From Pseudomonadota bacterium (GTDB lineage: Bacteria > Pseudomonadota > Gammaproteobacteria > Burkholderiales > Burkholderiaceae), in NCBI GenBank assembly GCA_021783435.1, contig JAJXUC010000009.1:1-56290 (forward strand): DNA of 56,290 nucleotides. Reading direction: 5' to 3'. The position numbers were made by a program, and so were the translations under genes. Below the pieces are notes generated by a model. That model did no database searches. It saw only the letters and a list, made by a program, of their open reading frames with translations, and was not told the origin of the DNA. Positions within the stretch are counted from its first letter, which is position 1; each line of letters begins with the position of its first letter. Of the stretch, positions 1 through 56,290 are shown piece by piece.

Positions 1-113
1 CGGGAGGCTGATTGCCGCCGTGCGCAGCGCATGGCGCCGGGACCGAGAGCGCATGGCGCCAACACGACAAACGTCTGCGCGGGCTTACGATTGTTTCCAG
101 CAGGACCTCGCCC

Positions 114-935
114 ATGAACACCCAAACCGACACCGCGCATCCACCCACGGCCCTCATCACCGGCGCATCCAGCGGGATCGGCGCGGCGCTTGCGCAAGCC
201 TATGCCGCGCAGGGCTGGAGGCTGGTTCTGGTGGGCCGCAGGGCCGATGCTTTGGGCGCAACCGCCAAAGCCTGTGCCCAGGCGCAGGGCCTGCAAACCG
301 TGGACCCGATGCGCATACGCCTCATCACGCTCGATTTGTTGCAAACCGAAGCCTGGCGCGAGCATGCCGGCGCCCTGGTGCAAGGCTGGGGCTGCCCGCA
401 GGTGGTCATCGCCAACGCCGGCATCAGCCATGGCGTGGACCTGGCGCGCCCGGAGGACTTGGCTGTGGCGCGTGAGGTGATGGACAGCAACTGGCTGGCG
501 GCCTTGGCCACTCTGGCGCCGTTCATTGCGCCCATGCGCGCGCGCGGCAACGGCACTCTGGTGGGCGTTGCCAGCGTGGTCGGGGTGCGCGGTCTGCCGG
601 GGCACGCGGCTTACTGCGCGAGCAAGGCTGCGCTCATTCATGCGCTGGAGAGTCTGCGCGTGGAATTGCGCGACTCGGGCGTGCGCGTGGTCACCATCAG
701 TCCCGGCTACGTCGCGACGCCACTCACGGCGGGAAATCCCTTTCCCATGCCTTTTCTCCTGCAGCCGGACGCCTTTGCGCGTCGCGCGCTGCGCGCCATC
801 GCGGCCGGCCGAGCCTATGCCACCATTCCCTGGCCGATGGCGGTGGTGAGCAAACTACTGCATGTGCTGCCGCGCGCCTGGTACGACCCCATCATGGCCG
901 GACAGCGGCGCAAGCCGCGCAAACCCAAAAGCTGA
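114..935 (+). CDS. SDR-family NAD(P)-dependent oxidoreductase
   Basis: Classical short-chain dehydrogenase of 273 aa, probably reducing or oxidising a carbonyl/alcohol substrate with NAD(P)H in the cytoplasm. The cofactor motif TGASSGIG lies at residues 16-23, an NAG motif follows in mid-protein, and the catalytic YxxxK is present as YCASK in the stretch GHAAYCASKAALIHALES, so the active site looks intact. The start at 114 was chosen because the Rossmann fold begins about 15 residues after it; the open frame continues upstream to 12 but that extension has no family match. The substrate cannot be told from sequence. It is followed by a LOG-family gene on the same strand after about 100 bp. Confidence 0.9.
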   Translation: MNTQTDTAHPPTALITGASSGIGAALAQAYAAQGWRLVLVGRRADALGATAKACAQAQGLQTVDPMRIRLITLDLLQTEAWREHAGALVQGWGCPQVVIANAGISHGVDLARPEDLAVAREVMDSNWLAALATLAPFIAPMRARGNGTLVGVASVVGVRGLPGHAAYCASKAALIHALESLRVELRDSGVRVVTISPGYVATPLTAGNPFPMPFLLQPDAFARRALRAIAAGRAYATIPWPMAVVSKLLHVLPRAWYDPIMAGQRRKPRKPKS

Positions 936-1041
936 GCAGGTCCGACAGGGCGGCGCACTGCTCACCTGCGCAGGCAGGCGTCCATGTCGGGCTCGGCACA
1001 CAAGGCGCAACGGGCGTTGCGCATCGCGCTAAGCTCGCGGC

Positions 1042-1938
1042 ATGAACAAACATCGCAAGCATCTGGCCGCGCGCAACTTCCCTTCGGCTGTGGAAGAGGC
1101 TGCCAAATTCAAGTCGCCATCGCGCTATGCCGGACCGGAAAGCAGCTACCGTCTGGCTTTCACCGATACCGCCTTTTTGCTGCAGGACGACCTGCGCCCG
1201 GTGCGCATGCAACTCGAACTGCTCAAACCCGAAATGGTGCAGCGCGAGCATGGCATCGAAGCCACCATCGTGATCTTCGGCAGTGCCCGCATTCTCGCGC
1301 CCGAGCTTGCCCGCGAGCGCCTGCAGCAGGCCGAGACCGCAGGCGATACGCCGGCCTTGGAGCGCGCCCGGGAGGCGCTGGAGATGTCACGCCACTACGA
1401 CGAGGCACGGCGTTTCGCCGCACTCGTGACGCAGGCCTCCCGCAGCATGGAACAGCCCATCGTCGTCGTCACGGGCGGTGGCCCGGGGGTGATGGAGGCA
1501 GGCAACCGCGGTGCGGACGAGGCCGGCGGCCAGAGCATCGGCCTGAACATCGTGCTACCGCACGAAGAGCAGCCCAACCCCTACATCACGCCCGAGCTGT
1601 GCTTTCAGTTCCATTACTTCGCGCTGCGCAAGATGCACTTCCTCATGCGCTCGGTGGCGCTGGCGTGTTTCCCCGGGGGTTTCGGCACACTCGATGAATT
1701 GTTCGAGGTGCTGACGCTGACACAGACCGGCAAGGTGCGCAAGCGTCCGATCTTGCTATTCGACCGTGCTTTCTGGACGTCGCTCATCAATTTCGATCAC
1801 CTGGTGCAAACCGGCATGATTGCGGCCAAGGACCTGGAACTGTTCCATTTTGTCGAAACTGCCGACGAGGCCTGGGCCATCCTGCAGCGCGAGTTGGGCC
1901 TGGACAATGGCGCAACTGCCGAGAGCGACAGCCACTGA
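1042..1938 (+). CDS. LOG family protein (TIGR00730-type, lysine decarboxylase-like fold)
   Basis: 298-aa member of the LOG family, whose characterised members release cytokinin bases from their nucleoside 5'-monophosphates or hydrolyse nucleotide N-glycosidic bonds. The two hallmark motifs are present: GGGPGVMEA at residues 145-153 and PGGFGTLDE at 211-219. It is longer than minimal LOG proteins (about 190 aa) because of an N-terminal extension of about 70 residues and a helical insert around residues 85-130, as in the long proteobacterial subgroup. Arginase starts 14 bp after its stop, so the two are probably co-transcribed. The substrate in this organism is unknown. Confidence 0.85.
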   Translation: MNKHRKHLAARNFPSAVEEAAKFKSPSRYAGPESSYRLAFTDTAFLLQDDLRPVRMQLELLKPEMVQREHGIEATIVIFGSARILAPELARERLQQAETAGDTPALERAREALEMSRHYDEARRFAALVTQASRSMEQPIVVVTGGGPGVMEAGNRGADEAGGQSIGLNIVLPHEEQPNPYITPELCFQFHYFALRKMHFLMRSVALACFPGGFGTLDELFEVLTLTQTGKVRKRPILLFDRAFWTSLINFDHLVQTGMIAAKDLELFHFVETADEAWAILQRELGLDNGATAESDSH

Positions 1939-1952
1939 ACCCGGGTCACGCC

Positions 1953-2867
1953 ATGCACCGAGCCATTTGCCTGATCGGCGCGCCCACCGACATCGGCGCC
2001 GGCGCGCGCGGCGCGTCCATGGGCCCCGAGGCCATGCGCGTCGCGGGTCTGCGCGAAGCCCTGGAGGGGCTGGGCCTGCGGGTGGACGACCACGGCAACC
2101 TGAGTGGCCCCGCCAACCCCTGGCTGCCGCCGGTGAATGGCTGGCGCCACCTGCCCGAGACGGTGGTCTGGAACCGCACGGTCTACGCCGCATTGCGCGC
2201 GGCGCTGAGCGCGGGCGATCTGCCGGTGTTGCTCGGGGGCGATCATTCGTTGGCCATCGGCTCCATCAGCGCCGTGGCGGCCCATTGCCGCCAACAGGGG
2301 CGCGGCGTGCGCGTCCTGTGGCTGGACGCGCACGCCGACTTCAACACCAGCGCCATCACCCCCAGCGGCAACATTCACGGCATGCCGGTGGCCTGCCTTT
2401 GCGGCCATGGGCCGCGCGAACTGCTCGAGTTGTCGGGCCAGGTGCCCGCGATGGCGTCCGACAGCATCCGCCAGATCGGCATCCGCAGCGTGGACGCGGG
2501 CGAAAAGCGCCTGGTGCACAGCGTCGGCCTGGAGGTGTTCGACATGCGTTACATCGACGAGCACGGTATGCGCGAAACCATGGATCAAGCGCTAGCCGGC
2601 CTGGACGCCGACACCCATCTGCATGTCAGCTTCGATGTCGACTTTCTCGACCCCGGCATCGCACCCGGCGTCGGCACCACGGTGCGCGGCGGGCCAAGTT
2701 ACCGCGAGGCCCAGCTGTGCATGGAAATGATCGCCGACACCGGCCGCCTGGCCTCGCTCGACGTGATGGAACTCAACCCAGCATTCGACGTGCGCAACCG
2801 CACCGCCGAGCTTGCCGTGGATTTGATCGAGAGCCTGTTCGGCAAATCCACCCTGATGCGGGCCTGA
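1953..2867 (+). CDS. rocF: Arginase
   Basis: Ureohydrolase of 304 aa, predicted to hydrolyse L-arginine to ornithine and urea with a binuclear manganese centre. Metal-binding motifs are complete: GGDHS (95-99), DAHADFN (125-131) and SFDVDFLDP (226-234). The N-terminal GAPTDIGAGARGAS and the length match arginases better than agmatinases, though agmatinase or formiminoglutamase activity is not excluded. It starts 14 bp after the LOG gene and is convergent with the EamA transporter (6-bp gap). Arginase releases nitrogen, which fits the ammonium genes further on. Confidence 0.88.
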   Translation: MHRAICLIGAPTDIGAGARGASMGPEAMRVAGLREALEGLGLRVDDHGNLSGPANPWLPPVNGWRHLPETVVWNRTVYAALRAALSAGDLPVLLGGDHSLAIGSISAVAAHCRQQGRGVRVLWLDAHADFNTSAITPSGNIHGMPVACLCGHGPRELLELSGQVPAMASDSIRQIGIRSVDAGEKRLVHSVGLEVFDMRYIDEHGMRETMDQALAGLDADTHLHVSFDVDFLDPGIAPGVGTTVRGGPSYREAQLCMEMIADTGRLASLDVMELNPAFDVRNRTAELAVDLIESLFGKSTLMRA

Positions 2868-2873
2868 GCCCGT

Positions 2874-3806
2874 TCAAGGCCGCCTTGCGGTGTCGCCGTT
2901 CGGCGGCGACGCGGCTGGCGCCGGAACTGCGGCCGACGTGCCCAGCAACAGCAGCAAGGCCAGGGCGATGAGGACGATGCCCAAGCCCTCGTCGGCATTG
3001 GGCCTCTCTCCCAGCAGCGCCCAGGCCAGCAGGACGCCCGTCACCGGAATGGCAAGGCTCGACAGGCCGGCCACGCCGGCCGGCAAGCGCTGGACCACCA
3101 GCAGCCACAAGGTCCACGCCAGGCCCGAGGCCAGCACCACGTTGAAGGCCAGGGCAGCGAGGAAACCGGGCGTCCAGGTCACGGCGCGTTCGGGGATGAA
3201 GCCGGCCAGCAGCACCAGGCAAGCGGTGCCGAGCAACATTTGCCAGGCCGTCAGGCGCAGCGGCGACAGCGCTTTGCCCTGGTGTGCGAACAGGCGTTTC
3301 GCCGCCACGGTCGAGACCGCCCAGCTCATGCCGCCGCCGACCGCCATCCAGGCGCTCGTCAGGTCGACTTGTGCGCTCCACGGCTGCAGGATGAGCAGCA
3401 GTCCGATGGCCGCCAGCACCAGGCTGGCCACTTGCGGCGGGCGCAGGCGCTCGTGCAGCCAGGCCCAGGCCAGCAGCACGGTCCAGAACGGCATGGTGTA
3501 GGCCAGCAGCGCCGTTTTGCCGGCGCCACCATGCACCAGCGCCCATTGCGCCAGCGCGGTGAAGCCGGTGGTCTGCGTCAGGCCGATGAGCAGGGTGGGG
3601 CCGAGCGGCGGCGGCGCCAGACGCTCGCCCCGCAGCCGCAGCAGCAGGAACAGCACTGCGGTGCCACCGGCATAGCGCAAGGCGGAGAAATAGAACGGGC
3701 CGCTGTCCAGCATCGCCAGTTTCATCACGATCCAGTTGCTGCTCCAGATCAGGGTGAGCGCCAGCAGGGCGAAGACGGCGGTTTTGCGCGAGGGATGTGC
3801 CGACAT
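2874..3806 (-). CDS. EamA/DMT-family transporter
   Basis: Inner-membrane permease of 310 aa with about ten hydrophobic segments arranged as two EamA (DUF6) repeats, the drug/metabolite transporter fold used by amino-acid and metabolite exporters such as RhaT or YdcZ relatives. It opens with a membrane helix containing TLIWSSNWIVMK, typical of the family. The cargo is not predictable. The ATG at 3806 was chosen because the first helix follows immediately; an in-frame ATG at 3824 is an alternative. No good Shine-Dalgarno precedes 3806: a perfect 8-bp inverted repeat occupies that space (see 3807-3892), so translation may be structure-controlled. Confidence 0.85.
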   Translation of the reverse strand: MSAHPSRKTAVFALLALTLIWSSNWIVMKLAMLDSGPFYFSALRYAGGTAVLFLLLRLRGERLAPPPLGPTLLIGLTQTTGFTALAQWALVHGGAGKTALLAYTMPFWTVLLAWAWLHERLRPPQVASLVLAAIGLLLILQPWSAQVDLTSAWMAVGGGMSWAVSTVAAKRLFAHQGKALSPLRLTAWQMLLGTACLVLLAGFIPERAVTWTPGFLAALAFNVVLASGLAWTLWLLVVQRLPAGVAGLSSLAIPVTGVLLAWALLGERPNADEGLGIVLIALALLLLLGTSAAVPAPAASPPNGDTARRP

Positions 3807-3892
3807 GGATGCAAAAGCTTGCATCCTAGGCGGAACTTGGCCGCCCGGTTGGAGACCTAGAATGAGGGGCAGTGCAAACGGACGCACTGCCC
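3807..3892 (-). promoter_or_regulatory. Three successive inverted repeats in the EamA leader
   Basis: Within 86 bp upstream of the EamA start there are three hairpin-forming repeats: GGATGCAA-AAGC-TTGCATCC at 3807-3826 (perfect 8-bp arms touching the start codon), GGCGG-N7-CCGCC at 3829-3845, and GGGCAGTGC-N8-GCACTGCCC at 3867-3892 (perfect 9-bp arms). None is followed by a T-run, so a simple terminator is unlikely. They could be operators or a structured 5' leader that sequesters the ribosome site. I did not recognise a known riboswitch. Confidence 0.5.
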
Positions 3893-3980
3893 TGATGAAG
3901 TGCCGTGCACGCACGTTGAAGGTTTGCAGCGTGTGAATCCATGTTTCTGAAGAGGAAACCGGAGCCATCCGGAATCAGCC

Positions 3981-4106
3981 ATGTCGATTTATCCCCTATT
4001 CGCCTATCTCTTTGGAGCTGCTGCCATGGCCTTGGTGGGCGGCGTCCTGCTCGCCCTGCGCCACGGCTTGCGCGCCGCGCGCACAAACCGCGACCTGCAG
4101 GGCTGA
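3981..4106 (+). CDS. Candidate 41-aa single-pass membrane peptide
   Basis: Short frame of 41 codons, divergent from the EamA gene. The product begins MSIYPLFAYLFGAA, has one hydrophobic segment (about residues 5-26) and then a basic tail rich in Arg, so it would insert with the tail in the cytoplasm. A modest purine-rich stretch (GGAG, GGAA) lies upstream. It has no recognised family. Small membrane peptides of this layout often accompany transporters or oxidases, but none is adjacent in the same direction except amt 480 bp later. It could also be a chance frame. Confidence 0.4.
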   Translation: MSIYPLFAYLFGAAAMALVGGVLLALRHGLRAARTNRDLQG

Positions 4107-4331
4107 GGTCCGGCTCATGCCGCGGTGCGTCGAGCACCGCAAACGGGGCTCGAGCGCCCAGTTGACGGATCGCGCCACGGAACAGATTTGACGAGAGGCC
4201 ACAGGTCGCGGCCGTCCCAGCCTGTCTTGGCCCACCCGTGGCAATGGTGGGCAGGCGCGCCGTGCGTGCAGCCTGCCTCCGCTGGACACACGGAATACTG
4301 CCGTGCCGTTGCCCATCGAAGTACACCAAAT

Positions 4332-4348
4332 TGCACCATCCATGTGCA
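4332..4348 (+). promoter_or_regulatory. NtrC-type enhancer site upstream of amt
   Basis: TGCACCATCCATGTGCA has the spacing TGCAC-N7-GTGCA, the consensus dyad bound by NtrC (GlnG). It lies about 150 bp upstream of the sigma-54 promoter at 4495-4510, a usual enhancer distance. Binding is inferred from the match only. Confidence 0.65.
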
Positions 4349-4494
4349 TTCAGGCTTGAGTTGCCCCAAATCCATGCATTGACGGGGCAATGCACGCACC
4401 GATGTTGAGCGCTTTGTCGATTTGCAGCGGGTTTTGCCCTGCAAAGATCGATTGTGCACGCCACGAACGCCAACAAGGGGCATATGCACTGAAA

Positions 4495-4510
4495 TGGAAC
4501 AGATCTTGCA
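4495..4510 (+). promoter_or_regulatory. Sigma-54 promoter of amt
   Basis: TGGAACAGATCTTGCA matches the -24/-12 consensus TGGCAC-N5-TTGCA with one mismatch. The GG (4496-4497) and GC (4508-4509) are separated by exactly 10 bp. It is about 70 bp upstream of the amt start, giving a predicted start of transcription near 4521. Together with the NtrC-like dyad it predicts induction under nitrogen limitation. Confidence 0.7.
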
Positions 4511-4582
4511 TGCTTTGGGGACTTTTGCACCAATTGCGGGATGTCTGCCCGCTGCGCGCAAAACCGACCCTGAGGAAGCCCC

Positions 4583-5782
4583 ATGCAAACCTTGCAACAA
4601 AGCAGTGATGTCCTCTTTCTTCTTCTCGGCGCCATCCTGGTGCTGTTCATGCACGCCGGGTTCGCATTCCTGGAACTTGGCACGGTGCGCAAGAAAAACC
4701 AGGTCAATGCCCTGGTGAAAATCCTGGTCGATTTTGCGGTCGCCACGCTGACCTATTTTTTCGTCGGCTACGGCATCGCCTACGGGGTGCATTTTTGGGT
4801 GCCGGCAGCCCAACTCAATCTGGACGAGGGTTTCCAGCTCGTCCGCTTTTTCTTTCTGCTGACTTTTGCCGCCGCGGTTCCGGCAATCGTCTCAGGCGGC
4901 ATTGCCGAACGTGCCAGGTTCTATCCGCAACTCATGGCCACAGCGGCCATCGTCGGTGTGGCCTACCCACTGTTCGAAGGCGCGATGTGGGGCAATCGTT
5001 TTGGCGTGCAGGCCTGGTTCGAACAGGTTTTTGGCGCTCCGTTCCACGACTTCGCGGGTTCCGTGGTGGTGCACGCCATGGGCGGCTGGATCGCGTTGCC
5101 CGCCGTTCTGTTGCTGGGTGCAAGACGTGGGCGCTACAAGGACGGCCGGGTCAATCCCCATCCTCCATCCAGCATTCCGTTTCTGGCACTGGGTTCGTGG
5201 ATTTTGATCGTGGGCTGGTTCGGCTTCAACGTCATGAGCGCGCAGAACATCAGCAAGATTTCCGGCCTGGTGGCCATCAACTCCCTCATGGCCCTGGTGG
5301 GCGGCACGCTGGCAGCCTTGGTGGCCGGGCGCAACGACCCGGGTTTCGTTCACAACGGCCCGCTCGCCGGGCTGGTGGCGGTATGCGCGGGCTCGGACAT
5401 CATGCATCCCCTCGGCGCCCTGGTCACCGGGGCGGTAGCTGGCTGGCTGTTCGTGTGGATGTTCACCCTGACGCAAAACCGCTTGCGGATGGACGATGTG
5501 CTCGGCGTCTGGCCGCTGCACGGCTTGTGTGGCGCCTGGGGCGGCATCGCCGCCGGCATCTTCGGCCAGACGGCCTTCGGCGGCATGGGCGGCGTGAGCT
5601 TCTGGAGCCAGGTGGTGGGCACGCTGGCTGGCGTGGCCTGGGCATTGCTCAGCGGGCTGGTGGTCTACGGCCTGCTCAAGGTGACGATCGGCATTCGGCT
5701 CGACGCCGAAGCCGAGTTCCAGGGGGCCGATCTGGCGATCCACAAAATCAGCTCCACCCCCGAGCGCGAAGTCAGTTGGTGA
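4583..5782 (+). CDS. amt: Ammonium transporter (Amt/MEP/Rh family), stand-alone
   Basis: Integral membrane channel of 399 aa with about 11 hydrophobic segments, conducting NH4+/NH3 across the inner membrane. The twin pore histidines are present: His164 in FHDFAGSVVVHAMGG and His313 in PLHGLCGAWGG, equivalent to H168 and H318 of E. coli AmtB. Unlike the second copy at 13400 it has no cleavable signal peptide and no glnK beside it, and its C-terminal tail (EGADLAIHKISSTPE-like, after the last helix) differs. The start at 4583 directly precedes the first helix. The upstream region has an NtrC-like dyad and a sigma-54 promoter, so it is probably nitrogen-regulated as a single gene. Confidence 0.93.
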   Translation: MQTLQQSSDVLFLLLGAILVLFMHAGFAFLELGTVRKKNQVNALVKILVDFAVATLTYFFVGYGIAYGVHFWVPAAQLNLDEGFQLVRFFFLLTFAAAVPAIVSGGIAERARFYPQLMATAAIVGVAYPLFEGAMWGNRFGVQAWFEQVFGAPFHDFAGSVVVHAMGGWIALPAVLLLGARRGRYKDGRVNPHPPSSIPFLALGSWILIVGWFGFNVMSAQNISKISGLVAINSLMALVGGTLAALVAGRNDPGFVHNGPLAGLVAVCAGSDIMHPLGALVTGAVAGWLFVWMFTLTQNRLRMDDVLGVWPLHGLCGAWGGIAAGIFGQTAFGGMGGVSFWSQVVGTLAGVAWALLSGLVVYGLLKVTIGIRLDAEAEFQGADLAIHKISSTPEREVSW

Positions 5783-5999
5783 GCGTCGCTGCCGGAACAA
5801 GGGCACAGAGCGTATCGGTCGACGGTTAGTCATCCGTGCGCTGGCGCGCAACGGACGGTCTGCCGGGCCGTGATGTTTCCGGCCATTCCGTGAAATCGTT
5901 CACAGTCTTTTCCGGGCTTCATTCCTACAGTGCAAACCATGCGATCGGCCCCGGGGGGCCGGTCTTTGGCACCCACCATTGCAGCGAAGGATGAAGATC

Positions 6000-6467
6000 A
6001 TGGCCCATACCAATGCCTCCAAGAATCTCTCGGCGCAACACAAGGCCGTGGCGCTGAACGACCCTCCGGAGGAGGGGACCAAACTCCCCTCGAACACAGT
6101 GCGCGCCGCCAGGGCGCAGGCAGACTTTCTCGCCGGGCAGCGCTTCACATGTGAGCACATCGCGCAAATCGCGCAGATTTACATCGACCACCTCGGCATG
6201 TGCCGACTCGAGCCGGTCACGATTCAGGCGGTTGCTGCGTCTCAGGGTTTCGACGCCATCGTCGTGGACGACGACGGCCAGGGCTACATTGCCCTCGTGG
6301 CCACCGAGCTGTTGCCCACGCACGGAACCTATCGCTTAAGCCGCCAGGTCAGGCAGCGCGGCATGGCCGAAGAACTCTTCGTGGTGGAGCAGAGCCGTGC
6401 CGGGCTGGAGCACGGCGAAGCGCAAAACAACTATTACGTGCATATCCTGCGTCGGCTGTCGCATTGA
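6000..6467 (+). CDS. Hypothetical protein, 155 aa
   Basis: Soluble protein without signal peptide or membrane segment; I recognise no family. It begins MAHTNASKNLSAQHK with a polar, probably disordered stretch to about residue 45, then a mixed alpha/beta region with a D-rich turn (IVVDDDGQGYIALVA) and a C-terminus ending in NNYYVHILRRLSH. The ATG at 6000 was preferred over in-frame ATGs at 5979 and 5991 because AAGGATGAAG sits 6-12 nt upstream of it. It follows amt after about 215 bp on the same strand and may form its own transcription unit. Function is unknown. Confidence 0.65.
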   Translation: MAHTNASKNLSAQHKAVALNDPPEEGTKLPSNTVRAARAQADFLAGQRFTCEHIAQIAQIYIDHLGMCRLEPVTIQAVAASQGFDAIVVDDDGQGYIALVATELLPTHGTYRLSRQVRQRGMAEELFVVEQSRAGLEHGEAQNNYYVHILRRLSH

Positions 6468-6561
6468 GGCGGCTCATTTCGGATGCGCCCCCGCGCTCGT
6501 GCCGGGCGTCTGATTTGTGGCGCATGCCGCGGGCCCAGCGGGTGATCACGCTGCCGCGCTC

Positions 6562-7023
6562 TCACACCGGGTAATCGGTGCGCTTGACCACGGTGCGCAG
6601 CGCGAAACTGCTCTTGATGCGCACCACATGCGGCAGGCGCGACAGCTCTTGCTTGTGCAGGCGTTCATAGTCCTGCGGGCTTTCCACTGCAGCGCGCAAC
6701 AGGTAGTCGAAATCGCCTGCCATCAACTGGCATTCGAGTATGTCGCGGCTGGCTGCAGCGGCTTTCTCGAAAGCCGCGAGCACTTCCTCGCGCTGGCTGT
6801 CCAGCGTCACCTCGATGAACACGGTGGTGGCGCGGTCGATGGCGCGTGCATCCAGCAGCGCCACATAGCGCGCGATCACCCCCGTTTGCTCCAGACGCTG
6901 CACCCGGCGCAAGCAGGCTGAAGCCGACAGCCCCACATGGTCCGCCAGTTGCGCGTTGGGCATGCGGCCATCGGCCTGCAACAGGGTGAGAATCGAGCGG
7001 TCGTAACGGTCAAGATCGGTCAT
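6562..7023 (-). CDS. Lrp/AsnC-family transcriptional regulator
   Basis: 153-aa leucine-responsive-type regulator. An N-terminal winged helix-turn-helix (about residues 5-55, with MPNAQLADHVGLSASACLRR) is followed by a RAM/AsnC effector-binding domain with the usual pattern QLMAGDFDYLLRAAV. The ATG at 7023 was chosen since MTDLDRYDRSILTLLQ is the normal family start; the open frame runs further upstream but would cross the intergenic dyads. It is divergent from alanine dehydrogenase, the standard arrangement of AldR-type Lrp proteins, so it likely controls ald in response to an amino acid such as alanine and also its own gene. Confidence 0.9.
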   Translation of the reverse strand: MTDLDRYDRSILTLLQADGRMPNAQLADHVGLSASACLRRVQRLEQTGVIARYVALLDARAIDRATTVFIEVTLDSQREEVLAAFEKAAAASRDILECQLMAGDFDYLLRAAVESPQDYERLHKQELSRLPHVVRIKSSFALRTVVKRTDYPV

Positions 7024-7041
7024 GGCGGCGACATTGGAAGA

Positions 7042-7110
7042 ATGCGTGCAATTCTGCACCGCATAAGCCCTGAAAATCCATAGAAAATTGTGCTCGTCAG
7101 GGATTTCAGG
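7042..7110. promoter_or_regulatory. Candidate Lrp operator dyads between the lrp-type gene and ald
   Basis: Two imperfect inverted repeats lie in the 182-bp divergent region: ATGCGTGCA-ATTC-TGCACCGCAT at 7042-7064 (one inserted base) and CCTGAAAATCC (7069-7079) paired with GGATTTCAGG (7101-7110). The spacer is AT-rich for this genome. Their position between a regulator and its presumed target suggests operator function; no protein-specific consensus was matched. Confidence 0.45.
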
Positions 7111-7205
7111 CATCGATCTTGCAATCGGATTTCGTCTCCCAGGACCGATACTTTCCCCATCTTTGCAAGTGGCAAGGAGCCACGCACAACCATGGGGAAA
7201 ACAGC

Positions 7206-8348
7206 ATGTTGATCGGCGTACCAAAGGAAATCAAAGTGCATGAATACCGCGTCGGCCTCACGCCGGGCGCGGTGCGTGAACTCACCCACCACGGCCATCG
7301 CGTGCTGGTGCAAGCCGGGGCCGGGGCCGGCATCGGGACCAGCGATGCCGATTACAAGGACGCTGGCGCGGCCATCGCGCCCGATGCCGCCAGCGTCTTT
7401 GCGCAAGCGGACATGATCGTCAAGGTGAAGGAGCCCCAGGCAGCCGAGTGCCGCATGCTGCGCCCCGGCCAACTGCTGTTCACCTACCTGCACCTGGCGC
7501 CCGACCCCGAGCAGGCGAAACTGTTGATGGCCAGTGGCTGCACCGCCATCGCCTACGAAACCGTGACCGACGCCCAGGGCGGCCTGCCACTGCTCGCGCC
7601 GATGAGCGAAGTGGCTGGGCGCATGGCCGTGCAGGTCGGCGCCGTGGCCTTGCAGAAGGCCAGCGGCGGCCGTGGCGTGCTGCTCGGCGGTGTGCCGGGT
7701 GTGCCGGCTGGCGATGTGGTCGTCATCGGCGGCGGCACCGTGGGCACGCATGCCGCGCGCATGGCCGTGGGCCTGGGCGCGCGCGTCACCATCCTCGACA
7801 AATCGCTTCCCCGCCTGCGCCAGCTGGACGAACTGTTCGACGGTCGTGTCACCACCCAGTACTCGACGCTGCACGCGCTCGACGCCGCCGTCACCCAGGC
7901 CGACCTGGTGGTGGGCGCCGTGCTGGTTCCCGGTGCCGCGGCCCCCAAGCTGGTGAAACGCGCACAGCTCGGGCGTATGCGTCCGGGCAGCGTGGTGGTG
8001 GACGTCGCCATCGACCAGGGTGGATGTTTCGAGACCTCGCGCGCCACCACGCATGACGATCCGACCTATGTGGTCGACGGCGTGGTGCACTACTGCGTCG
8101 CCAACATGCCTGGGGCCGTCGCGCGCACCTCCACCTACGCTCTGAACAACGCCACCCTGCCATACACCCTGGCGCTGGCCGACAAGGGCTGGAAGCAGGC
8201 TTGTGCCGAAGACCCGCATTTGTGCGCCGGCCTCAACGTGCATGCCGGTCGCATCACTTACGCCGCCGTGGCCCAGGCCCTGAACCTGCCCTACACCGCT
8301 GCCGCCCAAGTGCTGCTGGACCAGCCGACGGCCTTGCTGGTGGCCTGA
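7206..8348 (+). CDS. ald: Alanine dehydrogenase
   Basis: 380-aa NAD-dependent enzyme interconverting L-alanine and pyruvate plus ammonium. Catalytic residues fall at the numbers known from the Mycobacterium tuberculosis enzyme: Lys75 (VKVKEP), His96 (FTYLHLAP) and Asp270 (VDVAIDQGG). The nucleotide fold has GGGTVG at 175-180. The N-terminus [20 protein letters not shown] is typical. The chosen start at 7206 begins with the family's conserved first strand; the frame is open further upstream. The divergent Lrp-type gene probably regulates it, and it can serve either alanine catabolism or ammonium assimilation. Confidence 0.95.
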
Positions 8349-8368
8349 GGGTTGAAGGAGCCGTTACG

Positions 8369-8416
8369 TGGCGTGACATACCTGCCGGGAGGCAGGTGTC
8401 AACTTTGCTCACGCCA
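8369..8416 (+). terminator. Large hairpin downstream of ald
   Basis: Starting 20 bp after the ald stop, TGGCGTGA (8369-8376) can pair with TCACGCCA (8409-8416), enclosing a perfect ACCTGCC-GGGA-GGCAGGT hairpin (8380-8397) that can be extended by TGAC/GTCA. There is no T-run, so it is not a canonical intrinsic terminator; it may stop transcription with Rho or protect the 3' end. The outer and middle pairings compete for bases 8374-8376. Confidence 0.45.
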
Positions 8417-8590
8417 TGTCGTTAGAACGGTGCCGCCTCCCGGTCGCCCCGCGTGGGTCCGGGTTGGGGCTCAAAAGTGTCCCGCTGCATCTCGGCACGG
8501 AGGATTGCTGTCTCCTCTCGAAGCGCCGGCTTTCCAGCGCCGATGGCCGCGGGGCTATCCTGCACCCTGTTCGTGACTCCTGGACGCATC

Positions 8591-9361
8591 ATGCAAACTC
8601 CCATTCCTCCACAGCCACCAACTGGCAGTTCCGCATCCAAATCCGTCTGGATCGCCGCCGGCGTTCTCGGGACCCTGATCGTCGTGCTGCTGGCCGCTGT
8701 GCTCTACAAGCTGAGCGCCGGCCCTGCCTCGCCGACTTCCCAGCCACTGGCGCCCATGGCCACGGCGTCGCTGCCGGCAGGAGCCACCCCGGCGCAGGCT
8801 GGCGGTACCGGCGCGCAATCGGCGGTGGCTGTGACCAACGCCATCCCGGCTGCCACCGGGGCATCGCAGTTCGCGCCGCTGCAGCCGTCCAATATGCAGT
8901 CGCAGCGACCGAACCGCGTGGCCCCGCCGCAGCGGCAAACCCAACCCGTGGCCGATCATGATCGCAACGCCGCACCGCAAACCTTCGCCCCGCAGTCGGC
9001 GCAGACTCCCGCGCCACGGGCGCCGGTCTGCGCCAGTTGCGGCACCGTGGTTGCCGTCACGCCGGTGCAGGAACCGGGCCAGGCCAATGGCATCGGTGCC
9101 GTGGTTGGGGGCGTGGTTGGCGGCTTGCTCGGCAATCAGGTCGGCGGCGGCAACGGCCGCACCGCGGCGACGGTCATCGGCGCGCTGGGTGGCGGCTACG
9201 CCGGCAACGAGGTGCAAAAACGCGTCAATGCCCAGACCGTCTACCGCGTGGATGTGCGCATGGACGACGGACAGATGCGCAGCACCACCCTTGGGGCGGC
9301 TCCGCCCATGGGCCAGCGCGTGCAGTTCGGGGCGAATGGCGGTCTCAGTCCCCTGCCCTGA
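8591..9361 (+). CDS. Glycine-zipper 2TM domain protein
   Basis: 256-aa protein with one N-terminal membrane anchor (about residues 21-42), a long Pro/Ala/Gln-rich linker, then a glycine-zipper segment (GIGAVVGGVVGGLLGNQVGGG and VIGALGGGYAGNEVQKR), the Rick-17kDa/SlyB-like fold of cell-envelope proteins. The C-terminal part (VYRVDVRMDDGQMRS) resembles the beta-rich end of such proteins. No lipobox is present, so it would be anchored in the inner membrane with the zipper in the periplasm. Start 8591 precedes the anchor; a longer frame upstream has no support. Role in the envelope is inferred only. It is convergent with comM. Confidence 0.75.
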   Translation: MQTPIPPQPPTGSSASKSVWIAAGVLGTLIVVLLAAVLYKLSAGPASPTSQPLAPMATASLPAGATPAQAGGTGAQSAVAVTNAIPAATGASQFAPLQPSNMQSQRPNRVAPPQRQTQPVADHDRNAAPQTFAPQSAQTPAPRAPVCASCGTVVAVTPVQEPGQANGIGAVVGGVVGGLLGNQVGGGNGRTAATVIGALGGGYAGNEVQKRVNAQTVYRVDVRMDDGQMRSTTLGAAPPMGQRVQFGANGGLSPLP

Positions 9362-9492
9362 GGGGCCCCCGGCTCGGGCTTCGACCCATTGCGTCCGGCC
9401 GGAGCCGTCTGCACGCCAAGGCCGCCGAGTCTTGCAAGCGTGTTCGGCGCGACCGCATCATGGGCGCGGCAACCTGCCGCCCCTGGTGTTCG

Positions 9493-11022
9493 TCAGTGAC
9501 CCGCCATCACCCGGCGAAACTGGATGGCCTCCGCCAAATGCGCCAGGGCGATGGACTCCTGGGCCGCCAGATCGGCGATGGTGCGCGATACTTTCAGCAC
9601 GCGATGCGCGGCGCGCGCCGACCAGCCCAGGCGCTTGAGGGCGCCCGCCAGCCAGTTGGAGGCGTGCGCGTCGAGCCCGCAGTGGACATCCAGCGCCGCA
9701 CCCGTCAACGCCGTGTTCATGCAGCCCTGGCGCTGAATCTGCCGCTCGGCCGCAGCGGCGACCCGCGCAGCGATGGCCTGGCTGGATTCGCCTTGGGGCA
9801 GGCGCAGCAGTTCGTCAGGCTCCAGTGCGCCCACCTCCACCTGGATATCCATGCGGTCGAGCAGCGGCCCGGAGATGCGGCCCTGGTAACGCGCCACCTG
9901 CTCGGGCGTGCAGCGACAAGTGCGCGTGGCGTGGCCGAGGTAGCCGCAAGGGCAGGGGTTCATGGCGCCGATGAACTGGAAGCATGCCGGGAATTCCGCC
10001 TGTCGCGCCGCACGCGAAATGTGGATACGTCCGCTTTCCAGCGGTTCGCGCAGGCTTTCCAGCACGCTGCGGTCGAATTCCGGTAATTCGTCGAGAAACA
10101 AGGTCCCCTGGTGTGCGAGTGAAATTTCGCCGGGTCGCAGCACGGAACCGCCACCGCCGCCCACCAGCGCGACCGCGGAGGCGGTGTGATGCGGGCTGCG
10201 GAAGGGCCGCTGTCCCCAGCGCGCCACATCGAAGCGGCCCACCAGGCTCAGTACCGCCGCGCTTTCCAGCGCCTCGTCGGGCTGCATCGGCGGCAGCAGG
10301 CCGGCAAAGCGCTGCGCCAGCATGGACTTGCCGCTGCCGGGCGGCCCCACCATCAGCGCGTGGTGCTTGCCGGCGGCGGCGATTTCGAGGGCACGCTTGG
10401 CGGCGCTGTGGCCGCGCACTTCGGCCATGTCGGCTACGTCCGCGGGCGGGGCGGGAGGCTGTGGGGCAGGGCGCAGGTCGGCAGCCTCGCACTGCTTGCA
10501 CAAGTAAGCCACCACTTCGCTCAAATGGCCCACGCCGAGGACGCTGTCGGGCGCGACCAGCGCGGCTTCGGCGGCGCTCTGGGCCGGCAACACGAAGCAC
10601 AACGCACCGTTGCCGCCCGTGTTCTGTCGCGCGATGGCGAAGGCCATGGCCAGCGCGCCGCGCACCGGACGCAGCGCGCCCGACAGCGACAGCTCGCCGG
10701 CGAACTCATGGCCGGCCAGGGCATGCGGCGGGATCGTCCCCTCGGCGGCCAGCAGTCCGAGGGCGATGGGCAGATCAAAGCGGCCCGACTCCTTGGGTAG
10801 ATCGGCCGGCGCCAGATTGACAACGATGCGCCGCGATGCCGGGAAGGCAAAACCGCTGTTGAGCAGGGCGCTGCGCACGCGGTCGCGGGCTTCACGCACC
10901 TCCGCCTCGGGCAGGCCGACGATCGAAAAGCTCGGCAGGCCGTTGGCCAGGTGCACCTCCACCTGCACCGGCGGCGCCTCCAGTCCAAGCAGGGCGCGGC
11001 TGGCAACCTGGGCCAGGGACAT
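9493..11022 (-). CDS. comM: YifB/ComM-family Mg-chelatase-like AAA+ ATPase
   Basis: 509-aa protein matching ComM, the hexameric helicase that promotes branch migration during natural transformation. An N-terminal ChlI-like domain (VQVEVHLANGLPSFSIVGLPE) precedes the AAA+ core with Walker A GPPGSGKS at 226-233 and Walker B FLDELPEF. A four-Cys cluster (CPCGYLGHATRTCRC) and the C-terminal Mg_chelatase_C region (HRVLKVSRTIADL) follow. ubiK lies 3 bp upstream and both are probably one transcript. Presence of comM suggests competence potential, but no other transformation genes are in this window. Confidence 0.93.
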   Translation of the reverse strand: MSLAQVASRALLGLEAPPVQVEVHLANGLPSFSIVGLPEAEVREARDRVRSALLNSGFAFPASRRIVVNLAPADLPKESGRFDLPIALGLLAAEGTIPPHALAGHEFAGELSLSGALRPVRGALAMAFAIARQNTGGNGALCFVLPAQSAAEAALVAPDSVLGVGHLSEVVAYLCKQCEAADLRPAPQPPAPPADVADMAEVRGHSAAKRALEIAAAGKHHALMVGPPGSGKSMLAQRFAGLLPPMQPDEALESAAVLSLVGRFDVARWGQRPFRSPHHTASAVALVGGGGGSVLRPGEISLAHQGTLFLDELPEFDRSVLESLREPLESGRIHISRAARQAEFPACFQFIGAMNPCPCGYLGHATRTCRCTPEQVARYQGRISGPLLDRMDIQVEVGALEPDELLRLPQGESSQAIAARVAAAAERQIQRQGCMNTALTGAALDVHCGLDAHASNWLAGALKRLGWSARAAHRVLKVSRTIADLAAQESIALAHLAEAIQFRRVMAGH

Positions 11023-11025
11023 GTG

Positions 11026-11373
11026 TCAGGGCGCCGGCGGTTTGTCGCGCGGGGCGGTCAACGGCGCTTCAGCAGAAAGCGCCTGCCCGCCGGAAGTTTT
11101 CTCATGGTGGTTCGGCGCGAGTCCACTGGTGCCTGGTTGTGTGCCTTCCAGCGCGGCCACCTGCGCCTCCAGTTGCGCAATGCGTTGGCTGGAGGCGGCC
11201 AGCATGGCTTGCAGCGCGTCGAACTCGTCGCGCGTCACCAGATCCAGGCGTCCCGCAGCGGACTGTGCCAGCGCGCGTGCATTGCGCTGCATGTCTTTCA
11301 ACGGTGATTTGTCCAGCGCCTCGGCGGCGCGGCGCAAGAAGGCCTTGGGCGAGTCGGGGGTCGATGTGGTCAT
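11026..11373 (-). CDS. ubiK: Ubiquinone biosynthesis accessory factor UbiK
   Basis: 115-aa UbiK (YqiC/DUF526) protein, an accessory factor of the aerobic ubiquinone biosynthesis complex that binds UbiJ. The N-terminal amphipathic part (SPLKDMQRNARALAQSA) is followed by the typical coiled coil FDALQAMLAASSQRIAQLEAQ. A Pro/Ala-rich tail of about 35 residues makes it longer than the 80-96 aa usual for the family. The start at 11373 gives MTTSTPDSPKAFL; a longer upstream frame crosses the promoter region of the divergent porin operon. It is 3 bp from comM. Confidence 0.85.
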   Translation of the reverse strand: MTTSTPDSPKAFLRRAAEALDKSPLKDMQRNARALAQSAAGRLDLVTRDEFDALQAMLAASSQRIAQLEAQVAALEGTQPGTSGLAPNHHEKTSGGQALSAEAPLTAPRDKPPAP

Positions 11374-11624
11374 GGTGCGGAGGGTGTGAAGAGAGGGGGT
11401 TGTGAGGCATGGAACCTGGGAGCCAGCCGCCATTGTGGCGGTAATCGTGGCCGCGTTGGCAAGTCCGACGCATCGAACTTGTCGCAACCAGGGATCGGCG
11501 GTGCCGCGCGGGCTCCAAACGCCGACACATCGGGGGGGCACGCCCGACCTCCAGGCAGGACACCGCAGCCGGTTGGGCAGGGAGTATTGGACTCCAAGTC
11601 CGCTGGTCCCACGGGACTTGCCCA

Positions 11625-11641
11625 TGCACAACAACGGCGCA
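11625..11641 (+). promoter_or_regulatory. NtrC-type site upstream of the porin-glnK-amtB operon
   Basis: TGCACAACAACGGCGCA fits TGCAC-N7-GTGCA with one mismatch. It lies about 135 bp upstream of the GG element of the sigma-54 promoter at 11775-11790, within the 497-bp region between ubiK and the porin. No coding sequence was supported in that region. Confidence 0.5.
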
Positions 11642-11774
11642 AAGCCCGGTATGCGTGCGCCAGGCATCGGCGACGCACCGCAAAACGCACCCCACACGAG
11701 CATTGCGCACAAAAACAGGGCTTTCGCCACGGAAACAACGGGCGCGGAAAGGCCTGGGTGTATCCAGGCGGGCC

Positions 11775-11790
11775 TGGCACGAAAGCTGCA
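11775..11790 (+). promoter_or_regulatory. Sigma-54 promoter of the porin-glnK-amtB operon
   Basis: TGGCACGAAAGCTGCA matches TGGCACG-N4-TTGCA with one mismatch and the strict 10-bp distance between GG and GC. Transcription would start near 11801, about 70 bp before the porin start codon. This mirrors the distance seen for the amt gene at 4583. Confidence 0.75.
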
Positions 11791-11870
11791 AAGCCATGTC
11801 CGGGCTTGCCACTGTCCAGCTTCTCACTGTCCCCTACTCGATTGCTTGTCAACGTTTCTGGAGAACCCTG

Positions 11871-13372
<1,502 letters not shown>

Positions 13373-13399
13373 CACCCGCCCTCAAGAAAGGTCCCCAAC

Positions 13400-14800
13400 A
13401 TGAAAAAGTTTCTCGTCACGATTGCGCTGAGCATGGCGGCCCTGGCCGGCCCTGGCAGCGCCTGGGCTCAGACCGCCAGCAGCCCAGCCGCGGCAGCGCC
13501 CGCGGCGGCAGCACCCGCAGCAGCGCCAGCGGCCCCTGCTGCGGCGCCGCCTGCAAAGGAAGCCATCAGCTCGGATCCGAATGCCAGCATCAACCCTGGT
13601 GATACGGCTTGGATGCTCACCTCCACGGCGCTCGTGTTGATGATGACCATCCCTGGGCTGGGCCTGTTTTATGCCGGCATGGTGCGCAAAAAGAATTTGC
13701 TCGACACCCTGGCGCAGAGCTTCGTCGTCACGTGCCTGGTCACCGTGCTCTGGTATGTCATCGGCTACACCTTGGCATTCTCGGACGGCGGGCCCTACAT
13801 AGGCGACCTGTCGCGATTCCTCTTGCATGGCATGGGGAAATTCACGGTCTCGGATCTGTCGGGAACGATTCCAGAATCGGTCTACATGACGTTCCAGATG
13901 ACCTTTGCGATCATCACCCCAGCCCTCATCGCCGGCTCGTTCGCTGAGCGCATGAAGTTCTCCGCGCTGATTTGGTTCATGAGCCTGTGGCTGATTTTTG
14001 TCTACTGCCCGATTGCTCACTGGGTCTGGTCCGCCAATGGCTGGCTGGGCAAGCTGGGTGCCCTCGACTTCGCCGGCGGCACCGTGGTTCACCTCAACGC
14101 CGGTGTTGCGGGCATCGTGACCGCGCTGTTCCTGGGTAAGCGCGTGGGCTACGGCAAAGAGCCGATGCCGGCGCACAACCTGGCCTTCACCATGATCGGC
14201 GCCGCGCTGCTGTGGGTGGGCTGGTTCGGCTTCAACGCGGGTTCTGCCGTCAACGCTGGCGGTCGCGCCGGCATGGCCATGGCCACGACCCAAATCGCGA
14301 CGGCAGCCGCTGCGCTGGCCTGGATGTTTGCCGAATGGGCCGCGCGCGGCAAGCCGACCCTGCTGGGTTTGTGCTCAGGCGCAGTCGCTGGCCTGGTGGC
14401 CATCACGCCGGCCTCGGGCTTCGTTGATCCGACGGGCGCCGTCATCATCGGCATCGCTGTCGGCGTGGTGTGTTTCTGGACCGCGACCTACATGAAGAAC
14501 ATGTTCGGGTACGACGATTCATTGGATGCTTTCGGCGTGCACGGGATCGGTGGTGCGCTGGGTGCGATCCTCACCGGTGTTTTTGCAGTCAAGGCCATCG
14601 GAGGCACGGCCGGCCTGCTGGAAGGCAATCCGGGCCAAGTCATCAAGCAGCTGGTGGATGTCGGTTCGGTCATCGTCTGGGACGGTGTCGTGACCTACAT
14701 CATCCTGAAGGTCATCGACATGACCATCGGTGTGCGTGTGTCTGAAGAAGACGAGCGCGAAGGTTTGGACATCAGTCAACATGGAGAGCAAGTTGCCTGA
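13400..14800 (+). CDS. amtB: Ammonium transporter AmtB with signal peptide
   Basis: 466-aa ammonium channel with a cleavable signal peptide (MKKFLVTIALSMAALAGPGSAWA, cleavage likely after residue 23), an Ala/Pro-rich spacer to about residue 55, then the 11-helix Amt core. The twin pore histidines are His231 (DFAGGTVVHLNAG) and His381 (FGVHGIGGALG). The C-terminal tail (GVRVSEEDEREGLD) keeps the motif that contacts GlnK. It is the last gene of the porin-glnK-amtB operon and ends at an intrinsic terminator 67 bp later. Confidence 0.95.
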   Translation: MKKFLVTIALSMAALAGPGSAWAQTASSPAAAAPAAAAPAAAPAAPAAAPPAKEAISSDPNASINPGDTAWMLTSTALVLMMTIPGLGLFYAGMVRKKNLLDTLAQSFVVTCLVTVLWYVIGYTLAFSDGGPYIGDLSRFLLHGMGKFTVSDLSGTIPESVYMTFQMTFAIITPALIAGSFAERMKFSALIWFMSLWLIFVYCPIAHWVWSANGWLGKLGALDFAGGTVVHLNAGVAGIVTALFLGKRVGYGKEPMPAHNLAFTMIGAALLWVGWFGFNAGSAVNAGGRAGMAMATTQIATAAAALAWMFAEWAARGKPTLLGLCSGAVAGLVAITPASGFVDPTGAVIIGIAVGVVCFWTATYMKNMFGYDDSLDAFGVHGIGGALGAILTGVFAVKAIGGTAGLLEGNPGQVIKQLVDVGSVIVWDGVVTYIILKVIDMTIGVRVSEEDEREGLDISQHGEQVA

Positions 14801-14867
14801 CCCACGACAAGTTGGCTTCAACCCGGGGTGATCCTCTCGCTCCGGCCGCATCTCCAGCGGACTGTTC

Positions 14868-14893
14868 AGCCCGGCCTCAAGCCGGGCTTTTTT
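14868..14893 (+). terminator. Intrinsic terminator of the amtB operon
   Basis: Perfect stem AGCCCGGC-CTCAA-GCCGGGCT followed directly by six Ts (14888-14893). It ends one base before the left copy of the 14-bp repeat that borders the ATPase insertion, so the insertion sits just behind the operon's end. Confidence 0.9.
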
Positions 14894-14907
14894 ATGGAAC
14901 GCCGCCA
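14894..14907 (+). repeat. 14-bp direct repeat, left copy
   Basis: ATGGAACGCCGCCA, identical to 16535-16548. The flanking bases differ on both sides, so the identity is exactly 14 bp. It starts immediately after the T-run of the amtB terminator. Confidence 0.9.
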
Positions 14908-14928
14908 TTATGTCTCTGACGCACATAG
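14907..14928 (+). repeat. Left inverted end of the ATPase element
   Basis: The 22-bp segment follows the shared pattern ATTATGTNTCTGANGCACA plus NAG. It pairs in inverted orientation with 16509-16530 (mismatches at positions 8, 14 and 20). It overlaps the last base of the 14-bp direct repeat. Confidence 0.7.
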
Positions 14929-14973
14929 AGAAAAATCAGTGACTTATACGCGCCCCCGCGCTGACGGCGGAAC

Positions 14974-16128
14974 TCAAGCCAGCAGGCCCTTGCTGCGCAT
15001 GAGATCGACGAGGCCTTGCTCCTCGAGGGCGTACTCCCCGTGCGCGGCTCGCCACACGAGCGATTTCGCCTGCAGAGCTTCGAGGGTGCTCTGAACGTTG
15101 GGGACATTGACTTTGTCGACGCTATCCGGATCCAGCTGGGCCAGCTGCTCGGAGTACGCCTTGAGCGACGCGACCGCGTAAGGGGTGTAGGCGTCTCCCT
15201 GAATCGCTAACACGCGCAACACCACACCCTGTAGTGGCGTGAGTGCCCGCACGACCTTGAGCATGGCCTCGTCCGATTCCTCGATCGCCGCGGCCACGGC
15301 GACCTCGAAGGCGTCGTCTAGGCGCCCGGCGGGGGGCAGCACGCCGTTGTCATCGGGCAGGTCGCCGAGCGCTTGCATGAGCACTTCCGGGCGCCAAGCG
15401 GCGCGCTCGAAGCTTCGCAGGGTGCGGTCTACGTCCAGCTGGGTGGGCAGGCCGGCGTTGTCCACAAACCACCTCACATAGTCGACGCCCAACGGCGGAA
15501 AGGCGCGCATCATGGCCTTGTAGAACGCCTGGTCCTTGCTGGCGCGCAGGATGGCCAGCTTGGGGCGGCTAGAGCCCGTGGCTACGATGCGCAGACCAAA
15601 ATGATGGGTACTGTTGAGCTCATCGCGGGCCGCCTTCAATGCGAACAGCGCGTTGTTGCCTTCGTCGGTGGTCGCGGCGTGCTGAGCCTCGTCGATCATC
15701 AGGACGATGGGCGCCTTGACGCGATCGGACAGGGCCCCCAGCGCCTGGCTCAGGCTCACACCGGTACCTAAGCCCACCTTGGCCACATCGAAGCTCAGCC
15801 CCCCGACGTTGACCTTGTCCATACCGGCTTTGCGCGCCATCTTGAGCACGAAGCCGTCATCCTGCGCAAACGCGCTGCGCACGAGCGCGACGATCGCCGA
15901 ACCGGGTTCGATCGCCTTGTCGGCCCATAGGTCGACGTAGAGCACGGCTGCGCCGCGCTTCTCGAGCGCGGGCATCAGGTCTTCGCGAACGAACGTCGAC
16001 TTGCCGGTGCGCCGCGGTGCGGCCAGGAACAGGCCGGACCGCGTCGGCGCGAGAGGTGCCTCGTTGAGGATGACGTTGGCCAAGTCGTTGGCCAAGTCGG
16101 GGCGATGGAAGAACGGGTCGGTAGCCAT
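14974..16128 (-). CDS. AAA+ ATPase with C-terminal winged-helix-like region (archaeal-ATPase type)
   Basis: 384-aa ATPase. Walker A is APRRTGKST (37-45), Walker B IVLMIDEAQH (141-150), and a sensor-1-like VATGSSR follows at 182-188. The order FLAAPRRTGKSTF, VLYVDLWAD, DEAQHA, RDELNSTHHFGLRIVATGSS resembles the AAA_ATPase_2/AAA_22 group. From about residue 295 a region ALTPLQGVVLRVLA...NVQSTLEALQAKSLVWR looks like a winged helix, suggesting nucleic-acid or protein binding. No signal peptide or membrane segment. Its neighbours are metabolic genes and it stands alone inside a repeat-bounded insertion. It could be a mobile-element ATPase, a defence or regulatory NTPase; no function can be assigned. 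The start at 16128 lacks a good ribosome site. Confidence 0.8.
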   Translation of the reverse strand: MATDPFFHRPDLANDLANVILNEAPLAPTRSGLFLAAPRRTGKSTFVREDLMPALEKRGAAVLYVDLWADKAIEPGSAIVALVRSAFAQDDGFVLKMARKAGMDKVNVGGLSFDVAKVGLGTGVSLSQALGALSDRVKAPIVLMIDEAQHAATTDEGNNALFALKAARDELNSTHHFGLRIVATGSSRPKLAILRASKDQAFYKAMMRAFPPLGVDYVRWFVDNAGLPTQLDVDRTLRSFERAAWRPEVLMQALGDLPDDNGVLPPAGRLDDAFEVAVAAAIEESDEAMLKVVRALTPLQGVVLRVLAIQGDAYTPYAVASLKAYSEQLAQLDPDSVDKVNVPNVQSTLEALQAKSLVWRAAHGEYALEEQGLVDLMRSKGLLA

Positions 16129-16534
16129 GTCAGAAGTCTGCAGAACGGATGGGGATGGCGATTATGGTATTTTATACCTCTATATACAGCCATATGGTCG
16201 ATCCGAAGGTGGTTGACATCAAGGCAGTGGCCGCGACCACCGACAAGAGTTAGGGTGTTTTATGGTGCTCTATACCGATCATGACCCTGGTGCCTCGGGT
16301 GTCCGAAGTCCTGAGCGTTGCTGTGGCTGACCCCGCGCAGCTGCCGGCCTAAGGCATCCGGGAGCGCTACGAGCGCACCGCCGAAAACCTCGTGGCACCG
16401 TGCGAGCTGCGGCTGCAGGGCACGGTCTTCGCGAGTGCGAACGGGCGCCCGGACTGCACAGGCCGCTCGAGCCCGCGCTGGCCAGCGTGCTGGCGCCCTG
16501 TCCCGGGCCTTTGTGCATCAGATACATAATTGCG
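16129..16534. other. Degenerate right part of the ATPase element
   Basis: About 400 bp upstream of the ATPase gene with no intact gene. It is locally AT-rich at 16160-16200. The 16-bp sequences at 16163-16178 (TATGGTATTTTATACC) and 16261-16276 (TATGGTGCTCTATACC) agree at 13 positions and both open short plus-strand frames beginning MVFYT (29 codons) and MVLYT (22 codons). The rest reads as an interrupted frame with a stop in GCC-TAA-GGC near 16350. It may be the ruin of a former gene or a pair of operators. Confidence 0.45.
16509..16530 (-). repeat. Right inverted end of the ATPase element
   Basis: Read on the minus strand it begins ATTATGTATCTGATGCACA, matching the left end at 19 of 22 positions. 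Four bases (TGCG) separate it from the right copy of the 14-bp direct repeat. Confidence 0.7.
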
Positions 16535-16548
16535 ATGGAACGCCGCCA
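16535..16548 (+). repeat. 14-bp direct repeat, right copy
   Basis: ATGGAACGCCGCCA, identical to 14894-14907. It is followed by the 115-bp upstream region of gshA. Confidence 0.9.
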
Positions 16549-16663
16549 GACGTGCGCGGGCAGGAATCACGCGCCTCTGTCACAATCTGCGGGTTTCCGC
16601 GCTTGACGTCCTGCCTTCGGCTCGCCGCGCAGCCGCCCCCAAACTCCAACGAACCGTTCTCGC

Positions 16664-17956
16664 ATGATCCCCCATCTCATCTCCACGGAAAGTGGCCCGG
16701 TGCTCGAACTCGAGCAGCGCATTCTCGAAGCCCAGCCCGCCATCGAGCGCTGGTTCCGGCTGGAGTGGATGGAGCATTCGCCGCCGTTCTACGCCTCGGT
16801 GGATTTGCGCAACGGCGGCTTCAAGCTCGCGCCGGTGGACACCAATCTCTTTCCCGGCGGCTGGAACAATCTGTCGGATGAAATGCTGCCGCTGGCGGTG
16901 CAGGCGGCGATGGCGGCGATCGAGAAAATCTGCCCCGAGGCCAAGGGCCTGCTGCTGATTCCCGAGAAGCACACGCGCAACACCTTCTACCTCGAAAACC
17001 TGGCGAAGTTGACGCAGATCTTCCACCAAGCCGGGCTCAAGGTGCATGTCGGCACGGTGGACGAGACCATCACCGAACCTAAGAGCGTGTCCCTGCCCAG
17101 CGGTGGCGAACTGCTGCTGGAGCCGCTGGTTCGCAGCAAGCGCCGCCTGGGGACCAAGGACTTCGATCCCTGCACCATCCTGCTCAACAACGACCTGTCA
17201 TCCGGCGTGCCGATGAACCTCGCAGGGTTGTACGAGCAGTATGTGCTGCCTCCGCTGCAGGCGGGCTGGACGGTGCGGCGCAAGTCCACGCACTTCAAGA
17301 GCTATGACGACGTGGTCAAGCGCTTCGCCAAGCTCATCGGTGTGGATCCGTGGATGCTCAATCCCTATTTCGCCCAGTGCGGCAACATCGATTTCCAGGA
17401 GCGCCAGGGTGAGAACTGCCTCGCCGACGCCGTCGACACGGTGCTTGCCAAGGTGCGCAAGAAGTACAAGGAATACGGCATCCACGAAAAACCTTTCGTT
17501 GCCGTGAAGGCCGACGCCGGCACCTACGGCATGGGCGTGATGATGGTGCACGACGCATCCGAAGTGAGAGACCTCAACCGCAAGACGCGCAACAAGATGA
17601 GCGTGGTGAAGGAGGGCATGGAGGTGCGCGACGTCATCATCCAGGAAGGCATTCCCAGCATCGAGCGCCTGCAGGAAGCGGTGTGCGAACCCGTGGTCTA
17701 CATGATGGATCGCTACGTCGTCGGCGGTTTTTACCGCGTGCACGCCGACCGCGGCCCGAGCGAAAACCTCAACTCCCCCGGCATGCATTTCGTGCCGCTC
17801 GCGTTCGACGAGCAGTTCAACGTCACCCATCCGGAAGCGAAGCCCGGCACCAACGGCCCGAATCGCTTTTACATGTATGGCGTGATCGCCCGCCTGGCAC
17901 TGGTGGCTGCCAGCTACGAGATGGAGCGCACCGATCCCGAGGCCGAGACGGTCTGA
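16664..17956 (+). CDS. gshA: Glutamate-cysteine ligase, betaproteobacterial type (GshA, PF08886-like)
   Basis: 430-aa enzyme for the first step of glutathione synthesis, joining L-glutamate and L-cysteine with ATP. It belongs to the proteobacterial class recognised by long conserved stretches such as SVDLRNGGFKLAPVDTNLFPGGWNNL near residues 46-71 and VAVKADAGTYGMGVMMV near 285, unlike E. coli GshA. The C-terminal half (YMMDRYVVGGFYRVH, NLNSPGMHFVPLAF) is complete. gshB starts 47 bp downstream, so the two-step glutathione pathway is one unit. Confidence 0.92.
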   Translation: MIPHLISTESGPVLELEQRILEAQPAIERWFRLEWMEHSPPFYASVDLRNGGFKLAPVDTNLFPGGWNNLSDEMLPLAVQAAMAAIEKICPEAKGLLLIPEKHTRNTFYLENLAKLTQIFHQAGLKVHVGTVDETITEPKSVSLPSGGELLLEPLVRSKRRLGTKDFDPCTILLNNDLSSGVPMNLAGLYEQYVLPPLQAGWTVRRKSTHFKSYDDVVKRFAKLIGVDPWMLNPYFAQCGNIDFQERQGENCLADAVDTVLAKVRKKYKEYGIHEKPFVAVKADAGTYGMGVMMVHDASEVRDLNRKTRNKMSVVKEGMEVRDVIIQEGIPSIERLQEAVCEPVVYMMDRYVVGGFYRVHADRGPSENLNSPGMHFVPLAFDEQFNVTHPEAKPGTNGPNRFYMYGVIARLALVAASYEMERTDPEAETV

Positions 17957-18003
17957 GTGGGCGTGAACAAGTCCTCAGAGCTTTCGACCCGCGAGCCCCC
18001 GCC

Positions 18004-18969
18004 ATGAACCTGCTGTTCGTTGCCGACCCGTTGGAGGACTTCAATCCCAAGAAGGATTCGACCCTGGCGATGATGCGCGAGGCGCAGCGTCGCGGCGATG
18101 CGGTCTGGGCGTGCGAACCGCGCCACCTGCGTTGGTCCGGCGGAGGCGCGACGCATGCAGGCCCGGTGCGCGCACGGTGTCGCCACATCCAGGTTCTGGA
18201 CGCCGCCGGGCCCTGGTTCAGCGAAGTCGAGCAGCTCGACCGCGCGCTGCACGCCTTCGATGCCGTGCTGATGCGCAAGGATCCGCCGTTCGACAGCGAG
18301 TTCTTCTACGCCACGCATTTGCTGGAACAGGCCGAGCGCGAAGGCGCACATGTCTACAACGCGCCGCGCGCGCTGCGCGATCACCCGGAAAAACTCTCCA
18401 TTCTGGAGTGGCCGCAGTTCATTCCGGCCACGCTGGTGAGCCGCGACATGGCGCAACTGCGCGCCTTCGCCGCCGAGCATGGCGACATCATCGTCAAGCC
18501 GCTGGACGGCATGGGCGGCGCCGGCATTTTCCGCCTGCGCACAGGTGCCGGAGGCAGTCCGGACGTGAACCTGGGCGTGGTGCTGGAAACCCTCACCGAC
18601 TGGGGCCGCCGCAGCATCATGGCCCAGCGCTTCCTGCCCGAGATTGCCCAGGGCGACAAGCGCGTGCTCATCATCGGCGGCGCACCGGTGCCGTTTGCGC
18701 TGGCACGCATTCCCCAGCATGGCGAAACCCGCGGCAACCTGGCAGCCGGTGGCAAGGGCGTGGCGCAGCCGCTCACCGCCTCCGATCGCGCCATTGCCGA
18801 AGCCCTCGGCCCGACGCTGGCCGCACGCGGCCTGCTGCTGGTGGGGATCGACATCATCGGCGAGCGGCTCACCGAGATCAACGTCACCAGCCCCACCTGT
18901 TTCGTGGAGATCACCCAGCAAACCGGCTTCGACGTGGCCGCATGCCTCCTGGATGCGCTGAGCGTCTAG
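18004..18969 (+). CDS. gshB: Glutathione synthetase
   Basis: 321-aa ATP-grasp ligase adding glycine to gamma-glutamylcysteine. The N-terminal domain starts MNLLFVADPLEDFNPKKDST, the usual GshB opening. The ATP-grasp core has DIIVKPLDGMGGAGIFRL and MAQRFLPEIAQGDKRVLIIGG, and the C-terminal EINVTSPTCFVEI closes the metal site. The start at 18004 matches the family N-terminus. It follows gshA with a 47-bp gap, completing glutathione synthesis, which supports redox and metal tolerance. Confidence 0.95.
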   Translation: MNLLFVADPLEDFNPKKDSTLAMMREAQRRGDAVWACEPRHLRWSGGGATHAGPVRARCRHIQVLDAAGPWFSEVEQLDRALHAFDAVLMRKDPPFDSEFFYATHLLEQAEREGAHVYNAPRALRDHPEKLSILEWPQFIPATLVSRDMAQLRAFAAEHGDIIVKPLDGMGGAGIFRLRTGAGGSPDVNLGVVLETLTDWGRRSIMAQRFLPEIAQGDKRVLIIGGAPVPFALARIPQHGETRGNLAAGGKGVAQPLTASDRAIAEALGPTLAARGLLLVGIDIIGERLTEINVTSPTCFVEITQQTGFDVAACLLDALSV

Positions 18970-19308
18970 CGCCGACAACGCGGCAGGGGATTCCTGGATC
19001 GGTTTGTGGACCTGTCTGCCTCAGGGTAAAAAACTCGTGGCGAGCCCGTGTTTCCGCCCCTGGCCGGCTTGCGGCCCGGCCGTCGTTCCTGCAAGTGGTT
19101 GACGTCTGCGCGCAGCCTTGCCGGAGGACTCCACTCCCGTGCCGGGCCCCAAGCCGGTGCGTGGCAACAGCACAGCGTGATTTCATGCGGGATTCAGGCC
19201 ATCTTGATCCCCATGCCGACCGACGTCTGGGTAAGATGGCAAGGTCACAAGGCATGACGGGACCGCCTGGCCCAGGCTGCGGTTGGGTCCCGATCGAAGG
19301 GGGAAGGC
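18970..19308. other. Intergenic region gshB to histidine kinase
   Basis: 339 bp without a supported gene. Near its right end is a dyad: GGGACC at 19259-19264 facing GGGTCCC at 19285-19291, with CCTGG-C-CCAGG inside, directly before the GAAGGGGGAAGG ribosome site of the kinase. A TAAGAT hexamer at about 19232 could be a -10 element. Otherwise nothing stands out. Confidence 0.4.
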
Positions 19309-21552
19309 ATGCCGTCGATCATGGCACCTGCGCGCGTGATGGCCAGTGCGCTGCTGCTGGCGTTCGCGCTGCTGGCCGCTGCCGTCGGCGTGGCCACGTG
19401 GCAACCCTGGCTGGGCCTGCAGTTGCGGGTCGTGGCCCCGCCAGGCCTCGATGCCGACGCGGGCCACATCGAGGTGCAGGGCGCAACGCGCGCAGGTCCC
19501 GCGGCATCGATGCCGGCGCATGCGCGCATCGTCGGTATCGCCCCGCTGGATGCTGATGGTCGTTTGGGCCCCGTCATGGCGCTGCAGGGCGATGACCTGC
19601 TCGAAGAGCCCGATGTGCTCGACAGCTACGCCGAGATGCGTCGGCTGTTTGCACGGCAAGAGCGCATCGCCGCCATGCTTCGCGGCCCGGTGCTGCTGCA
19701 TTGGCTTGACGCTGGCGGCGGGCCGCGCCTCACGCGGCTCACGCCTGCGCCGTGGCGCCCACCACACAGCTTGCCGCCGATGTTCTGGTTCCAACTGGCT
19801 GTCGGCGCTCTGGCCTGGCTGCTCAGTGTTTGGGTCTGGGTCCTGCGCCCGCATGACTGGGCTGCGCGCCTGCTTGCTGCTGCCGGCTTGCTGCTGCTCT
19901 TGACCACGACGGCTGCCGCTGTGTACAGCGCACGCGAGCTGGCGCTTCCGGGCGGTTTGTTTCGCGGTCTGTCGGCCATCAACCACCTGGGGGCCGTCGG
20001 CTTCGGCATGAGCATGGTCGGCGTGTTCATGATGTATCCGCACCCCATGGTGCCTCCGTCCAACCTGCTGCTCCTGCCTCTGGTGTTTCTGTCCTGGTGG
20101 GTACTCGACACCTGGCAGGTCATGCCTGACCAGAACTGGGGCGGGCGTGTGTCCATCCTGCTGGAGATGATGCTGGCCATCGCGGCAGCGGTGGTGCAGT
20201 GGCACCGCTCGCGCTCGAACCCGGCGGATCGTGCAGCGATGCGCTGGTTCAACCTATCCGCCTGGCTCGGCTGCACGCTTTTTGCCATCAGCACCGTGGG
20301 CTCCAACATCCTGGGTCTGCCCTCCCCGATACCACAGGGCTACGCCTTCGGCTTTTTCCTCGTGCTGTTCGGCGGGTTGGCGTTCGGCGTGGGGCGCTAC
20401 CGCCTGTTCGACCTCGACCGTTGGGCTTTTCGTCTGCTCCTGTGGACCATGGGGGCAGCCGGTATCGTGGTCCTGGACCTCGTGCTTGCATGGGGCTTGG
20501 GGTTCAATCCCGGAGCGTCGTTGGCGCTCACACTCCTGGTTTGCGGCGCGCTGTACTTTCCCATGCGTCAATGGTTGTGGGCTCGCATGGTGCAGCGCCC
20601 GTCGCTGCCCATGGAGCTGGCCTTGCCCAAGGTCGTCGAAGTGGCTTTCACAGCGGGCGCCCTGGCACGCGAGCAGCGCTGGTTGAATTTGCTGCATCGT
20701 CTGTACGCTCCGTTGCAATTGCTGCCGCAGCAACCGGGAAGCGGCTCGGTCGTGGTCCTGCGTCGCGAAGGACTGGAAATGCTGGTTCCCGCCACGGGGG
20801 GGCTGGGTGCGCGCTTGCTGGTGGGGCGCAGTGCCGGGCTCAAGCTGTTTTCGCCCCAGGATGCGGCATTCACCCAATCACTCTGTGATTTGCTCGACAG
20901 GGCCGCCGGTGAGCGTGACGCCTATGTGCGCGGTGTCGAGCAGGAGCGCAGCCGCATCGCCCGCGATTTGCACGATGAGCTCGGGGCCAAGCTCCTCACG
21001 GCTCTGCACGGTGCTGGTGACCAACGCCAGCGTGCCTTGCTGGAAGACGCCATGGCCCACATGCGACTCATCGCGCGCGGCCTCGACCAAACCGGGCGAA
21101 CAGCGGACGATTTTTTCGCCGATCTGCGTTACGACACCGGCCAGCGCCTGGAGCGCGCGGGGCTGCAGTTCGATTGGCAGCTCGATGCATCCACAGTGCA
21201 CCGCTTGGACCTCGATGCGCGCCATCAGTACCAGGTTCATGCCCTGGTGCACGAGGCCGTGAGCAACAGCATGCGCCACGCCGTGGCCAGCCGCGTCAGC
21301 ATCAGCCTGAGCTGCGAGCACGGCCATCTGCATTTGTGCATTGGCGATGATGGCGCAGGCTTCGACCCGACCCAGGTCAGTCAGGGCCAGGGCCTGCGCA
21401 ACATGCGCGCACGCGCACAGGCCTTGGGTGGCGAGGTGCATTGGCGTTCACGCACCGTCCTTGCCCAGGACCGAGCCACGACGACGATGTCAACGCCCGG
21501 CGTCGGGACGCTGGTGGAAATCAGCTGGCCGGTTTTGCAGCGAACCGGGTGA
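19309..21552 (+). CDS. Membrane sensor histidine kinase (HisKA_3/NarL-type)
   Basis: 747-aa sensor kinase. A first membrane helix (about 12-31) and a second near 157-175 bracket an extracytoplasmic domain of about 125 residues; six or so further helices follow to about residue 420. The cytoplasmic part has a HisKA_3 dimerisation box RSRIARDLHDELGAKLL with the phosphoacceptor His555, then a HATPase_c domain with N-box HEAVSNSMRHA (about 648) and G-box GDDGAGFD. Such kinases normally pair with NarL/LuxR-type regulators, but none is adjacent, so it is an orphan here. The periplasmic domain suggests sensing an envelope signal; the ligand is unknown. Confidence 0.85.
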   Translation: MPSIMAPARVMASALLLAFALLAAAVGVATWQPWLGLQLRVVAPPGLDADAGHIEVQGATRAGPAASMPAHARIVGIAPLDADGRLGPVMALQGDDLLEEPDVLDSYAEMRRLFARQERIAAMLRGPVLLHWLDAGGGPRLTRLTPAPWRPPHSLPPMFWFQLAVGALAWLLSVWVWVLRPHDWAARLLAAAGLLLLLTTTAAAVYSARELALPGGLFRGLSAINHLGAVGFGMSMVGVFMMYPHPMVPPSNLLLLPLVFLSWWVLDTWQVMPDQNWGGRVSILLEMMLAIAAAVVQWHRSRSNPADRAAMRWFNLSAWLGCTLFAISTVGSNILGLPSPIPQGYAFGFFLVLFGGLAFGVGRYRLFDLDRWAFRLLLWTMGAAGIVVLDLVLAWGLGFNPGASLALTLLVCGALYFPMRQWLWARMVQRPSLPMELALPKVVEVAFTAGALAREQRWLNLLHRLYAPLQLLPQQPGSGSVVVLRREGLEMLVPATGGLGARLLVGRSAGLKLFSPQDAAFTQSLCDLLDRAAGERDAYVRGVEQERSRIARDLHDELGAKLLTALHGAGDQRQRALLEDAMAHMRLIARGLDQTGRTADDFFADLRYDTGQRLERAGLQFDWQLDASTVHRLDLDARHQYQVHALVHEAVSNSMRHAVASRVSISLSCEHGHLHLCIGDDGAGFDPTQVSQGQGLRNMRARAQALGGEVHWRSRTVLAQDRATTTMSTPGVGTLVEISWPVLQRTG

Positions 21553-21596
21553 CACGAACGCCTGCAAGCCGCATGGGACCGCGTCGTGCTGGCGCC

Positions 21597-22523
21597 CTAC
21601 TTGCCGTTTGCCGAGCCATTCTTCGCGTTGAGCCACTGCATGAATTCGGCATACGGCTTGGGGCTGCCGACTTCCCAGCCGGGAATGTGCAACATCGTGT
21701 TGAGTCGATCGGACACATTGCCGAGCATGGCGGCGCGTACCTTGCTCACGGTCGCGGCCGGTGTGTCGGGCGCAGCCAGCAAAGCCCAGAATGGCATGGA
21801 CTGATGGGCCAGAACGATGCCGCCCTCGGCCTTCCATTTCTTCGAGACGAGGGGTGTGACCGCGCCGATCACCGCGGCATGCGTGGTCTGCATGAACCCG
21901 GTGACGGCATTTTGGTAATCGACGTAAATGGTTTTGGGCGGTGTGCCTGCGCGCTGCAGCCAAAGCTTGGTGGACACCTTGTCCACCAAGCTGCCCTTGG
22001 TGGGTGTGAGCAGCAACGCGGCTGGTGACTTCCAGACATCGGCCACGCCCACGCAGGTGGCAGGCGGCGCATTCGTCAGGCCAAACATGGCGAGCGTCGG
22101 TCCGCCCAACAAGACCTCGTCAGGCTTTCCGGGGCAGGGCTGGGCAATGAAGTCGGTGCCGAACTCGACGGGGGATTTCGCCATCGCCACGAGTTGCCAG
22201 CCCTTGCTCAGGAGGGCCGCGCTCAGGTTGGGTGGTTTGCTGAAGACAAAATCAAAATGGCTGCCCTCAGCTGCTTGCTTGCCGGCATCGGCTTTGGAGT
22301 AGTTGGCTTCCCAAATCACCTTGCGCCCCGCCGCGGCGCCGATCACATCGGCGAATTCCTGCGCGGTGTTGCCGAGTGCGACCGCGTTTTCCTGCACCAG
22401 TCCATTCTGGATGCCCAGCATCAGCGTTGGCGAAGCCGGTGCTGGAGCCGCATGCGCAACGGGGATCAGGCCCAGCAGCAAGGAAAACAGCAGATTCGAG
22501 GTGAGCCGTGCGGGTCGCTTCAT
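21597..22523 (-). CDS. PhnD-like periplasmic substrate-binding protein (phosphate/phosphite/phosphonate type)
   Basis: 308-aa secreted protein with a signal peptide ending HAAPAPA. The body matches the PF12974 ABC-type phosphonate/phosphite binding fold (LMLGIQNGLVQENAV, FDFVFSKPPNLSAALLSKGWQLVA, ATCVGVADVWKSPAALLLTP). No permease or ATPase genes are beside it, so it may serve transporter subunits elsewhere or act as a sensor partner. It is convergent with the orphan histidine kinase (44 bp between stops). Ligand cannot be told from sequence; the family name reflects founding members only. Confidence 0.75.
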   Translation of the reverse strand: MKRPARLTSNLLFSLLLGLIPVAHAAPAPASPTLMLGIQNGLVQENAVALGNTAQEFADVIGAAAGRKVIWEANYSKADAGKQAAEGSHFDFVFSKPPNLSAALLSKGWQLVAMAKSPVEFGTDFIAQPCPGKPDEVLLGGPTLAMFGLTNAPPATCVGVADVWKSPAALLLTPTKGSLVDKVSTKLWLQRAGTPPKTIYVDYQNAVTGFMQTTHAAVIGAVTPLVSKKWKAEGGIVLAHQSMPFWALLAAPDTPAATVSKVRAAMLGNVSDRLNTMLHIPGWEVGSPKPYAEFMQWLNAKNGSANGK

Positions 22524-22817
22524 GGGATCGAGGTCGTTGTGGGGGAATCGTTGCTGGGGCCGAACAGTGACCGTGGCGGAACAAACTCAGCGACGGAGTG
22601 CGGCGTCTGCGTGAAGTATGCATGATGGCAGGTTTCTGCACGGCGGACTACCAAGGTTTGTATGCATCACAGGGCATCGCCTGCGTCCGATCTCCTCGTC
22701 GTCGCGATCCCGCATGGGCAGCGGCGCGCCGCGACACGCGTCATGGCGGCGGCGCGATGCGCGCGCGGGACCCGCTCCATGTTGTCTTAAGCTGCAGGCT
22801 TTGTCCACGAGCCTGCC

Positions 22818-24095
22818 ATGCCCGATCTTCACGCCCTGTTTCTGCCCTGCCCACGCGGGCTCGAGGCCATGCTCGCGGCGGAGATGCGACAGATCGGCGG
22901 CGCCACGCTGGAAGTTGGCGACGCCGTGGCCAGCGGCGTGCCGGCGCGTGGCGCGCTCGACGATGTGATGCGCCTGAACCTGCACAGCCGCCTGGCCTCG
23001 CGCGTGCTCCTCTGCCTGGGTCGCGCCCCGGTGACGCAGGCCGATGACGTCTACCGGCTGGCGCTCAAGCTACCCTGGGGGCGCTGGTTCAAGCCGTCGC
23101 AAACCTTGCGGGTGGACGTCACCGCCGAGCGCATTCCAGCGGAGCGCGCCCCCGGCAAAAAACCGGTGTGGCCGGCCACGGCCCGCAGCGGCCACGACAG
23201 CCCCGCTCGCGGCAGCGGTTTTCTCGACAGCCTGCAGTTCACCGCCCTGCGCGCGAAAGATGGTGTTTGCGACCACTTTCGCGCGCGCGGCCAAGAGCGC
23301 CCCAGCGTGGATCGCGAACAGCCCGATGTGCGGGTGCAACTGCACCTCACCGCGAGCGAAGCCCTGCTGTACCTCGACACCTCGGGCGAGGCCCTGTTCA
23401 AGCGCGGCTGGCGCACCGAGCATGGCGAGGCGCCGCTGAAAGAGAACCTCGCCGCCGGGTTGCTGATGCTCTCGGGCTGGACTCCGCACGCCGCGCTGTT
23501 CGACCCGCTGTGCGGCGCCGGCACGCTGGCCGTGGAGGCGGCGCAGATGGCGTGCAACATCGCCCCGGGCCTGGGCCGCAGCTTCGGCTTCGAGCGCCTG
23601 CAGGGCTTCGACCGCGGCGCCTGGATCGGCCTGCGCCAGGCGGCCCACGCGGCGCGGCGCGCGCCGCCGGCGGCCATCATCGCCGCCGACATCGACCCGC
23701 GCATGGTGCAGCTCACCCGCGCCAACGCGCAGCGCGCCGGTGTCGAGGGCGCCCTCCGCCTCCAGCAGGCCGATGTGATGGACGCGGTGCCGCCCGTGAC
23801 CTTGGCGCCGGGTGAGGCGGGGCACATCGTCACCAACCCGCCGTACGCCGAACGCATCGAGGCCAAGGGCCGCGAGGCCGAAGACTTCCTGCCACGCCTC
23901 GGGGACTTGCTCAAGCAGCGCTTCGTCGGCTGGCACGCCGCCTTGCTGCTGGCCGATCTGCAGGCTGACAAGGCCTTGCGCCTGAAGCCGGCGCGGCGCC
24001 ACGTGGTCTACAACGGGCCGATCGAATGCCGCTTGTTCACCTTCGCCCTGGTGGCCGGCCGTCCACCGCGCAAGGCCGAGGCGGAACCCGCCTGA
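22818..24095 (+). CDS. RlmL/YcbY-type RNA methyltransferase (THUMP + class I SAM domain)
   Basis: 425-aa protein with an N-terminal ferredoxin-like/THUMP region (LFLPCPRGLEAMLAAEM) and a C-terminal Rossmann methyltransferase with the SAM motif DPLCGAGT at 229-236 and catalytic NPPY at 340-343. This is the layout of the N-terminal half of E. coli RlmL, which makes m2G2445 in 23S rRNA. It is shorter than RlmL (about 700 aa) because the RlmK half is missing, as in many betaproteobacteria. 23S rRNA guanine-N2 methylation is the likely role. It is convergent with tupA. Confidence 0.85.
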   Translation: MPDLHALFLPCPRGLEAMLAAEMRQIGGATLEVGDAVASGVPARGALDDVMRLNLHSRLASRVLLCLGRAPVTQADDVYRLALKLPWGRWFKPSQTLRVDVTAERIPAERAPGKKPVWPATARSGHDSPARGSGFLDSLQFTALRAKDGVCDHFRARGQERPSVDREQPDVRVQLHLTASEALLYLDTSGEALFKRGWRTEHGEAPLKENLAAGLLMLSGWTPHAALFDPLCGAGTLAVEAAQMACNIAPGLGRSFGFERLQGFDRGAWIGLRQAAHAARRAPPAAIIAADIDPRMVQLTRANAQRAGVEGALRLQQADVMDAVPPVTLAPGEAGHIVTNPPYAERIEAKGREAEDFLPRLGDLLKQRFVGWHAALLLADLQADKALRLKPARRHVVYNGPIECRLFTFALVAGRPPRKAEAEPA

Positions 24096-24131
24096 GGCTG
24101 CCGTGACGGGGTGGGGCGCCTCGCGCGACAC

Positions 24132-24989
24132 TCAAAGCCCGGTCTTCGCGCTGGGGAAGAACAGCGGCTCGCCGTTGATTTTGACGCCGGCGATCGCCTG
24201 CTGGCCGACAGGTGAGGTGAGCCAGTCGATGAAAGCGCGGCCCTGCGCGGCCTTGACCTGCGGGTGTCTGGCGGGGTTGACCAGCATGACGCCGTAGGGG
24301 TTGAACAGGACCGGGTCGCCTTGCATCACGATGGTCAGATCGCCCCGGTTCTTGAACGCCAGCCAGGTGCCGCGATCGCTCATGGTGTAGGCACCCAAGG
24401 CCGCAGCGGTGTTGAGCGCCTGCCCCATACCAGCGCCGATTTCGCGATACCACTTGCCGCGCCCCAGGGCCACGGGATCGACACCCGCCTGCTTCCAGAT
24501 GCGCAGCTCGGCGGCATGAGTGCCGCTCTTGTCGCCGCGCGAGATGAACCGTGCCTGCCTGGCCGCAATGCGCCGCAACGCGTCCGCCGCGGACTTGGCC
24601 TGGGCCACAGCCGCCGAATCGGATCGTGGTCCGACGAGGACGAAATCGTTGTACATCACATCGCGCCGGTCCACGCCCCAACCGTCGGCCATGAAGCGTT
24701 CTTCCGCCGCGCGGTCGTGCACGAACACCACATCGGCATCGCCGCGCCGGCCGATGTCCAGCGCCTGCCCCGTGCCCACGGCCACCACTTTCACGGCAAT
24801 CCCGGTGTCCTTGGTGAACAGCGGCAGGATGTGGCCGAACAAGCCCGACTGCTCGGTGGATGTGGTGGAGGCGACGACGATGCCGTGCGCGGCTTCCTGC
24901 TCGACTTGCGCCTGCGCTGCCAGCGGGCACAAAGCCAGCGCTGCGGCGCTGATCAGACCTGCGATGTGCAGGCGTAGGCGGGCGAACAT
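24132..24989 (-). CDS. tupA: Tungstate ABC transporter, substrate-binding protein
   Basis: 285-aa periplasmic binding protein with a signal peptide (cleavage after AAQA). The ligand loop STTSTEQSGLF near residues 41-51 is the TupA/WtpA signature that cradles the oxyanion, and the order FVHDRAAEERFMADGWGVDRRDVMYNDFVLVGP is diagnostic of TupA. It would bind tungstate with high affinity (family knowledge; molybdate binding is weaker). AAGGAGACC precedes the ATG. Its start overlaps the end of tupC by 37 nt. The operon order tupB-tupC-tupA supplies metal for molybdo/tungsto-enzymes, two of which are in this window. Confidence 0.9.
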   Translation of the reverse strand: MFARLRLHIAGLISAAALALCPLAAQAQVEQEAAHGIVVASTTSTEQSGLFGHILPLFTKDTGIAVKVVAVGTGQALDIGRRGDADVVFVHDRAAEERFMADGWGVDRRDVMYNDFVLVGPRSDSAAVAQAKSAADALRRIAARQARFISRGDKSGTHAAELRIWKQAGVDPVALGRGKWYREIGAGMGQALNTAAALGAYTMSDRGTWLAFKNRGDLTIVMQGDPVLFNPYGVMLVNPARHPQVKAAQGRAFIDWLTSPVGQQAIAGVKINGEPLFFPSAKTGL

Positions 24990-25693
24990 GAGAGGTCTCC
25001 TTGGGGTGCGGTACCGCCGCGTCGCGGCGTGGGCTGAAGCGGTTCGTGGCTGGTTTGCAGTTGGCCGTGTTCGAGGCGCAGCACCCGCTGCGCCAGCGCG
25101 ATCTCCTCCGGGCGATGGGTGCTGAGCAGCACGGTGATGCCCTGTGCCGCGAGGTTTTGCACGTCGTGCAGGATGGCTGCGCTCGCCCGTTGATCGAGAT
25201 GGCTGCAGGGCTCGTCGAGCAGCAGCAACTGAGGCTGCACCATCCAGGCGCGCGTCAGTGCCAGGCGTTGACGCTGGCCGGACGACAGGCTTGCGGCGCT
25301 TTGCCGCGCGTGCTCCCTGAGACCCGCGCGGTCAAGCGCAGCATTCAGCAAAGCGCGGCGGTCGTCGGTGGGCGTGGCAACCAGGGCCAGGCGCAAGTTG
25401 TCTTCCACCGAGCCGCGCAGCAAGGGGGTGTGCGCAAACACCATGGCCTGCGCGGCAAAGGCCAGACCGTCCCGCGGTGGCGTCTTGCCGGCGAAGCGCA
25501 GGGCGCCACAACTCGGCGCGTCGAGGCCGTGAATCAACCGCAGCAGGCTGGTCTTGCCGGCGCCGTTGGGCCCCACCAGCGCGATGATGCCGCCGCGCTC
25601 GAGTTGCAGGTCGAGGCCATGCAAGACCCAATTCGCGCCACGACGCAGGCCCACGCCCTGCAGGGTGATGGGGAATAGCGAAGCTTCCGTCAT
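24953..25693 (-). CDS. tupC: Tungstate ABC transporter, ATP-binding protein
   Basis: 246-aa ABC ATPase. Walker A GPNGAGKTS, the signature SLSSGQRQRLALTRAW (LSSGQ form) and Walker B LLLLDEPCSHLD are present. The ATG at 25693 (MTEASLFPITLQGVG) was preferred to upstream in-frame starts inside tupB because it stands just before the ABC core. The C-terminus runs 37 nt into tupA, suggesting translational coupling. Confidence 0.88.
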   Translation of the reverse strand: MTEASLFPITLQGVGLRRGANWVLHGLDLQLERGGIIALVGPNGAGKTSLLRLIHGLDAPSCGALRFAGKTPPRDGLAFAAQAMVFAHTPLLRGSVEDNLRLALVATPTDDRRALLNAALDRAGLREHARQSAASLSSGQRQRLALTRAWMVQPQLLLLDEPCSHLDQRASAAILHDVQNLAAQGITVLLSTHRPEEIALAQRVLRLEHGQLQTSHEPLQPTPRRGGTAPQGDLSCSPAYACTSQV

Positions 25694-25766
25694 CGCCGCG
25701 CTCTCTTGCCGCAACGAGCTGTTTTTCTGAGAGGGCGCTTGCCCTCGGGGCGGTTCTGCGGGTGTC

Positions 25767-26462
25767 TCATGCGCCCTCCCCGTACCGCGCCGCCGCGTGC
25801 TGGCGCAGCAGCGCGGCAGCGGCATTGACCAGCAGCACCAGCACCATCAGGACCGTGCCCAGTGCCAGTGCCAGCGGCAGGTCACCCTTGCTGGTTTCCA
25901 GCGCGATGGCGGTGGTCATGGTGCGGGTGTAGCCCTCGATATTGCCGCCCGAGATCATCACCGCGCCCACCTCCGACACTGCCCGGCCGAACCCGGCGAG
26001 CGCTGCGACCAAGAGGGCATGGCGGCAATCCCACAACAGCCAGCGTACGCGCTGCAGGGCACGCAGGCGCAGTGAGCGCAGGGTGTCGCCGTGCAGCCGC
26101 CAGGACTCGGCCACGATCTGTCGCGTCACGGCGGCAATCAACGGCGTGGTGAGCAGGGTTTGCGCCAGAATCATCGCCGGCACCGAAAACAGCAATCCCA
26201 GATCCCCCAGGGGCCCGCTGCGCGACAGCAGCAGATACACCAGCAAACCGACGATCACCGAGGGCAGGCCGAGCAGGCTGTTGAGCAGCGCCACCAGCAC
26301 GCCGCGCCCGGCAAACGCGTGCACGGCGAGCCAGGCTCCCAGCGGCAGGCCGAACAGCAAACCCAGCGCGACGCTGGTGCCGCTGACGCGCAGCGAGACA
26401 CCGACGATGTGCCAGGTGGCCGCATCGCCTGTGGCCAGCAGTTGCCAGATTGGAGAGAGCAT
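25767..26462 (-). CDS. tupB: Tungstate ABC transporter, permease
   Basis: 231-aa inner-membrane permease with five to six helices and the EAA-loop region AVTRQIVAESWRLHGDTLRSLRLRALQRVRW. The phrase GFGRAVSEVGAVMISGGNIEGYTRTMTTAIALET is strongly conserved in TupB. First gene of tupBCA; the nucleosidase gene ends 37 bp upstream, so read-through from there is possible. Confidence 0.9.
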   Translation of the reverse strand: MLSPIWQLLATGDAATWHIVGVSLRVSGTSVALGLLFGLPLGAWLAVHAFAGRGVLVALLNSLLGLPSVIVGLLVYLLLSRSGPLGDLGLLFSVPAMILAQTLLTTPLIAAVTRQIVAESWRLHGDTLRSLRLRALQRVRWLLWDCRHALLVAALAGFGRAVSEVGAVMISGGNIEGYTRTMTTAIALETSKGDLPLALALGTVLMVLVLLVNAAAALLRQHAAARYGEGA

Positions 26463-26499
26463 GAAGTGATGTCAGCACGCAGCGATGAACATTTGAATA

Positions 26500-27321
26500 C
26501 TAACGGTTACGTTCAGGAGCATGGGCGCGGAGAGGCGGCAAGGGCTTGCAGGCCTTGTCCGTCAGCAAGGCCAGGCGCAGGATCTCGGCGCTGTAATGCC
26601 GCGCCACTTCGGTGGTGAAGCGGTCGAAATCCAGGTGAGCATCGGCGTCGGCGCGGTCGGAGACGCTGCGCACCGCGGCGAAGGCCACACCGTAGTCGGC
26701 GCACACTTGGGCCACGGCAGCGCTTTCCATGTCCACGGCCAGTGCATCGGGCAGTGCCGCGCGCAGGCGCTGTGCGTCAGCCACGCTGCTGACGAAACAG
26801 TCGCCGCTGAGCAACAAGCCGTGGTGCACACGCGGTGCAGCGATGCCCAGCAACTGCAGGCGTGCCGCCCCGGCGGTGTCGTGCAAGGCCCCGGCGATGG
26901 CGGCTCGTGCTGCCAGCAACAAACGCGCCGACCAGAGGGCATCGGCGGCGAAGCGGCTGGTGCCGGTGAGGGGCACCTCGAAGCGTGGGAACAGCGGCGA
27001 GGCATCGAGGTCGTGTTGCAGCAGGTCACGCGCGACGACGATGTCGCCGATCCGGACCGCATCGCCCAAACCGCCGGCGGTGCCGGTGAACAGCAGTGCC
27101 TGGCAGCCGAACTCGGCGATCAGGCTGGTGGCGCTGGTCGCGGCCGCCACCTTGCCGATGCCGGACAGCGCCATCACCACCTCGTGCCCATGCAGCCGGC
27201 CGCGGTGATACACGCGCTTGCCGTGCAGCCGCTGTGGCCGCGTGGGGAGGAGTTGCTGCAGCAGCATCTGCTGCTCGGCATGCATGGCGCACAAAATGCC
27301 GAGCGGGGAAAGTTCGGTCAT
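26500..27321 (-). CDS. MTA/SAH nucleosidase-family phosphorylase
   Basis: 273-aa PNP/UDP-family enzyme resembling MtnN (Pfs), which cleaves 5'-methylthioadenosine and S-adenosylhomocysteine. Family marks include GILCAMHAEQ at the N-terminus, LFTGTAGGLGDAVRIGDIVVA in the middle and ALAVDMESAAVAQVCADYGVAFAAVRSVSD, with the ribose-binding MES motif and the catalytic SD Asp. The start at 27321 opens directly on the conserved N-terminus. It is about 40 aa longer than E. coli MtnN, with an Arg/Pro-rich tail. Specificity between MTA/SAH and other nucleosides is not certain. Confidence 0.82.
   Translation of the reverse strand: MTELSPLGILCAMHAEQQMLLQQLLPTRPQRLHGKRVYHRGRLHGHEVVMALSGIGKVAAATSATSLIAEFGCQALLFTGTAGGLGDAVRIGDIVVARDLLQHDLDASPLFPRFEVPLTGTSRFAADALWSARLLLAARAAIAGALHDTAGAARLQLLGIAAPRVHHGLLLSGDCFVSSVADAQRLRAALPDALAVDMESAAVAQVCADYGVAFAAVRSVSDRADADAHLDFDRFTTEVARHYSAEILRLALLTDKACKPLPPLRAHAPERNR
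26502..26513. promoter_or_regulatory. Short palindrome ahead of tupB
   Basis: AACG-GTTA-CGTT lies 40 bp upstream of the tupB start and overlaps the last codons of the nucleosidase gene. Its place suggests an operator for the tup genes. I could not tie it to a known ModE or TunR consensus with confidence. Confidence 0.25.
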
Positions 27322-27463
27322 GGCTGCCTGCGCCCTCGGAGCTGTCGCGTGGTCCCACATGCCCCTGGGGGGTGGAGGCGATCGCGGGCTGCGTGCCGCA
27401 GCTCCGAACCTGTCAATACAGGCGCGAGCGGTAAGCAGGCCGGACGATGCAGGCGGCTGGCGG

Positions 27464-28285
27464 TCACGCGTGTACTCCCCGGTCGATGGCGGCTGCGGCC
27501 GATGTGGCCGGCCCGAGGTCGAGGGCGTCGGTGAACAGGCCATCGACGCCCGCTGCGCACCATTGCGCCAATGCGGCTGCCTGGTTCACGGTGTACAGAC
27601 GCAGGGACAGGCCCACGGCATGCACGGATTGCACCAACTCCGGCGTACACGCCCCTGCATCCAGATGCAGGGCCTGCAGTGCCAGGGTCTGCGCGGTCTC
27701 GCGCCAGTGCGGCGGCAAGCTCTCGCACAGCCAGGCGCGGGGCAGTTGGGGTGCCGCACGCCAGGCACCCTGCAAGGCCGCAAGGGAGAACGACGACAGG
27801 CAGGGCGGCTGCGCGGCATCGGCCCACAGCCTGGCGGCAGCCTGGGCGATGCGAAACCCCCAGTCGGCTTGCTGCGCGGCGCCGGCATCGGTGTCGGGCT
27901 TGATTTCCAGATTGAGCCAGACGTCCTGCCCGGACAGCAACGCCGCCACGCTTTGCAGCGATGGAATGCGCCGATGCGCAACCCCGCTCGCGCCCGGGCG
28001 GTCGCCTTCAGCGCCGCGCTCGCCAGCCAGGCGAGGCTTGAATGCAGCGCACGCATCAAGCTGCGCCAGCCGTTCCCAGGGCTGCCAGCTGGCGCGACCG
28101 GAGGCCAGGGTGGTGCGGTCGAGCCGATCGTCGTGCAACAGGAAGGGCACGCCGTCGGCGCTGAGTTTGATGTCGCATTCAAAGGCCGTGAAGCCAGCCT
28201 GCAAGCCGGACAGAAATCCGGCAAACGTGTTTTCCGGGGCCAGCCAGCCGCCGCCACGATGGGCGATGCGCTGGCAGGGCTTCAT
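27464..28285 (-). CDS. ugpQ: Glycerophosphodiester phosphodiesterase
   Basis: GDPD-family enzyme of 273 aa (from the ATG at 28285) that hydrolyses glycerophosphodiesters to glycerol-3-phosphate and an alcohol. The catalytic opening IAHRGGGWLAPENT and FECDIKLSADGVPFLLHDDRLDRTT carry the metal and acid-base residues; WLNLEIKP and DGLFTD complete the TIM barrel. No signal peptide, so cytoplasmic like E. coli UgpQ. ATGs at 28306 and 28357 are alternative starts; 28285 best fits the family N-terminus but none has a clear ribosome site. It is divergent from sorA. Confidence 0.88.
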   Translation of the reverse strand: MKPCQRIAHRGGGWLAPENTFAGFLSGLQAGFTAFECDIKLSADGVPFLLHDDRLDRTTLASGRASWQPWERLAQLDACAAFKPRLAGERGAEGDRPGASGVAHRRIPSLQSVAALLSGQDVWLNLEIKPDTDAGAAQQADWGFRIAQAAARLWADAAQPPCLSSFSLAALQGAWRAAPQLPRAWLCESLPPHWRETAQTLALQALHLDAGACTPELVQSVHAVGLSLRLYTVNQAAALAQWCAAGVDGLFTDALDLGPATSAAAAIDRGVHA

Positions 28286-28669
28286 GGAGAAGAGCGGGTG
28301 CACCATGGCGGCACGCGAAAGATGTAATTCGATGTAAATGCATTTGGCCATCGACATATTTTTCTAAATATAAAGAAATACAAGGTGCTGTATGCCTTGC
28401 GAAGGCCATCGTTGTTCATCATTGCATCCATGCATCAACCCCGAAGCCTCATACATGCTTGTTTATAAGAAAACACGAATATTTTCTTGTTGAGCGGCGT
28501 GCGCCCAGGAACGTCGTGCTGACAACATGGCTTCCCAGAAAATTGGATTGATTTCATCGAAAACAGTGGTTTGTGTTCGGCCATGAAACAACCTGAAATG
28601 GATTGATCCGCCACGTTGGGCGGATTCCAGGCCAGCAGTGGCCGAGAGACCCCGGAGGAGGCATTCATC
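28286..28669. promoter_or_regulatory. AT-rich divergent region ugpQ / sorA
   Basis: 384 bp between divergent genes, markedly AT-rich for this genome at 28355-28500. It contains the inverted repeat AAGAAAA-N8-TTTTCTT at 28467-28488 and a direct repeat TGGATTGAT at 28544-28552 and 28599-28607 (55 bp apart). These could hold promoters and an activator site for sorAB; no known consensus was recognised. Confidence 0.4.
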
Positions 28670-29911
28670 ATGACATTCAAGAAACCCGACATCGACACCA
28701 TTGTGCGGCGGCAGTTGCTGCAGGCTGGCGCGCTCGGTCTGGGCTCGGCGCTGCTCGCACGCAGTGCCCTGGCCGCCGACATGGTCAAACTGCCGCTGCC
28801 CGGCGGGCCCGATGAGCGAAGGCTCACCCATGCCTTCCCGCAAAAGGGCACGATGATTTTGCAACGCACCCGTCCGCCGTTGCTGGAAACGCCATTCTCG
28901 GTCTATGACAAGGGGGTGTTCACCCCGGTCAACGAGTTTTACGTGCGCTGGCACTGGGCCGACATTCCGACGCACATGGACCCCAAGACCCATACCGTGA
29001 CCATCGGCGGGCATGTGAACAAGGAACTCAAATTCACCGTGTTCGACCTCATGCGCAAGTTCAAGCATGTGGAACTGGCGGCCGTGAACCAGTGTTCCGG
29101 CAACTCACGCGGTTACTTCCAGCCGCGCGTGGCCGGCGGCGAGTGGAGCAACGGCGCGATGGGCAACGCCCGCTGGGTGGGTGTGCGGTTGAAGGACGTG
29201 CTCGACGAGGCCGGTGTCAAGCCCGGCGCGGTCCAGGTGCAGTTCGAGGGCTCTGAGCGGCCGGTGATTGCCACGGCGCCGAACCTGAAGAAATCCCTCA
29301 ACGTGGACCATGCCCGCGACGGCGAAGTGATGATCGCCTGGGAGATGAACGGCCAGTCGCTGCCGCTGCTCAACGGCTTTCCGTTCCGCCTCATCGTCCC
29401 CGGCTGGTACGCCACATACTGGACCAAGATGCTGCAGCACGTGACCGTGCTCGACCACGAGGACACCAATTTCTGGATGCACCCGGCCTACACCATTCCC
29501 GACAACTGGCCGCAGGCGAACATGACGCCGGGCGAGAAGGACGTGAAGTTCGTGCCCATCAACAAAATGGTGCCGCGCTCCTTCGTCACCAATCTCACGA
29601 CTGGCGCGAAGGTTCCGGCGGGACGGCCCGAACTGGTGCGCGGCATCGCCTTCGGTGGCGACACCGGGGTGAAGATGGTGGAGTTGTCGATCGACGGCGG
29701 CAAGACCTGGATGCCGACCCAACTCGGCAGGGACTACGGCAAATACAGCTTCCGCCAATGGGCCACGCATGTGAAGCTGGACAAGGGCGCGCAAACGCTG
29801 ATGGCCCGCTGCACCAATAGCGACGGCCTGCAGCAGCCCATGACGCCGAACTGGAACCCGGGCGGCTTCATGCGCAACGTGGTGGAAACCACCACCGTGA
29901 TGGCTGTTTGA
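28670..29911 (+). CDS. sorA: Sulfite:cytochrome c oxidoreductase, molybdopterin subunit (SorA/SoxC-like)
   Basis: 413-aa periplasmic molybdoenzyme of the sulfite oxidase family. An N-terminal twin-arginine signal (RRQLLQAGALGLGSALLARSALA) indicates export with the folded cofactor. The Mo-coordinating Cys142 sits in NQCSGNSRG, followed by GEWSNGAMGNARWVGV, and the C-terminal dimerisation domain (GGDTGVKMVELSIDGGKTW) is complete. GGAGGAG precedes the ATG. The cytochrome c gene 14 bp downstream makes this a SorAB pair oxidising sulfite to sulfate with electrons passed to cytochrome c. A SoxCD identity is less likely because the partner is a small monoheme protein. Confidence 0.88.
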   Translation: MTFKKPDIDTIVRRQLLQAGALGLGSALLARSALAADMVKLPLPGGPDERRLTHAFPQKGTMILQRTRPPLLETPFSVYDKGVFTPVNEFYVRWHWADIPTHMDPKTHTVTIGGHVNKELKFTVFDLMRKFKHVELAAVNQCSGNSRGYFQPRVAGGEWSNGAMGNARWVGVRLKDVLDEAGVKPGAVQVQFEGSERPVIATAPNLKKSLNVDHARDGEVMIAWEMNGQSLPLLNGFPFRLIVPGWYATYWTKMLQHVTVLDHEDTNFWMHPAYTIPDNWPQANMTPGEKDVKFVPINKMVPRSFVTNLTTGAKVPAGRPELVRGIAFGGDTGVKMVELSIDGGKTWMPTQLGRDYGKYSFRQWATHVKLDKGAQTLMARCTNSDGLQQPMTPNWNPGGFMRNVVETTTVMAV

Positions 29912-29925
29912 ACGAGGAGACCCGC

Positions 29926-30273
29926 ATGAACGACACACAACGCATCACAGCACTCGGCCTGGCGCTTGCCGCATTCGCCGCCACGGCCCTGCTGCTGACC
30001 AGCCCGGCCCAGGCCGTCACCCTCAAAAGCACCAGCGTCAAGCTGCCCGAAAGCACACGCGTGTTTCCGGGCGACTCGGCCGGCGCCAAGGCCGCCAACA
30101 GCTACTGCCTGATGTGCCATTCGGTCGGCATGGTGATGAACCAGCCCGATCTGGGCAAGGCCGCCTGGCTGGTGGAGGTCAACAAGATGAAGAACGCATT
30201 CAAGGCGCCCATTCCTGAGGACCAGGTTGCCGTCATCGCCGACTACATCGACAGCATCAAGGGCAAAAAGTAA
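29926..30273 (+). CDS. sorB: Monoheme cytochrome c, SorB-type subunit
   Basis: 115-aa exported cytochrome c. A signal peptide (cleavage likely after AQA) precedes a single heme site CLMCH at residues 61-65; the Met ligand is probably one of the MVMN/NKMK methionines. Length and position directly after sorA match the electron-accepting subunit of SorAB sulfite dehydrogenase. AACGAGGAGAC precedes the ATG at 29926. Electrons would go on to the respiratory chain. Confidence 0.82.
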   Translation: MNDTQRITALGLALAAFAATALLLTSPAQAVTLKSTSVKLPESTRVFPGDSAGAKAANSYCLMCHSVGMVMNQPDLGKAAWLVEVNKMKNAFKAPIPEDQVAVIADYIDSIKGKK

Positions 30274-30298
30274 GGGCGTCGGCGGGGGCGGGACAAGC

Positions 30299-30562
30299 TC
30301 ATTGCCCGCACTGGGCCTTGAGCTTGTCGAGTTGGCTGTAGGTGATGGGCTTGCCGCCCACGGTGGCGGCATCGATGGCCTGCACCATGCAAGGCGTGGA
30401 GGCGCTCATCTCCAACTCAGCGGGGTCCACCGGCAAGCCATCGCGGCGCCAGCGCAGCAGGCCCAGGATGATGATCAGCACCAGAACGCCGACGCCGATG
30501 CCGATGAGTCCCTGCCATTGCACGTTGAGCGGCTTCTTCGGGCTGATGCTGTTCGGGGTCAT
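30299..30562 (-). CDS. Small single-pass membrane protein, 87 aa, unknown
   Basis: One hydrophobic helix (about residues 18-38, GLIGIGVGVLVLIIILGLL) with a short N-terminal tail and a C-terminal polar domain that ends YSQLDKLKAQCGQ. The two Cys residues (CMVQ, QCGQ) could form a disulfide if the C-terminal part is periplasmic. No family recognised. It is convergent with sorB and 75 bp downstream of the PEBP gene on the same strand. Confidence 0.65.
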   Translation of the reverse strand: MTPNSISPKKPLNVQWQGLIGIGVGVLVLIIILGLLRWRRDGLPVDPAELEMSASTPCMVQAIDAATVGGKPITYSQLDKLKAQCGQ

Positions 30563-30637
30563 GGCAGTGGGCTGGTTGACGGCGTTGCTGGGCGCAGGGG
30601 CGAAGTTTAGGGCCCGGCCCCCGGTTCCAGCCAGCCT

Positions 30638-31270
30638 TCAGGCCGCATGCAGCAAAGCCGGGTTGAGGGTGTAGGTGCCGCAGATGCTGGCTTGCGCCAG
30701 CACATGGCCGGCGATGGCGGCACGCACCTGCTGACCGGTGAACGCGCCGTCCACCGCGCAATGCGCAACGTCGAGCGCGTGGAGCGTGAACATGTAGTGG
30801 TGCAGCAGCGCATCGTTCCACGGCGGGCAGGGGCCGTCGTAACCGTAGTACAGCCCGGCCATGTCCTGGTCGCCCTGGAACCAGGCGGTGTAATCGTTGA
30901 TGCCGTGGCGCGGCACGGATCCAGCCAATGGCGGCTTGCCGTGCGGGGTCACGCCGGCGCTCATCGCGCCTTCGGCAATGGCGCGCCAGTCCCGCGGGAT
31001 GTCGACCAGCACCCAATGGAAAAAATCCACGCGCGGCAAGTCGGCGGGCACGGTGCGGCCATCGAGGTTGACATCGTCGGCGCGACTCGGCACGTCTGGA
31101 TCGTGGCAGATGAGCACGAAGCTTTGCGTGCCTTCGGGAACCTCGCTCCAGGCCAGCTGGGGGTTACGGTTGTCCGACAGGGCCACATGGCCCACGGAGG
31201 ACGGTTTGCAGAAGGCGAACTGGATCGGAATGGCTTGCTGGTCCTGGAAAGACTGGCTGCTGAGTTGCAT
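30638..31270 (-). CDS. YbhB/YbcL-family (PEBP-like) protein
   Basis: 210-aa protein of the phosphatidylethanolamine-binding protein fold. Hallmarks are ICHDPDVPSR near residue 55, DFFHWVLVDIP near 82, and YYGYDGPCPPWNDALLHHYMFTLHALD, which form the anion-binding pocket. No signal peptide is visible, so it is cytoplasmic like YbhB. Biochemical role of bacterial members is unclear. It may be co-transcribed with the 87-aa membrane protein downstream. Confidence 0.87.
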   Translation of the reverse strand: MQLSSQSFQDQQAIPIQFAFCKPSSVGHVALSDNRNPQLAWSEVPEGTQSFVLICHDPDVPSRADDVNLDGRTVPADLPRVDFFHWVLVDIPRDWRAIAEGAMSAGVTPHGKPPLAGSVPRHGINDYTAWFQGDQDMAGLYYGYDGPCPPWNDALLHHYMFTLHALDVAHCAVDGAFTGQQVRAAIAGHVLAQASICGTYTLNPALLHAA

Positions 31271-31539
31271 GGTGGACTCCGGGGCAGGGGGCGGGTGCAG
31301 CGGTGGGACGCTCGAGATGGGCGCGCGATGGGGCTGTCGCCAGGGCTGCGTGGCGGCGGGTGTGCGTCAACCCTGGCTCGAATTTAGCGCAGCCCGCGCC
31401 CCAGCGCAGCCCCGGTTGGGGGGTCTGTCGTCGCGGCTCCGGGGCTTGGCCGCCGGCTCGTCGCCGCAGCTTGGTGCGGTTGCAGCCAGGGACATCCCGG
31501 GTGTGTGCCGCTGGCGCGGCTGGCCATGACGGTGACGCG

Positions 31540-32481
31540 TCATTCAGGCAGTTGGGCGGAGGCGTCGGGTGGGCCGCATTCCTCCTGGTGGGTTTCCTCG
31601 TCCTGCGGCAGGGTTTCAATCGTGACGCCAATGCCGGGAATGGCATCCATCAGCGCCTTTTCCACCGTCAGCCGGCAATGCGCGGCGTGGCCCAGCGTCC
31701 ACTGCGCGGGCATGTGCAGATGCATGCTGACGAAGCGGCGGGTACCGGCGCGGCGGGTGCGCACATGGTCAAAGCGCATTTCCTTGCTGCGGTAGCGCAC
31801 CAGCACCTGCTCCACCGTGACCAGATCGTCGTCGGGCAGGGATTTGTCCATCAGCCCGTCCACCGAGCGCGCCATCAGGCTGTAGGCCTCGCGCAGGATG
31901 TGCAAGGCCACGGCAATGCCAATCACCGGATCGAGCCAGAGCCAGCCGGTGATGGGGACCAGCACCACGCCGACGATGACGCCGACGCTGGTCCACACGT
32001 CGGTGAGCAGATGGCGGCCGTCCGCTTCCAGCGCGATGGAGCGCAAGCGCTTCGCGCCCTTGAGCATCCACCACGCCACGCCGGCATTGATGGCGCTGGC
32101 CAGGGCGATGAGCGCCACGCCTGCCGGCACCGACTCCACCGGCCGAGGCGCCAACAGCCGCTGCGCGGCCTCGACGATGATGAGCGCCGCGGCCACACCG
32201 ATGAGCAGGCCCTCGATGCCGCTGGAGAAATACTCCGCCTTGGAGTGACCGTAGGGATGGTCGGCATCCGGCGGACGACCGGCGATGCTGACCATGAGCA
32301 GCGCGAAGCCCGCGGCCACCACATTCACCATCGACTCCATCGCATCCGACAAAAAACCCACCGAGCCGGTGAGCTTGTAGGCCAGCATCTTGAGCGCGAT
32401 CACCAGCACGGCGGCGACGAGCGAGACATGGAGGTAACGACGGATGTGCATAGGTCGGGAGTTGTGGGGGCTAGCGTCCAT
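31540..32481 (-). CDS. Cation diffusion facilitator (CDF) metal exporter
   Basis: 313-aa (from 32481) inner-membrane efflux protein for divalent metals such as Zn, Fe, Co or Mn. The six-helix core holds GFLSDAMESMVNV in helix II and LEADGRHLLTDVWTS in helix V, whose D/H residues form the transport site; HPYGHSKAEYFSS is the conserved interhelix motif. A C-terminal cytoplasmic metal-sensing domain (RFVSMHLHMPAQWTLGHAAHC) and an acidic tail (PQDEETHQEE) follow. ATG 32451 is an alternative start. Two inverted repeats just upstream suggest regulation. Confidence 0.87.
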   Translation of the reverse strand: MDASPHNSRPMHIRRYLHVSLVAAVLVIALKMLAYKLTGSVGFLSDAMESMVNVVAAGFALLMVSIAGRPPDADHPYGHSKAEYFSSGIEGLLIGVAAALIIVEAAQRLLAPRPVESVPAGVALIALASAINAGVAWWMLKGAKRLRSIALEADGRHLLTDVWTSVGVIVGVVLVPITGWLWLDPVIGIAVALHILREAYSLMARSVDGLMDKSLPDDDLVTVEQVLVRYRSKEMRFDHVRTRRAGTRRFVSMHLHMPAQWTLGHAAHCRLTVEKALMDAIPGIGVTIETLPQDEETHQEECGPPDASAQLPE

Positions 32482-32483
32482 TG

Positions 32484-32560
32484 CACCAAGGTTTGCGCTC
32501 GGGCAGGCCTTGGTGTCGCCAGACGGATTGTGCATGGCCGACATGACGTCTTCATGTCGG
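32484..32560. promoter_or_regulatory. Two inverted repeats between the CDF exporter and the ABC permease
   Basis: CACCAAGG (32484-32491) is repeated inverted as CCTTGGTG (32508-32515), beginning 3 bp upstream of the CDF start. A second, tighter dyad is CCGACATGA-CGTCT-TCATGTCGG at 32538-32560 with perfect 9-bp arms. Both look like operator sites for dimeric regulators. The remainder of the 302-bp gap (to 32783) shows nothing else. Confidence 0.45.
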
Positions 32561-32783
32561 GGCGAAACGCGGAACATTCGCCTTTGCATCGCAGCCCGCA
32601 GTCGCCGCAGGCTCTGTGGGAGCTGCAAGACGCGTACTTGGCCACGCCCGTGCCAAGAGGGATGAGAAAACTTGGGACGGCCTTGCGTTTTCTCATCGGA
32701 CGGCGGGGCTTGTCACAATCCTGCCGATAGACTGCAACGTTGACCGGCTGCGCCTTGGCGGCCTGGTGCCCACCCGCACACCC

Positions 32784-34496
32784 ATGTCCTTCGCCCTGCG
32801 CCGCCTGCCACTGCCCGTGCCCAACCGCCGCGACCTGATCGCGCTGCCGCTGGTGATCGCGCTGTTCTTCATCGTCAGTCATGCCGGGCACCAGATGACG
32901 GCGCCCTACCGGCTGGGGCAGAGCATCTCCATCTCGCTGTCGCCAACGGCCCTGCCCGAGTATGGCCTGTACACCGTGCTGCGCATGCTGGCGGCGTTGG
33001 TGGTGTCGTTCATGTTCACACTGGGTTACGCCTGGCTGGCGGTGCACAACCGCTACGCCGAGCGCCTTTTGGTGCCGGTTCTGGATGTGCTGCAGTCGGT
33101 GCCCATCCTGGGCTATTTGTCCATCACCGTTACCGGTTTCATGGCGCTGTTTCCAGGCAGCCTGGTGGGGGTGCAACTGGCGGTGATCTTCGCCGTGTTC
33201 ACCTCGCAGGCCTGGAACATGACGTTCAGCCTGTACCAGTCGCTGAAAACCGTGCCGCGCGACCTGCAGGAGGCTGCCACGCTCTACCGCCTCAACGCCT
33301 GGCAGCGTTTCTGGAAGCTGGAACTGCCGTTTGCCATGCCGGGACTGTTGTGGAACACGATGATGTCGATGTCGGGCGGCTGGTTTTTCGTCGTGGCGTC
33401 GGAGGCCATCACCGTGGCGAACCAGACCGTCACGGTGCCCGGCATCGGCTCCTACATCGCCCGGGCCATCGCCGCGAAGGATCTCGGAGCCATCGGCTGG
33501 GCCATCGCGGCGATGATCGTCATCATCCTGCTGTACGACACGCTGATGTTCCGCCCCATCGTGGCTTGGGCCGACAAGTTCAAGTTCGAAATGACGTCCT
33601 CCGGCGAGGCTCCGCGCTCAGCCGTGCTCGATTACCTGCGCCGCACCCGAGTGCTGCGCCTGCTGGCGGTGATCCCCGCCGCGCTGTGGGACTTGACGGT
33701 GCGGCTGAGCCCGCGCGTGGAACCCAAGGCGCCGCCGCCCGCCGCCCGCCGGCGCTGGGGCGACGGCCTGTTCTACGCCGCCGTGGCGGTCTTCGCCGTC
33801 TGGGCGGTGGTGCGCCTGGTGCAGGTGCTGCCGCGCGATTTCGGCTGGCCGCTGGTGTTCCATGTCCTCGGGCTGGGGCTCATCACCGGCTTCAAAGTGT
33901 TCGTGCTGGTGGGCCTGTCGGCCCTGATCTGGGTGCCCATCGGGGTCTGGATCGGTCTGCGCCCGCGGTGGGCGCAGGCAGTGCAGCCGCTGGCGCAGTT
34001 CCTCGCCGCGTTCCCGGCCAATCTGCTGTTCCCGCTGGTGGTGGTGGCCATCGTGCGCTGGCATCTCGATGTGGACGTGTTCACGGCGCCGCTGATGATT
34101 CTGGGCAGCATGTGGTACATCCTGTTCTCCGTCGTGGGCGCGGCGTCGGCCATTCCGTCCGACATGCGCGAAGCCGCGCAAAATCTCGGATTGCGGGGTT
34201 GGCTGCTGTGGAAGCGGCTGTATCTGCCGGGGGTGTTTCCCGGCTTCGTCACCGGTGCCATCACGGCATCGGGCGGGGCGTGGAACGCCAGCATCGTGGC
34301 CGAAGTGGTGAGCTGGGGCGACAAGACCCTGGTGGCCACCGGATTGGGCGCCTTCATCAGCCAGGCCACGGCGCAGGGCCGCAGCGCGCAGATTGCCCTT
34401 GGCGTGGGCGTGATGTCGCTCTACGTCATTCTGGTCAACCGCCTGTTCTGGCACCGCTTGTACGAGTTGTCCGTGCGCCGCGTGCGCCTGGACTGA
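32784..34496 (+). CDS. ABC transporter permease with two fused membrane domains (nitrate/sulfonate/bicarbonate-like)
   Basis: 570-aa permease consisting of two BPD_transp_1 domains in one chain, roughly residues 30-270 and 330-565. The EAA loops are present in both halves (RDLQEAATLYRLNAWQRFWKLELP and DMREAAQNLGLRGWLLWKRLYLP). Such duplicated permeases of the SsuC/NrtB type usually work with an ATPase carrying an extra C-terminal domain, exactly as encoded 59 bp downstream. No substrate-binding protein is nearby. The ATG at 32784 precedes the first helix; an upstream GTG is possible. The substrate is unknown. Confidence 0.85.
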   Translation: MSFALRRLPLPVPNRRDLIALPLVIALFFIVSHAGHQMTAPYRLGQSISISLSPTALPEYGLYTVLRMLAALVVSFMFTLGYAWLAVHNRYAERLLVPVLDVLQSVPILGYLSITVTGFMALFPGSLVGVQLAVIFAVFTSQAWNMTFSLYQSLKTVPRDLQEAATLYRLNAWQRFWKLELPFAMPGLLWNTMMSMSGGWFFVVASEAITVANQTVTVPGIGSYIARAIAAKDLGAIGWAIAAMIVIILLYDTLMFRPIVAWADKFKFEMTSSGEAPRSAVLDYLRRTRVLRLLAVIPAALWDLTVRLSPRVEPKAPPPAARRRWGDGLFYAAVAVFAVWAVVRLVQVLPRDFGWPLVFHVLGLGLITGFKVFVLVGLSALIWVPIGVWIGLRPRWAQAVQPLAQFLAAFPANLLFPLVVVAIVRWHLDVDVFTAPLMILGSMWYILFSVVGAASAIPSDMREAAQNLGLRGWLLWKRLYLPGVFPGFVTGAITASGGAWNASIVAEVVSWGDKTLVATGLGAFISQATAQGRSAQIALGVGVMSLYVILVNRLFWHRLYELSVRRVRLD

Positions 34497-34555
34497 GTGC
34501 GCTGGTCACCGCGCCTGACGCCACACCTGAAGTCGCACAGCAAGGAGACAAGACC

Positions 34556-35956
34556 ATGGCCGCCGTTGCGCAAACCTTGCATCAGCAGCCCACCGCAGCC
34601 GCGCTCGGCGTTGCGCCGCAGCCGCAGGAGGGCGTCGACATCTTCCGCGCCGAGCATGTGCGCAAGGCCTTCAAGGCGCCCGACGGCACCGATCTGCTCA
34701 TCCTCGACGACATGACCATGCATCTGCGCGAGGGCGAAATCCTGGTGCTGCTGGGGCGCTCTGGCTCGGGCAAATCCACCCTGCTGCGCATGCTGGCCGG
34801 GCTGATTCCCTCCAGCGACGGCACCCTGCTGCATCGCGGCCGTCCCATCGATGGCCCGGTGCCAGGGTTGGCCATGGTGTTCCAGAGCTTCGCCCTGTTC
34901 CCCTGGCTCACGGTGCTGCAGAACGTCGAGCTGGGGCTGGAAGCGCTCAAAGTGCCGCCGGCCGAGCGTCGGCAGCGCGCACTCGCCGCCATCGACCTCA
35001 TCGGTCTGGACGGTTTCGAGTCGGCCTATCCACGCGAACTGTCGGGTGGCATGCGCCAGCGCGTGGGCTTCGCCCGCGCCCTGGTCATCAACCCCGACGT
35101 GCTGCTGATGGACGAGCCGTTCTCGGCACTGGACGTGCTTACCTCCGAGACCCTGCGCACCGACCTGCTCGACCTCTGGGCCGAGCGCAAGATTCCCACC
35201 CGCGGCATTTTGCTGGTGTCGCACAACATCGAGGAAGCGGTGCTGATGGCCGACCGCATCCTCATCCTCGGCTCCAATCCCGGGCGCGTGCGCGCCGACA
35301 TTCCGGTGCAGTTGCCGCAGCCGCGCGATCGCGAGTCGCAGGAGTTCCGTGATCTGGTCGAGCACATCTACGGCATCATGACCGCCCGCCCCGCCGCCAG
35401 CGTGAACGTGGCCCAACGCGGCGCCATCAGCATCGGCCACCGCCTGCCGCATGTGTCGATGAACCAGATCGCCGGCCTGCTCGAAGAGCTGGCTTCGCTG
35501 GAGCAGGGCAGCGGCAACAGCCGCATCAGCCTGCCCGAACTGGCCGAGGACATGCACTTCTCGGTGGACGATCTGTTCCCGCTGATCGAGGCGGTGGAAC
35601 TGCTCGGCTTCGCCCAGGTGCTGGAGGGGGATATCGAACTCACCCCGGCCGGCCGCGTCTTCGTCGAGGCCGACGTGCAGGAGCGCAAGGCGTTGTTCGC
35701 GCGCCACCTCATCGACCGCGTGCCCTTGGCCGCGCGCATTCGCGCCGTGCTGGACGAGCGCCACAATCACCTCGCGCCCGGCGCGCGTTTCCGCAACGAG
35801 CTGGAAGACCATTTCAGCGAGGAAGAGGCCGAGCGCGTGCTCGACACCGCCATCGACTGGGGCCGCTACGCCGAGGTCTATGCCTACGACGACAACGCCG
35901 ATGTCTTCAGCCTGGAGAACCCTGGCGAGGACGAGGCCGAAGGTCTGGCCGCCTGA
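34556..35956 (+). CDS. ABC transporter ATP-binding protein with C-terminal AAA-associated domain
   Basis: 466-aa protein. The ABC core (about 28-270) has Walker A GRSGSGKST at 67-75, signature LSGGMRQRVGFARALV and Walker B VLLMDEPFSALD, closest to nitrate/sulfonate/taurine ATPases. A second region (about 315-450, beginning HVSMNQIAGLLEELASLE) matches the AAA-associated C-terminal domain (PF09821-like) found in some of these transporters and thought to be regulatory. AAGGAGAC precedes the ATG at 34556. It forms a pair with the two-domain permease; no binding protein is encoded here. Confidence 0.87.
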   Translation: MAAVAQTLHQQPTAAALGVAPQPQEGVDIFRAEHVRKAFKAPDGTDLLILDDMTMHLREGEILVLLGRSGSGKSTLLRMLAGLIPSSDGTLLHRGRPIDGPVPGLAMVFQSFALFPWLTVLQNVELGLEALKVPPAERRQRALAAIDLIGLDGFESAYPRELSGGMRQRVGFARALVINPDVLLMDEPFSALDVLTSETLRTDLLDLWAERKIPTRGILLVSHNIEEAVLMADRILILGSNPGRVRADIPVQLPQPRDRESQEFRDLVEHIYGIMTARPAASVNVAQRGAISIGHRLPHVSMNQIAGLLEELASLEQGSGNSRISLPELAEDMHFSVDDLFPLIEAVELLGFAQVLEGDIELTPAGRVFVEADVQERKALFARHLIDRVPLAARIRAVLDERHNHLAPGARFRNELEDHFSEEEAERVLDTAIDWGRYAEVYAYDDNADVFSLENPGEDEAEGLAA

Positions 35957-35999
35957 GGCGGGCGGTTGACGTCGTTGCCAAGCCGAGCGAGTACCGCCC

Positions 36000-37181
36000 A
36001 TGCCCTGCGTCGACCTCGTCTATTTCAACGCCGGTGGCGGCCACCGTGCCTCGGCCCTGGCGCTGCAGCAGGCCATCACCGCACGCGACCTGGGCTGGAC
36101 CGTGCGGCTGGTCAATCTCACCGAGGTGCTCGACCCGCAGGGCAGTTTTCGCAAGCTCACGGGCATCGCCCCGGAAGACCTGTACAACAAGCGCCTGGCG
36201 CACGGCCTGACGCTGGGCCTGGCGCAGGAGCTCAAGCTGCTGCAGGCGCTCATCCGGCTGGCACACCAGCCCCTGCTCAAGTCGCTGCAGCAGCATTGGC
36301 TGCGCACCGAGCCGGACATGGTGGTCTCGCTCATCCCCAACTTCAACCGCGCCCTTGGCCAGAGCCTCGCGGCCAGCCTGCCGGGGGTGCCGTTCGTGAC
36401 CGTGCTCACCGATCTGGCCGACCATCCGCCGCATTTCTGGATCGAACCCGGGCTCGCCCAGCATGTGGTGTGCGGCAGCCCCCGCGCCGTGCAACAAGCC
36501 CGTGCGGCCGGCCATCCAGCGGCGCATATCCACCCCACATCGGGCATGATCATCCGGCCGGATTTCTACGGTGAGCCGACCGACTTCGACCGCGCCGCGC
36601 GACTGCAAGCCCTGGGCCTGGACCCGGCTCGTCCCACCGGCGTGCTGATGTTCGGCGGCCACGGCTCGCGCAGCATGCTGGGCATCGCCCAGCGCCTGCC
36701 CGAGGTGCAACTCGTTGTGATGTGCGGCCACAATGCCAGGCTTGCCGACAAGCTGCGCGCCCTGCCGGCCACGGCGCCGCGCCTGATTCTGGGCTTCACG
36801 CCGGACGTGGCCGCGTGGATGCGCCTGGGTGACTTTTTCATCGGCAAACCCGGCCCTGGCGCCTTGAGCGAGGCCCTGCAGCTCGGCCTGCCTGTGGTCG
36901 TCACGCGCAATGCCTGGACCATGCCGCAGGAGCGCTACAACACCGACTGGGTGCGCGACAACGGCTTCGGGCTGGTGCTGCGCAGCTTTCGCGGCATCGA
37001 CGCCGCGCTGCCCGAACTGCTTGCCGCGCTGCCGGCCTACCGCAAACGCGTGGCCGCTTACCGCAATCGCGCGGTGTTCGAAGTGCCTGGCATTCTCGAG
37101 CGCATCCTGCGCGCCAGCGCATCGACCGCGCCACTCGATCTTGCCGTCCCGGGGGCGCTGTCCGGTTCGCGCTGCCCATGA
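36000..37181 (+). CDS. Glycosyltransferase, MGDG synthase/GT28-like
   Basis: 393-aa protein with a GT-B fold. The N-terminal GGGHRASA (residues 12-19) and the C-terminal nucleotide-sugar motif GKPGPGALSEALQLGLPVV near 282-300 resemble processive diacylglycerol glycosyltransferases and MurG. A bacterial MGDG-synthase-like or lipid-glycosylating role is likely, at the inner face of the membrane. It starts 43 bp after the ABC ATPase and overlaps the MocA-like gene by 4 bp (ATGA). The sugar and acceptor are not known. Confidence 0.78.
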   Translation: MPCVDLVYFNAGGGHRASALALQQAITARDLGWTVRLVNLTEVLDPQGSFRKLTGIAPEDLYNKRLAHGLTLGLAQELKLLQALIRLAHQPLLKSLQQHWLRTEPDMVVSLIPNFNRALGQSLAASLPGVPFVTVLTDLADHPPHFWIEPGLAQHVVCGSPRAVQQARAAGHPAAHIHPTSGMIIRPDFYGEPTDFDRAARLQALGLDPARPTGVLMFGGHGSRSMLGIAQRLPEVQLVVMCGHNARLADKLRALPATAPRLILGFTPDVAAWMRLGDFFIGKPGPGALSEALQLGLPVVVTRNAWTMPQERYNTDWVRDNGFGLVLRSFRGIDAALPELLAALPAYRKRVAAYRNRAVFEVPGILERILRASASTAPLDLAVPGALSGSRCP

Positions 37182-37735
37182 TCCAGGGACTCCTGCTCGC
37201 GGCCGGGCGCTCGCGCCGATTCGGGACCGACAAGCGCTGGGCCACCGTGTCGGGCCGGCCAATGGCGCTGCACAGCGCGCTGCAATGGCGTGCCGCCCTG
37301 GCGCAGGTGCTCGTCGTCCTGCGCGGCGAGGACGCTGAACTGGCCGCGCTCTTGCTCCAAGCTGGCATGGCGTTCACCCATTGTCCGGAGTCCGCACGGG
37401 GCATGGGCCACAGCCTGGCCCATGGCGTGAGGCACACGGCTCAGGCGGCCGGCTGGGTGATCGGCCTGGCCGACATGCCGCTGCTGCGTCCCGCCAGCAT
37501 CGCCGCCGTGGCGCAAGCCGTGGCGGCGGGGCGCATCGTCGTGCCGCAACACCTCGGCCAGCGCGGGCACCCCGTCGGCTTCGACCGGGCGTTCGGCCCG
37601 GACTTGATGGCCTTGCAGGGCGACTCGGGCGCTCGCGGCGTGCTGAAGGCTCACCCTCATGCCGTGCAGGCTCTGGAGCTGGATGACCCCGGGGTCTTGC
37701 TCGACGTCGACCTCCCGGAGCAGCTGCCGCGGTAA
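37178..37735 (+). CDS. mocA: MocA/MobA-like molybdopterin nucleotidyltransferase
   Basis: 185-aa NTP-transferase. The N-terminal loop LLLAAGRSRRFGTDKR is the nucleotide-binding signature, and GLADMPLLRP and GQRGHPVGFDRAF match MocA, which transfers CMP to molybdopterin to make the MCD cofactor used by xanthine-oxidase-family enzymes such as CO dehydrogenase. Its stop lies 16 bp from the stop of xdhC, at the tail end of the convergent cox cluster, which supports this role over MobA. It overlaps the upstream glycosyltransferase by 4 bp. Confidence 0.8.
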   Translation: MIQGLLLAAGRSRRFGTDKRWATVSGRPMALHSALQWRAALAQVLVVLRGEDAELAALLLQAGMAFTHCPESARGMGHSLAHGVRHTAQAAGWVIGLADMPLLRPASIAAVAQAVAAGRIVVPQHLGQRGHPVGFDRAFGPDLMALQGDSGARGVLKAHPHAVQALELDDPGVLLDVDLPEQLPR

Positions 37736-37751
37736 GCCGCCGCAGCGGTGT

Positions 37752-38813
37752 TCACGACGCGGCGAAGCAAGTCTCGGCTCCAGGATCATTGGCGTTGACG
37801 CCGAGTTGGTCTTTTGCCTGGCGCACGTCCAGGTCGCGCGGCAAGGGCACGCCGTTTTTCACCGCGAGGATTTCAGCCATCACGCTGACCGCGATTTCGG
37901 GAGGTGTCTTGCTGCCGATGTAGATGCCGATGGGGCCGCGCAGCCGCTCCAGCTCAAGCTCGGTCTGCTCGAAGTGGACGATGAGCCGCTCCTTGCGCTG
38001 GCCGTTGTTGCGCCGCGAGCCGATGGCGCCGACGTAGAACGCGTCGGTGTGGATGGCTTCCAGCAGCGCCAGGTCATCGAGCTTGGGGTCGTGGGTGAGC
38101 GCGACGACGCAGCTGCGCCGGTCGGGATTGAACGCGGCGACCACATCGTCCGGCATCTCGGTGAGCAGCTTGGCGCCGGGCACGTTCCAGCCGGCGCGGT
38201 ATTCCTCGCGCGGATCGCATACCGTCACCGCAAAGCCGCAGGACAGCGCCATGGTCGCCAGATAGGCGGCGAGTTGTCCGGCGCCGATGAGCAGCATGCG
38301 GTATTCCGGGCCGAAGGTGTTGACCAGCACATGCGCATCCAGCGCCACGTCACTGGGCACGCCGGCAGGCTGCAGCCACACGCAGCCGTCATCCAGCCCC
38401 AGGTGGCGGTGCATCAAGCGGCCGGATTCGAGCGCCGTCACCAGCTCCGCCAGCAGCGCAGGATCGGGGTCGAACTCGAGCACCAGCTCCAGCGTGCCGC
38501 CGCAGGGCAGGCCGAAGCGGTGAGCCTCGTCGGCGGAGACGCCGTATTGCACGCGCTGCGGCGCACCGCTGGGGAACTGTACGGCCGTGCCCGCGCTCCG
38601 GTTGATGGCGGTGTATCGGTCGATGAGGTCATCTTCGATGCAGCCGCCCGATACCGATCCCGCCACCGCGCCATCGTCGCGCAAGGCCATGATCGAGCCC
38701 ACCGGGCGTGGCGAAGACCCCCAGGTGCGGGTGACGGTGGCCAGCAGTGCGTGATGCCCGGCCTGTCGCCAATCGCGCAGGGTACGCAGCACGAGCAGAT
38801 CGATGTTCTCCAT
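37752..38813 (-). CDS. XdhC/CoxF-family Moco maturation factor
   Basis: 353-aa XdhC-type chaperone that binds sulfurated molybdenum cofactor and hands it to a molybdenum hydroxylase. The N-terminal XdhC_CoxI domain has VTRTWGSSPRPVGSIMAL and GSVSGGCIEDDL; the C-terminal Rossmann domain has RMLLIGAGQLAAYLA and YVGAIGSRRNNGQRKERL. It is the last gene of the minus-strand cox series, 12 bp behind coxG, and presumably matures CoxL. Confidence 0.9.
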   Translation of the reverse strand: MENIDLLVLRTLRDWRQAGHHALLATVTRTWGSSPRPVGSIMALRDDGAVAGSVSGGCIEDDLIDRYTAINRSAGTAVQFPSGAPQRVQYGVSADEAHRFGLPCGGTLELVLEFDPDPALLAELVTALESGRLMHRHLGLDDGCVWLQPAGVPSDVALDAHVLVNTFGPEYRMLLIGAGQLAAYLATMALSCGFAVTVCDPREEYRAGWNVPGAKLLTEMPDDVVAAFNPDRRSCVVALTHDPKLDDLALLEAIHTDAFYVGAIGSRRNNGQRKERLIVHFEQTELELERLRGPIGIYIGSKTPPEIAVSVMAEILAVKNGVPLPRDLDVRQAKDQLGVNANDPGAETCFAAS

Positions 38814-38825
38814 GGTGGGGCCTCC

Positions 38826-39407
38826 TCAGGTCTGTCCATGCCATAGCCAGATCAGCGCCAGAACCAGTGCAACGGCTGCGGCGATCCAGGCGAATGGCAG
38901 GCCGCGCGCCTTGCGCGGACCGGGAGCGGTCGGGACGTGATCGGCCGCCGCGGCTGGATGCAGCGCCTGCATTTGCTGGTCGAAGCGCTTGAAGAAATCC
39001 TCGGCGATGGAGCGGGCAGCGCCGTCGATCAGGCGTTGACCGATCTGCGCAATCTTTCCCCCGACGGTGGCGTGAACCGTGTACTGCAAAACGCAACCGC
39101 CGCCATCGTCGCGATCGGCCAGCCGCACTTGCGCCTCCCCCTTGCCGAAGCCGGCAGCGCCGCCCTGGCCGTCGAAAGCGATGATGTAGCTGTCGGGGGG
39201 CTGGATATCACGCAATTCCAGCCGGCCCTTGAACTTGGCTGCCACCGGGCCGATGCGCAGGGCCAGGGTGGTGTCGTAGTGCGTGGGATCGGTGGCGATC
39301 AGTTGCTCGCAACCGGGTATGCACTGCTGCAGGATGGCGGCGTCATTCAGCGCATCCCATGCCTGCTGGCGGGTGACGGTCAGCGGGCGATTTCCTTGCA
39401 GGTCCAT
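38826..39407 (-). CDS. coxG: CoxG-like carbon monoxide dehydrogenase accessory protein
   Basis: 193-aa protein with a START/SRPBCC-type CoxG domain (LTVTRQQAWDALNDAAILQQCIPGCEQL, then SYIIAFDGQGGAAGFGKGEAQVRL) followed by a linker and a C-terminal membrane helix (PFAWIAAAVALVLALIWLW). CoxG homologues have been linked to membrane attachment of CO dehydrogenase and to quinone handling. Located between coxE and xdhC with 12- to 20-bp gaps, so in one transcript. Confidence 0.88.
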   Translation of the reverse strand: MDLQGNRPLTVTRQQAWDALNDAAILQQCIPGCEQLIATDPTHYDTTLALRIGPVAAKFKGRLELRDIQPPDSYIIAFDGQGGAAGFGKGEAQVRLADRDDGGGCVLQYTVHATVGGKIAQIGQRLIDGAARSIAEDFFKRFDQQMQALHPAAAADHVPTAPGPRKARGLPFAWIAAAVALVLALIWLWHGQT

Positions 39408-39427
39408 CGGTGCAGTCCTTTCATGGC

Positions 39428-40609
39428 CTAGTGTTGACGGATCAGCGCAGCCAGGCTGCTCGCCAGCTGCTCCAGACTGACCAGGTTATGCACGGCAAGC
39501 ATGGCATGGGCTCGACGGTGAAGTGCTGCAGCGCCACGCGCGCTGGGTTCGTAGCCGTCGAACCGCAGCAGCGGGTTGAGCCACAACAGCCGCCGGCAGT
39601 GACGCAGCAGCCAGGTGAGCTCGGCATCCAGAACGTCTGGCTCTCCGGTGTCCAGGCCGTCGCTGATGAGCAGCACTAAGGTGCGACGCCCCACCAGGCG
39701 CCGACTGTGCGCGAGGCGCAGCGCAGACAGCGATGCACCCAACTGCGTGCCGCCGGCAAAGTCGGCGATGCGGGTGTTGACGTCGGCCAGCATGATGTCG
39801 GTATCGGCGTGCCGGAAGGCCACGGTGAGGTCGGTGAGACGCGTGCCGAAGGCGAACACATCGCGCTGGCGCAGAGTGCGGGTCGATGCGTGCAAAAACG
39901 CGAGCAGCAAACGGATGTAGCGCTCCATCGAGCCGGAGACATCCACCACCACCAGCAGCGGTAGCGGCTGGCGCCGTCGTCGCAGTCGCGGCAGTTCCAT
40001 CCACTCGCCGCCGGTGCGCGCGGCGCGCCGCATCACCCCTGGCCAATGGGCGCGAAAGCCGCGGCAGTCGGGTTCGGTACGGCGGGAAGGCAGGCAAGGA
40101 ATGGGCAGTGGGATATCACGGGCCAGACGCTCGACGAGGCGGTATTCCTGCCCGCCCAGAGCGTTGAAATCGGCGTGCCGCAGGCGCTGCGCTGCGCTGG
40201 CGGTCATGAAGGCATCGATGTCCACCTGGTCATCGGCCGGGGGGCGTTGGGCCGCGGGGGGCTGGCGCGGCGCCAGAGCTTCGCGAACGCGGGGGTGGCG
40301 TTTGGACGGCTCGGCCCGGCCTTCGGCGCTGGGCAGCAGTTGCGCCAGCAATCGACTGGCGACCTTGGGGTCGCGGAAGAAGGCGTCGAACAGCTCCCGG
40401 AAGACCAGGCGGTCTTGCTCGCGGCTGACGAGCACGGTCTCCAGCGCGGCGCCCAGGTCGATGCGTTGATCCACGCCGACCAACACCGCGGCTTGTCCGG
40501 CCAGAGCGATGCGCGCGCTGTCCGTGCGCACGCCGGCACGGCGCAAGGCGCGCCCGAACCCGGCAAGGTTGTCGGCGAATTTGCCATGGCGGGCATCTCC
40601 GAGTTGCAT
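39428..40609 (-). CDS. coxE: CoxE-like VWA-domain protein
   Basis: 393-aa VWA_CoxE protein. The MIDAS motif DVSGSM starts near residue 223, followed by FAFGTRLTDLT and LISDGLDTGEPD. The N-terminal half (FADNLAGFGRALRRAGVRTDS) is the usual CoxE helical region. With the MoxR-type ATPase CoxD it forms a chaperone pair that in Oligotropha-type systems inserts the sulfur and copper into the Mo site. coxD ends 10 bp upstream. Confidence 0.88.
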   Translation of the reverse strand: MQLGDARHGKFADNLAGFGRALRRAGVRTDSARIALAGQAAVLVGVDQRIDLGAALETVLVSREQDRLVFRELFDAFFRDPKVASRLLAQLLPSAEGRAEPSKRHPRVREALAPRQPPAAQRPPADDQVDIDAFMTASAAQRLRHADFNALGGQEYRLVERLARDIPLPIPCLPSRRTEPDCRGFRAHWPGVMRRAARTGGEWMELPRLRRRRQPLPLLVVVDVSGSMERYIRLLLAFLHASTRTLRQRDVFAFGTRLTDLTVAFRHADTDIMLADVNTRIADFAGGTQLGASLSALRLAHSRRLVGRRTLVLLISDGLDTGEPDVLDAELTWLLRHCRRLLWLNPLLRFDGYEPSARGAAALHRRAHAMLAVHNLVSLEQLASSLAALIRQH

Positions 40610-40619
40610 GGCGGAGTTT

Positions 40620-41540
40620 TCAGCCGACTGGGGCGTTGGCGGCGTCGGCCGGAATCAGCAGCTCGGCGGCCAGGTCGCGGGAGAGTGCGGCCACGTCCTC
40701 GCGCTGCTTGAACAGGATGCCGGCGGTGTCGCTGATCACTTCGGGGTCGAGCGTGAGGGTGTCAAGTGCGACCAAAGCCTTGGCCCATTCCACGCTCTCG
40801 GCAATCCCCGGGACACGCTGGAAGCTGCCGGCGAACGGGGCGCTGCGCAGCCGCGCGACGAACGCGGCCACTTGCCGCGAGAGCTCGGCGCGGGCCTGTG
40901 GCACCTGGGCCTGGACGATGGCCAGCTCGCGCTCGCGCTCGGGGTAGTCCAGCCAGTGGTACAGGCAGCGGCGCTTGATGGCATCGTTCAGCTCGCGGGT
41001 GCGGTTGCTGGTGAGGATGGTCACGGGCGTGGCGACGGCGCGGACCGTGCCTAGTTCGGGAATGCTGACTTGGTATTCACCCAGGTATTCCAGCAAGAAG
41101 GCCTCGAAGGGCTCATCCGCGCGGTCGACTTCGTCGATGAGCAAGACGACTCCGGGCTCCGGAGCCTGCAGCGCCTGCAGCAGCGGACGGTGGATGAGAT
41201 AGCGCTCCTGGTAGACCTCGCGCTCAATTTGCGCCGCTTCGGCGCGACCCTCGGCAGCGCGCATGTGCAACAACTGCGCGGCGTAATTCCACTCGTAAAG
41301 TGCCTCGCGTTGTTCGAGACCGTCGTAGCACTGCAGTCGCAGGATCGCCCGGCCGAGCGCCGTGGCCAGCGCCTTGGCCAGTTCGGTTTTGCCGACGCCG
41401 GGTTCGCCTTCCAGCAACAGCGGGCGTTGCAGCCGCAGAGCCAGGAACACGGCCGTGGCCAACCGTCTGTCGGCATAGTAGCCAGCCGTCTGCAAAGCCG
41501 CCATGAGGGCATCGATGCTGGCTGGAGGAGCGTTTGTCAT
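40620..41540 (-). CDS. coxD: CoxD-like MoxR-family AAA+ ATPase
   Basis: 306-aa AAA+ ATPase with Walker A GEPGVGKTE (near 44-52), Walker B VLLIDEVDRADEPFEAFLLEYL and sensor-1 ILTSNRTRELNDAIKRR. CoxD is required for maturation of the CODH active site, acting as an ATP-driven chaperone with CoxE. It is separated from coxM by 114 bp, where no gene is seen, but the direction and family support the same operon. Confidence 0.9.
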   Translation of the reverse strand: MTNAPPASIDALMAALQTAGYYADRRLATAVFLALRLQRPLLLEGEPGVGKTELAKALATALGRAILRLQCYDGLEQREALYEWNYAAQLLHMRAAEGRAEAAQIEREVYQERYLIHRPLLQALQAPEPGVVLLIDEVDRADEPFEAFLLEYLGEYQVSIPELGTVRAVATPVTILTSNRTRELNDAIKRRCLYHWLDYPERERELAIVQAQVPQARAELSRQVAAFVARLRSAPFAGSFQRVPGIAESVEWAKALVALDTLTLDPEVISDTAGILFKQREDVAALSRDLAAELLIPADAANAPVG

Positions 41541-41654
41541 GATGGCTTGTGAGGGGTGGAGTCAGCATCGCACGCGCACTCCAGGTCCGCAGGCGTTGCG
41601 GGCCTCATGCAGCACAGACCGGCGAATCGGATGCGATGCTCCGGGCGCTCACGC

Positions 41655-42449
41655 TCAGCCGGCCAGGGACTTGGCGACGGCGCGCTGGGTCATCACGCCG
41701 ATGAGGTGGGCACGGTAAGCGGCTGAACCGTGCAGATCGCTGCTGAGCTCGCTGTCGTCCATGACAACCTTGGCTGCGGCTTCCGGGGTGTAGCTGGCGT
41801 TGAGTGCGGATTCCAGGGCGGCGTGGCGAAAGACGCCGTTGCCGCCGCCAGTCACGGCCACGCGCACGCCGCCTGCGGTCTGCGCCACGAAGACGCCGAT
41901 CAGCGCGAAGCGTGATGCGGGTTGTTTGAACTTCATGTACGCGGCGCGCCTGGGGATGGGGAAACTGACGGCGGTCAGGATCTCGTCGTCTTGAAGCGCG
42001 GTGGTGAACAGGCCGACGAAGAAGGCGTCCGCGGCGATCTGCCGTCGCGTGGTGTGCACCGTGCCGCCGAGTCCGAGCAAGGCGCTTGGGTAGCAGGCGC
42101 TGGGATCGTTGTTGGCGAGCGAGCCGCCCAAGGTGCCCATGGCGCGCACCTGGCGGTCGCCGATGTGCGCGGCCAAGTCGGCCAGCGCGGGCAGGGCCGA
42201 GCGCACCTCGGCGCTGGCGGCGACGTCGGCATGGCGTGTCATCGCGCCGATGCGCAAGGCGTCGCCCTCGCGGCGGATGCCGGCAAGATCGGCGATGCCG
42301 GCAAGGTCGACCAGTGACTCGGGGCGCGACAGTCGCAGCTTCATCGAGGCCAGCAGGCTTTGCCCGCCCGCCAGTGGCTTGGCTCCGGCGCTGGCGCACC
42401 GCTGCGCATCGGCCGCGGTCGATGCACGTTCCAGATTGAAGGCGTACAT
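41655..42449 (-). CDS. coxM: CO dehydrogenase-type FAD-binding medium subunit
   Basis: 264-aa FAD subunit of the xanthine oxidase family. Both flavin motifs are present: AGGQSLLASMKLR at 27-39 and TLGGSLANND at 106-115. The C-terminal CODH_FAD domain (AYMKFKQPASRFALIGVFVA) is complete. It passes electrons from the iron-sulfur subunit onward. It is 12 bp downstream of coxL, giving the S-L-M order typical of form II clusters. Confidence 0.92.
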   Translation of the reverse strand: MYAFNLERASTAADAQRCASAGAKPLAGGQSLLASMKLRLSRPESLVDLAGIADLAGIRREGDALRIGAMTRHADVAASAEVRSALPALADLAAHIGDRQVRAMGTLGGSLANNDPSACYPSALLGLGGTVHTTRRQIAADAFFVGLFTTALQDDEILTAVSFPIPRRAAYMKFKQPASRFALIGVFVAQTAGGVRVAVTGGGNGVFRHAALESALNASYTPEAAAKVVMDDSELSSDLHGSAAYRAHLIGVMTQRAVAKSLAG

Positions 42450-42461
42450 GATGCTGTCTCC

Positions 42462-44837
42462 TCAGACTTGTGCGGCGTGGATGGCGTCCCACACGCGGTA
42501 GGGCGTGGCGGGCATGTCGAAATCCTTGATACCCAGGGGGGCGAGGGCATCGAGCACGGCGTTGATCACCGCCGGCGGCGAGCCGATGGCGCCGGCCTCG
42601 CCGCAGCCCTTGGTGCCCAGTGGGTTGTGCAGGCAGGGCGTGCAAATGGTGTCGAGCTGGAGCAGGGGCATGTCGTCAGCCCGCGGCATGGCGTAGTCCG
42701 AGAACGAACCGGTGAGCAGTTGCCCGGTTTCCGGGTCGTACACGCATTGCTCCAGCAGGGCCTGGCCGATGCCTTGGGCGATGCCGCCGTGCACCTGGCC
42801 CTCGACGATCATGGGATTGATGATGGTGCCGAAGTCGTCCACTGCGGTAAACCGGTCCACCCGCGTGACCCCTGTGGCGGGGTCGATTTCCACCTCGCAG
42901 ATGTAGGTGCCGGCCGGGTAGGTGAAGTTGGTCGGGTCGTAGAAGGCGGTCTCGTTCAGCCCCGGCTCCAGCTTGTCCAGCGGGTAGTTGTGAGGGACGT
43001 AGGCGGCGAGCGAAACCTGGGCGAAGGGCACGCTCTTGTCGGTTCCCTTGACGGTGAAGACGCCGTTGGCGAATTCGATGTCAGCGTCGCTGGCCTCCAG
43101 CAGGTGCGCGGCGATTTTCTTGGCTTTGGTCTCGATTTTGTCCAATGCCCGCATCAGCGCGGCGCCGCCGACGCTGATGGAGCGCGAGCCGTAGGTGCCC
43201 ATGCCGAAGGGCACGCGTCCGGTGTCACCATGCACGATGTCCACGCTCTCCACCGGCACGCCAAGCCGTGCCGCCACGACTTGCGCGAAGGTGGTTTCAT
43301 GCCCTTGGCCGTGGCTGTGGGAACCGGTGAAGACCGTGACGCTCCCGGTGGGATGGACACGAACTTCGCCGCATTCGAACAAACCCGCGCGGGCTCCCAG
43401 CGCGCCAGCGATATTGCTCGGAGCCAGGCCGCAGGCCTCGATGTAGCTGGAGTAGCCGATGCCTCGGCGCATGCCCTTGGCCTCGCTGGCGGCACGGCGG
43501 GCGGGGAACCCGGCGACGTCGGCTAATTCCTGCGCCCGGGTCATGCAGCCGAGATAGTCGCCGGTGTCATACTGCAGCGCCACCGGGGTCTGATGGGGCC
43601 ACTGGTTGATGAAATTGCGACGGCGGATCTCGTCCTGTCCCAGACCCAATTCCCACCCGCAGCGCGTGACCAGCCGTTCGAGCAGATAGGTGGCCTCGGG
43701 CCGGCCAGCGCCGCGATAAGCGTCCACCGGCGCGGTGTTGGTGAACCAGGCATCGACTTCGACATAGATCTGCGGGGTCCTGTACTGCCCGGCCAGGAGC
43801 GTGCCGTAGAGTATGGTGGGGATGGCGGTCGAGAACGTCGATAGGTAGGCGCCCATCGCGGCGTGGGTGTGCACCCGCAGGGCCAGGAAATGGCCGTCTT
43901 TGTCCAGCGCCATCTCGGCATGACTGACATGGTCGCGGCCATGTGCATCCGACAGGAACGCTTCGCTGCGGTCAGCGGTCCACTTGATCGGCCGGTTGAG
44001 TTTTTTGGATGCCCAGGTGAGGCAGACGTCCTCGGCGTAAAGGTAGATCTTGGAGCCGAAGCCGCCACCCACGTCCGGGGCGATGACGCGCACCTTGTGC
44101 TCCGGCAGGCCCATGACGAAGGCCGTCATCAGCAGGCGCTCGACGTGCGGATTCTGGTTGGCCACGTAGAGCGTGTAGTCGTCGGAGCTGCGGTTGTAGT
44201 GGCCGATCGCCGCGCGCGGCTCCATCGCGTTGGGCACGAGACGGTTGTTCACCAGATCGAGCTTGGTGATATGGGCGGCCTGCGCGAAGGCAGCTTCCAC
44301 GGCGGCCTTGTCGCCGAGCGCCCACTTGTAGCAGTGGTTGTCGGCAGCCACGTCATGGATGGTGGTCGCCTTGGCCGCATCGGTGACGCGCGTGACGGCG
44401 GGCAGCACGTCGTAGTCGACTTCCACCAGTTCGGCGGCGTTCTTCGCCTCCTCCAGCGTTTCGGCCACGACCATCGCGACATGGTCGCCAACGTAGCGCA
44501 CCTTGCCCTGCGCCAGGATGGGATGGGGCGGCTCTTTCATCGGCGTGCCGTCGGTGCTGGTGATGAGCCAGCCGCAGGGCAGACCGCCGACCTTGTCGGC
44601 CGCCACGTCGGCGCCGGTGTAGATCGCCAGCACGCCCGGTGCGGCGAGGGCGGCTTTCGTGTCGATGCCCTTGATCACGGCGTGGCCGTGGGGAGAGCGC
44701 ACAAAAACGGCATGCGTCTGGCGCTCGAGTTGGATGTCGTCGGTGTACTGTCCGCCGCCGGTCAGGAAGCGGTAATCTTCTTTGCGGCGAACGGCTTCGC
44801 CGATGTGGGGGAGCTTGGCAAAATCGGTTGCGCCCAT
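42462..44837 (-). CDS. coxL: Form II CO dehydrogenase-type molybdenum hydroxylase large subunit
   Basis: 791-aa molybdopterin-cytosine-dinucleotide subunit. VGGGFGSK at 257-264 and the active-site loop AYRGAGR at 373-379 (nt 43701-43721) are clear. True form I CODH has AYxCSFR here, with the Cys that binds copper; AYRGAGR defines form II (BMS-type) proteins, so CO oxidation is possible but unproven and another aldehyde or purine-like substrate may be the real one. The ATG at 44837 was chosen because [21 protein letters not shown] is the family start; the open frame extends upstream into the coxS gap. A C-terminal catalytic Glu-region ([21 protein letters not shown]) is intact. Confidence 0.92.
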
Positions 44838-44910
44838 GATGGGATTTCCTCGGGGTAGGGGTATGGCGGTGCAGTGCTGGCGGAGCCCGCAGGCTCGCTC
44901 CGATGGGCTT

Positions 44911-45381
44911 TCAGGCCGAGACCATCGCGTCGCGGCCTTGCTGCACCGCCTTGACGATGTTCTGGTAACCGGTGCAGCGGCAGATGTTGCCTTCGAGAAG
45001 TTCACGGATCTCGCCATCACCGGCCTTGGGGTGGTGTTTGCACAAGTCCATGGCGCTCAGCACCATGCCTGGCGTGCAGAAGCCGCATTGCAGGCCGTGG
45101 CATTCCTTGAAGGCGGCTTGCATGGGGTGCAGGTCGCCCTCGGCAGTGGCCAGTCCTTCGATGGTGGTGATGCGCGCGCCTTCGGCCTGCGCCGCCAGGA
45201 TGTTGCAGGACTTCACGGCGCGGTCGTTCATCAGCACGGTGCAGGCGCCGCACTGGGCTGTGTCGCAGCCCACATGGACGCCGGTGAGCCGCAGATGCTC
45301 GCGCAAGGCTTGAGCCAACAGGGTGTTGGGTGCGACGTCGAGCGACACCGCCTTGGCATTGACGGTCAGTGAGACTTGCAT
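44911..45381 (-). CDS. coxS: CO dehydrogenase-type [2Fe-2S] small subunit
   Basis: 156-aa iron-sulfur subunit with two [2Fe-2S] clusters. The plant-ferredoxin-type N-terminal cluster uses Cys39, 44, 47 and 59 ([13 protein letters not shown]) and the C-terminal cluster Cys99, 102, 134 and 136 ([14 protein letters not shown]). Start 45381 gives [14 protein letters not shown]. First gene of the coxSLM series, 73 bp before coxL and divergent from the regulator at 45668. Confidence 0.95.
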
Positions 45382-45407
45382 GATGGGCTCCTCGTAGTGT
45401 CGTGCCA

Positions 45408-45420
45408 CAACAGGATGTTG
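45408..45420. promoter_or_regulatory. Short dyad in the coxS / regulator intergenic region
   Basis: CAACA-GGA-TGTTG lies 26-39 bp upstream of the coxS start in the 286-bp divergent region. It could be an operator for the adjacent Fis-HTH regulator. No sigma-54 promoter was found on either strand of this region. Confidence 0.25.
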
Positions 45421-45667
45421 CACACGCCGTTGTTTTGCGTCTCCGATTGTTGAGCGGTGAAGCGCCGGCCTCAAGATCCAGCTCTACGGGTAAACGCGAA
45501 TTTCCGCTTTCACCGATCAGAAATTCTCAAAATGAAACAATGGATAGAAGCGCTGTCGCGTTGTTGCGGCCTTGGCTTCGGCGCGCGGTGTCTGCGCCTA
45601 CGCACAGCCTGGATCACCCGCGCGGCGTTTTCCGGCGAGATGGAGCGCCTCGTGCAAGGAGGGAAGC

Positions 45668-46807
45668 ATGCAAGCAGCGCCAGTCGATCTGAGCGATCGA
45701 CGGTTGAAACAGATTGATCGTGCTCGCCAGTTGGTCATTGCCGAGGGGCACGGCTTGCCGGCGCCGGGCCTGGGGCCGCAGCGCGGCTGGATCGAAAGAT
45801 CGTGGCGACGCTGTCTCGAGGGGGGGCGCAGGCCGGAGCAGCGGCTTGAATTCGACAGCGTTTCCGCGTCGAGCATCCGTGCCAACGCGGAGTGCCATCA
45901 CACACTCCTGCAAACGGCGCGACCTGTGCTGGCCGCGCTCTCGCGAGCGATTGCGCGCACCCGCTACTTTGCCATCCTGACCGACGCCGAGGGTGTCGTC
46001 CTCGACGTCGCCCTCGGCGCCGGCCACGACGATCGCCGCATCCGTGCCATCGCGCGCGTGGGCGTCAACCTGTCCGAGCCCAGCATCGGCACCAGTGCCA
46101 TCAGTGCCGCGCTCACCGAACTGCACCCGGTCTGGTTGCATCGGGGTGAGCATTTCTTTGCCGATACCAATGTCTACAGCTGCGCCGGGGCTCCGGTGTT
46201 CGGCCCGGATGGTCGCTGCCTGGGCATGATCGACCTCACCGGCGTCCTGGCCGATGAACGGCCCGAGCTGATGCATCTGGCGGCGCAGGCCGCGCGGTGC
46301 GTCGAAAACGCGCTCACGCGGCAACGACCGCATGCTCTTTGCGTGCGTCTGAGCTGGCCGGGCCAAGCTCAGGGCGGAGATCAAGAGGGACTGATTTGCC
46401 TGGACAACGACGGATGGATCGTGGGCGCGAACCAGGCCGCGCGCCAGATGATCCCCGACCTGTCCGGGCTGTCTGCGGAGGCCCTGCATGCGAACGCGCT
46501 GTTTGCCGTGTCCCACGCCGTGCTGTTCGAGCGCGCGCGGCTGCGCGAACTGTCGGAAACGGGCCCGCTCGAGGTGCCGCTCTGGTCCGGCCTGTGTGCC
46601 CAGGTCCTGCCGGAGACGAATGTCTGGGGTGCCAAGCGGAGCGCCCCTGTCGCAAGCCTCAACCCGCTCTCCTTGCGGCAGTACGAGGCAGCCCTCGTGC
46701 GCCACGCCTTGCGGGATGCCCAGGGCAACGTGATGCAGGCAGCCCGTGCCTTGGGCATCAGTCGGGCGACCCTGTACCGCAAACTGGGTCACAAGCCCTC
46801 GCCCTGA
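45668..46807 (+). CDS. AcoR-like transcriptional regulator (GAF + Fis-type HTH) without AAA+ domain
   Basis: 379-aa regulator. The N-terminal part (IERSWRRCLEGGRRPEQRLEF) and GAF-like domain (ARTRYFAILTDAEGVVLDV, VGVNLSEPSIGTSAISAAL) match the sensory half of AcoR-type activators. The C-terminus is an HTH_8/Fis helix-turn-helix (AQGNVMQAARALGISRATLYRKLG). The central sigma-54-interacting AAA+ domain (GAFTGA, Walker motifs) is absent; a PAS-like stretch takes its place, so it should act with another sigma factor. AAGGAGGGAAGC precedes the ATG at 45668. Divergent from coxS, hence the probable regulator of the cox operon. Confidence 0.85.
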   Translation: MQAAPVDLSDRRLKQIDRARQLVIAEGHGLPAPGLGPQRGWIERSWRRCLEGGRRPEQRLEFDSVSASSIRANAECHHTLLQTARPVLAALSRAIARTRYFAILTDAEGVVLDVALGAGHDDRRIRAIARVGVNLSEPSIGTSAISAALTELHPVWLHRGEHFFADTNVYSCAGAPVFGPDGRCLGMIDLTGVLADERPELMHLAAQAARCVENALTRQRPHALCVRLSWPGQAQGGDQEGLICLDNDGWIVGANQAARQMIPDLSGLSAEALHANALFAVSHAVLFERARLRELSETGPLEVPLWSGLCAQVLPETNVWGAKRSAPVASLNPLSLRQYEAALVRHALRDAQGNVMQAARALGISRATLYRKLGHKPSP

Positions 46808-46875
46808 GTTCAGCCCGTGATGCGCTGCCGAGCTCCGGCTGCCATCCGCGCTCGCCCTGTGTCGGCGGGGGTCGG

Positions 46876-47715
46876 TCAGTTCAACAGGACGCGTCGAGCC
46901 ACCGCTGCGAGCGGGCGTTCGGCCCAGCGCTGCATGCGCCCGCCCAGCAGCAAGGGTTTGAGCGCCATGCGCACGGCCAGGTCAATCGGGTATTGCGCGC
47001 TCATCCGTGCGTACACCTGTTGGCTCACGGTGTTGAACGAAGGCGGCTTTTCGCGGCCGCGGAAATACCAGGCCGCGGCATGCCGCAGGGCGATGTCGGC
47101 GTCGCTCTGGCGCAGTTCGGCGACGCGTCGCCACAGCGCCGCCATGACCTTCGGGCGACCCAGGGCCTCGCGTTCGCGGTATTTGAGAAAGTAGCGGTAG
47201 AAATGTTTGTAGTGCTGCACCTCGTCGTTGCGGATATGCCAGGTCAACTCGCGCAGCACCGGCTCGTCGCACACGGTGTTGAGCGCCTGGTAGTAGGTGG
47301 TGGTACCCATTTCCACGATGCAGCGCGCCACCATTTCCTGGCCCCGCGTGGGTTCGAGTTGCTCCTGCGTGCAGAGCTTGGCGTATTCGCTGAAGAAGTC
47401 GGCGTAGGCGCCGTCCCAATCGAACTCCGGCCAGACTCGCTGGATGTAAGTCTTCAAGGCGCGGCCGTGCTGCAATTCTTCCGGCTCCCAGTGCTCGACC
47501 AGCCAGGTGCCGACCTCGGCGTCGTCGGCAAAATAGTCGACCAGGTTGCGGGTGTAGGTGTCGGTGCCGCTCTCAATGAATGAAGCGCTGCACACCAGCA
47601 GGAACAGGTCGTCGCGTTGGCGCAGGCGGGCGCAGTCGATGGGCGCAAAGTCCAGATCTTCAAGGCGCCAGCGCAAATCCGGGCGATGTGACGCTTCAGG
47701 CGATACGTTGTGCAT
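46876..47715 (-). CDS. Ferritin-like diiron protein
   Basis: 279-aa protein with a four-helix ferritin-like core. Two ExxH-type iron-binding motifs are visible: EHWEPEELQHGRAL near residues 75-88 and RNDEVQHYKHFYRYF near 165-180, with further Glu in FIESGTD and IVEMGTT, the pattern of acyl-ACP desaturase or related diiron oxidases. The exact substrate is unknown. An inverted repeat TGGGA-N9-TCCCA at 47741-47759, just upstream of the start, may be an operator. It is convergent with the cox regulator and divergent from the OmpA lipoprotein. Confidence 0.75.
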   Translation of the reverse strand: MHNVSPEASHRPDLRWRLEDLDFAPIDCARLRQRDDLFLLVCSASFIESGTDTYTRNLVDYFADDAEVGTWLVEHWEPEELQHGRALKTYIQRVWPEFDWDGAYADFFSEYAKLCTQEQLEPTRGQEMVARCIVEMGTTTYYQALNTVCDEPVLRELTWHIRNDEVQHYKHFYRYFLKYREREALGRPKVMAALWRRVAELRQSDADIALRHAAAWYFRGREKPPSFNTVSQQVYARMSAQYPIDLAVRMALKPLLLGGRMQRWAERPLAAVARRVLLN

Positions 47716-47888
47716 GGTCGATCTCCCAAGTGGTTGGGGATGGGATACTGCTTGTCCCACTTTAGTTCGGGTTTTCCTGGGTGTCTCCAGGCGTTGGCGG
47801 CTCCGGTGCCTGTCGGGAAGCTGCCCGGTAACAGTCGGTAAACTAAGCCAGGGAGCTCGATGTCCGACCCCGCTTGAGGAGAATCAAA

Positions 47889-48551
47889 ATGCTGCAAAAA
47901 AGCCTTGTCATCGCCGTGGCCGGCGCCCTGGTTTTAGGGGGCTGTGCCAATATGAATCAATCCCAGAAAAGCACGGCACAGGGGGCCGGGATCGGCGCCC
48001 TGGCGGGCGCCGCCATCGGTGCGCTGACGGCAGGCGGAAACACCGGCCGCAGCGCCGCAACGGGCGCTGCGGCCGGCGCCGCGGTCGGCGCCCTGGGCGG
48101 CTACCTGTGGAACCAGCATCTGGAAAAGCAAAAGCAGCAGATGGAACAGGCCACCGCCGGCACCGGCGTGCAGGTGACGCAAACGCCCGATAACCGCCTG
48201 AAGATCAACGTCCCGGCGGATGCCGGCTTTGCCACCGGCAGCGCCCAGATCAACAGCCACCTGTACCCCGCGCTCACACAACTCGCCACCGGGCTGATGC
48301 AGAACCCGACCGAATCGGTGCAGATTCTGGGCTACACCGACAGCACGGGGACTGACGCGATCAATTACCCCCTGTCGGACAACCGCGCCTTGAGCGTGAA
48401 GAACTACCTGGTGTCGCGCGGCGTGCAGCCCCAGCGCATCGCCACCCAGGGCATGGGACCGCAAAACCCGGTCGCCAGCAACGCCACCGCGCAGGGCAGG
48501 GCGATGAACCGGCGCGTGGAAATTTACGTCGCCTACCCGTCACAACCCTGA
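47889..48551 (+). CDS. OmpA-family lipoprotein with glycine zipper
   Basis: 220-aa outer-membrane-associated protein. The signal peptide ends in the lipobox LGGC (Cys about residue 19). A glycine-zipper segment (GIGALAGAAIGALTAGGNTGRSAATGAAAGAAVGALGG) follows, and the C-terminal OmpA domain (about 105-215, with IQILGYTDSTGT-like and NRALSVKNYLVSRGVQPQRI) binds peptidoglycan. It resembles YiaD. GAGGAGAATC precedes the ATG. Role: envelope attachment. Confidence 0.9.
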   Translation: MLQKSLVIAVAGALVLGGCANMNQSQKSTAQGAGIGALAGAAIGALTAGGNTGRSAATGAAAGAAVGALGGYLWNQHLEKQKQQMEQATAGTGVQVTQTPDNRLKINVPADAGFATGSAQINSHLYPALTQLATGLMQNPTESVQILGYTDSTGTDAINYPLSDNRALSVKNYLVSRGVQPQRIATQGMGPQNPVASNATAQGRAMNRRVEIYVAYPSQP

Positions 48552-48627
48552 GCGGGAGCGAGCCCTGGAGACATAGCCGCGCCGCAGGCCCCGCCTGGCC
48601 GCTGCGCGACGGTCGCGGGGCTTGCCG

Positions 48628-49467
48628 TCAGCCGGCTGGCGAAGACGCACCGGGCTGCATCTTCGCCAGCAAGGCCTGGCGGATGGCGCGAAGCTTGGCT
48701 TTCACGTCGGCTTCGCCGGCGGGGCCCAGCCGCATCATGATTTTCTGTCCGGCCGAGGCTGACTCCAGACGCGGATCGGCGTACTGATACAGCACTTTCG
48801 GCTGCGCCAGCAACACCGGTGGTTTGGGTTCGGGCGCAGCCAGCAGGTTGTCGATGACCACGAGCAGCCGGCTGTTGAAGTCGCCATGGGGATAGCCCAG
48901 TTCGGTGTAGGCCTGCTGGAACAGCGGGTAGAACTCCAGGTAGACCTCCACCAGCGCTTGCGGCCCGACCTGTTGCAGAACCTGCAGATAGGGCGCATAG
49001 CGTTGCGCGTTGTCGGGGCTGATGGCCAGGTCCGCGCCCGTGCCGCTGGTGCGGAGAGCCCCAGGCACCGGACTGACCGGCCAAGCTTTCACCGGCGCCT
49101 GCCGACGCGGCAGGTTGTCGATGGTGGCGACGATGTGCAGGATGAGTCGGTGCGGGATCAGCCATTGTGCAAAGGCCTTGTGACCGATCAGGCCGGCGAG
49201 CGCCTGGCCGAAGGCGCCATCGCTCTGGTCGAGCCGGGGCAAGTTGGCCGCGCTGCGTTGTGGCAACACCAGTTGCGGTGCCGACGCCGGCGATGATGCC
49301 GGCACTGAGGCCGGCCCGGCGACTGGCTGGCTCTGCTCCGCTGTGACCGCAGCGCTGGCGCTTGGGTGCAACGCCGCCGGCTGATGACTGCGCTGCCAGT
49401 TGACATAGCCGATGGCAGCCACCAGGGCCGCGAGCACGACAGCGACGATGAGCATGGGGTTTTTCAT
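48628..49467 (-). CDS. DUF3014 domain protein
   Basis: 279-aa protein with an N-terminal membrane helix (about 5-22), an Ala/Pro/Ser-rich periplasmic spacer to about residue 65, and a C-terminal DUF3014 domain (GLIGHKAFAQWLIPHRLILHIVATIDNLP, YPLFQQAYTELGYPHGDFNSRLLVVIDNLL). Function of DUF3014 is unknown; the layout suggests a periplasmic protein tethered to the inner membrane. It is convergent with the OmpA lipoprotein. Confidence 0.82.
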   Translation of the reverse strand: MKNPMLIVAVVLAALVAAIGYVNWQRSHQPAALHPSASAAVTAEQSQPVAGPASVPASSPASAPQLVLPQRSAANLPRLDQSDGAFGQALAGLIGHKAFAQWLIPHRLILHIVATIDNLPRRQAPVKAWPVSPVPGALRTSGTGADLAISPDNAQRYAPYLQVLQQVGPQALVEVYLEFYPLFQQAYTELGYPHGDFNSRLLVVIDNLLAAPEPKPPVLLAQPKVLYQYADPRLESASAGQKIMMRLGPAGEADVKAKLRAIRQALLAKMQPGASSPAG

Positions 49468-49600
49468 GGTCTTTCTTCCATGGAGGTGCCATCGACTTCG
49501 ATGCGCATGACCGATAAGGCGCGGGTGATGCGTTGCAATACCTGCCGCAGGTATACCCCAGCTTGGCCTGCTTCACAAGCGCAGTCCGGGCATGTGCCGA

Positions 49601-49618
49601 CTGTCAAATCTCTGACAC
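49601..49618 (+). promoter_or_regulatory. Pho-box-like site upstream of phoX
   Basis: CTGTCAAATCTCTGACAC is close to the PhoB consensus of two 7-bp direct repeats CTGTCAT 11 bp apart, with one mismatch in each repeat. It lies 118 bp before the phoX start, a plausible activator position, and predicts induction by phosphate starvation. Confidence 0.6.
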
Positions 49619-49654
49619 GTCAGCCATGTAACTTCTTGTGAGCCATGTCAGTGA

Positions 49655-49668
49655 ACGTGACGTCACGT
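49655..49668. promoter_or_regulatory. Perfect 14-bp palindrome upstream of phoX
   Basis: ACGTGAC-GTCACGT is fully self-complementary and lies between the Pho-box-like site and the start codon. It could be an operator for a second regulator; no specific protein is recognised. Confidence 0.35.
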
Positions 49669-49735
49669 CACTGGCAGGCGAGACCGCCCAGGCGGCTTCG
49701 TTCCCATCCGCTCACCTCGACCGAAGGACCATGCC

Positions 49736-51721
49736 ATGACCCCAATCCCCACCTTGTCGCGCCGGCAAGCACTCAAGCTGTTCACCGGCGCTCCCCTGTT
49801 GCCGCTGGCCGGCGGCCTCGGCGCAACCTCATTCTTGACCGCCTGCGGCGGCAGTTCCGGCACCGCGGCGGCCACACCGCAACCTGGCCCGGCCCAGGCC
49901 GCCACGCCCACTGCGGCCAGTTTCAGCGCCATGGCCGCCCCTGCCCTGGCCGATGCCGCCGCGATGGCCACCACCAGCGTGGCCTCCAGCCTTCGAGTGG
50001 CCTACAGCAATGGCAGCACACAAACCTACAAGCTTGGCTACCAGCCGATGTTCATCACGGGGGACCAGGTGCCGAATCTGCTTGGCGGCACCGTCCTCGC
50101 CGGGGGTTATGTCGACATCAACGGCAACCCCATCATCGACAAATCCGTCAGCGGGCAGGAGCGCCCGTTCTATTCCGACTGTCCCGATGGGATGAGCCTG
50201 CTGCAGACGGTTGCCGGCGCCGACAAGGCCAGGCTCGGCGTCAAGGGCCATGTGGTATTTGCCGTCGTGCAGTTCGAGTACACCACGCGCGACCAGGCGC
50301 AAGCCAGCCAGTACGGCCGCCTGCCCTCGCCGATCGCCGTGCTCACGCTCGACCAGGACCCCACCACCGGTCAGCTCACCCTGGCCCGGTACTTCAACGT
50401 GCCGACCAAGCCGGCGTATGGCCTGTGGATCACCTGCGGCGCCAGCCTGTCGCCGTGGAACACCCACCTCAGCAGCGAGGAATATGAGCCCGACGCCTTC
50501 GCCATCGCCAACAACAGCCAGTTCAAGGCGTTCATCACCAATCTCCACGGCGACGCCAACGCCGTGAACGACCCGGTCAAGGCCAACCCTTACCTCTACG
50601 GCCACCTGCCCGAGGTCAAGGTCAACCCCGACGGCACCGGCAGCGTGGTCAAGCATTTCTGTCTGGGCCGCATTTCGCACGAACTGGTGCACGTCTGCCC
50701 GGATCAGCGCACCGTGCTGATGGGCGACGACGCGACCAACGGCGGGGCCTTCATGTTCGTCGCCGATCAGCCGGCCGATCTGTCCTCGGGCACGCTGTAC
50801 GTGGCCAAGGCGACGCAGACCTTGGGCAGCGGGCCTGGCGCATTCAGCCTCCATTGGATCAAGCTGGGCAATGCCACCAGCGGCGAAATCGAGCAGTTGG
50901 CCAAGACTCTCAAGCCTGCCGACATCATGGACGTGGCCACGACCAATCCCAATGATCCGAGCTTCACCAAGATCCGTTTGTCCGGCAAGGACAACTGGGT
51001 GAGGCTCAAGCCCGGCATGGACAAAGCGGCAGCCTTTCTCGAGACGCACCGCTACGCGGCGCTGGCGGGCGGATCGATGAGCTTTACCAAATGGGAAGGC
51101 ACGACGGTCAATGCCAAGGACAAGGTCGCCTACATCGCGATGAGCTACATCCAGTCCTCGATGATCGATGGCACCACCGACATCAAGGTCCAGGGCCCGC
51201 GTGCAGGCGCCACGTATGCGATGAACCTGAAGGCGGGGCAGAAGGACGCGAGCGCCATGGCGATTGCCAGCGACTGGGTGCCGGTGGACATGGCGCCGCC
51301 CGCCGCCCTGGTGGGTGAAGATCTGGCCGTACCCGACGCGCTGGGCAACCTGGCCAACGCCGACAAGGTCGCCAACCCCGACAATCTCAAGTTCTCGGAA
51401 AAGCTGCGCACCTTGTTCATCGGTGAAGACAGTGGCATGCACGTCAACAATTTTCTGTGGGCCTACAACGTCGACACCAGGCAACTCAGCCGCATTCTGT
51501 CGTGCCCGGCTGGAGCCGAGTCAACCGGCTTGCAGGGTGTGGACGACATCAACGGCTGGACCTACATCCTGAGCAATTTCCAGCATCCGGCCGACTGGGA
51601 AACGCCGTTGCACGACAAGATCAAGTCCACGCTCGACCCGCTGATCAGGGCCAACTACAAAGACCGCTGCGGTGCGGCGGTCGGCTACATCACCGGGCTG
51701 CCGCAAACAGCCCAAACTTGA
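49736..51721 (+). CDS. phoX: PhoX-family alkaline phosphatase (DUF839)
   Basis: 661-aa exported phosphatase. The N-terminus has a twin-arginine motif (LSRRQALKLFTG) and a lipobox-like LTAC at Cys37, so it is likely Tat-exported and possibly lipid-anchored. The body is the PhoX/DUF839 beta-propeller with WITCGASLSPWNTHLSSEEYEPDAF, GRISHELVHVCPDQRTVLMGDD and FIGEDSGMHVNNFLWAYN, which carry the Fe/Ca ligands. PhoX hydrolyses phosphate esters in the periplasm using Fe3+ and Ca2+. A Pho-box-like site upstream fits phosphate regulation. Confidence 0.9.
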   Translation: MTPIPTLSRRQALKLFTGAPLLPLAGGLGATSFLTACGGSSGTAAATPQPGPAQAATPTAASFSAMAAPALADAAAMATTSVASSLRVAYSNGSTQTYKLGYQPMFITGDQVPNLLGGTVLAGGYVDINGNPIIDKSVSGQERPFYSDCPDGMSLLQTVAGADKARLGVKGHVVFAVVQFEYTTRDQAQASQYGRLPSPIAVLTLDQDPTTGQLTLARYFNVPTKPAYGLWITCGASLSPWNTHLSSEEYEPDAFAIANNSQFKAFITNLHGDANAVNDPVKANPYLYGHLPEVKVNPDGTGSVVKHFCLGRISHELVHVCPDQRTVLMGDDATNGGAFMFVADQPADLSSGTLYVAKATQTLGSGPGAFSLHWIKLGNATSGEIEQLAKTLKPADIMDVATTNPNDPSFTKIRLSGKDNWVRLKPGMDKAAAFLETHRYAALAGGSMSFTKWEGTTVNAKDKVAYIAMSYIQSSMIDGTTDIKVQGPRAGATYAMNLKAGQKDASAMAIASDWVPVDMAPPAALVGEDLAVPDALGNLANADKVANPDNLKFSEKLRTLFIGEDSGMHVNNFLWAYNVDTRQLSRILSCPAGAESTGLQGVDDINGWTYILSNFQHPADWETPLHDKIKSTLDPLIRANYKDRCGAAVGYITGLPQTAQT

Positions 51722-52151
51722 AGCGCCGCCGGCCGGCCGGTGCGTTGTGCAGCCGGCATGGCGGCGGCTTGGCTCGCCCAGGGTCGGCTCGCAACCCTAC
51801 CCCGGTGGGTGTCAGGGCGATGGGGGCGGCCCTGCGTTTCCCCGAAGCGCCGGCCTGACCATGATGCCGGGCTGACCGCGGGCCGTCATGGCGGTTTGCG
51901 CGCCTTGGGCGAAAAAAGCGGATTCAGGCATGGCCATCGACCTTCGCGGCCGGCCATGATTCCGAGTGATCTGCAAGGTGATGATGTCGCCCCGTCGCGA
52001 AGCCTTGCGTAACGGTATGAATCGACACGGGAATCGCAATGCGGCGAACGGGTTCTTGAGCCGGATGCGGCGGCGGCTTGCACCGGCCGGATACGCCGGT
52101 TTAGGCTTCGCCATGGCGGCCGAAGAGTCGTCCAATTCCCGGAGGTCTGTG
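51722..52151. other. Region between phoX and the 98-aa gene, no gene supported
   Basis: 430 bp. GC-rich inverted repeats just after the phoX stop (GCCGCC near 51725 facing GGCGGC near 51762) may form a 3' hairpin without a T-run. A second short dyad ACCGGC-N7-GCCGGT lies at 52082-52100. Nothing else is convincing. Confidence 0.4.
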
Positions 52152-52448
52152 ATGTTCGACGCGCATGAATCGGCAGGGCTGTGGTCGCTGGGATTACGCA
52201 TCGAGAGCGCCGCGGATGCGCGCCTGGCTGCCTGGCTGCGAACACGGCTTGGAGCGCAGCCACTGCGCGAAGCGGCACTGGCTCTGACGAGCCGCAAGCA
52301 GCCGAGGCCGCTCAAGGTCGCGCGGGCGCTTGGGCTGACGCTGCCGCCCGAGTTCGTGCCGAGTGACGCCATGCCCACATTGCAGGATCTGCGCCGCCGC
52401 GACCAGGCTCGCCGCCAGGGCTGGCCACAGCCCTTCGACGGGCGGTAG
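52152..52448 (+). CDS. Hypothetical protein, 98 aa
   Basis: Small, probably helical, basic protein (MFDAHESAGLWSLGLRIESA... ending QARRQGWPQPFDGR) with no membrane segment or known motif. GGAGG is placed 7 nt before the ATG at 52152, a strong reason for this start; in-frame ATGs upstream lack one. It is convergent with the small membrane peptide gene at 52482. Confidence 0.6.
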   Translation: MFDAHESAGLWSLGLRIESAADARLAAWLRTRLGAQPLREAALALTSRKQPRPLKVARALGLTLPPEFVPSDAMPTLQDLRRRDQARRQGWPQPFDGR

Positions 52449-52481
52449 ATCCGCCGCCGCAATCGCACCACGAGCGCGCCG

Positions 52482-52643
52482 TCACGCCGCTTGCCAGAAC
52501 GCCGCGGCGAAGAGCGCCGCCACCAACACCCAGCCGCTGGCAGAAGGCATCCATGGCGCAACGATCCATGCCAGCGCCACGGCCAGCATGACCGAGGCGA
52601 CATTGCGGGCGTCGCCAAAAATGAGCTGGAAGATTTTTCTCAT
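52482..52643 (-). CDS. 53-aa membrane peptide, last gene of the ABC/COG4280 operon
   Basis: MRKIFQLIFGDARNV then two short hydrophobic segments (about 17-30 and 36-50), so probably two membrane passes. Its ATG overlaps the stop of the COG4280-like gene in an ATGA, a sign of coupled translation. No family recognised. Because of the coupling it likely assists the neighbouring membrane protein. Confidence 0.7.
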   Translation of the reverse strand: MRKIFQLIFGDARNVASVMLAVALAWIVAPWMPSASGWVLVAALFAAAFWQAA

Positions 52644-53383
52644 GGACGCGCTCCCTGCGTGGCGAGTTGCGGCACGCGCAACTTGAAGCCGGACAGCCGC
52701 CCGGCCACCGCGTAAACCGTGAACAGCAACAGGAGCGTGGCATCGCCCAAGGGCCAGACCTTGGCTTCGTCGAGCAGGCCGCCCAGGCTCCAGAAGGTGC
52801 CGAAGGCGAGCAGGGCGCAGGCGACGGTGAACTTGAGAGTGTTCTCCGGCACTTGGGTCAGCGGCTTGCGCAGCACCAGACCCACAGCGATGACCGCCAG
52901 CAGCGCGGCCATGGCGCTGCCAGCGGCCTGGCGGTAGCTGATGGAGCGGCCCAGGGCCACGACCAGAAGCCAGACCTCCAGGCCTTCGAGCAGCACGCCT
53001 TTGAAGGCCACCGCCCAGGCGACGCGAGCCTCGGCATGGTCGATCTTTTCGCGCGTTTCGGCGAACTCTTTCGCTTCGTCGTGCAGCGTGGTGCGGCCGG
53101 CGTAGCGGCGGATGGCCTTCACGTACCAGCGCAGGCCGAACAGCAGCAGGAACAGGCCGATGGCGGCGCGGATGATGTTGATGTCGGCCTGCACCACGTC
53201 CAGCCCCGCGCCGGTCACGGCAATGAGCGCTGCGACCACGGCCAAGGCCGCAGCGGCGGCTCCGGCGGCGCGTGCCCAGCCGATGGACAGCGCCACCGCC
53301 AGCACGATGGTGAAGGCCTCCACCCACTCGACGGCGCAGGCCAGGAAGACGGCGGTCATCCCGCCCCATTGGGTTGTATTCAT
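52640..53383 (-). CDS. COG4280-like multi-pass membrane protein
   Basis: 247-aa membrane protein with about seven helices. Two acidic motifs occur in equivalent places of two halves: E19-WV-E22-AFTIVLAV in the first and E133-GL-E136-VWLLVVAL in the second. The second resembles the REGLE motif of FTR1 iron permeases, so metal transport is conceivable, but overall similarity to FTR1 is low and the family is uncharacterised. Its ATG overlaps the stop of the ABC ATPase gene (ATGA), and its own stop overlaps the 53-aa gene. The start at 53383 was chosen for this overlap and the first helix that follows. Confidence 0.78.
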   Translation of the reverse strand: MNTTQWGGMTAVFLACAVEWVEAFTIVLAVALSIGWARAAGAAAAALAVVAALIAVTGAGLDVVQADINIIRAAIGLFLLLFGLRWYVKAIRRYAGRTTLHDEAKEFAETREKIDHAEARVAWAVAFKGVLLEGLEVWLLVVALGRSISYRQAAGSAMAALLAVIAVGLVLRKPLTQVPENTLKFTVACALLAFGTFWSLGGLLDEAKVWPLGDATLLLLFTVYAVAGRLSGFKLRVPQLATQGARP

Positions 53384-54480
53384 CCAGCCAGTTCCTCGGT
53401 TGTCGTCGTCGCGGGGTAAAGCAAAGCCTGCGCGGCGGCGATGCGCAGGGTGATGGTGCTGCCCGCCGCGGAGTGCAGAGCGCCGGGCAGCGCGTCCGGC
53501 AAGGACAGGCGCAGCGGCACGCCAGACAGGTCGATGCGCAGTTCGGCGTGTTCGCCCACGGCGAGGTGGCCGAGCACGCGCGCCTGCGCTGACCAGCATG
53601 GTGTGTCGACGTTCAAGTGGGCGTGTGGCAGATGCAGCGCCGAGGCGCGCAGGTAGAGGGTGTATTCGCCCTCGGGCTGCTCCGTCTGAATGGGGCTTGC
53701 GGCCACCACGCCCCAGGGGGCATGCAGCCGGCCTGCGCGCAGCGTCACCGGCCAGGCTCCAAGCGCGCCGGTGAAGCGCGCCACAAACGCCGTGGCGGGC
53801 TGGCGCAGCAGGTCGCGCGGGGCGCTCAGTTGCAGCAGGCGGCCTTGCGCCATCACGCCCACGCGATCCGCCAGGGCCAGCGCCTCGCGGTGGTCGTGGG
53901 TGATGTAGAGGGCGCTGATGCCATGCTCGCGCACCACGCGGCCAATCAGGTCGCGCAGCTCCTCACGCAAGCCCGCGTCGAGGTTGGAGAGTGGCTCGTC
54001 GCACAGCAAGAGCCGTGGTCGCACCGCCAGCGCACGCGCCAGCGCCACGCGCTGCTGCTGCCCGCCCGACAGGGCATGCGGATGGCGGTCAGTCAGGTCG
54101 GCCAGGCCCACGTCGGCCAGCATGGCAAGGGCGCGTGCGCGCGATGGCTCGCGCCCCAGACGGTGCAAAGGCAGCGCGACGTTGTCGAGTGCGCTCAAGT
54201 GGGGCCACAGCGCGTAATCCTGAAACACCATGCCCAGTTGCCGCTGTTCCGGCGGCAGGAAGGAGCCGTCCGCCGCGTCCACCACGGCGTCGCCCAGGCG
54301 CATGCTGCCGCCGTCGAGCCGCTCCAGCCCGGCGACCAGGCGCAGCAGCGTGGTCTTGCCCGACCCGGAAGGGCCGAGCAGGCAGAGGATTTCGCCTTCC
54401 TGCAATTGCAGGCTGACGTCGTGCAGCGCGATGGCCGCGCCGAAGCGCTTGCGCGCGGAGTCGATGTGCAGCAGCGTCAT
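53380..54480 (-). CDS. Iron(III)-type ABC transporter ATP-binding protein (FbpC/PotA-like)
   Basis: 366-aa ABC ATPase. Walker A GPSGSGKTT, signature LSGGQQQRVALARALA and Walker B LLLCDEPLSNLD are present, with the Q-loop MVFQDYALWPH. A C-terminal TOBE_2 domain (about 275-350) marks the spermidine/ferric-iron/sulfate class. It begins 3 bp after the permease and overlaps the COG4280-like gene by 4 bp. The solute could be Fe3+ or another small ligand. Confidence 0.9.
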   Translation of the reverse strand: MTLLHIDSARKRFGAAIALHDVSLQLQEGEILCLLGPSGSGKTTLLRLVAGLERLDGGSMRLGDAVVDAADGSFLPPEQRQLGMVFQDYALWPHLSALDNVALPLHRLGREPSRARALAMLADVGLADLTDRHPHALSGGQQQRVALARALAVRPRLLLCDEPLSNLDAGLREELRDLIGRVVREHGISALYITHDHREALALADRVGVMAQGRLLQLSAPRDLLRQPATAFVARFTGALGAWPVTLRAGRLHAPWGVVAASPIQTEQPEGEYTLYLRASALHLPHAHLNVDTPCWSAQARVLGHLAVGEHAELRIDLSGVPLRLSLPDALPGALHSAAGSTITLRIAAAQALLYPATTTTEELAG

Positions 54481-54483
54481 GGT

Positions 54484-56211
54484 TCAGGGGGTGCCGAGTT
54501 GTCGCCAGGCCACGGGGGTGAGGCGCAGATAGGCCCACCGCGCCAGCAGGGCAAAGGCCAGCAGCACGGCCATGCCCAGCACCTGCAGGCGGGCCTGCTG
54601 GTGCAACTGGAAACCGCCGGCGTATTGCAGCAGGGCGACTGCCAGCGGCGGGTGTCCTGCGGGGTAGAGCAGTTCGGAGGCGGGCAGCTCGAACGCAATC
54701 GACAGCACCGCCAGCAGCCAGGCGTAGAACAGCGGCCCGGCCAGAAGCGGCAGATGCACATGGCGCAGGGTTTGCGTGCGCGTCAGTCCATGCACCCGCG
54801 CGGCATCGGCCAGCGAGCGGTGCAACTGCGCCACCGGCCCCAGCAGCACGCGGCTGGTGGCCGGCACCGCCAGCGCCACATAGGCCATGCCCAGCAGCAA
54901 GCTGCCGCCATACAGCGGCGCGTAGGGCTGGTTGTAGGCCTGCAGGTAGGCGGCCGCCAGCACGATGAGCGGCAGCGCCATCATCGCCAGCAGGGTGACG
55001 TCGAGCATGCGGCCCACCCGCCCCGGGCGGGCAATCAGCCAGGCGATCGGCAGGGCGATGCACACGGTCAGGCTGGCCGCCACCAGCGCCAGTTGCAGCG
55101 AATAGCGGATGGCGGCAAGCAATGGAGGGAGCGAAGCGGCAATCTGCGCCCAACCGGCCTTCGGCCACGCCACGCCGAGCGCCGCGAAAGTGGGTAAAGC
55201 CAATGCAAACAAGGCCAGCGCCAAGAGCAAAGCGCCATGCAGCAGTTGGTGACTGGTTTGCAGCCGCACCCGCGCCGCAGGCCGGTGCTTGGCGCCCAGG
55301 GTTTGATGCTGGCGGGCGCGCCGCCCCACGCGACTCTGCAGCACCAGTGCGGGCAGCACCAGAGCCAGCAGCAGCCAGGACGTGGCCGCCGCCAAGGGGA
55401 AGTTCAGCGGCATGCCGTTCACCGCCTGATCGATGGCATACGTGCCCATGGTGAAGCCGCTGCTCGCTCCCAACGTGGCCACCACCGCAAAGTTGCGCAG
55501 CGACTCGGCGTAGGCCATGGCGAAGCCGGCGGCCAGTGCCGGCAGCAGCGCGGCCAGCCCCAGGCGCAGCCGCCACAGACGCGACAGGCCGTGCACCCGC
55601 GCGGCTTCCTGCAGCGCGGCGCTGCTGTGGCGCAGGCTGCCTTGCGCCACCAGAAACACATAGGGCACGACCTTGAGGGTCAGGGTGAGGATGATGCCCA
55701 CCGGGCCCAGCAGCCGTTGCGCGGCGTGCAAGGCCATGGGCCACGCCGCCAGCGGGCCGATGGGCGCGGCCAGCAGCATCCAGCCCGAGGCGAGGAAAAA
55801 GTCCGGGAAGATGAGCAGCAGCCACGCCCCGGCTTCGATCCAGCCGCGTCCGCGCAGATCGGTGCGCTCGCGCAGCCAGGCCAACCACAGGCCGAAGGGC
55901 AGCGAAAGCACGCCCACGGTGAGCGCCACCCACAGCGAGTTCCACAGTGCATGCAATGCATAGCCGTGGAAGGCGTGGCGCAGCGGGGCAAGCGTTGGCC
56001 GCAGATCACCCTGCAGGACATGCGGCAGGAATGCCGTGAGCAAGAAGCCCAGCAGGGGATAGGCCCACAGCGCGGCAAAGGCCACGGTGGCCAGCAGCAA
56101 GCCGATACGCAAGGCCCCGCGGCCTCCAGCGGCGCGCGTGCCGCCGGGTGCGCGCATCGACAGCAAGGCGGGTTCGGGCCGCCAGCACAGCTCTGGATTG
56201 CGGGCAGTCAT
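54484..56211 (-). CDS. Iron(III)-type ABC transporter permease (FbpB-like, two fused domains)
   Basis: 575-aa permease with about twelve helices arranged as two BPD_transp_1 domains, as in FbpB/SfuB. EAA loops are visible in each half (LQEAARVHGLSRLWRLRLGLAALLP and LADAARVHGLTRTQTLRHVHLPLL). It works with the ATPase 3 bp downstream. A further gene ends 33 bp upstream. Confidence 0.9.
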   Translation of the reverse strand: MTARNPELCWRPEPALLSMRAPGGTRAAGGRGALRIGLLLATVAFAALWAYPLLGFLLTAFLPHVLQGDLRPTLAPLRHAFHGYALHALWNSLWVALTVGVLSLPFGLWLAWLRERTDLRGRGWIEAGAWLLLIFPDFFLASGWMLLAAPIGPLAAWPMALHAAQRLLGPVGIILTLTLKVVPYVFLVAQGSLRHSSAALQEAARVHGLSRLWRLRLGLAALLPALAAGFAMAYAESLRNFAVVATLGASSGFTMGTYAIDQAVNGMPLNFPLAAATSWLLLALVLPALVLQSRVGRRARQHQTLGAKHRPAARVRLQTSHQLLHGALLLALALFALALPTFAALGVAWPKAGWAQIAASLPPLLAAIRYSLQLALVAASLTVCIALPIAWLIARPGRVGRMLDVTLLAMMALPLIVLAAAYLQAYNQPYAPLYGGSLLLGMAYVALAVPATSRVLLGPVAQLHRSLADAARVHGLTRTQTLRHVHLPLLAGPLFYAWLLAVLSIAFELPASELLYPAGHPPLAVALLQYAGGFQLHQQARLQVLGMAVLLAFALLARWAYLRLTPVAWRQLGTP

Positions 56212-56244
56212 GGGCGTGGTGTTCAGCGCGCGCTCGGTGAAGGG

Positions 56245-56290
56245 TCAGCGGGCGATGTGCGCGGTGAACCAGTCGATCACTTGCGGCTCC
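56245..56290 (-). CDS. C-terminal end of a gene cut by the window edge
   Basis: Only the last 14 codons are inside: EPQVIDWFTAHIAR then TGA. It lies 33 bp upstream of the permease on the same strand and so is probably the first or an upstream gene of the operon. A binding protein would be expected at this place, but the fragment is too short to tell. Confidence 0.5.
   Translation of the reverse strand, partial: EPQVIDWFTAHIAR

Follow-up and report, generated by a model that had tools for sequence, protein, structure and literature searches.

A probable IS1595-type insertion cassette carrying an AAA+ ATPase behind a host terminator, and its relatives with other cargo

Introduction

IS1595 elements typically give 8-bp target duplications. 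Two other kinds of mobile DNA are associated with terminators: group IIC introns insert behind intrinsic terminators, and Tn7-like elements insert immediately after a gene, close to the terminator, using one fixed gene, a 5-bp duplication, and several transposition proteins. Mobile insertion cassettes and transporter ISs are described in the available part of the ISsaga paper (PMC3129680), which cites the IS1595 family paper for transporter ISs. According to that part, mobile insertion cassettes have IS-type inverted ends, a target duplication, and a passenger but no transposase, like the element described here, and transporter ISs carry passengers together with a transposase, like the large transposon L083 below. 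IS1595 elements have been reported to be over-represented between genes of the same direction (PMC9208149); the accessible part of that paper yielded no statement on insertion at terminators, and a search by title or abstract in a limited open-access literature found no description of IS1595-type elements at terminators.

Here we analyzed a locus in a 56,290-nucleotide stretch of DNA (the window). Its flank matches genome G005 at 92%, which suggests that the window DNA belongs to Thiomonas. The original prediction for this locus was an ATPase-only insertion between 14-bp direct repeats, a repeat length thought to suit either a site of the att type or some new element class.

Results

Boundaries of the element

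The features of the locus are as follows.

14869..14893, plus strand: host intrinsic terminator after the ORF at 13400-14800, its T-tract ending directly before the duplication; present in the empty sites
14894..14902, plus strand: left copy of the 9-bp target-site duplication ATGGAACGC
14903..16534, no strand: element proper, 1632 bp, probable non-autonomous cassette with 26-bp inverted ends (based on empty sites L108-L110 and the second insertion L005)
14903..14928, plus strand: left inverted end CGCCATTATGTCTCTGACGCACATAG
14974..16128, minus strand: probable cargo gene, 384-aa AAA+ ATPase with a C-terminal winged helix (ORC/Cdc6-like fold); dN/dS 0.23 against L005
16160..16189, minus strand: degenerate repeat array directly upstream of the ATPase, where homologues have 11-bp arrays of the CTATAATC type (by eye)
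16250..16276, minus strand: second degenerate repeat array upstream of the ATPase (by eye)
16281..16530, plus strand: divergent reading frame, decayed, with an early stop in the window and open further in L005 (by eye)
16509..16534, minus strand: right inverted end CGCAATTATGTATCTGATGCACAAAG
16535..16543, plus strand: right copy of the duplication ATGGAACGC
16544..16548, plus strand: CGCCA, native target sequence equal to the left tip of the element by chance (empty sites L108, L109, L110)

Two exact copies of the predicted 14-mer ATGGAACGCCGCCA do flank the interval (14894-14907 and 16535-16548), and the 56,290 bases contain no other exact copy; with up to 3 mismatches there are 13 in the window, these two included, against 11.2 expected, which is chance level. 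Inverted-repeat identity is 22/26 when counted from 14903 and 16534, and this match contains the 19 of 22 bp noticed originally.

An empty site, which was to be sought in relatives, does exist. In three genomes of the same genus, alignments of 265-293 bp across the junction (87-89% identity over the joined flanks) show a single copy of the target: it reads ATGGCGCGC-CGCCG in L108 (genome G005, 88%) and L109 (G021, 87%), and ATGGGGCGC-CGTCA in L110 (G028, 89%). A fourth empty site is L111 of T. delicata, where the alignment has 76% identity and 15 gap positions. Because the empty sites carry CGCCG or CGTCA to the right of the duplication, the CGCCA beside the second copy is host sequence, and the boundary reads ATGGAACGC / CGCCATTATG ... 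CATAATTGCG / ATGGAACGC. The "14-bp repeat" is a 9-bp target duplication plus 5 bp (CGCCA) of coincidental identity with the element tip; the exact 14-mers exist, but the duplicated length is only 9 bp.

A second copy of the element is present in T. delicata DSM 16361 (L005) and in a MAG (L004), with 95% identity over 1642 bp, at a different site. In L005 the inverted ends start with CGCCATGATG on both sides, and outside them is a perfect 9-bp duplication, TGAGATGCC. The window flank at 14100-14902, which we take to be an ammonium-transporter-like ORF, is only 76% identical to T. delicata. Because the element is 95% identical while this flank is 76% identical, the element has moved between species. 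Partial copies occur in L089 (90% over 422 bp, at the same site as L005 and ending at a contig edge), L091 (160 bp), and L086 (247 bp, 79%).

These data bear directly on the att-type reading, in which a site-specific recombinase would act on a 14-bp core. The exact 14-bp repeat of the window speaks for it, but judging from the empty sites the duplicated length is 9 bp only, and the duplications of the other copies, 8-9 bp long, are unrelated in sequence. We rejected the att-type reading on the evidence of the empty sites and of the second insertion, and differing target sequences among copies refute a 14-bp core; we consider this explanation extremely improbable. A new class of element deduced from the repeat length is likewise not supported. 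No tRNA gene was found within the window.

The ATPase gene

As predicted, the interval encodes a single AAA+/winged-helix ATPase as its one intact ORF (384 aa, 14974-16128, minus strand), its AAA matches being weak and below the cut-off. No transposase was recognized in 14903-16534, the decayed frame at 16281-16530 lying outside the family-library scan. Between the window and L005, the ATPase has a dS of 0.061 and a dN/dS of 0.23, and its frame is intact, unlike the divergent upstream frame with its early stop.

Searches with the ATPase gave no NCBIfam family at E 1, no PDB sequence match at E 10, and no match in phage records; the only defence-model match was mad8 (4.1e-4, over 76 residues). 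Archaeal ORC2/Cdc6 and SSO1545/PABY2304 ATPases share 14-18% identity with it and, in distinction from these, no replication gene was seen beside the ATPase in the window element. One homologue lies between pglW and pglX in a BREX-2 operon (L002 5992-7161, Polaromonas plasmid pPNAP01).

Outside the genus, element ends (up to 5 mismatches) were found around ATPase homologues at 0 of 11 scanned loci (L001-L003, L006-L012, L018), each spanning only some kilobases; the fragment match L017 was also negative, and L013-L016 were left out. In six plasmid stretches, for which the gene table is incomplete, no transposase is annotated beside the homologues. The finding that would have counted against the prediction, homologues without conserved ends, is therefore true of the ATPase as a gene at the 11 scanned loci but not of the element, whose ends are conserved.

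Tandem arrays of an 11-bp repeat with TATAAT-like boxes occur upstream of the ATPase in L007-L012, L014, L016, L003, and L172. In a search for these arrays as possible genome-wide operators, matches were obtained in 9 of 11 genomes or records and, among the matches listed, all positions are directly upstream of the ATPase. With at most 1 mismatch there were none in T. delicata and none in plasmid pRK1-2; the reversed control gave one match each in 3 of the 11.

Elements sharing the same ends

The proposed genome search for the ends showed that they recur around differing cargo. With no more than 2 mismatches, the pattern GCCATNATGTNTCTGWTGCACA of the ends is present in 15 of 28 genus genomes, against 0 of 28 for the reversed pattern. 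A 23-base pattern, CGCCATNATGTCTCTGATGCACA, at the same tolerance occurs in 4 of 399 family genomes: T. delicata and G004, both of the same genus, and G285 and G385, with single matches at 2 mismatches each. Nine complete elements were delimited, L004 being left out for a site identical to that of L005.

Window element, 1632 bp: ATPase
L005, 1636 bp: ATPase
L059, L060, L061, L075, L091, 762-768 bp: small gene pair
L084, 1881 bp: TnpB-like gene
L083, 11,541 bp: type I restriction-modification genes and transposase

Their ends deviate from the 23-base consensus by 0-2 mismatches (1 at each window end, with two free positions in the consensus). The target duplications are 9 bp and perfect in six elements, 8 bp in two (L060, L091), and 9 bp with one mismatch in one.

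In a scan with blended representative sequences, the small gene pair matched a PaaA2 antitoxin (5.8e-10) and a ParE toxin (7.9e-17). The L084 protein is TnpB-like (OrfB_IS605, 6.1e-20; Cas12f1-like_TNB, 3.3e-11), and L083 carries HsdM and HsdR, by profile matches, together with a transposase of the IS1595 family and, by eye, an HsdS-like gene. One end family thus encloses an ATPase, a toxin-antitoxin pair, a TnpB, or a type I restriction-modification system with a transposase. The lone TnpB-like gene of L084 (2029-3909, genome G004) lies behind a gene end with no recognized terminator.

These shared ends bear on the role of the ATPase. The original prediction left two options, a target-selecting part of the element or a cargo gene. 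A lone AAA+ ATPase could belong to transposition or targeting machinery of the TnsC/MuB/IstB kind, but four unrelated cargo sets lie within the same ends, the homologues at the 11 scanned loci outside the genus lack the ends, and no transposase was recognized with the window ATPase, as would be expected for a Tn7/Mu-type target selector. The TnsC/MuB/IstB-type reading is not supported, and we regard it as very unlikely. The ATPase is best read as cargo, not as a targeting factor.

Some elements are stacked. In L091, a single 8-bp copy of the duplication of the complete element, a toxin-antitoxin cassette, lies between that cassette and an ATPase-type end. Ends of the CGCC type also lie next to ends of a second type, GGTGTTAAYAAGCAGA, in L083, L085, and L167, the spacer being 9-10 nt long; it equals the duplication of the CGCC element in L083 but, in L085, the duplication of the second-type element. 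The CGCC elements of L085 and L167 were judged from the near end, their far ends not being seen. The second end type is present in 11 of 28 genus genomes. Cassettes of 750-800 bp with ends of this second type (GGTGTT) carry other toxin-antitoxin-like pairs, by eye (L085 4481-5236, L161 142-899, L150 716-1517, L151 1526-2325); their target duplication is clear in three and imperfect in L150. In L165, a second-type end lies ~1.5 kb from an IS1595-like transposase, and a search for the second end there was negative.

A candidate transposase

In L083, both ends have 0 mismatches to the 23-base consensus and enclose, within 11.54 kb, an IS1595 transposase (PF12762, E 2.8e-37; zinc ribbon PF12760, 3.3e-12). 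Matches to the G022 transposase at E 0.001 occur in 6 of 28 genus genomes, and between these ends in G022 only; the best matches in T. delicata are weak (1.7e-16) and far from ends. Duplications are 9 bp in L083 and most cassettes, where 8 bp is typical of IS1595 elements. The window element has the ends of a transposase-bearing relative, a 9-bp duplication, and a passenger gene without a transposase, as a mobile insertion cassette does. We therefore consider it highly probable that 14903-16534 is a non-autonomous IS1595-type mobile insertion cassette in which the cargo ATPase replaces the transposase gene. Mobilization in trans, as originally proposed, is consistent with the lack of an own transposase and with a transposase-bearing relative that has the same ends; we infer the movement itself from these observations.

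Related transposons were sought more widely. Transposase matches at E <=1e-30 occur in 13 of 399 family genomes (G022 included) and, with another query at <=1e-35, in 9 of 399 order genomes (G407 included). We examined 23 loci: 14 of 15 family-search matches (that of G022 excepted), one more of G005, and 8 of 10 order-search matches, the other two being G407, already among the loci, and G431, which was left out. Six of the 23 (control, 0) contain an intact transposon, 5-12 kb long, whose two ends match at 20-22 of 22 bases and are bordered by an 8-bp duplication; all six lie outside the genus. A terminator lies 8-10 nt from the edge in three of these six (L197, L207, L208); L204 has a terminator-like structure by eye, and L200 and L201 have none. 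When a duplication was not required, the other 17 loci yielded L224, whose duplication contains one mismatch, and the G005 locus L209, whose left end lies behind a T-run and whose right end is at a contig edge. The remaining end pairs look like chance, and no transposon ends were found for most of the 23 loci. Cargo in these transposons includes an AlwI-type restriction enzyme with a D12 methyltransferase (L201) and a Fic-domain protein (L207).

Small proteins accompany several of the transposases. Two related ones are beside the transposase in L083 (32%), others in L165 and L204 are related to each other (35%), and an HTH-like protein, by eye, is common to L083 and L201 (56% over 73 residues); BLASTP gave no alignment between the small proteins of L083 and L201. 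A Pfam scan of eight small proteins in or beside transposons, which left out L083 12988-13497, L204 11080-11628, and L166 4532-5068, gave no match at E 0.001-0.01. A similar protein just outside the L083 element (13680-14222) has two Pfam matches below the cut-off, and one small protein has only 4 close relatives. By eye, those of L165 1327-2809, L083 12450-13497, L166 4532-5068, and L204 11080-11628 combine a coiled coil with a winged-helix-like part. The small proteins beside IS1595-type transposases are possible candidates for targeting factors.

Placement at host terminators

The element was predicted to sit exactly behind a terminator, and the hairpin and T-run do end at 14893. This terminator belongs to the host because it is already present in the empty sites. 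With a detector for a GC-rich hairpin after which a run of at least 4 T begins within 2 nt, 8 of the 9 complete elements have, on one side, a terminator whose T-tract ends at a distance of 8-10 nt from their edge (window 9, L005 8, L059 10, L060 8, L061 8, L075 9, L091 10, L083 10 nt), the exception being L084. Because the sites of L061 and L075 may represent one ancestral insertion, a cautious count is 7 of 8. The background under a looser condition (7-14 nt, either side) was 290 of 177,003 positions (0.16%) in 12 whole sequences, which include coding DNA and in part contain these insertions. The cassette end that faces the terminator varies among elements. Among single or stacked ends in the genus, for which one side is visible, a terminator T-run is 8-11 nt away in 4 of 14 CGCC-type ends and a T-run 4-11 nt away in 7 of 22 GGTGTT-type ends; several of these ends face another element.

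Discussion

In outline, the window element is of an ordinary, known kind, an IS-derived cassette with a passenger gene. By comparison with the mobile insertion cassettes and transporter ISs described in the part of PMC3129680 available, the family reported here differs in the varied cargo that a single type of ends encloses, in duplications that are mostly 9 bp long, in its precise location where terminators end, in the stacking of elements at one site, and in the unclassified small proteins beside the transposase. Terminator-side insertion is common to group IIC introns and these elements, but the introns are retroelements moving through RNA, whereas here there are DNA ends, a target duplication, and an IS1595-type transposase. 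In contrast to Tn7-like elements, the target genes differ and no Tn7-type transposition proteins were seen. What is unusual is that a group of IS1595-type elements, carrying restriction, toxin-antitoxin, and ATPase genes, has inserted repeatedly and precisely where terminators end.

How this placement arises can be explained in two ways. It could reflect survival, with insertions elsewhere breaking genes or promoters and being lost. A terminator end is a generally harmless place, and three transposons whose transposases belong to the same group (L200, L201, and L224) have no adjoining terminator. Selection alone, however, would scatter insertions across intergenic space, whereas the T-tract ends 8-10 nt from the edge in eight elements and elements abut with a single 8-10-nt spacer, and we judge survival an unlikely explanation. 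The same regularities point to active terminator targeting: there is about an even chance that the IS1595-type lineage and its cassettes have a dedicated mechanism for recognizing terminators and inserting directly 3' of the T-tract, in which the small proteins may take part.

The window element inserted into a site that relatives keep empty, with 9 bp duplicated, and in the genus the same ends, with 8-9-bp duplications, enclose other cargo. In the course of events that we propose, a transposase resembling the one in the G022 element would act in trans on the window ends. Insertion follows the recurrent pattern, at the 3' end of the host terminator T-tract. The machinery probably reads the terminator, either as a DNA hairpin with its T-tract or as a terminating complex. 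The ATPase would be a passenger, dispensable for transposition, and is probably an autoregulated DNA-binding ATPase with a putative host benefit, perhaps in defence.

In conclusion, the ends alone can link a single-gene island that lacks a transposase to its likely mover. If targeting is real, we would be dealing with a DNA transposon that recognizes terminators and thereby selects transcription-unit ends, a counterpart of group IIC introns, and it would offer a possible route for inserting DNA behind genes without breaking them. It would also help to explain the collecting of defence-type and toxin-antitoxin genes at harmless spots, with terminators as a shared docking place where toxin-antitoxin, restriction-modification, TnpB, and ATPase cassettes may stack harmlessly.
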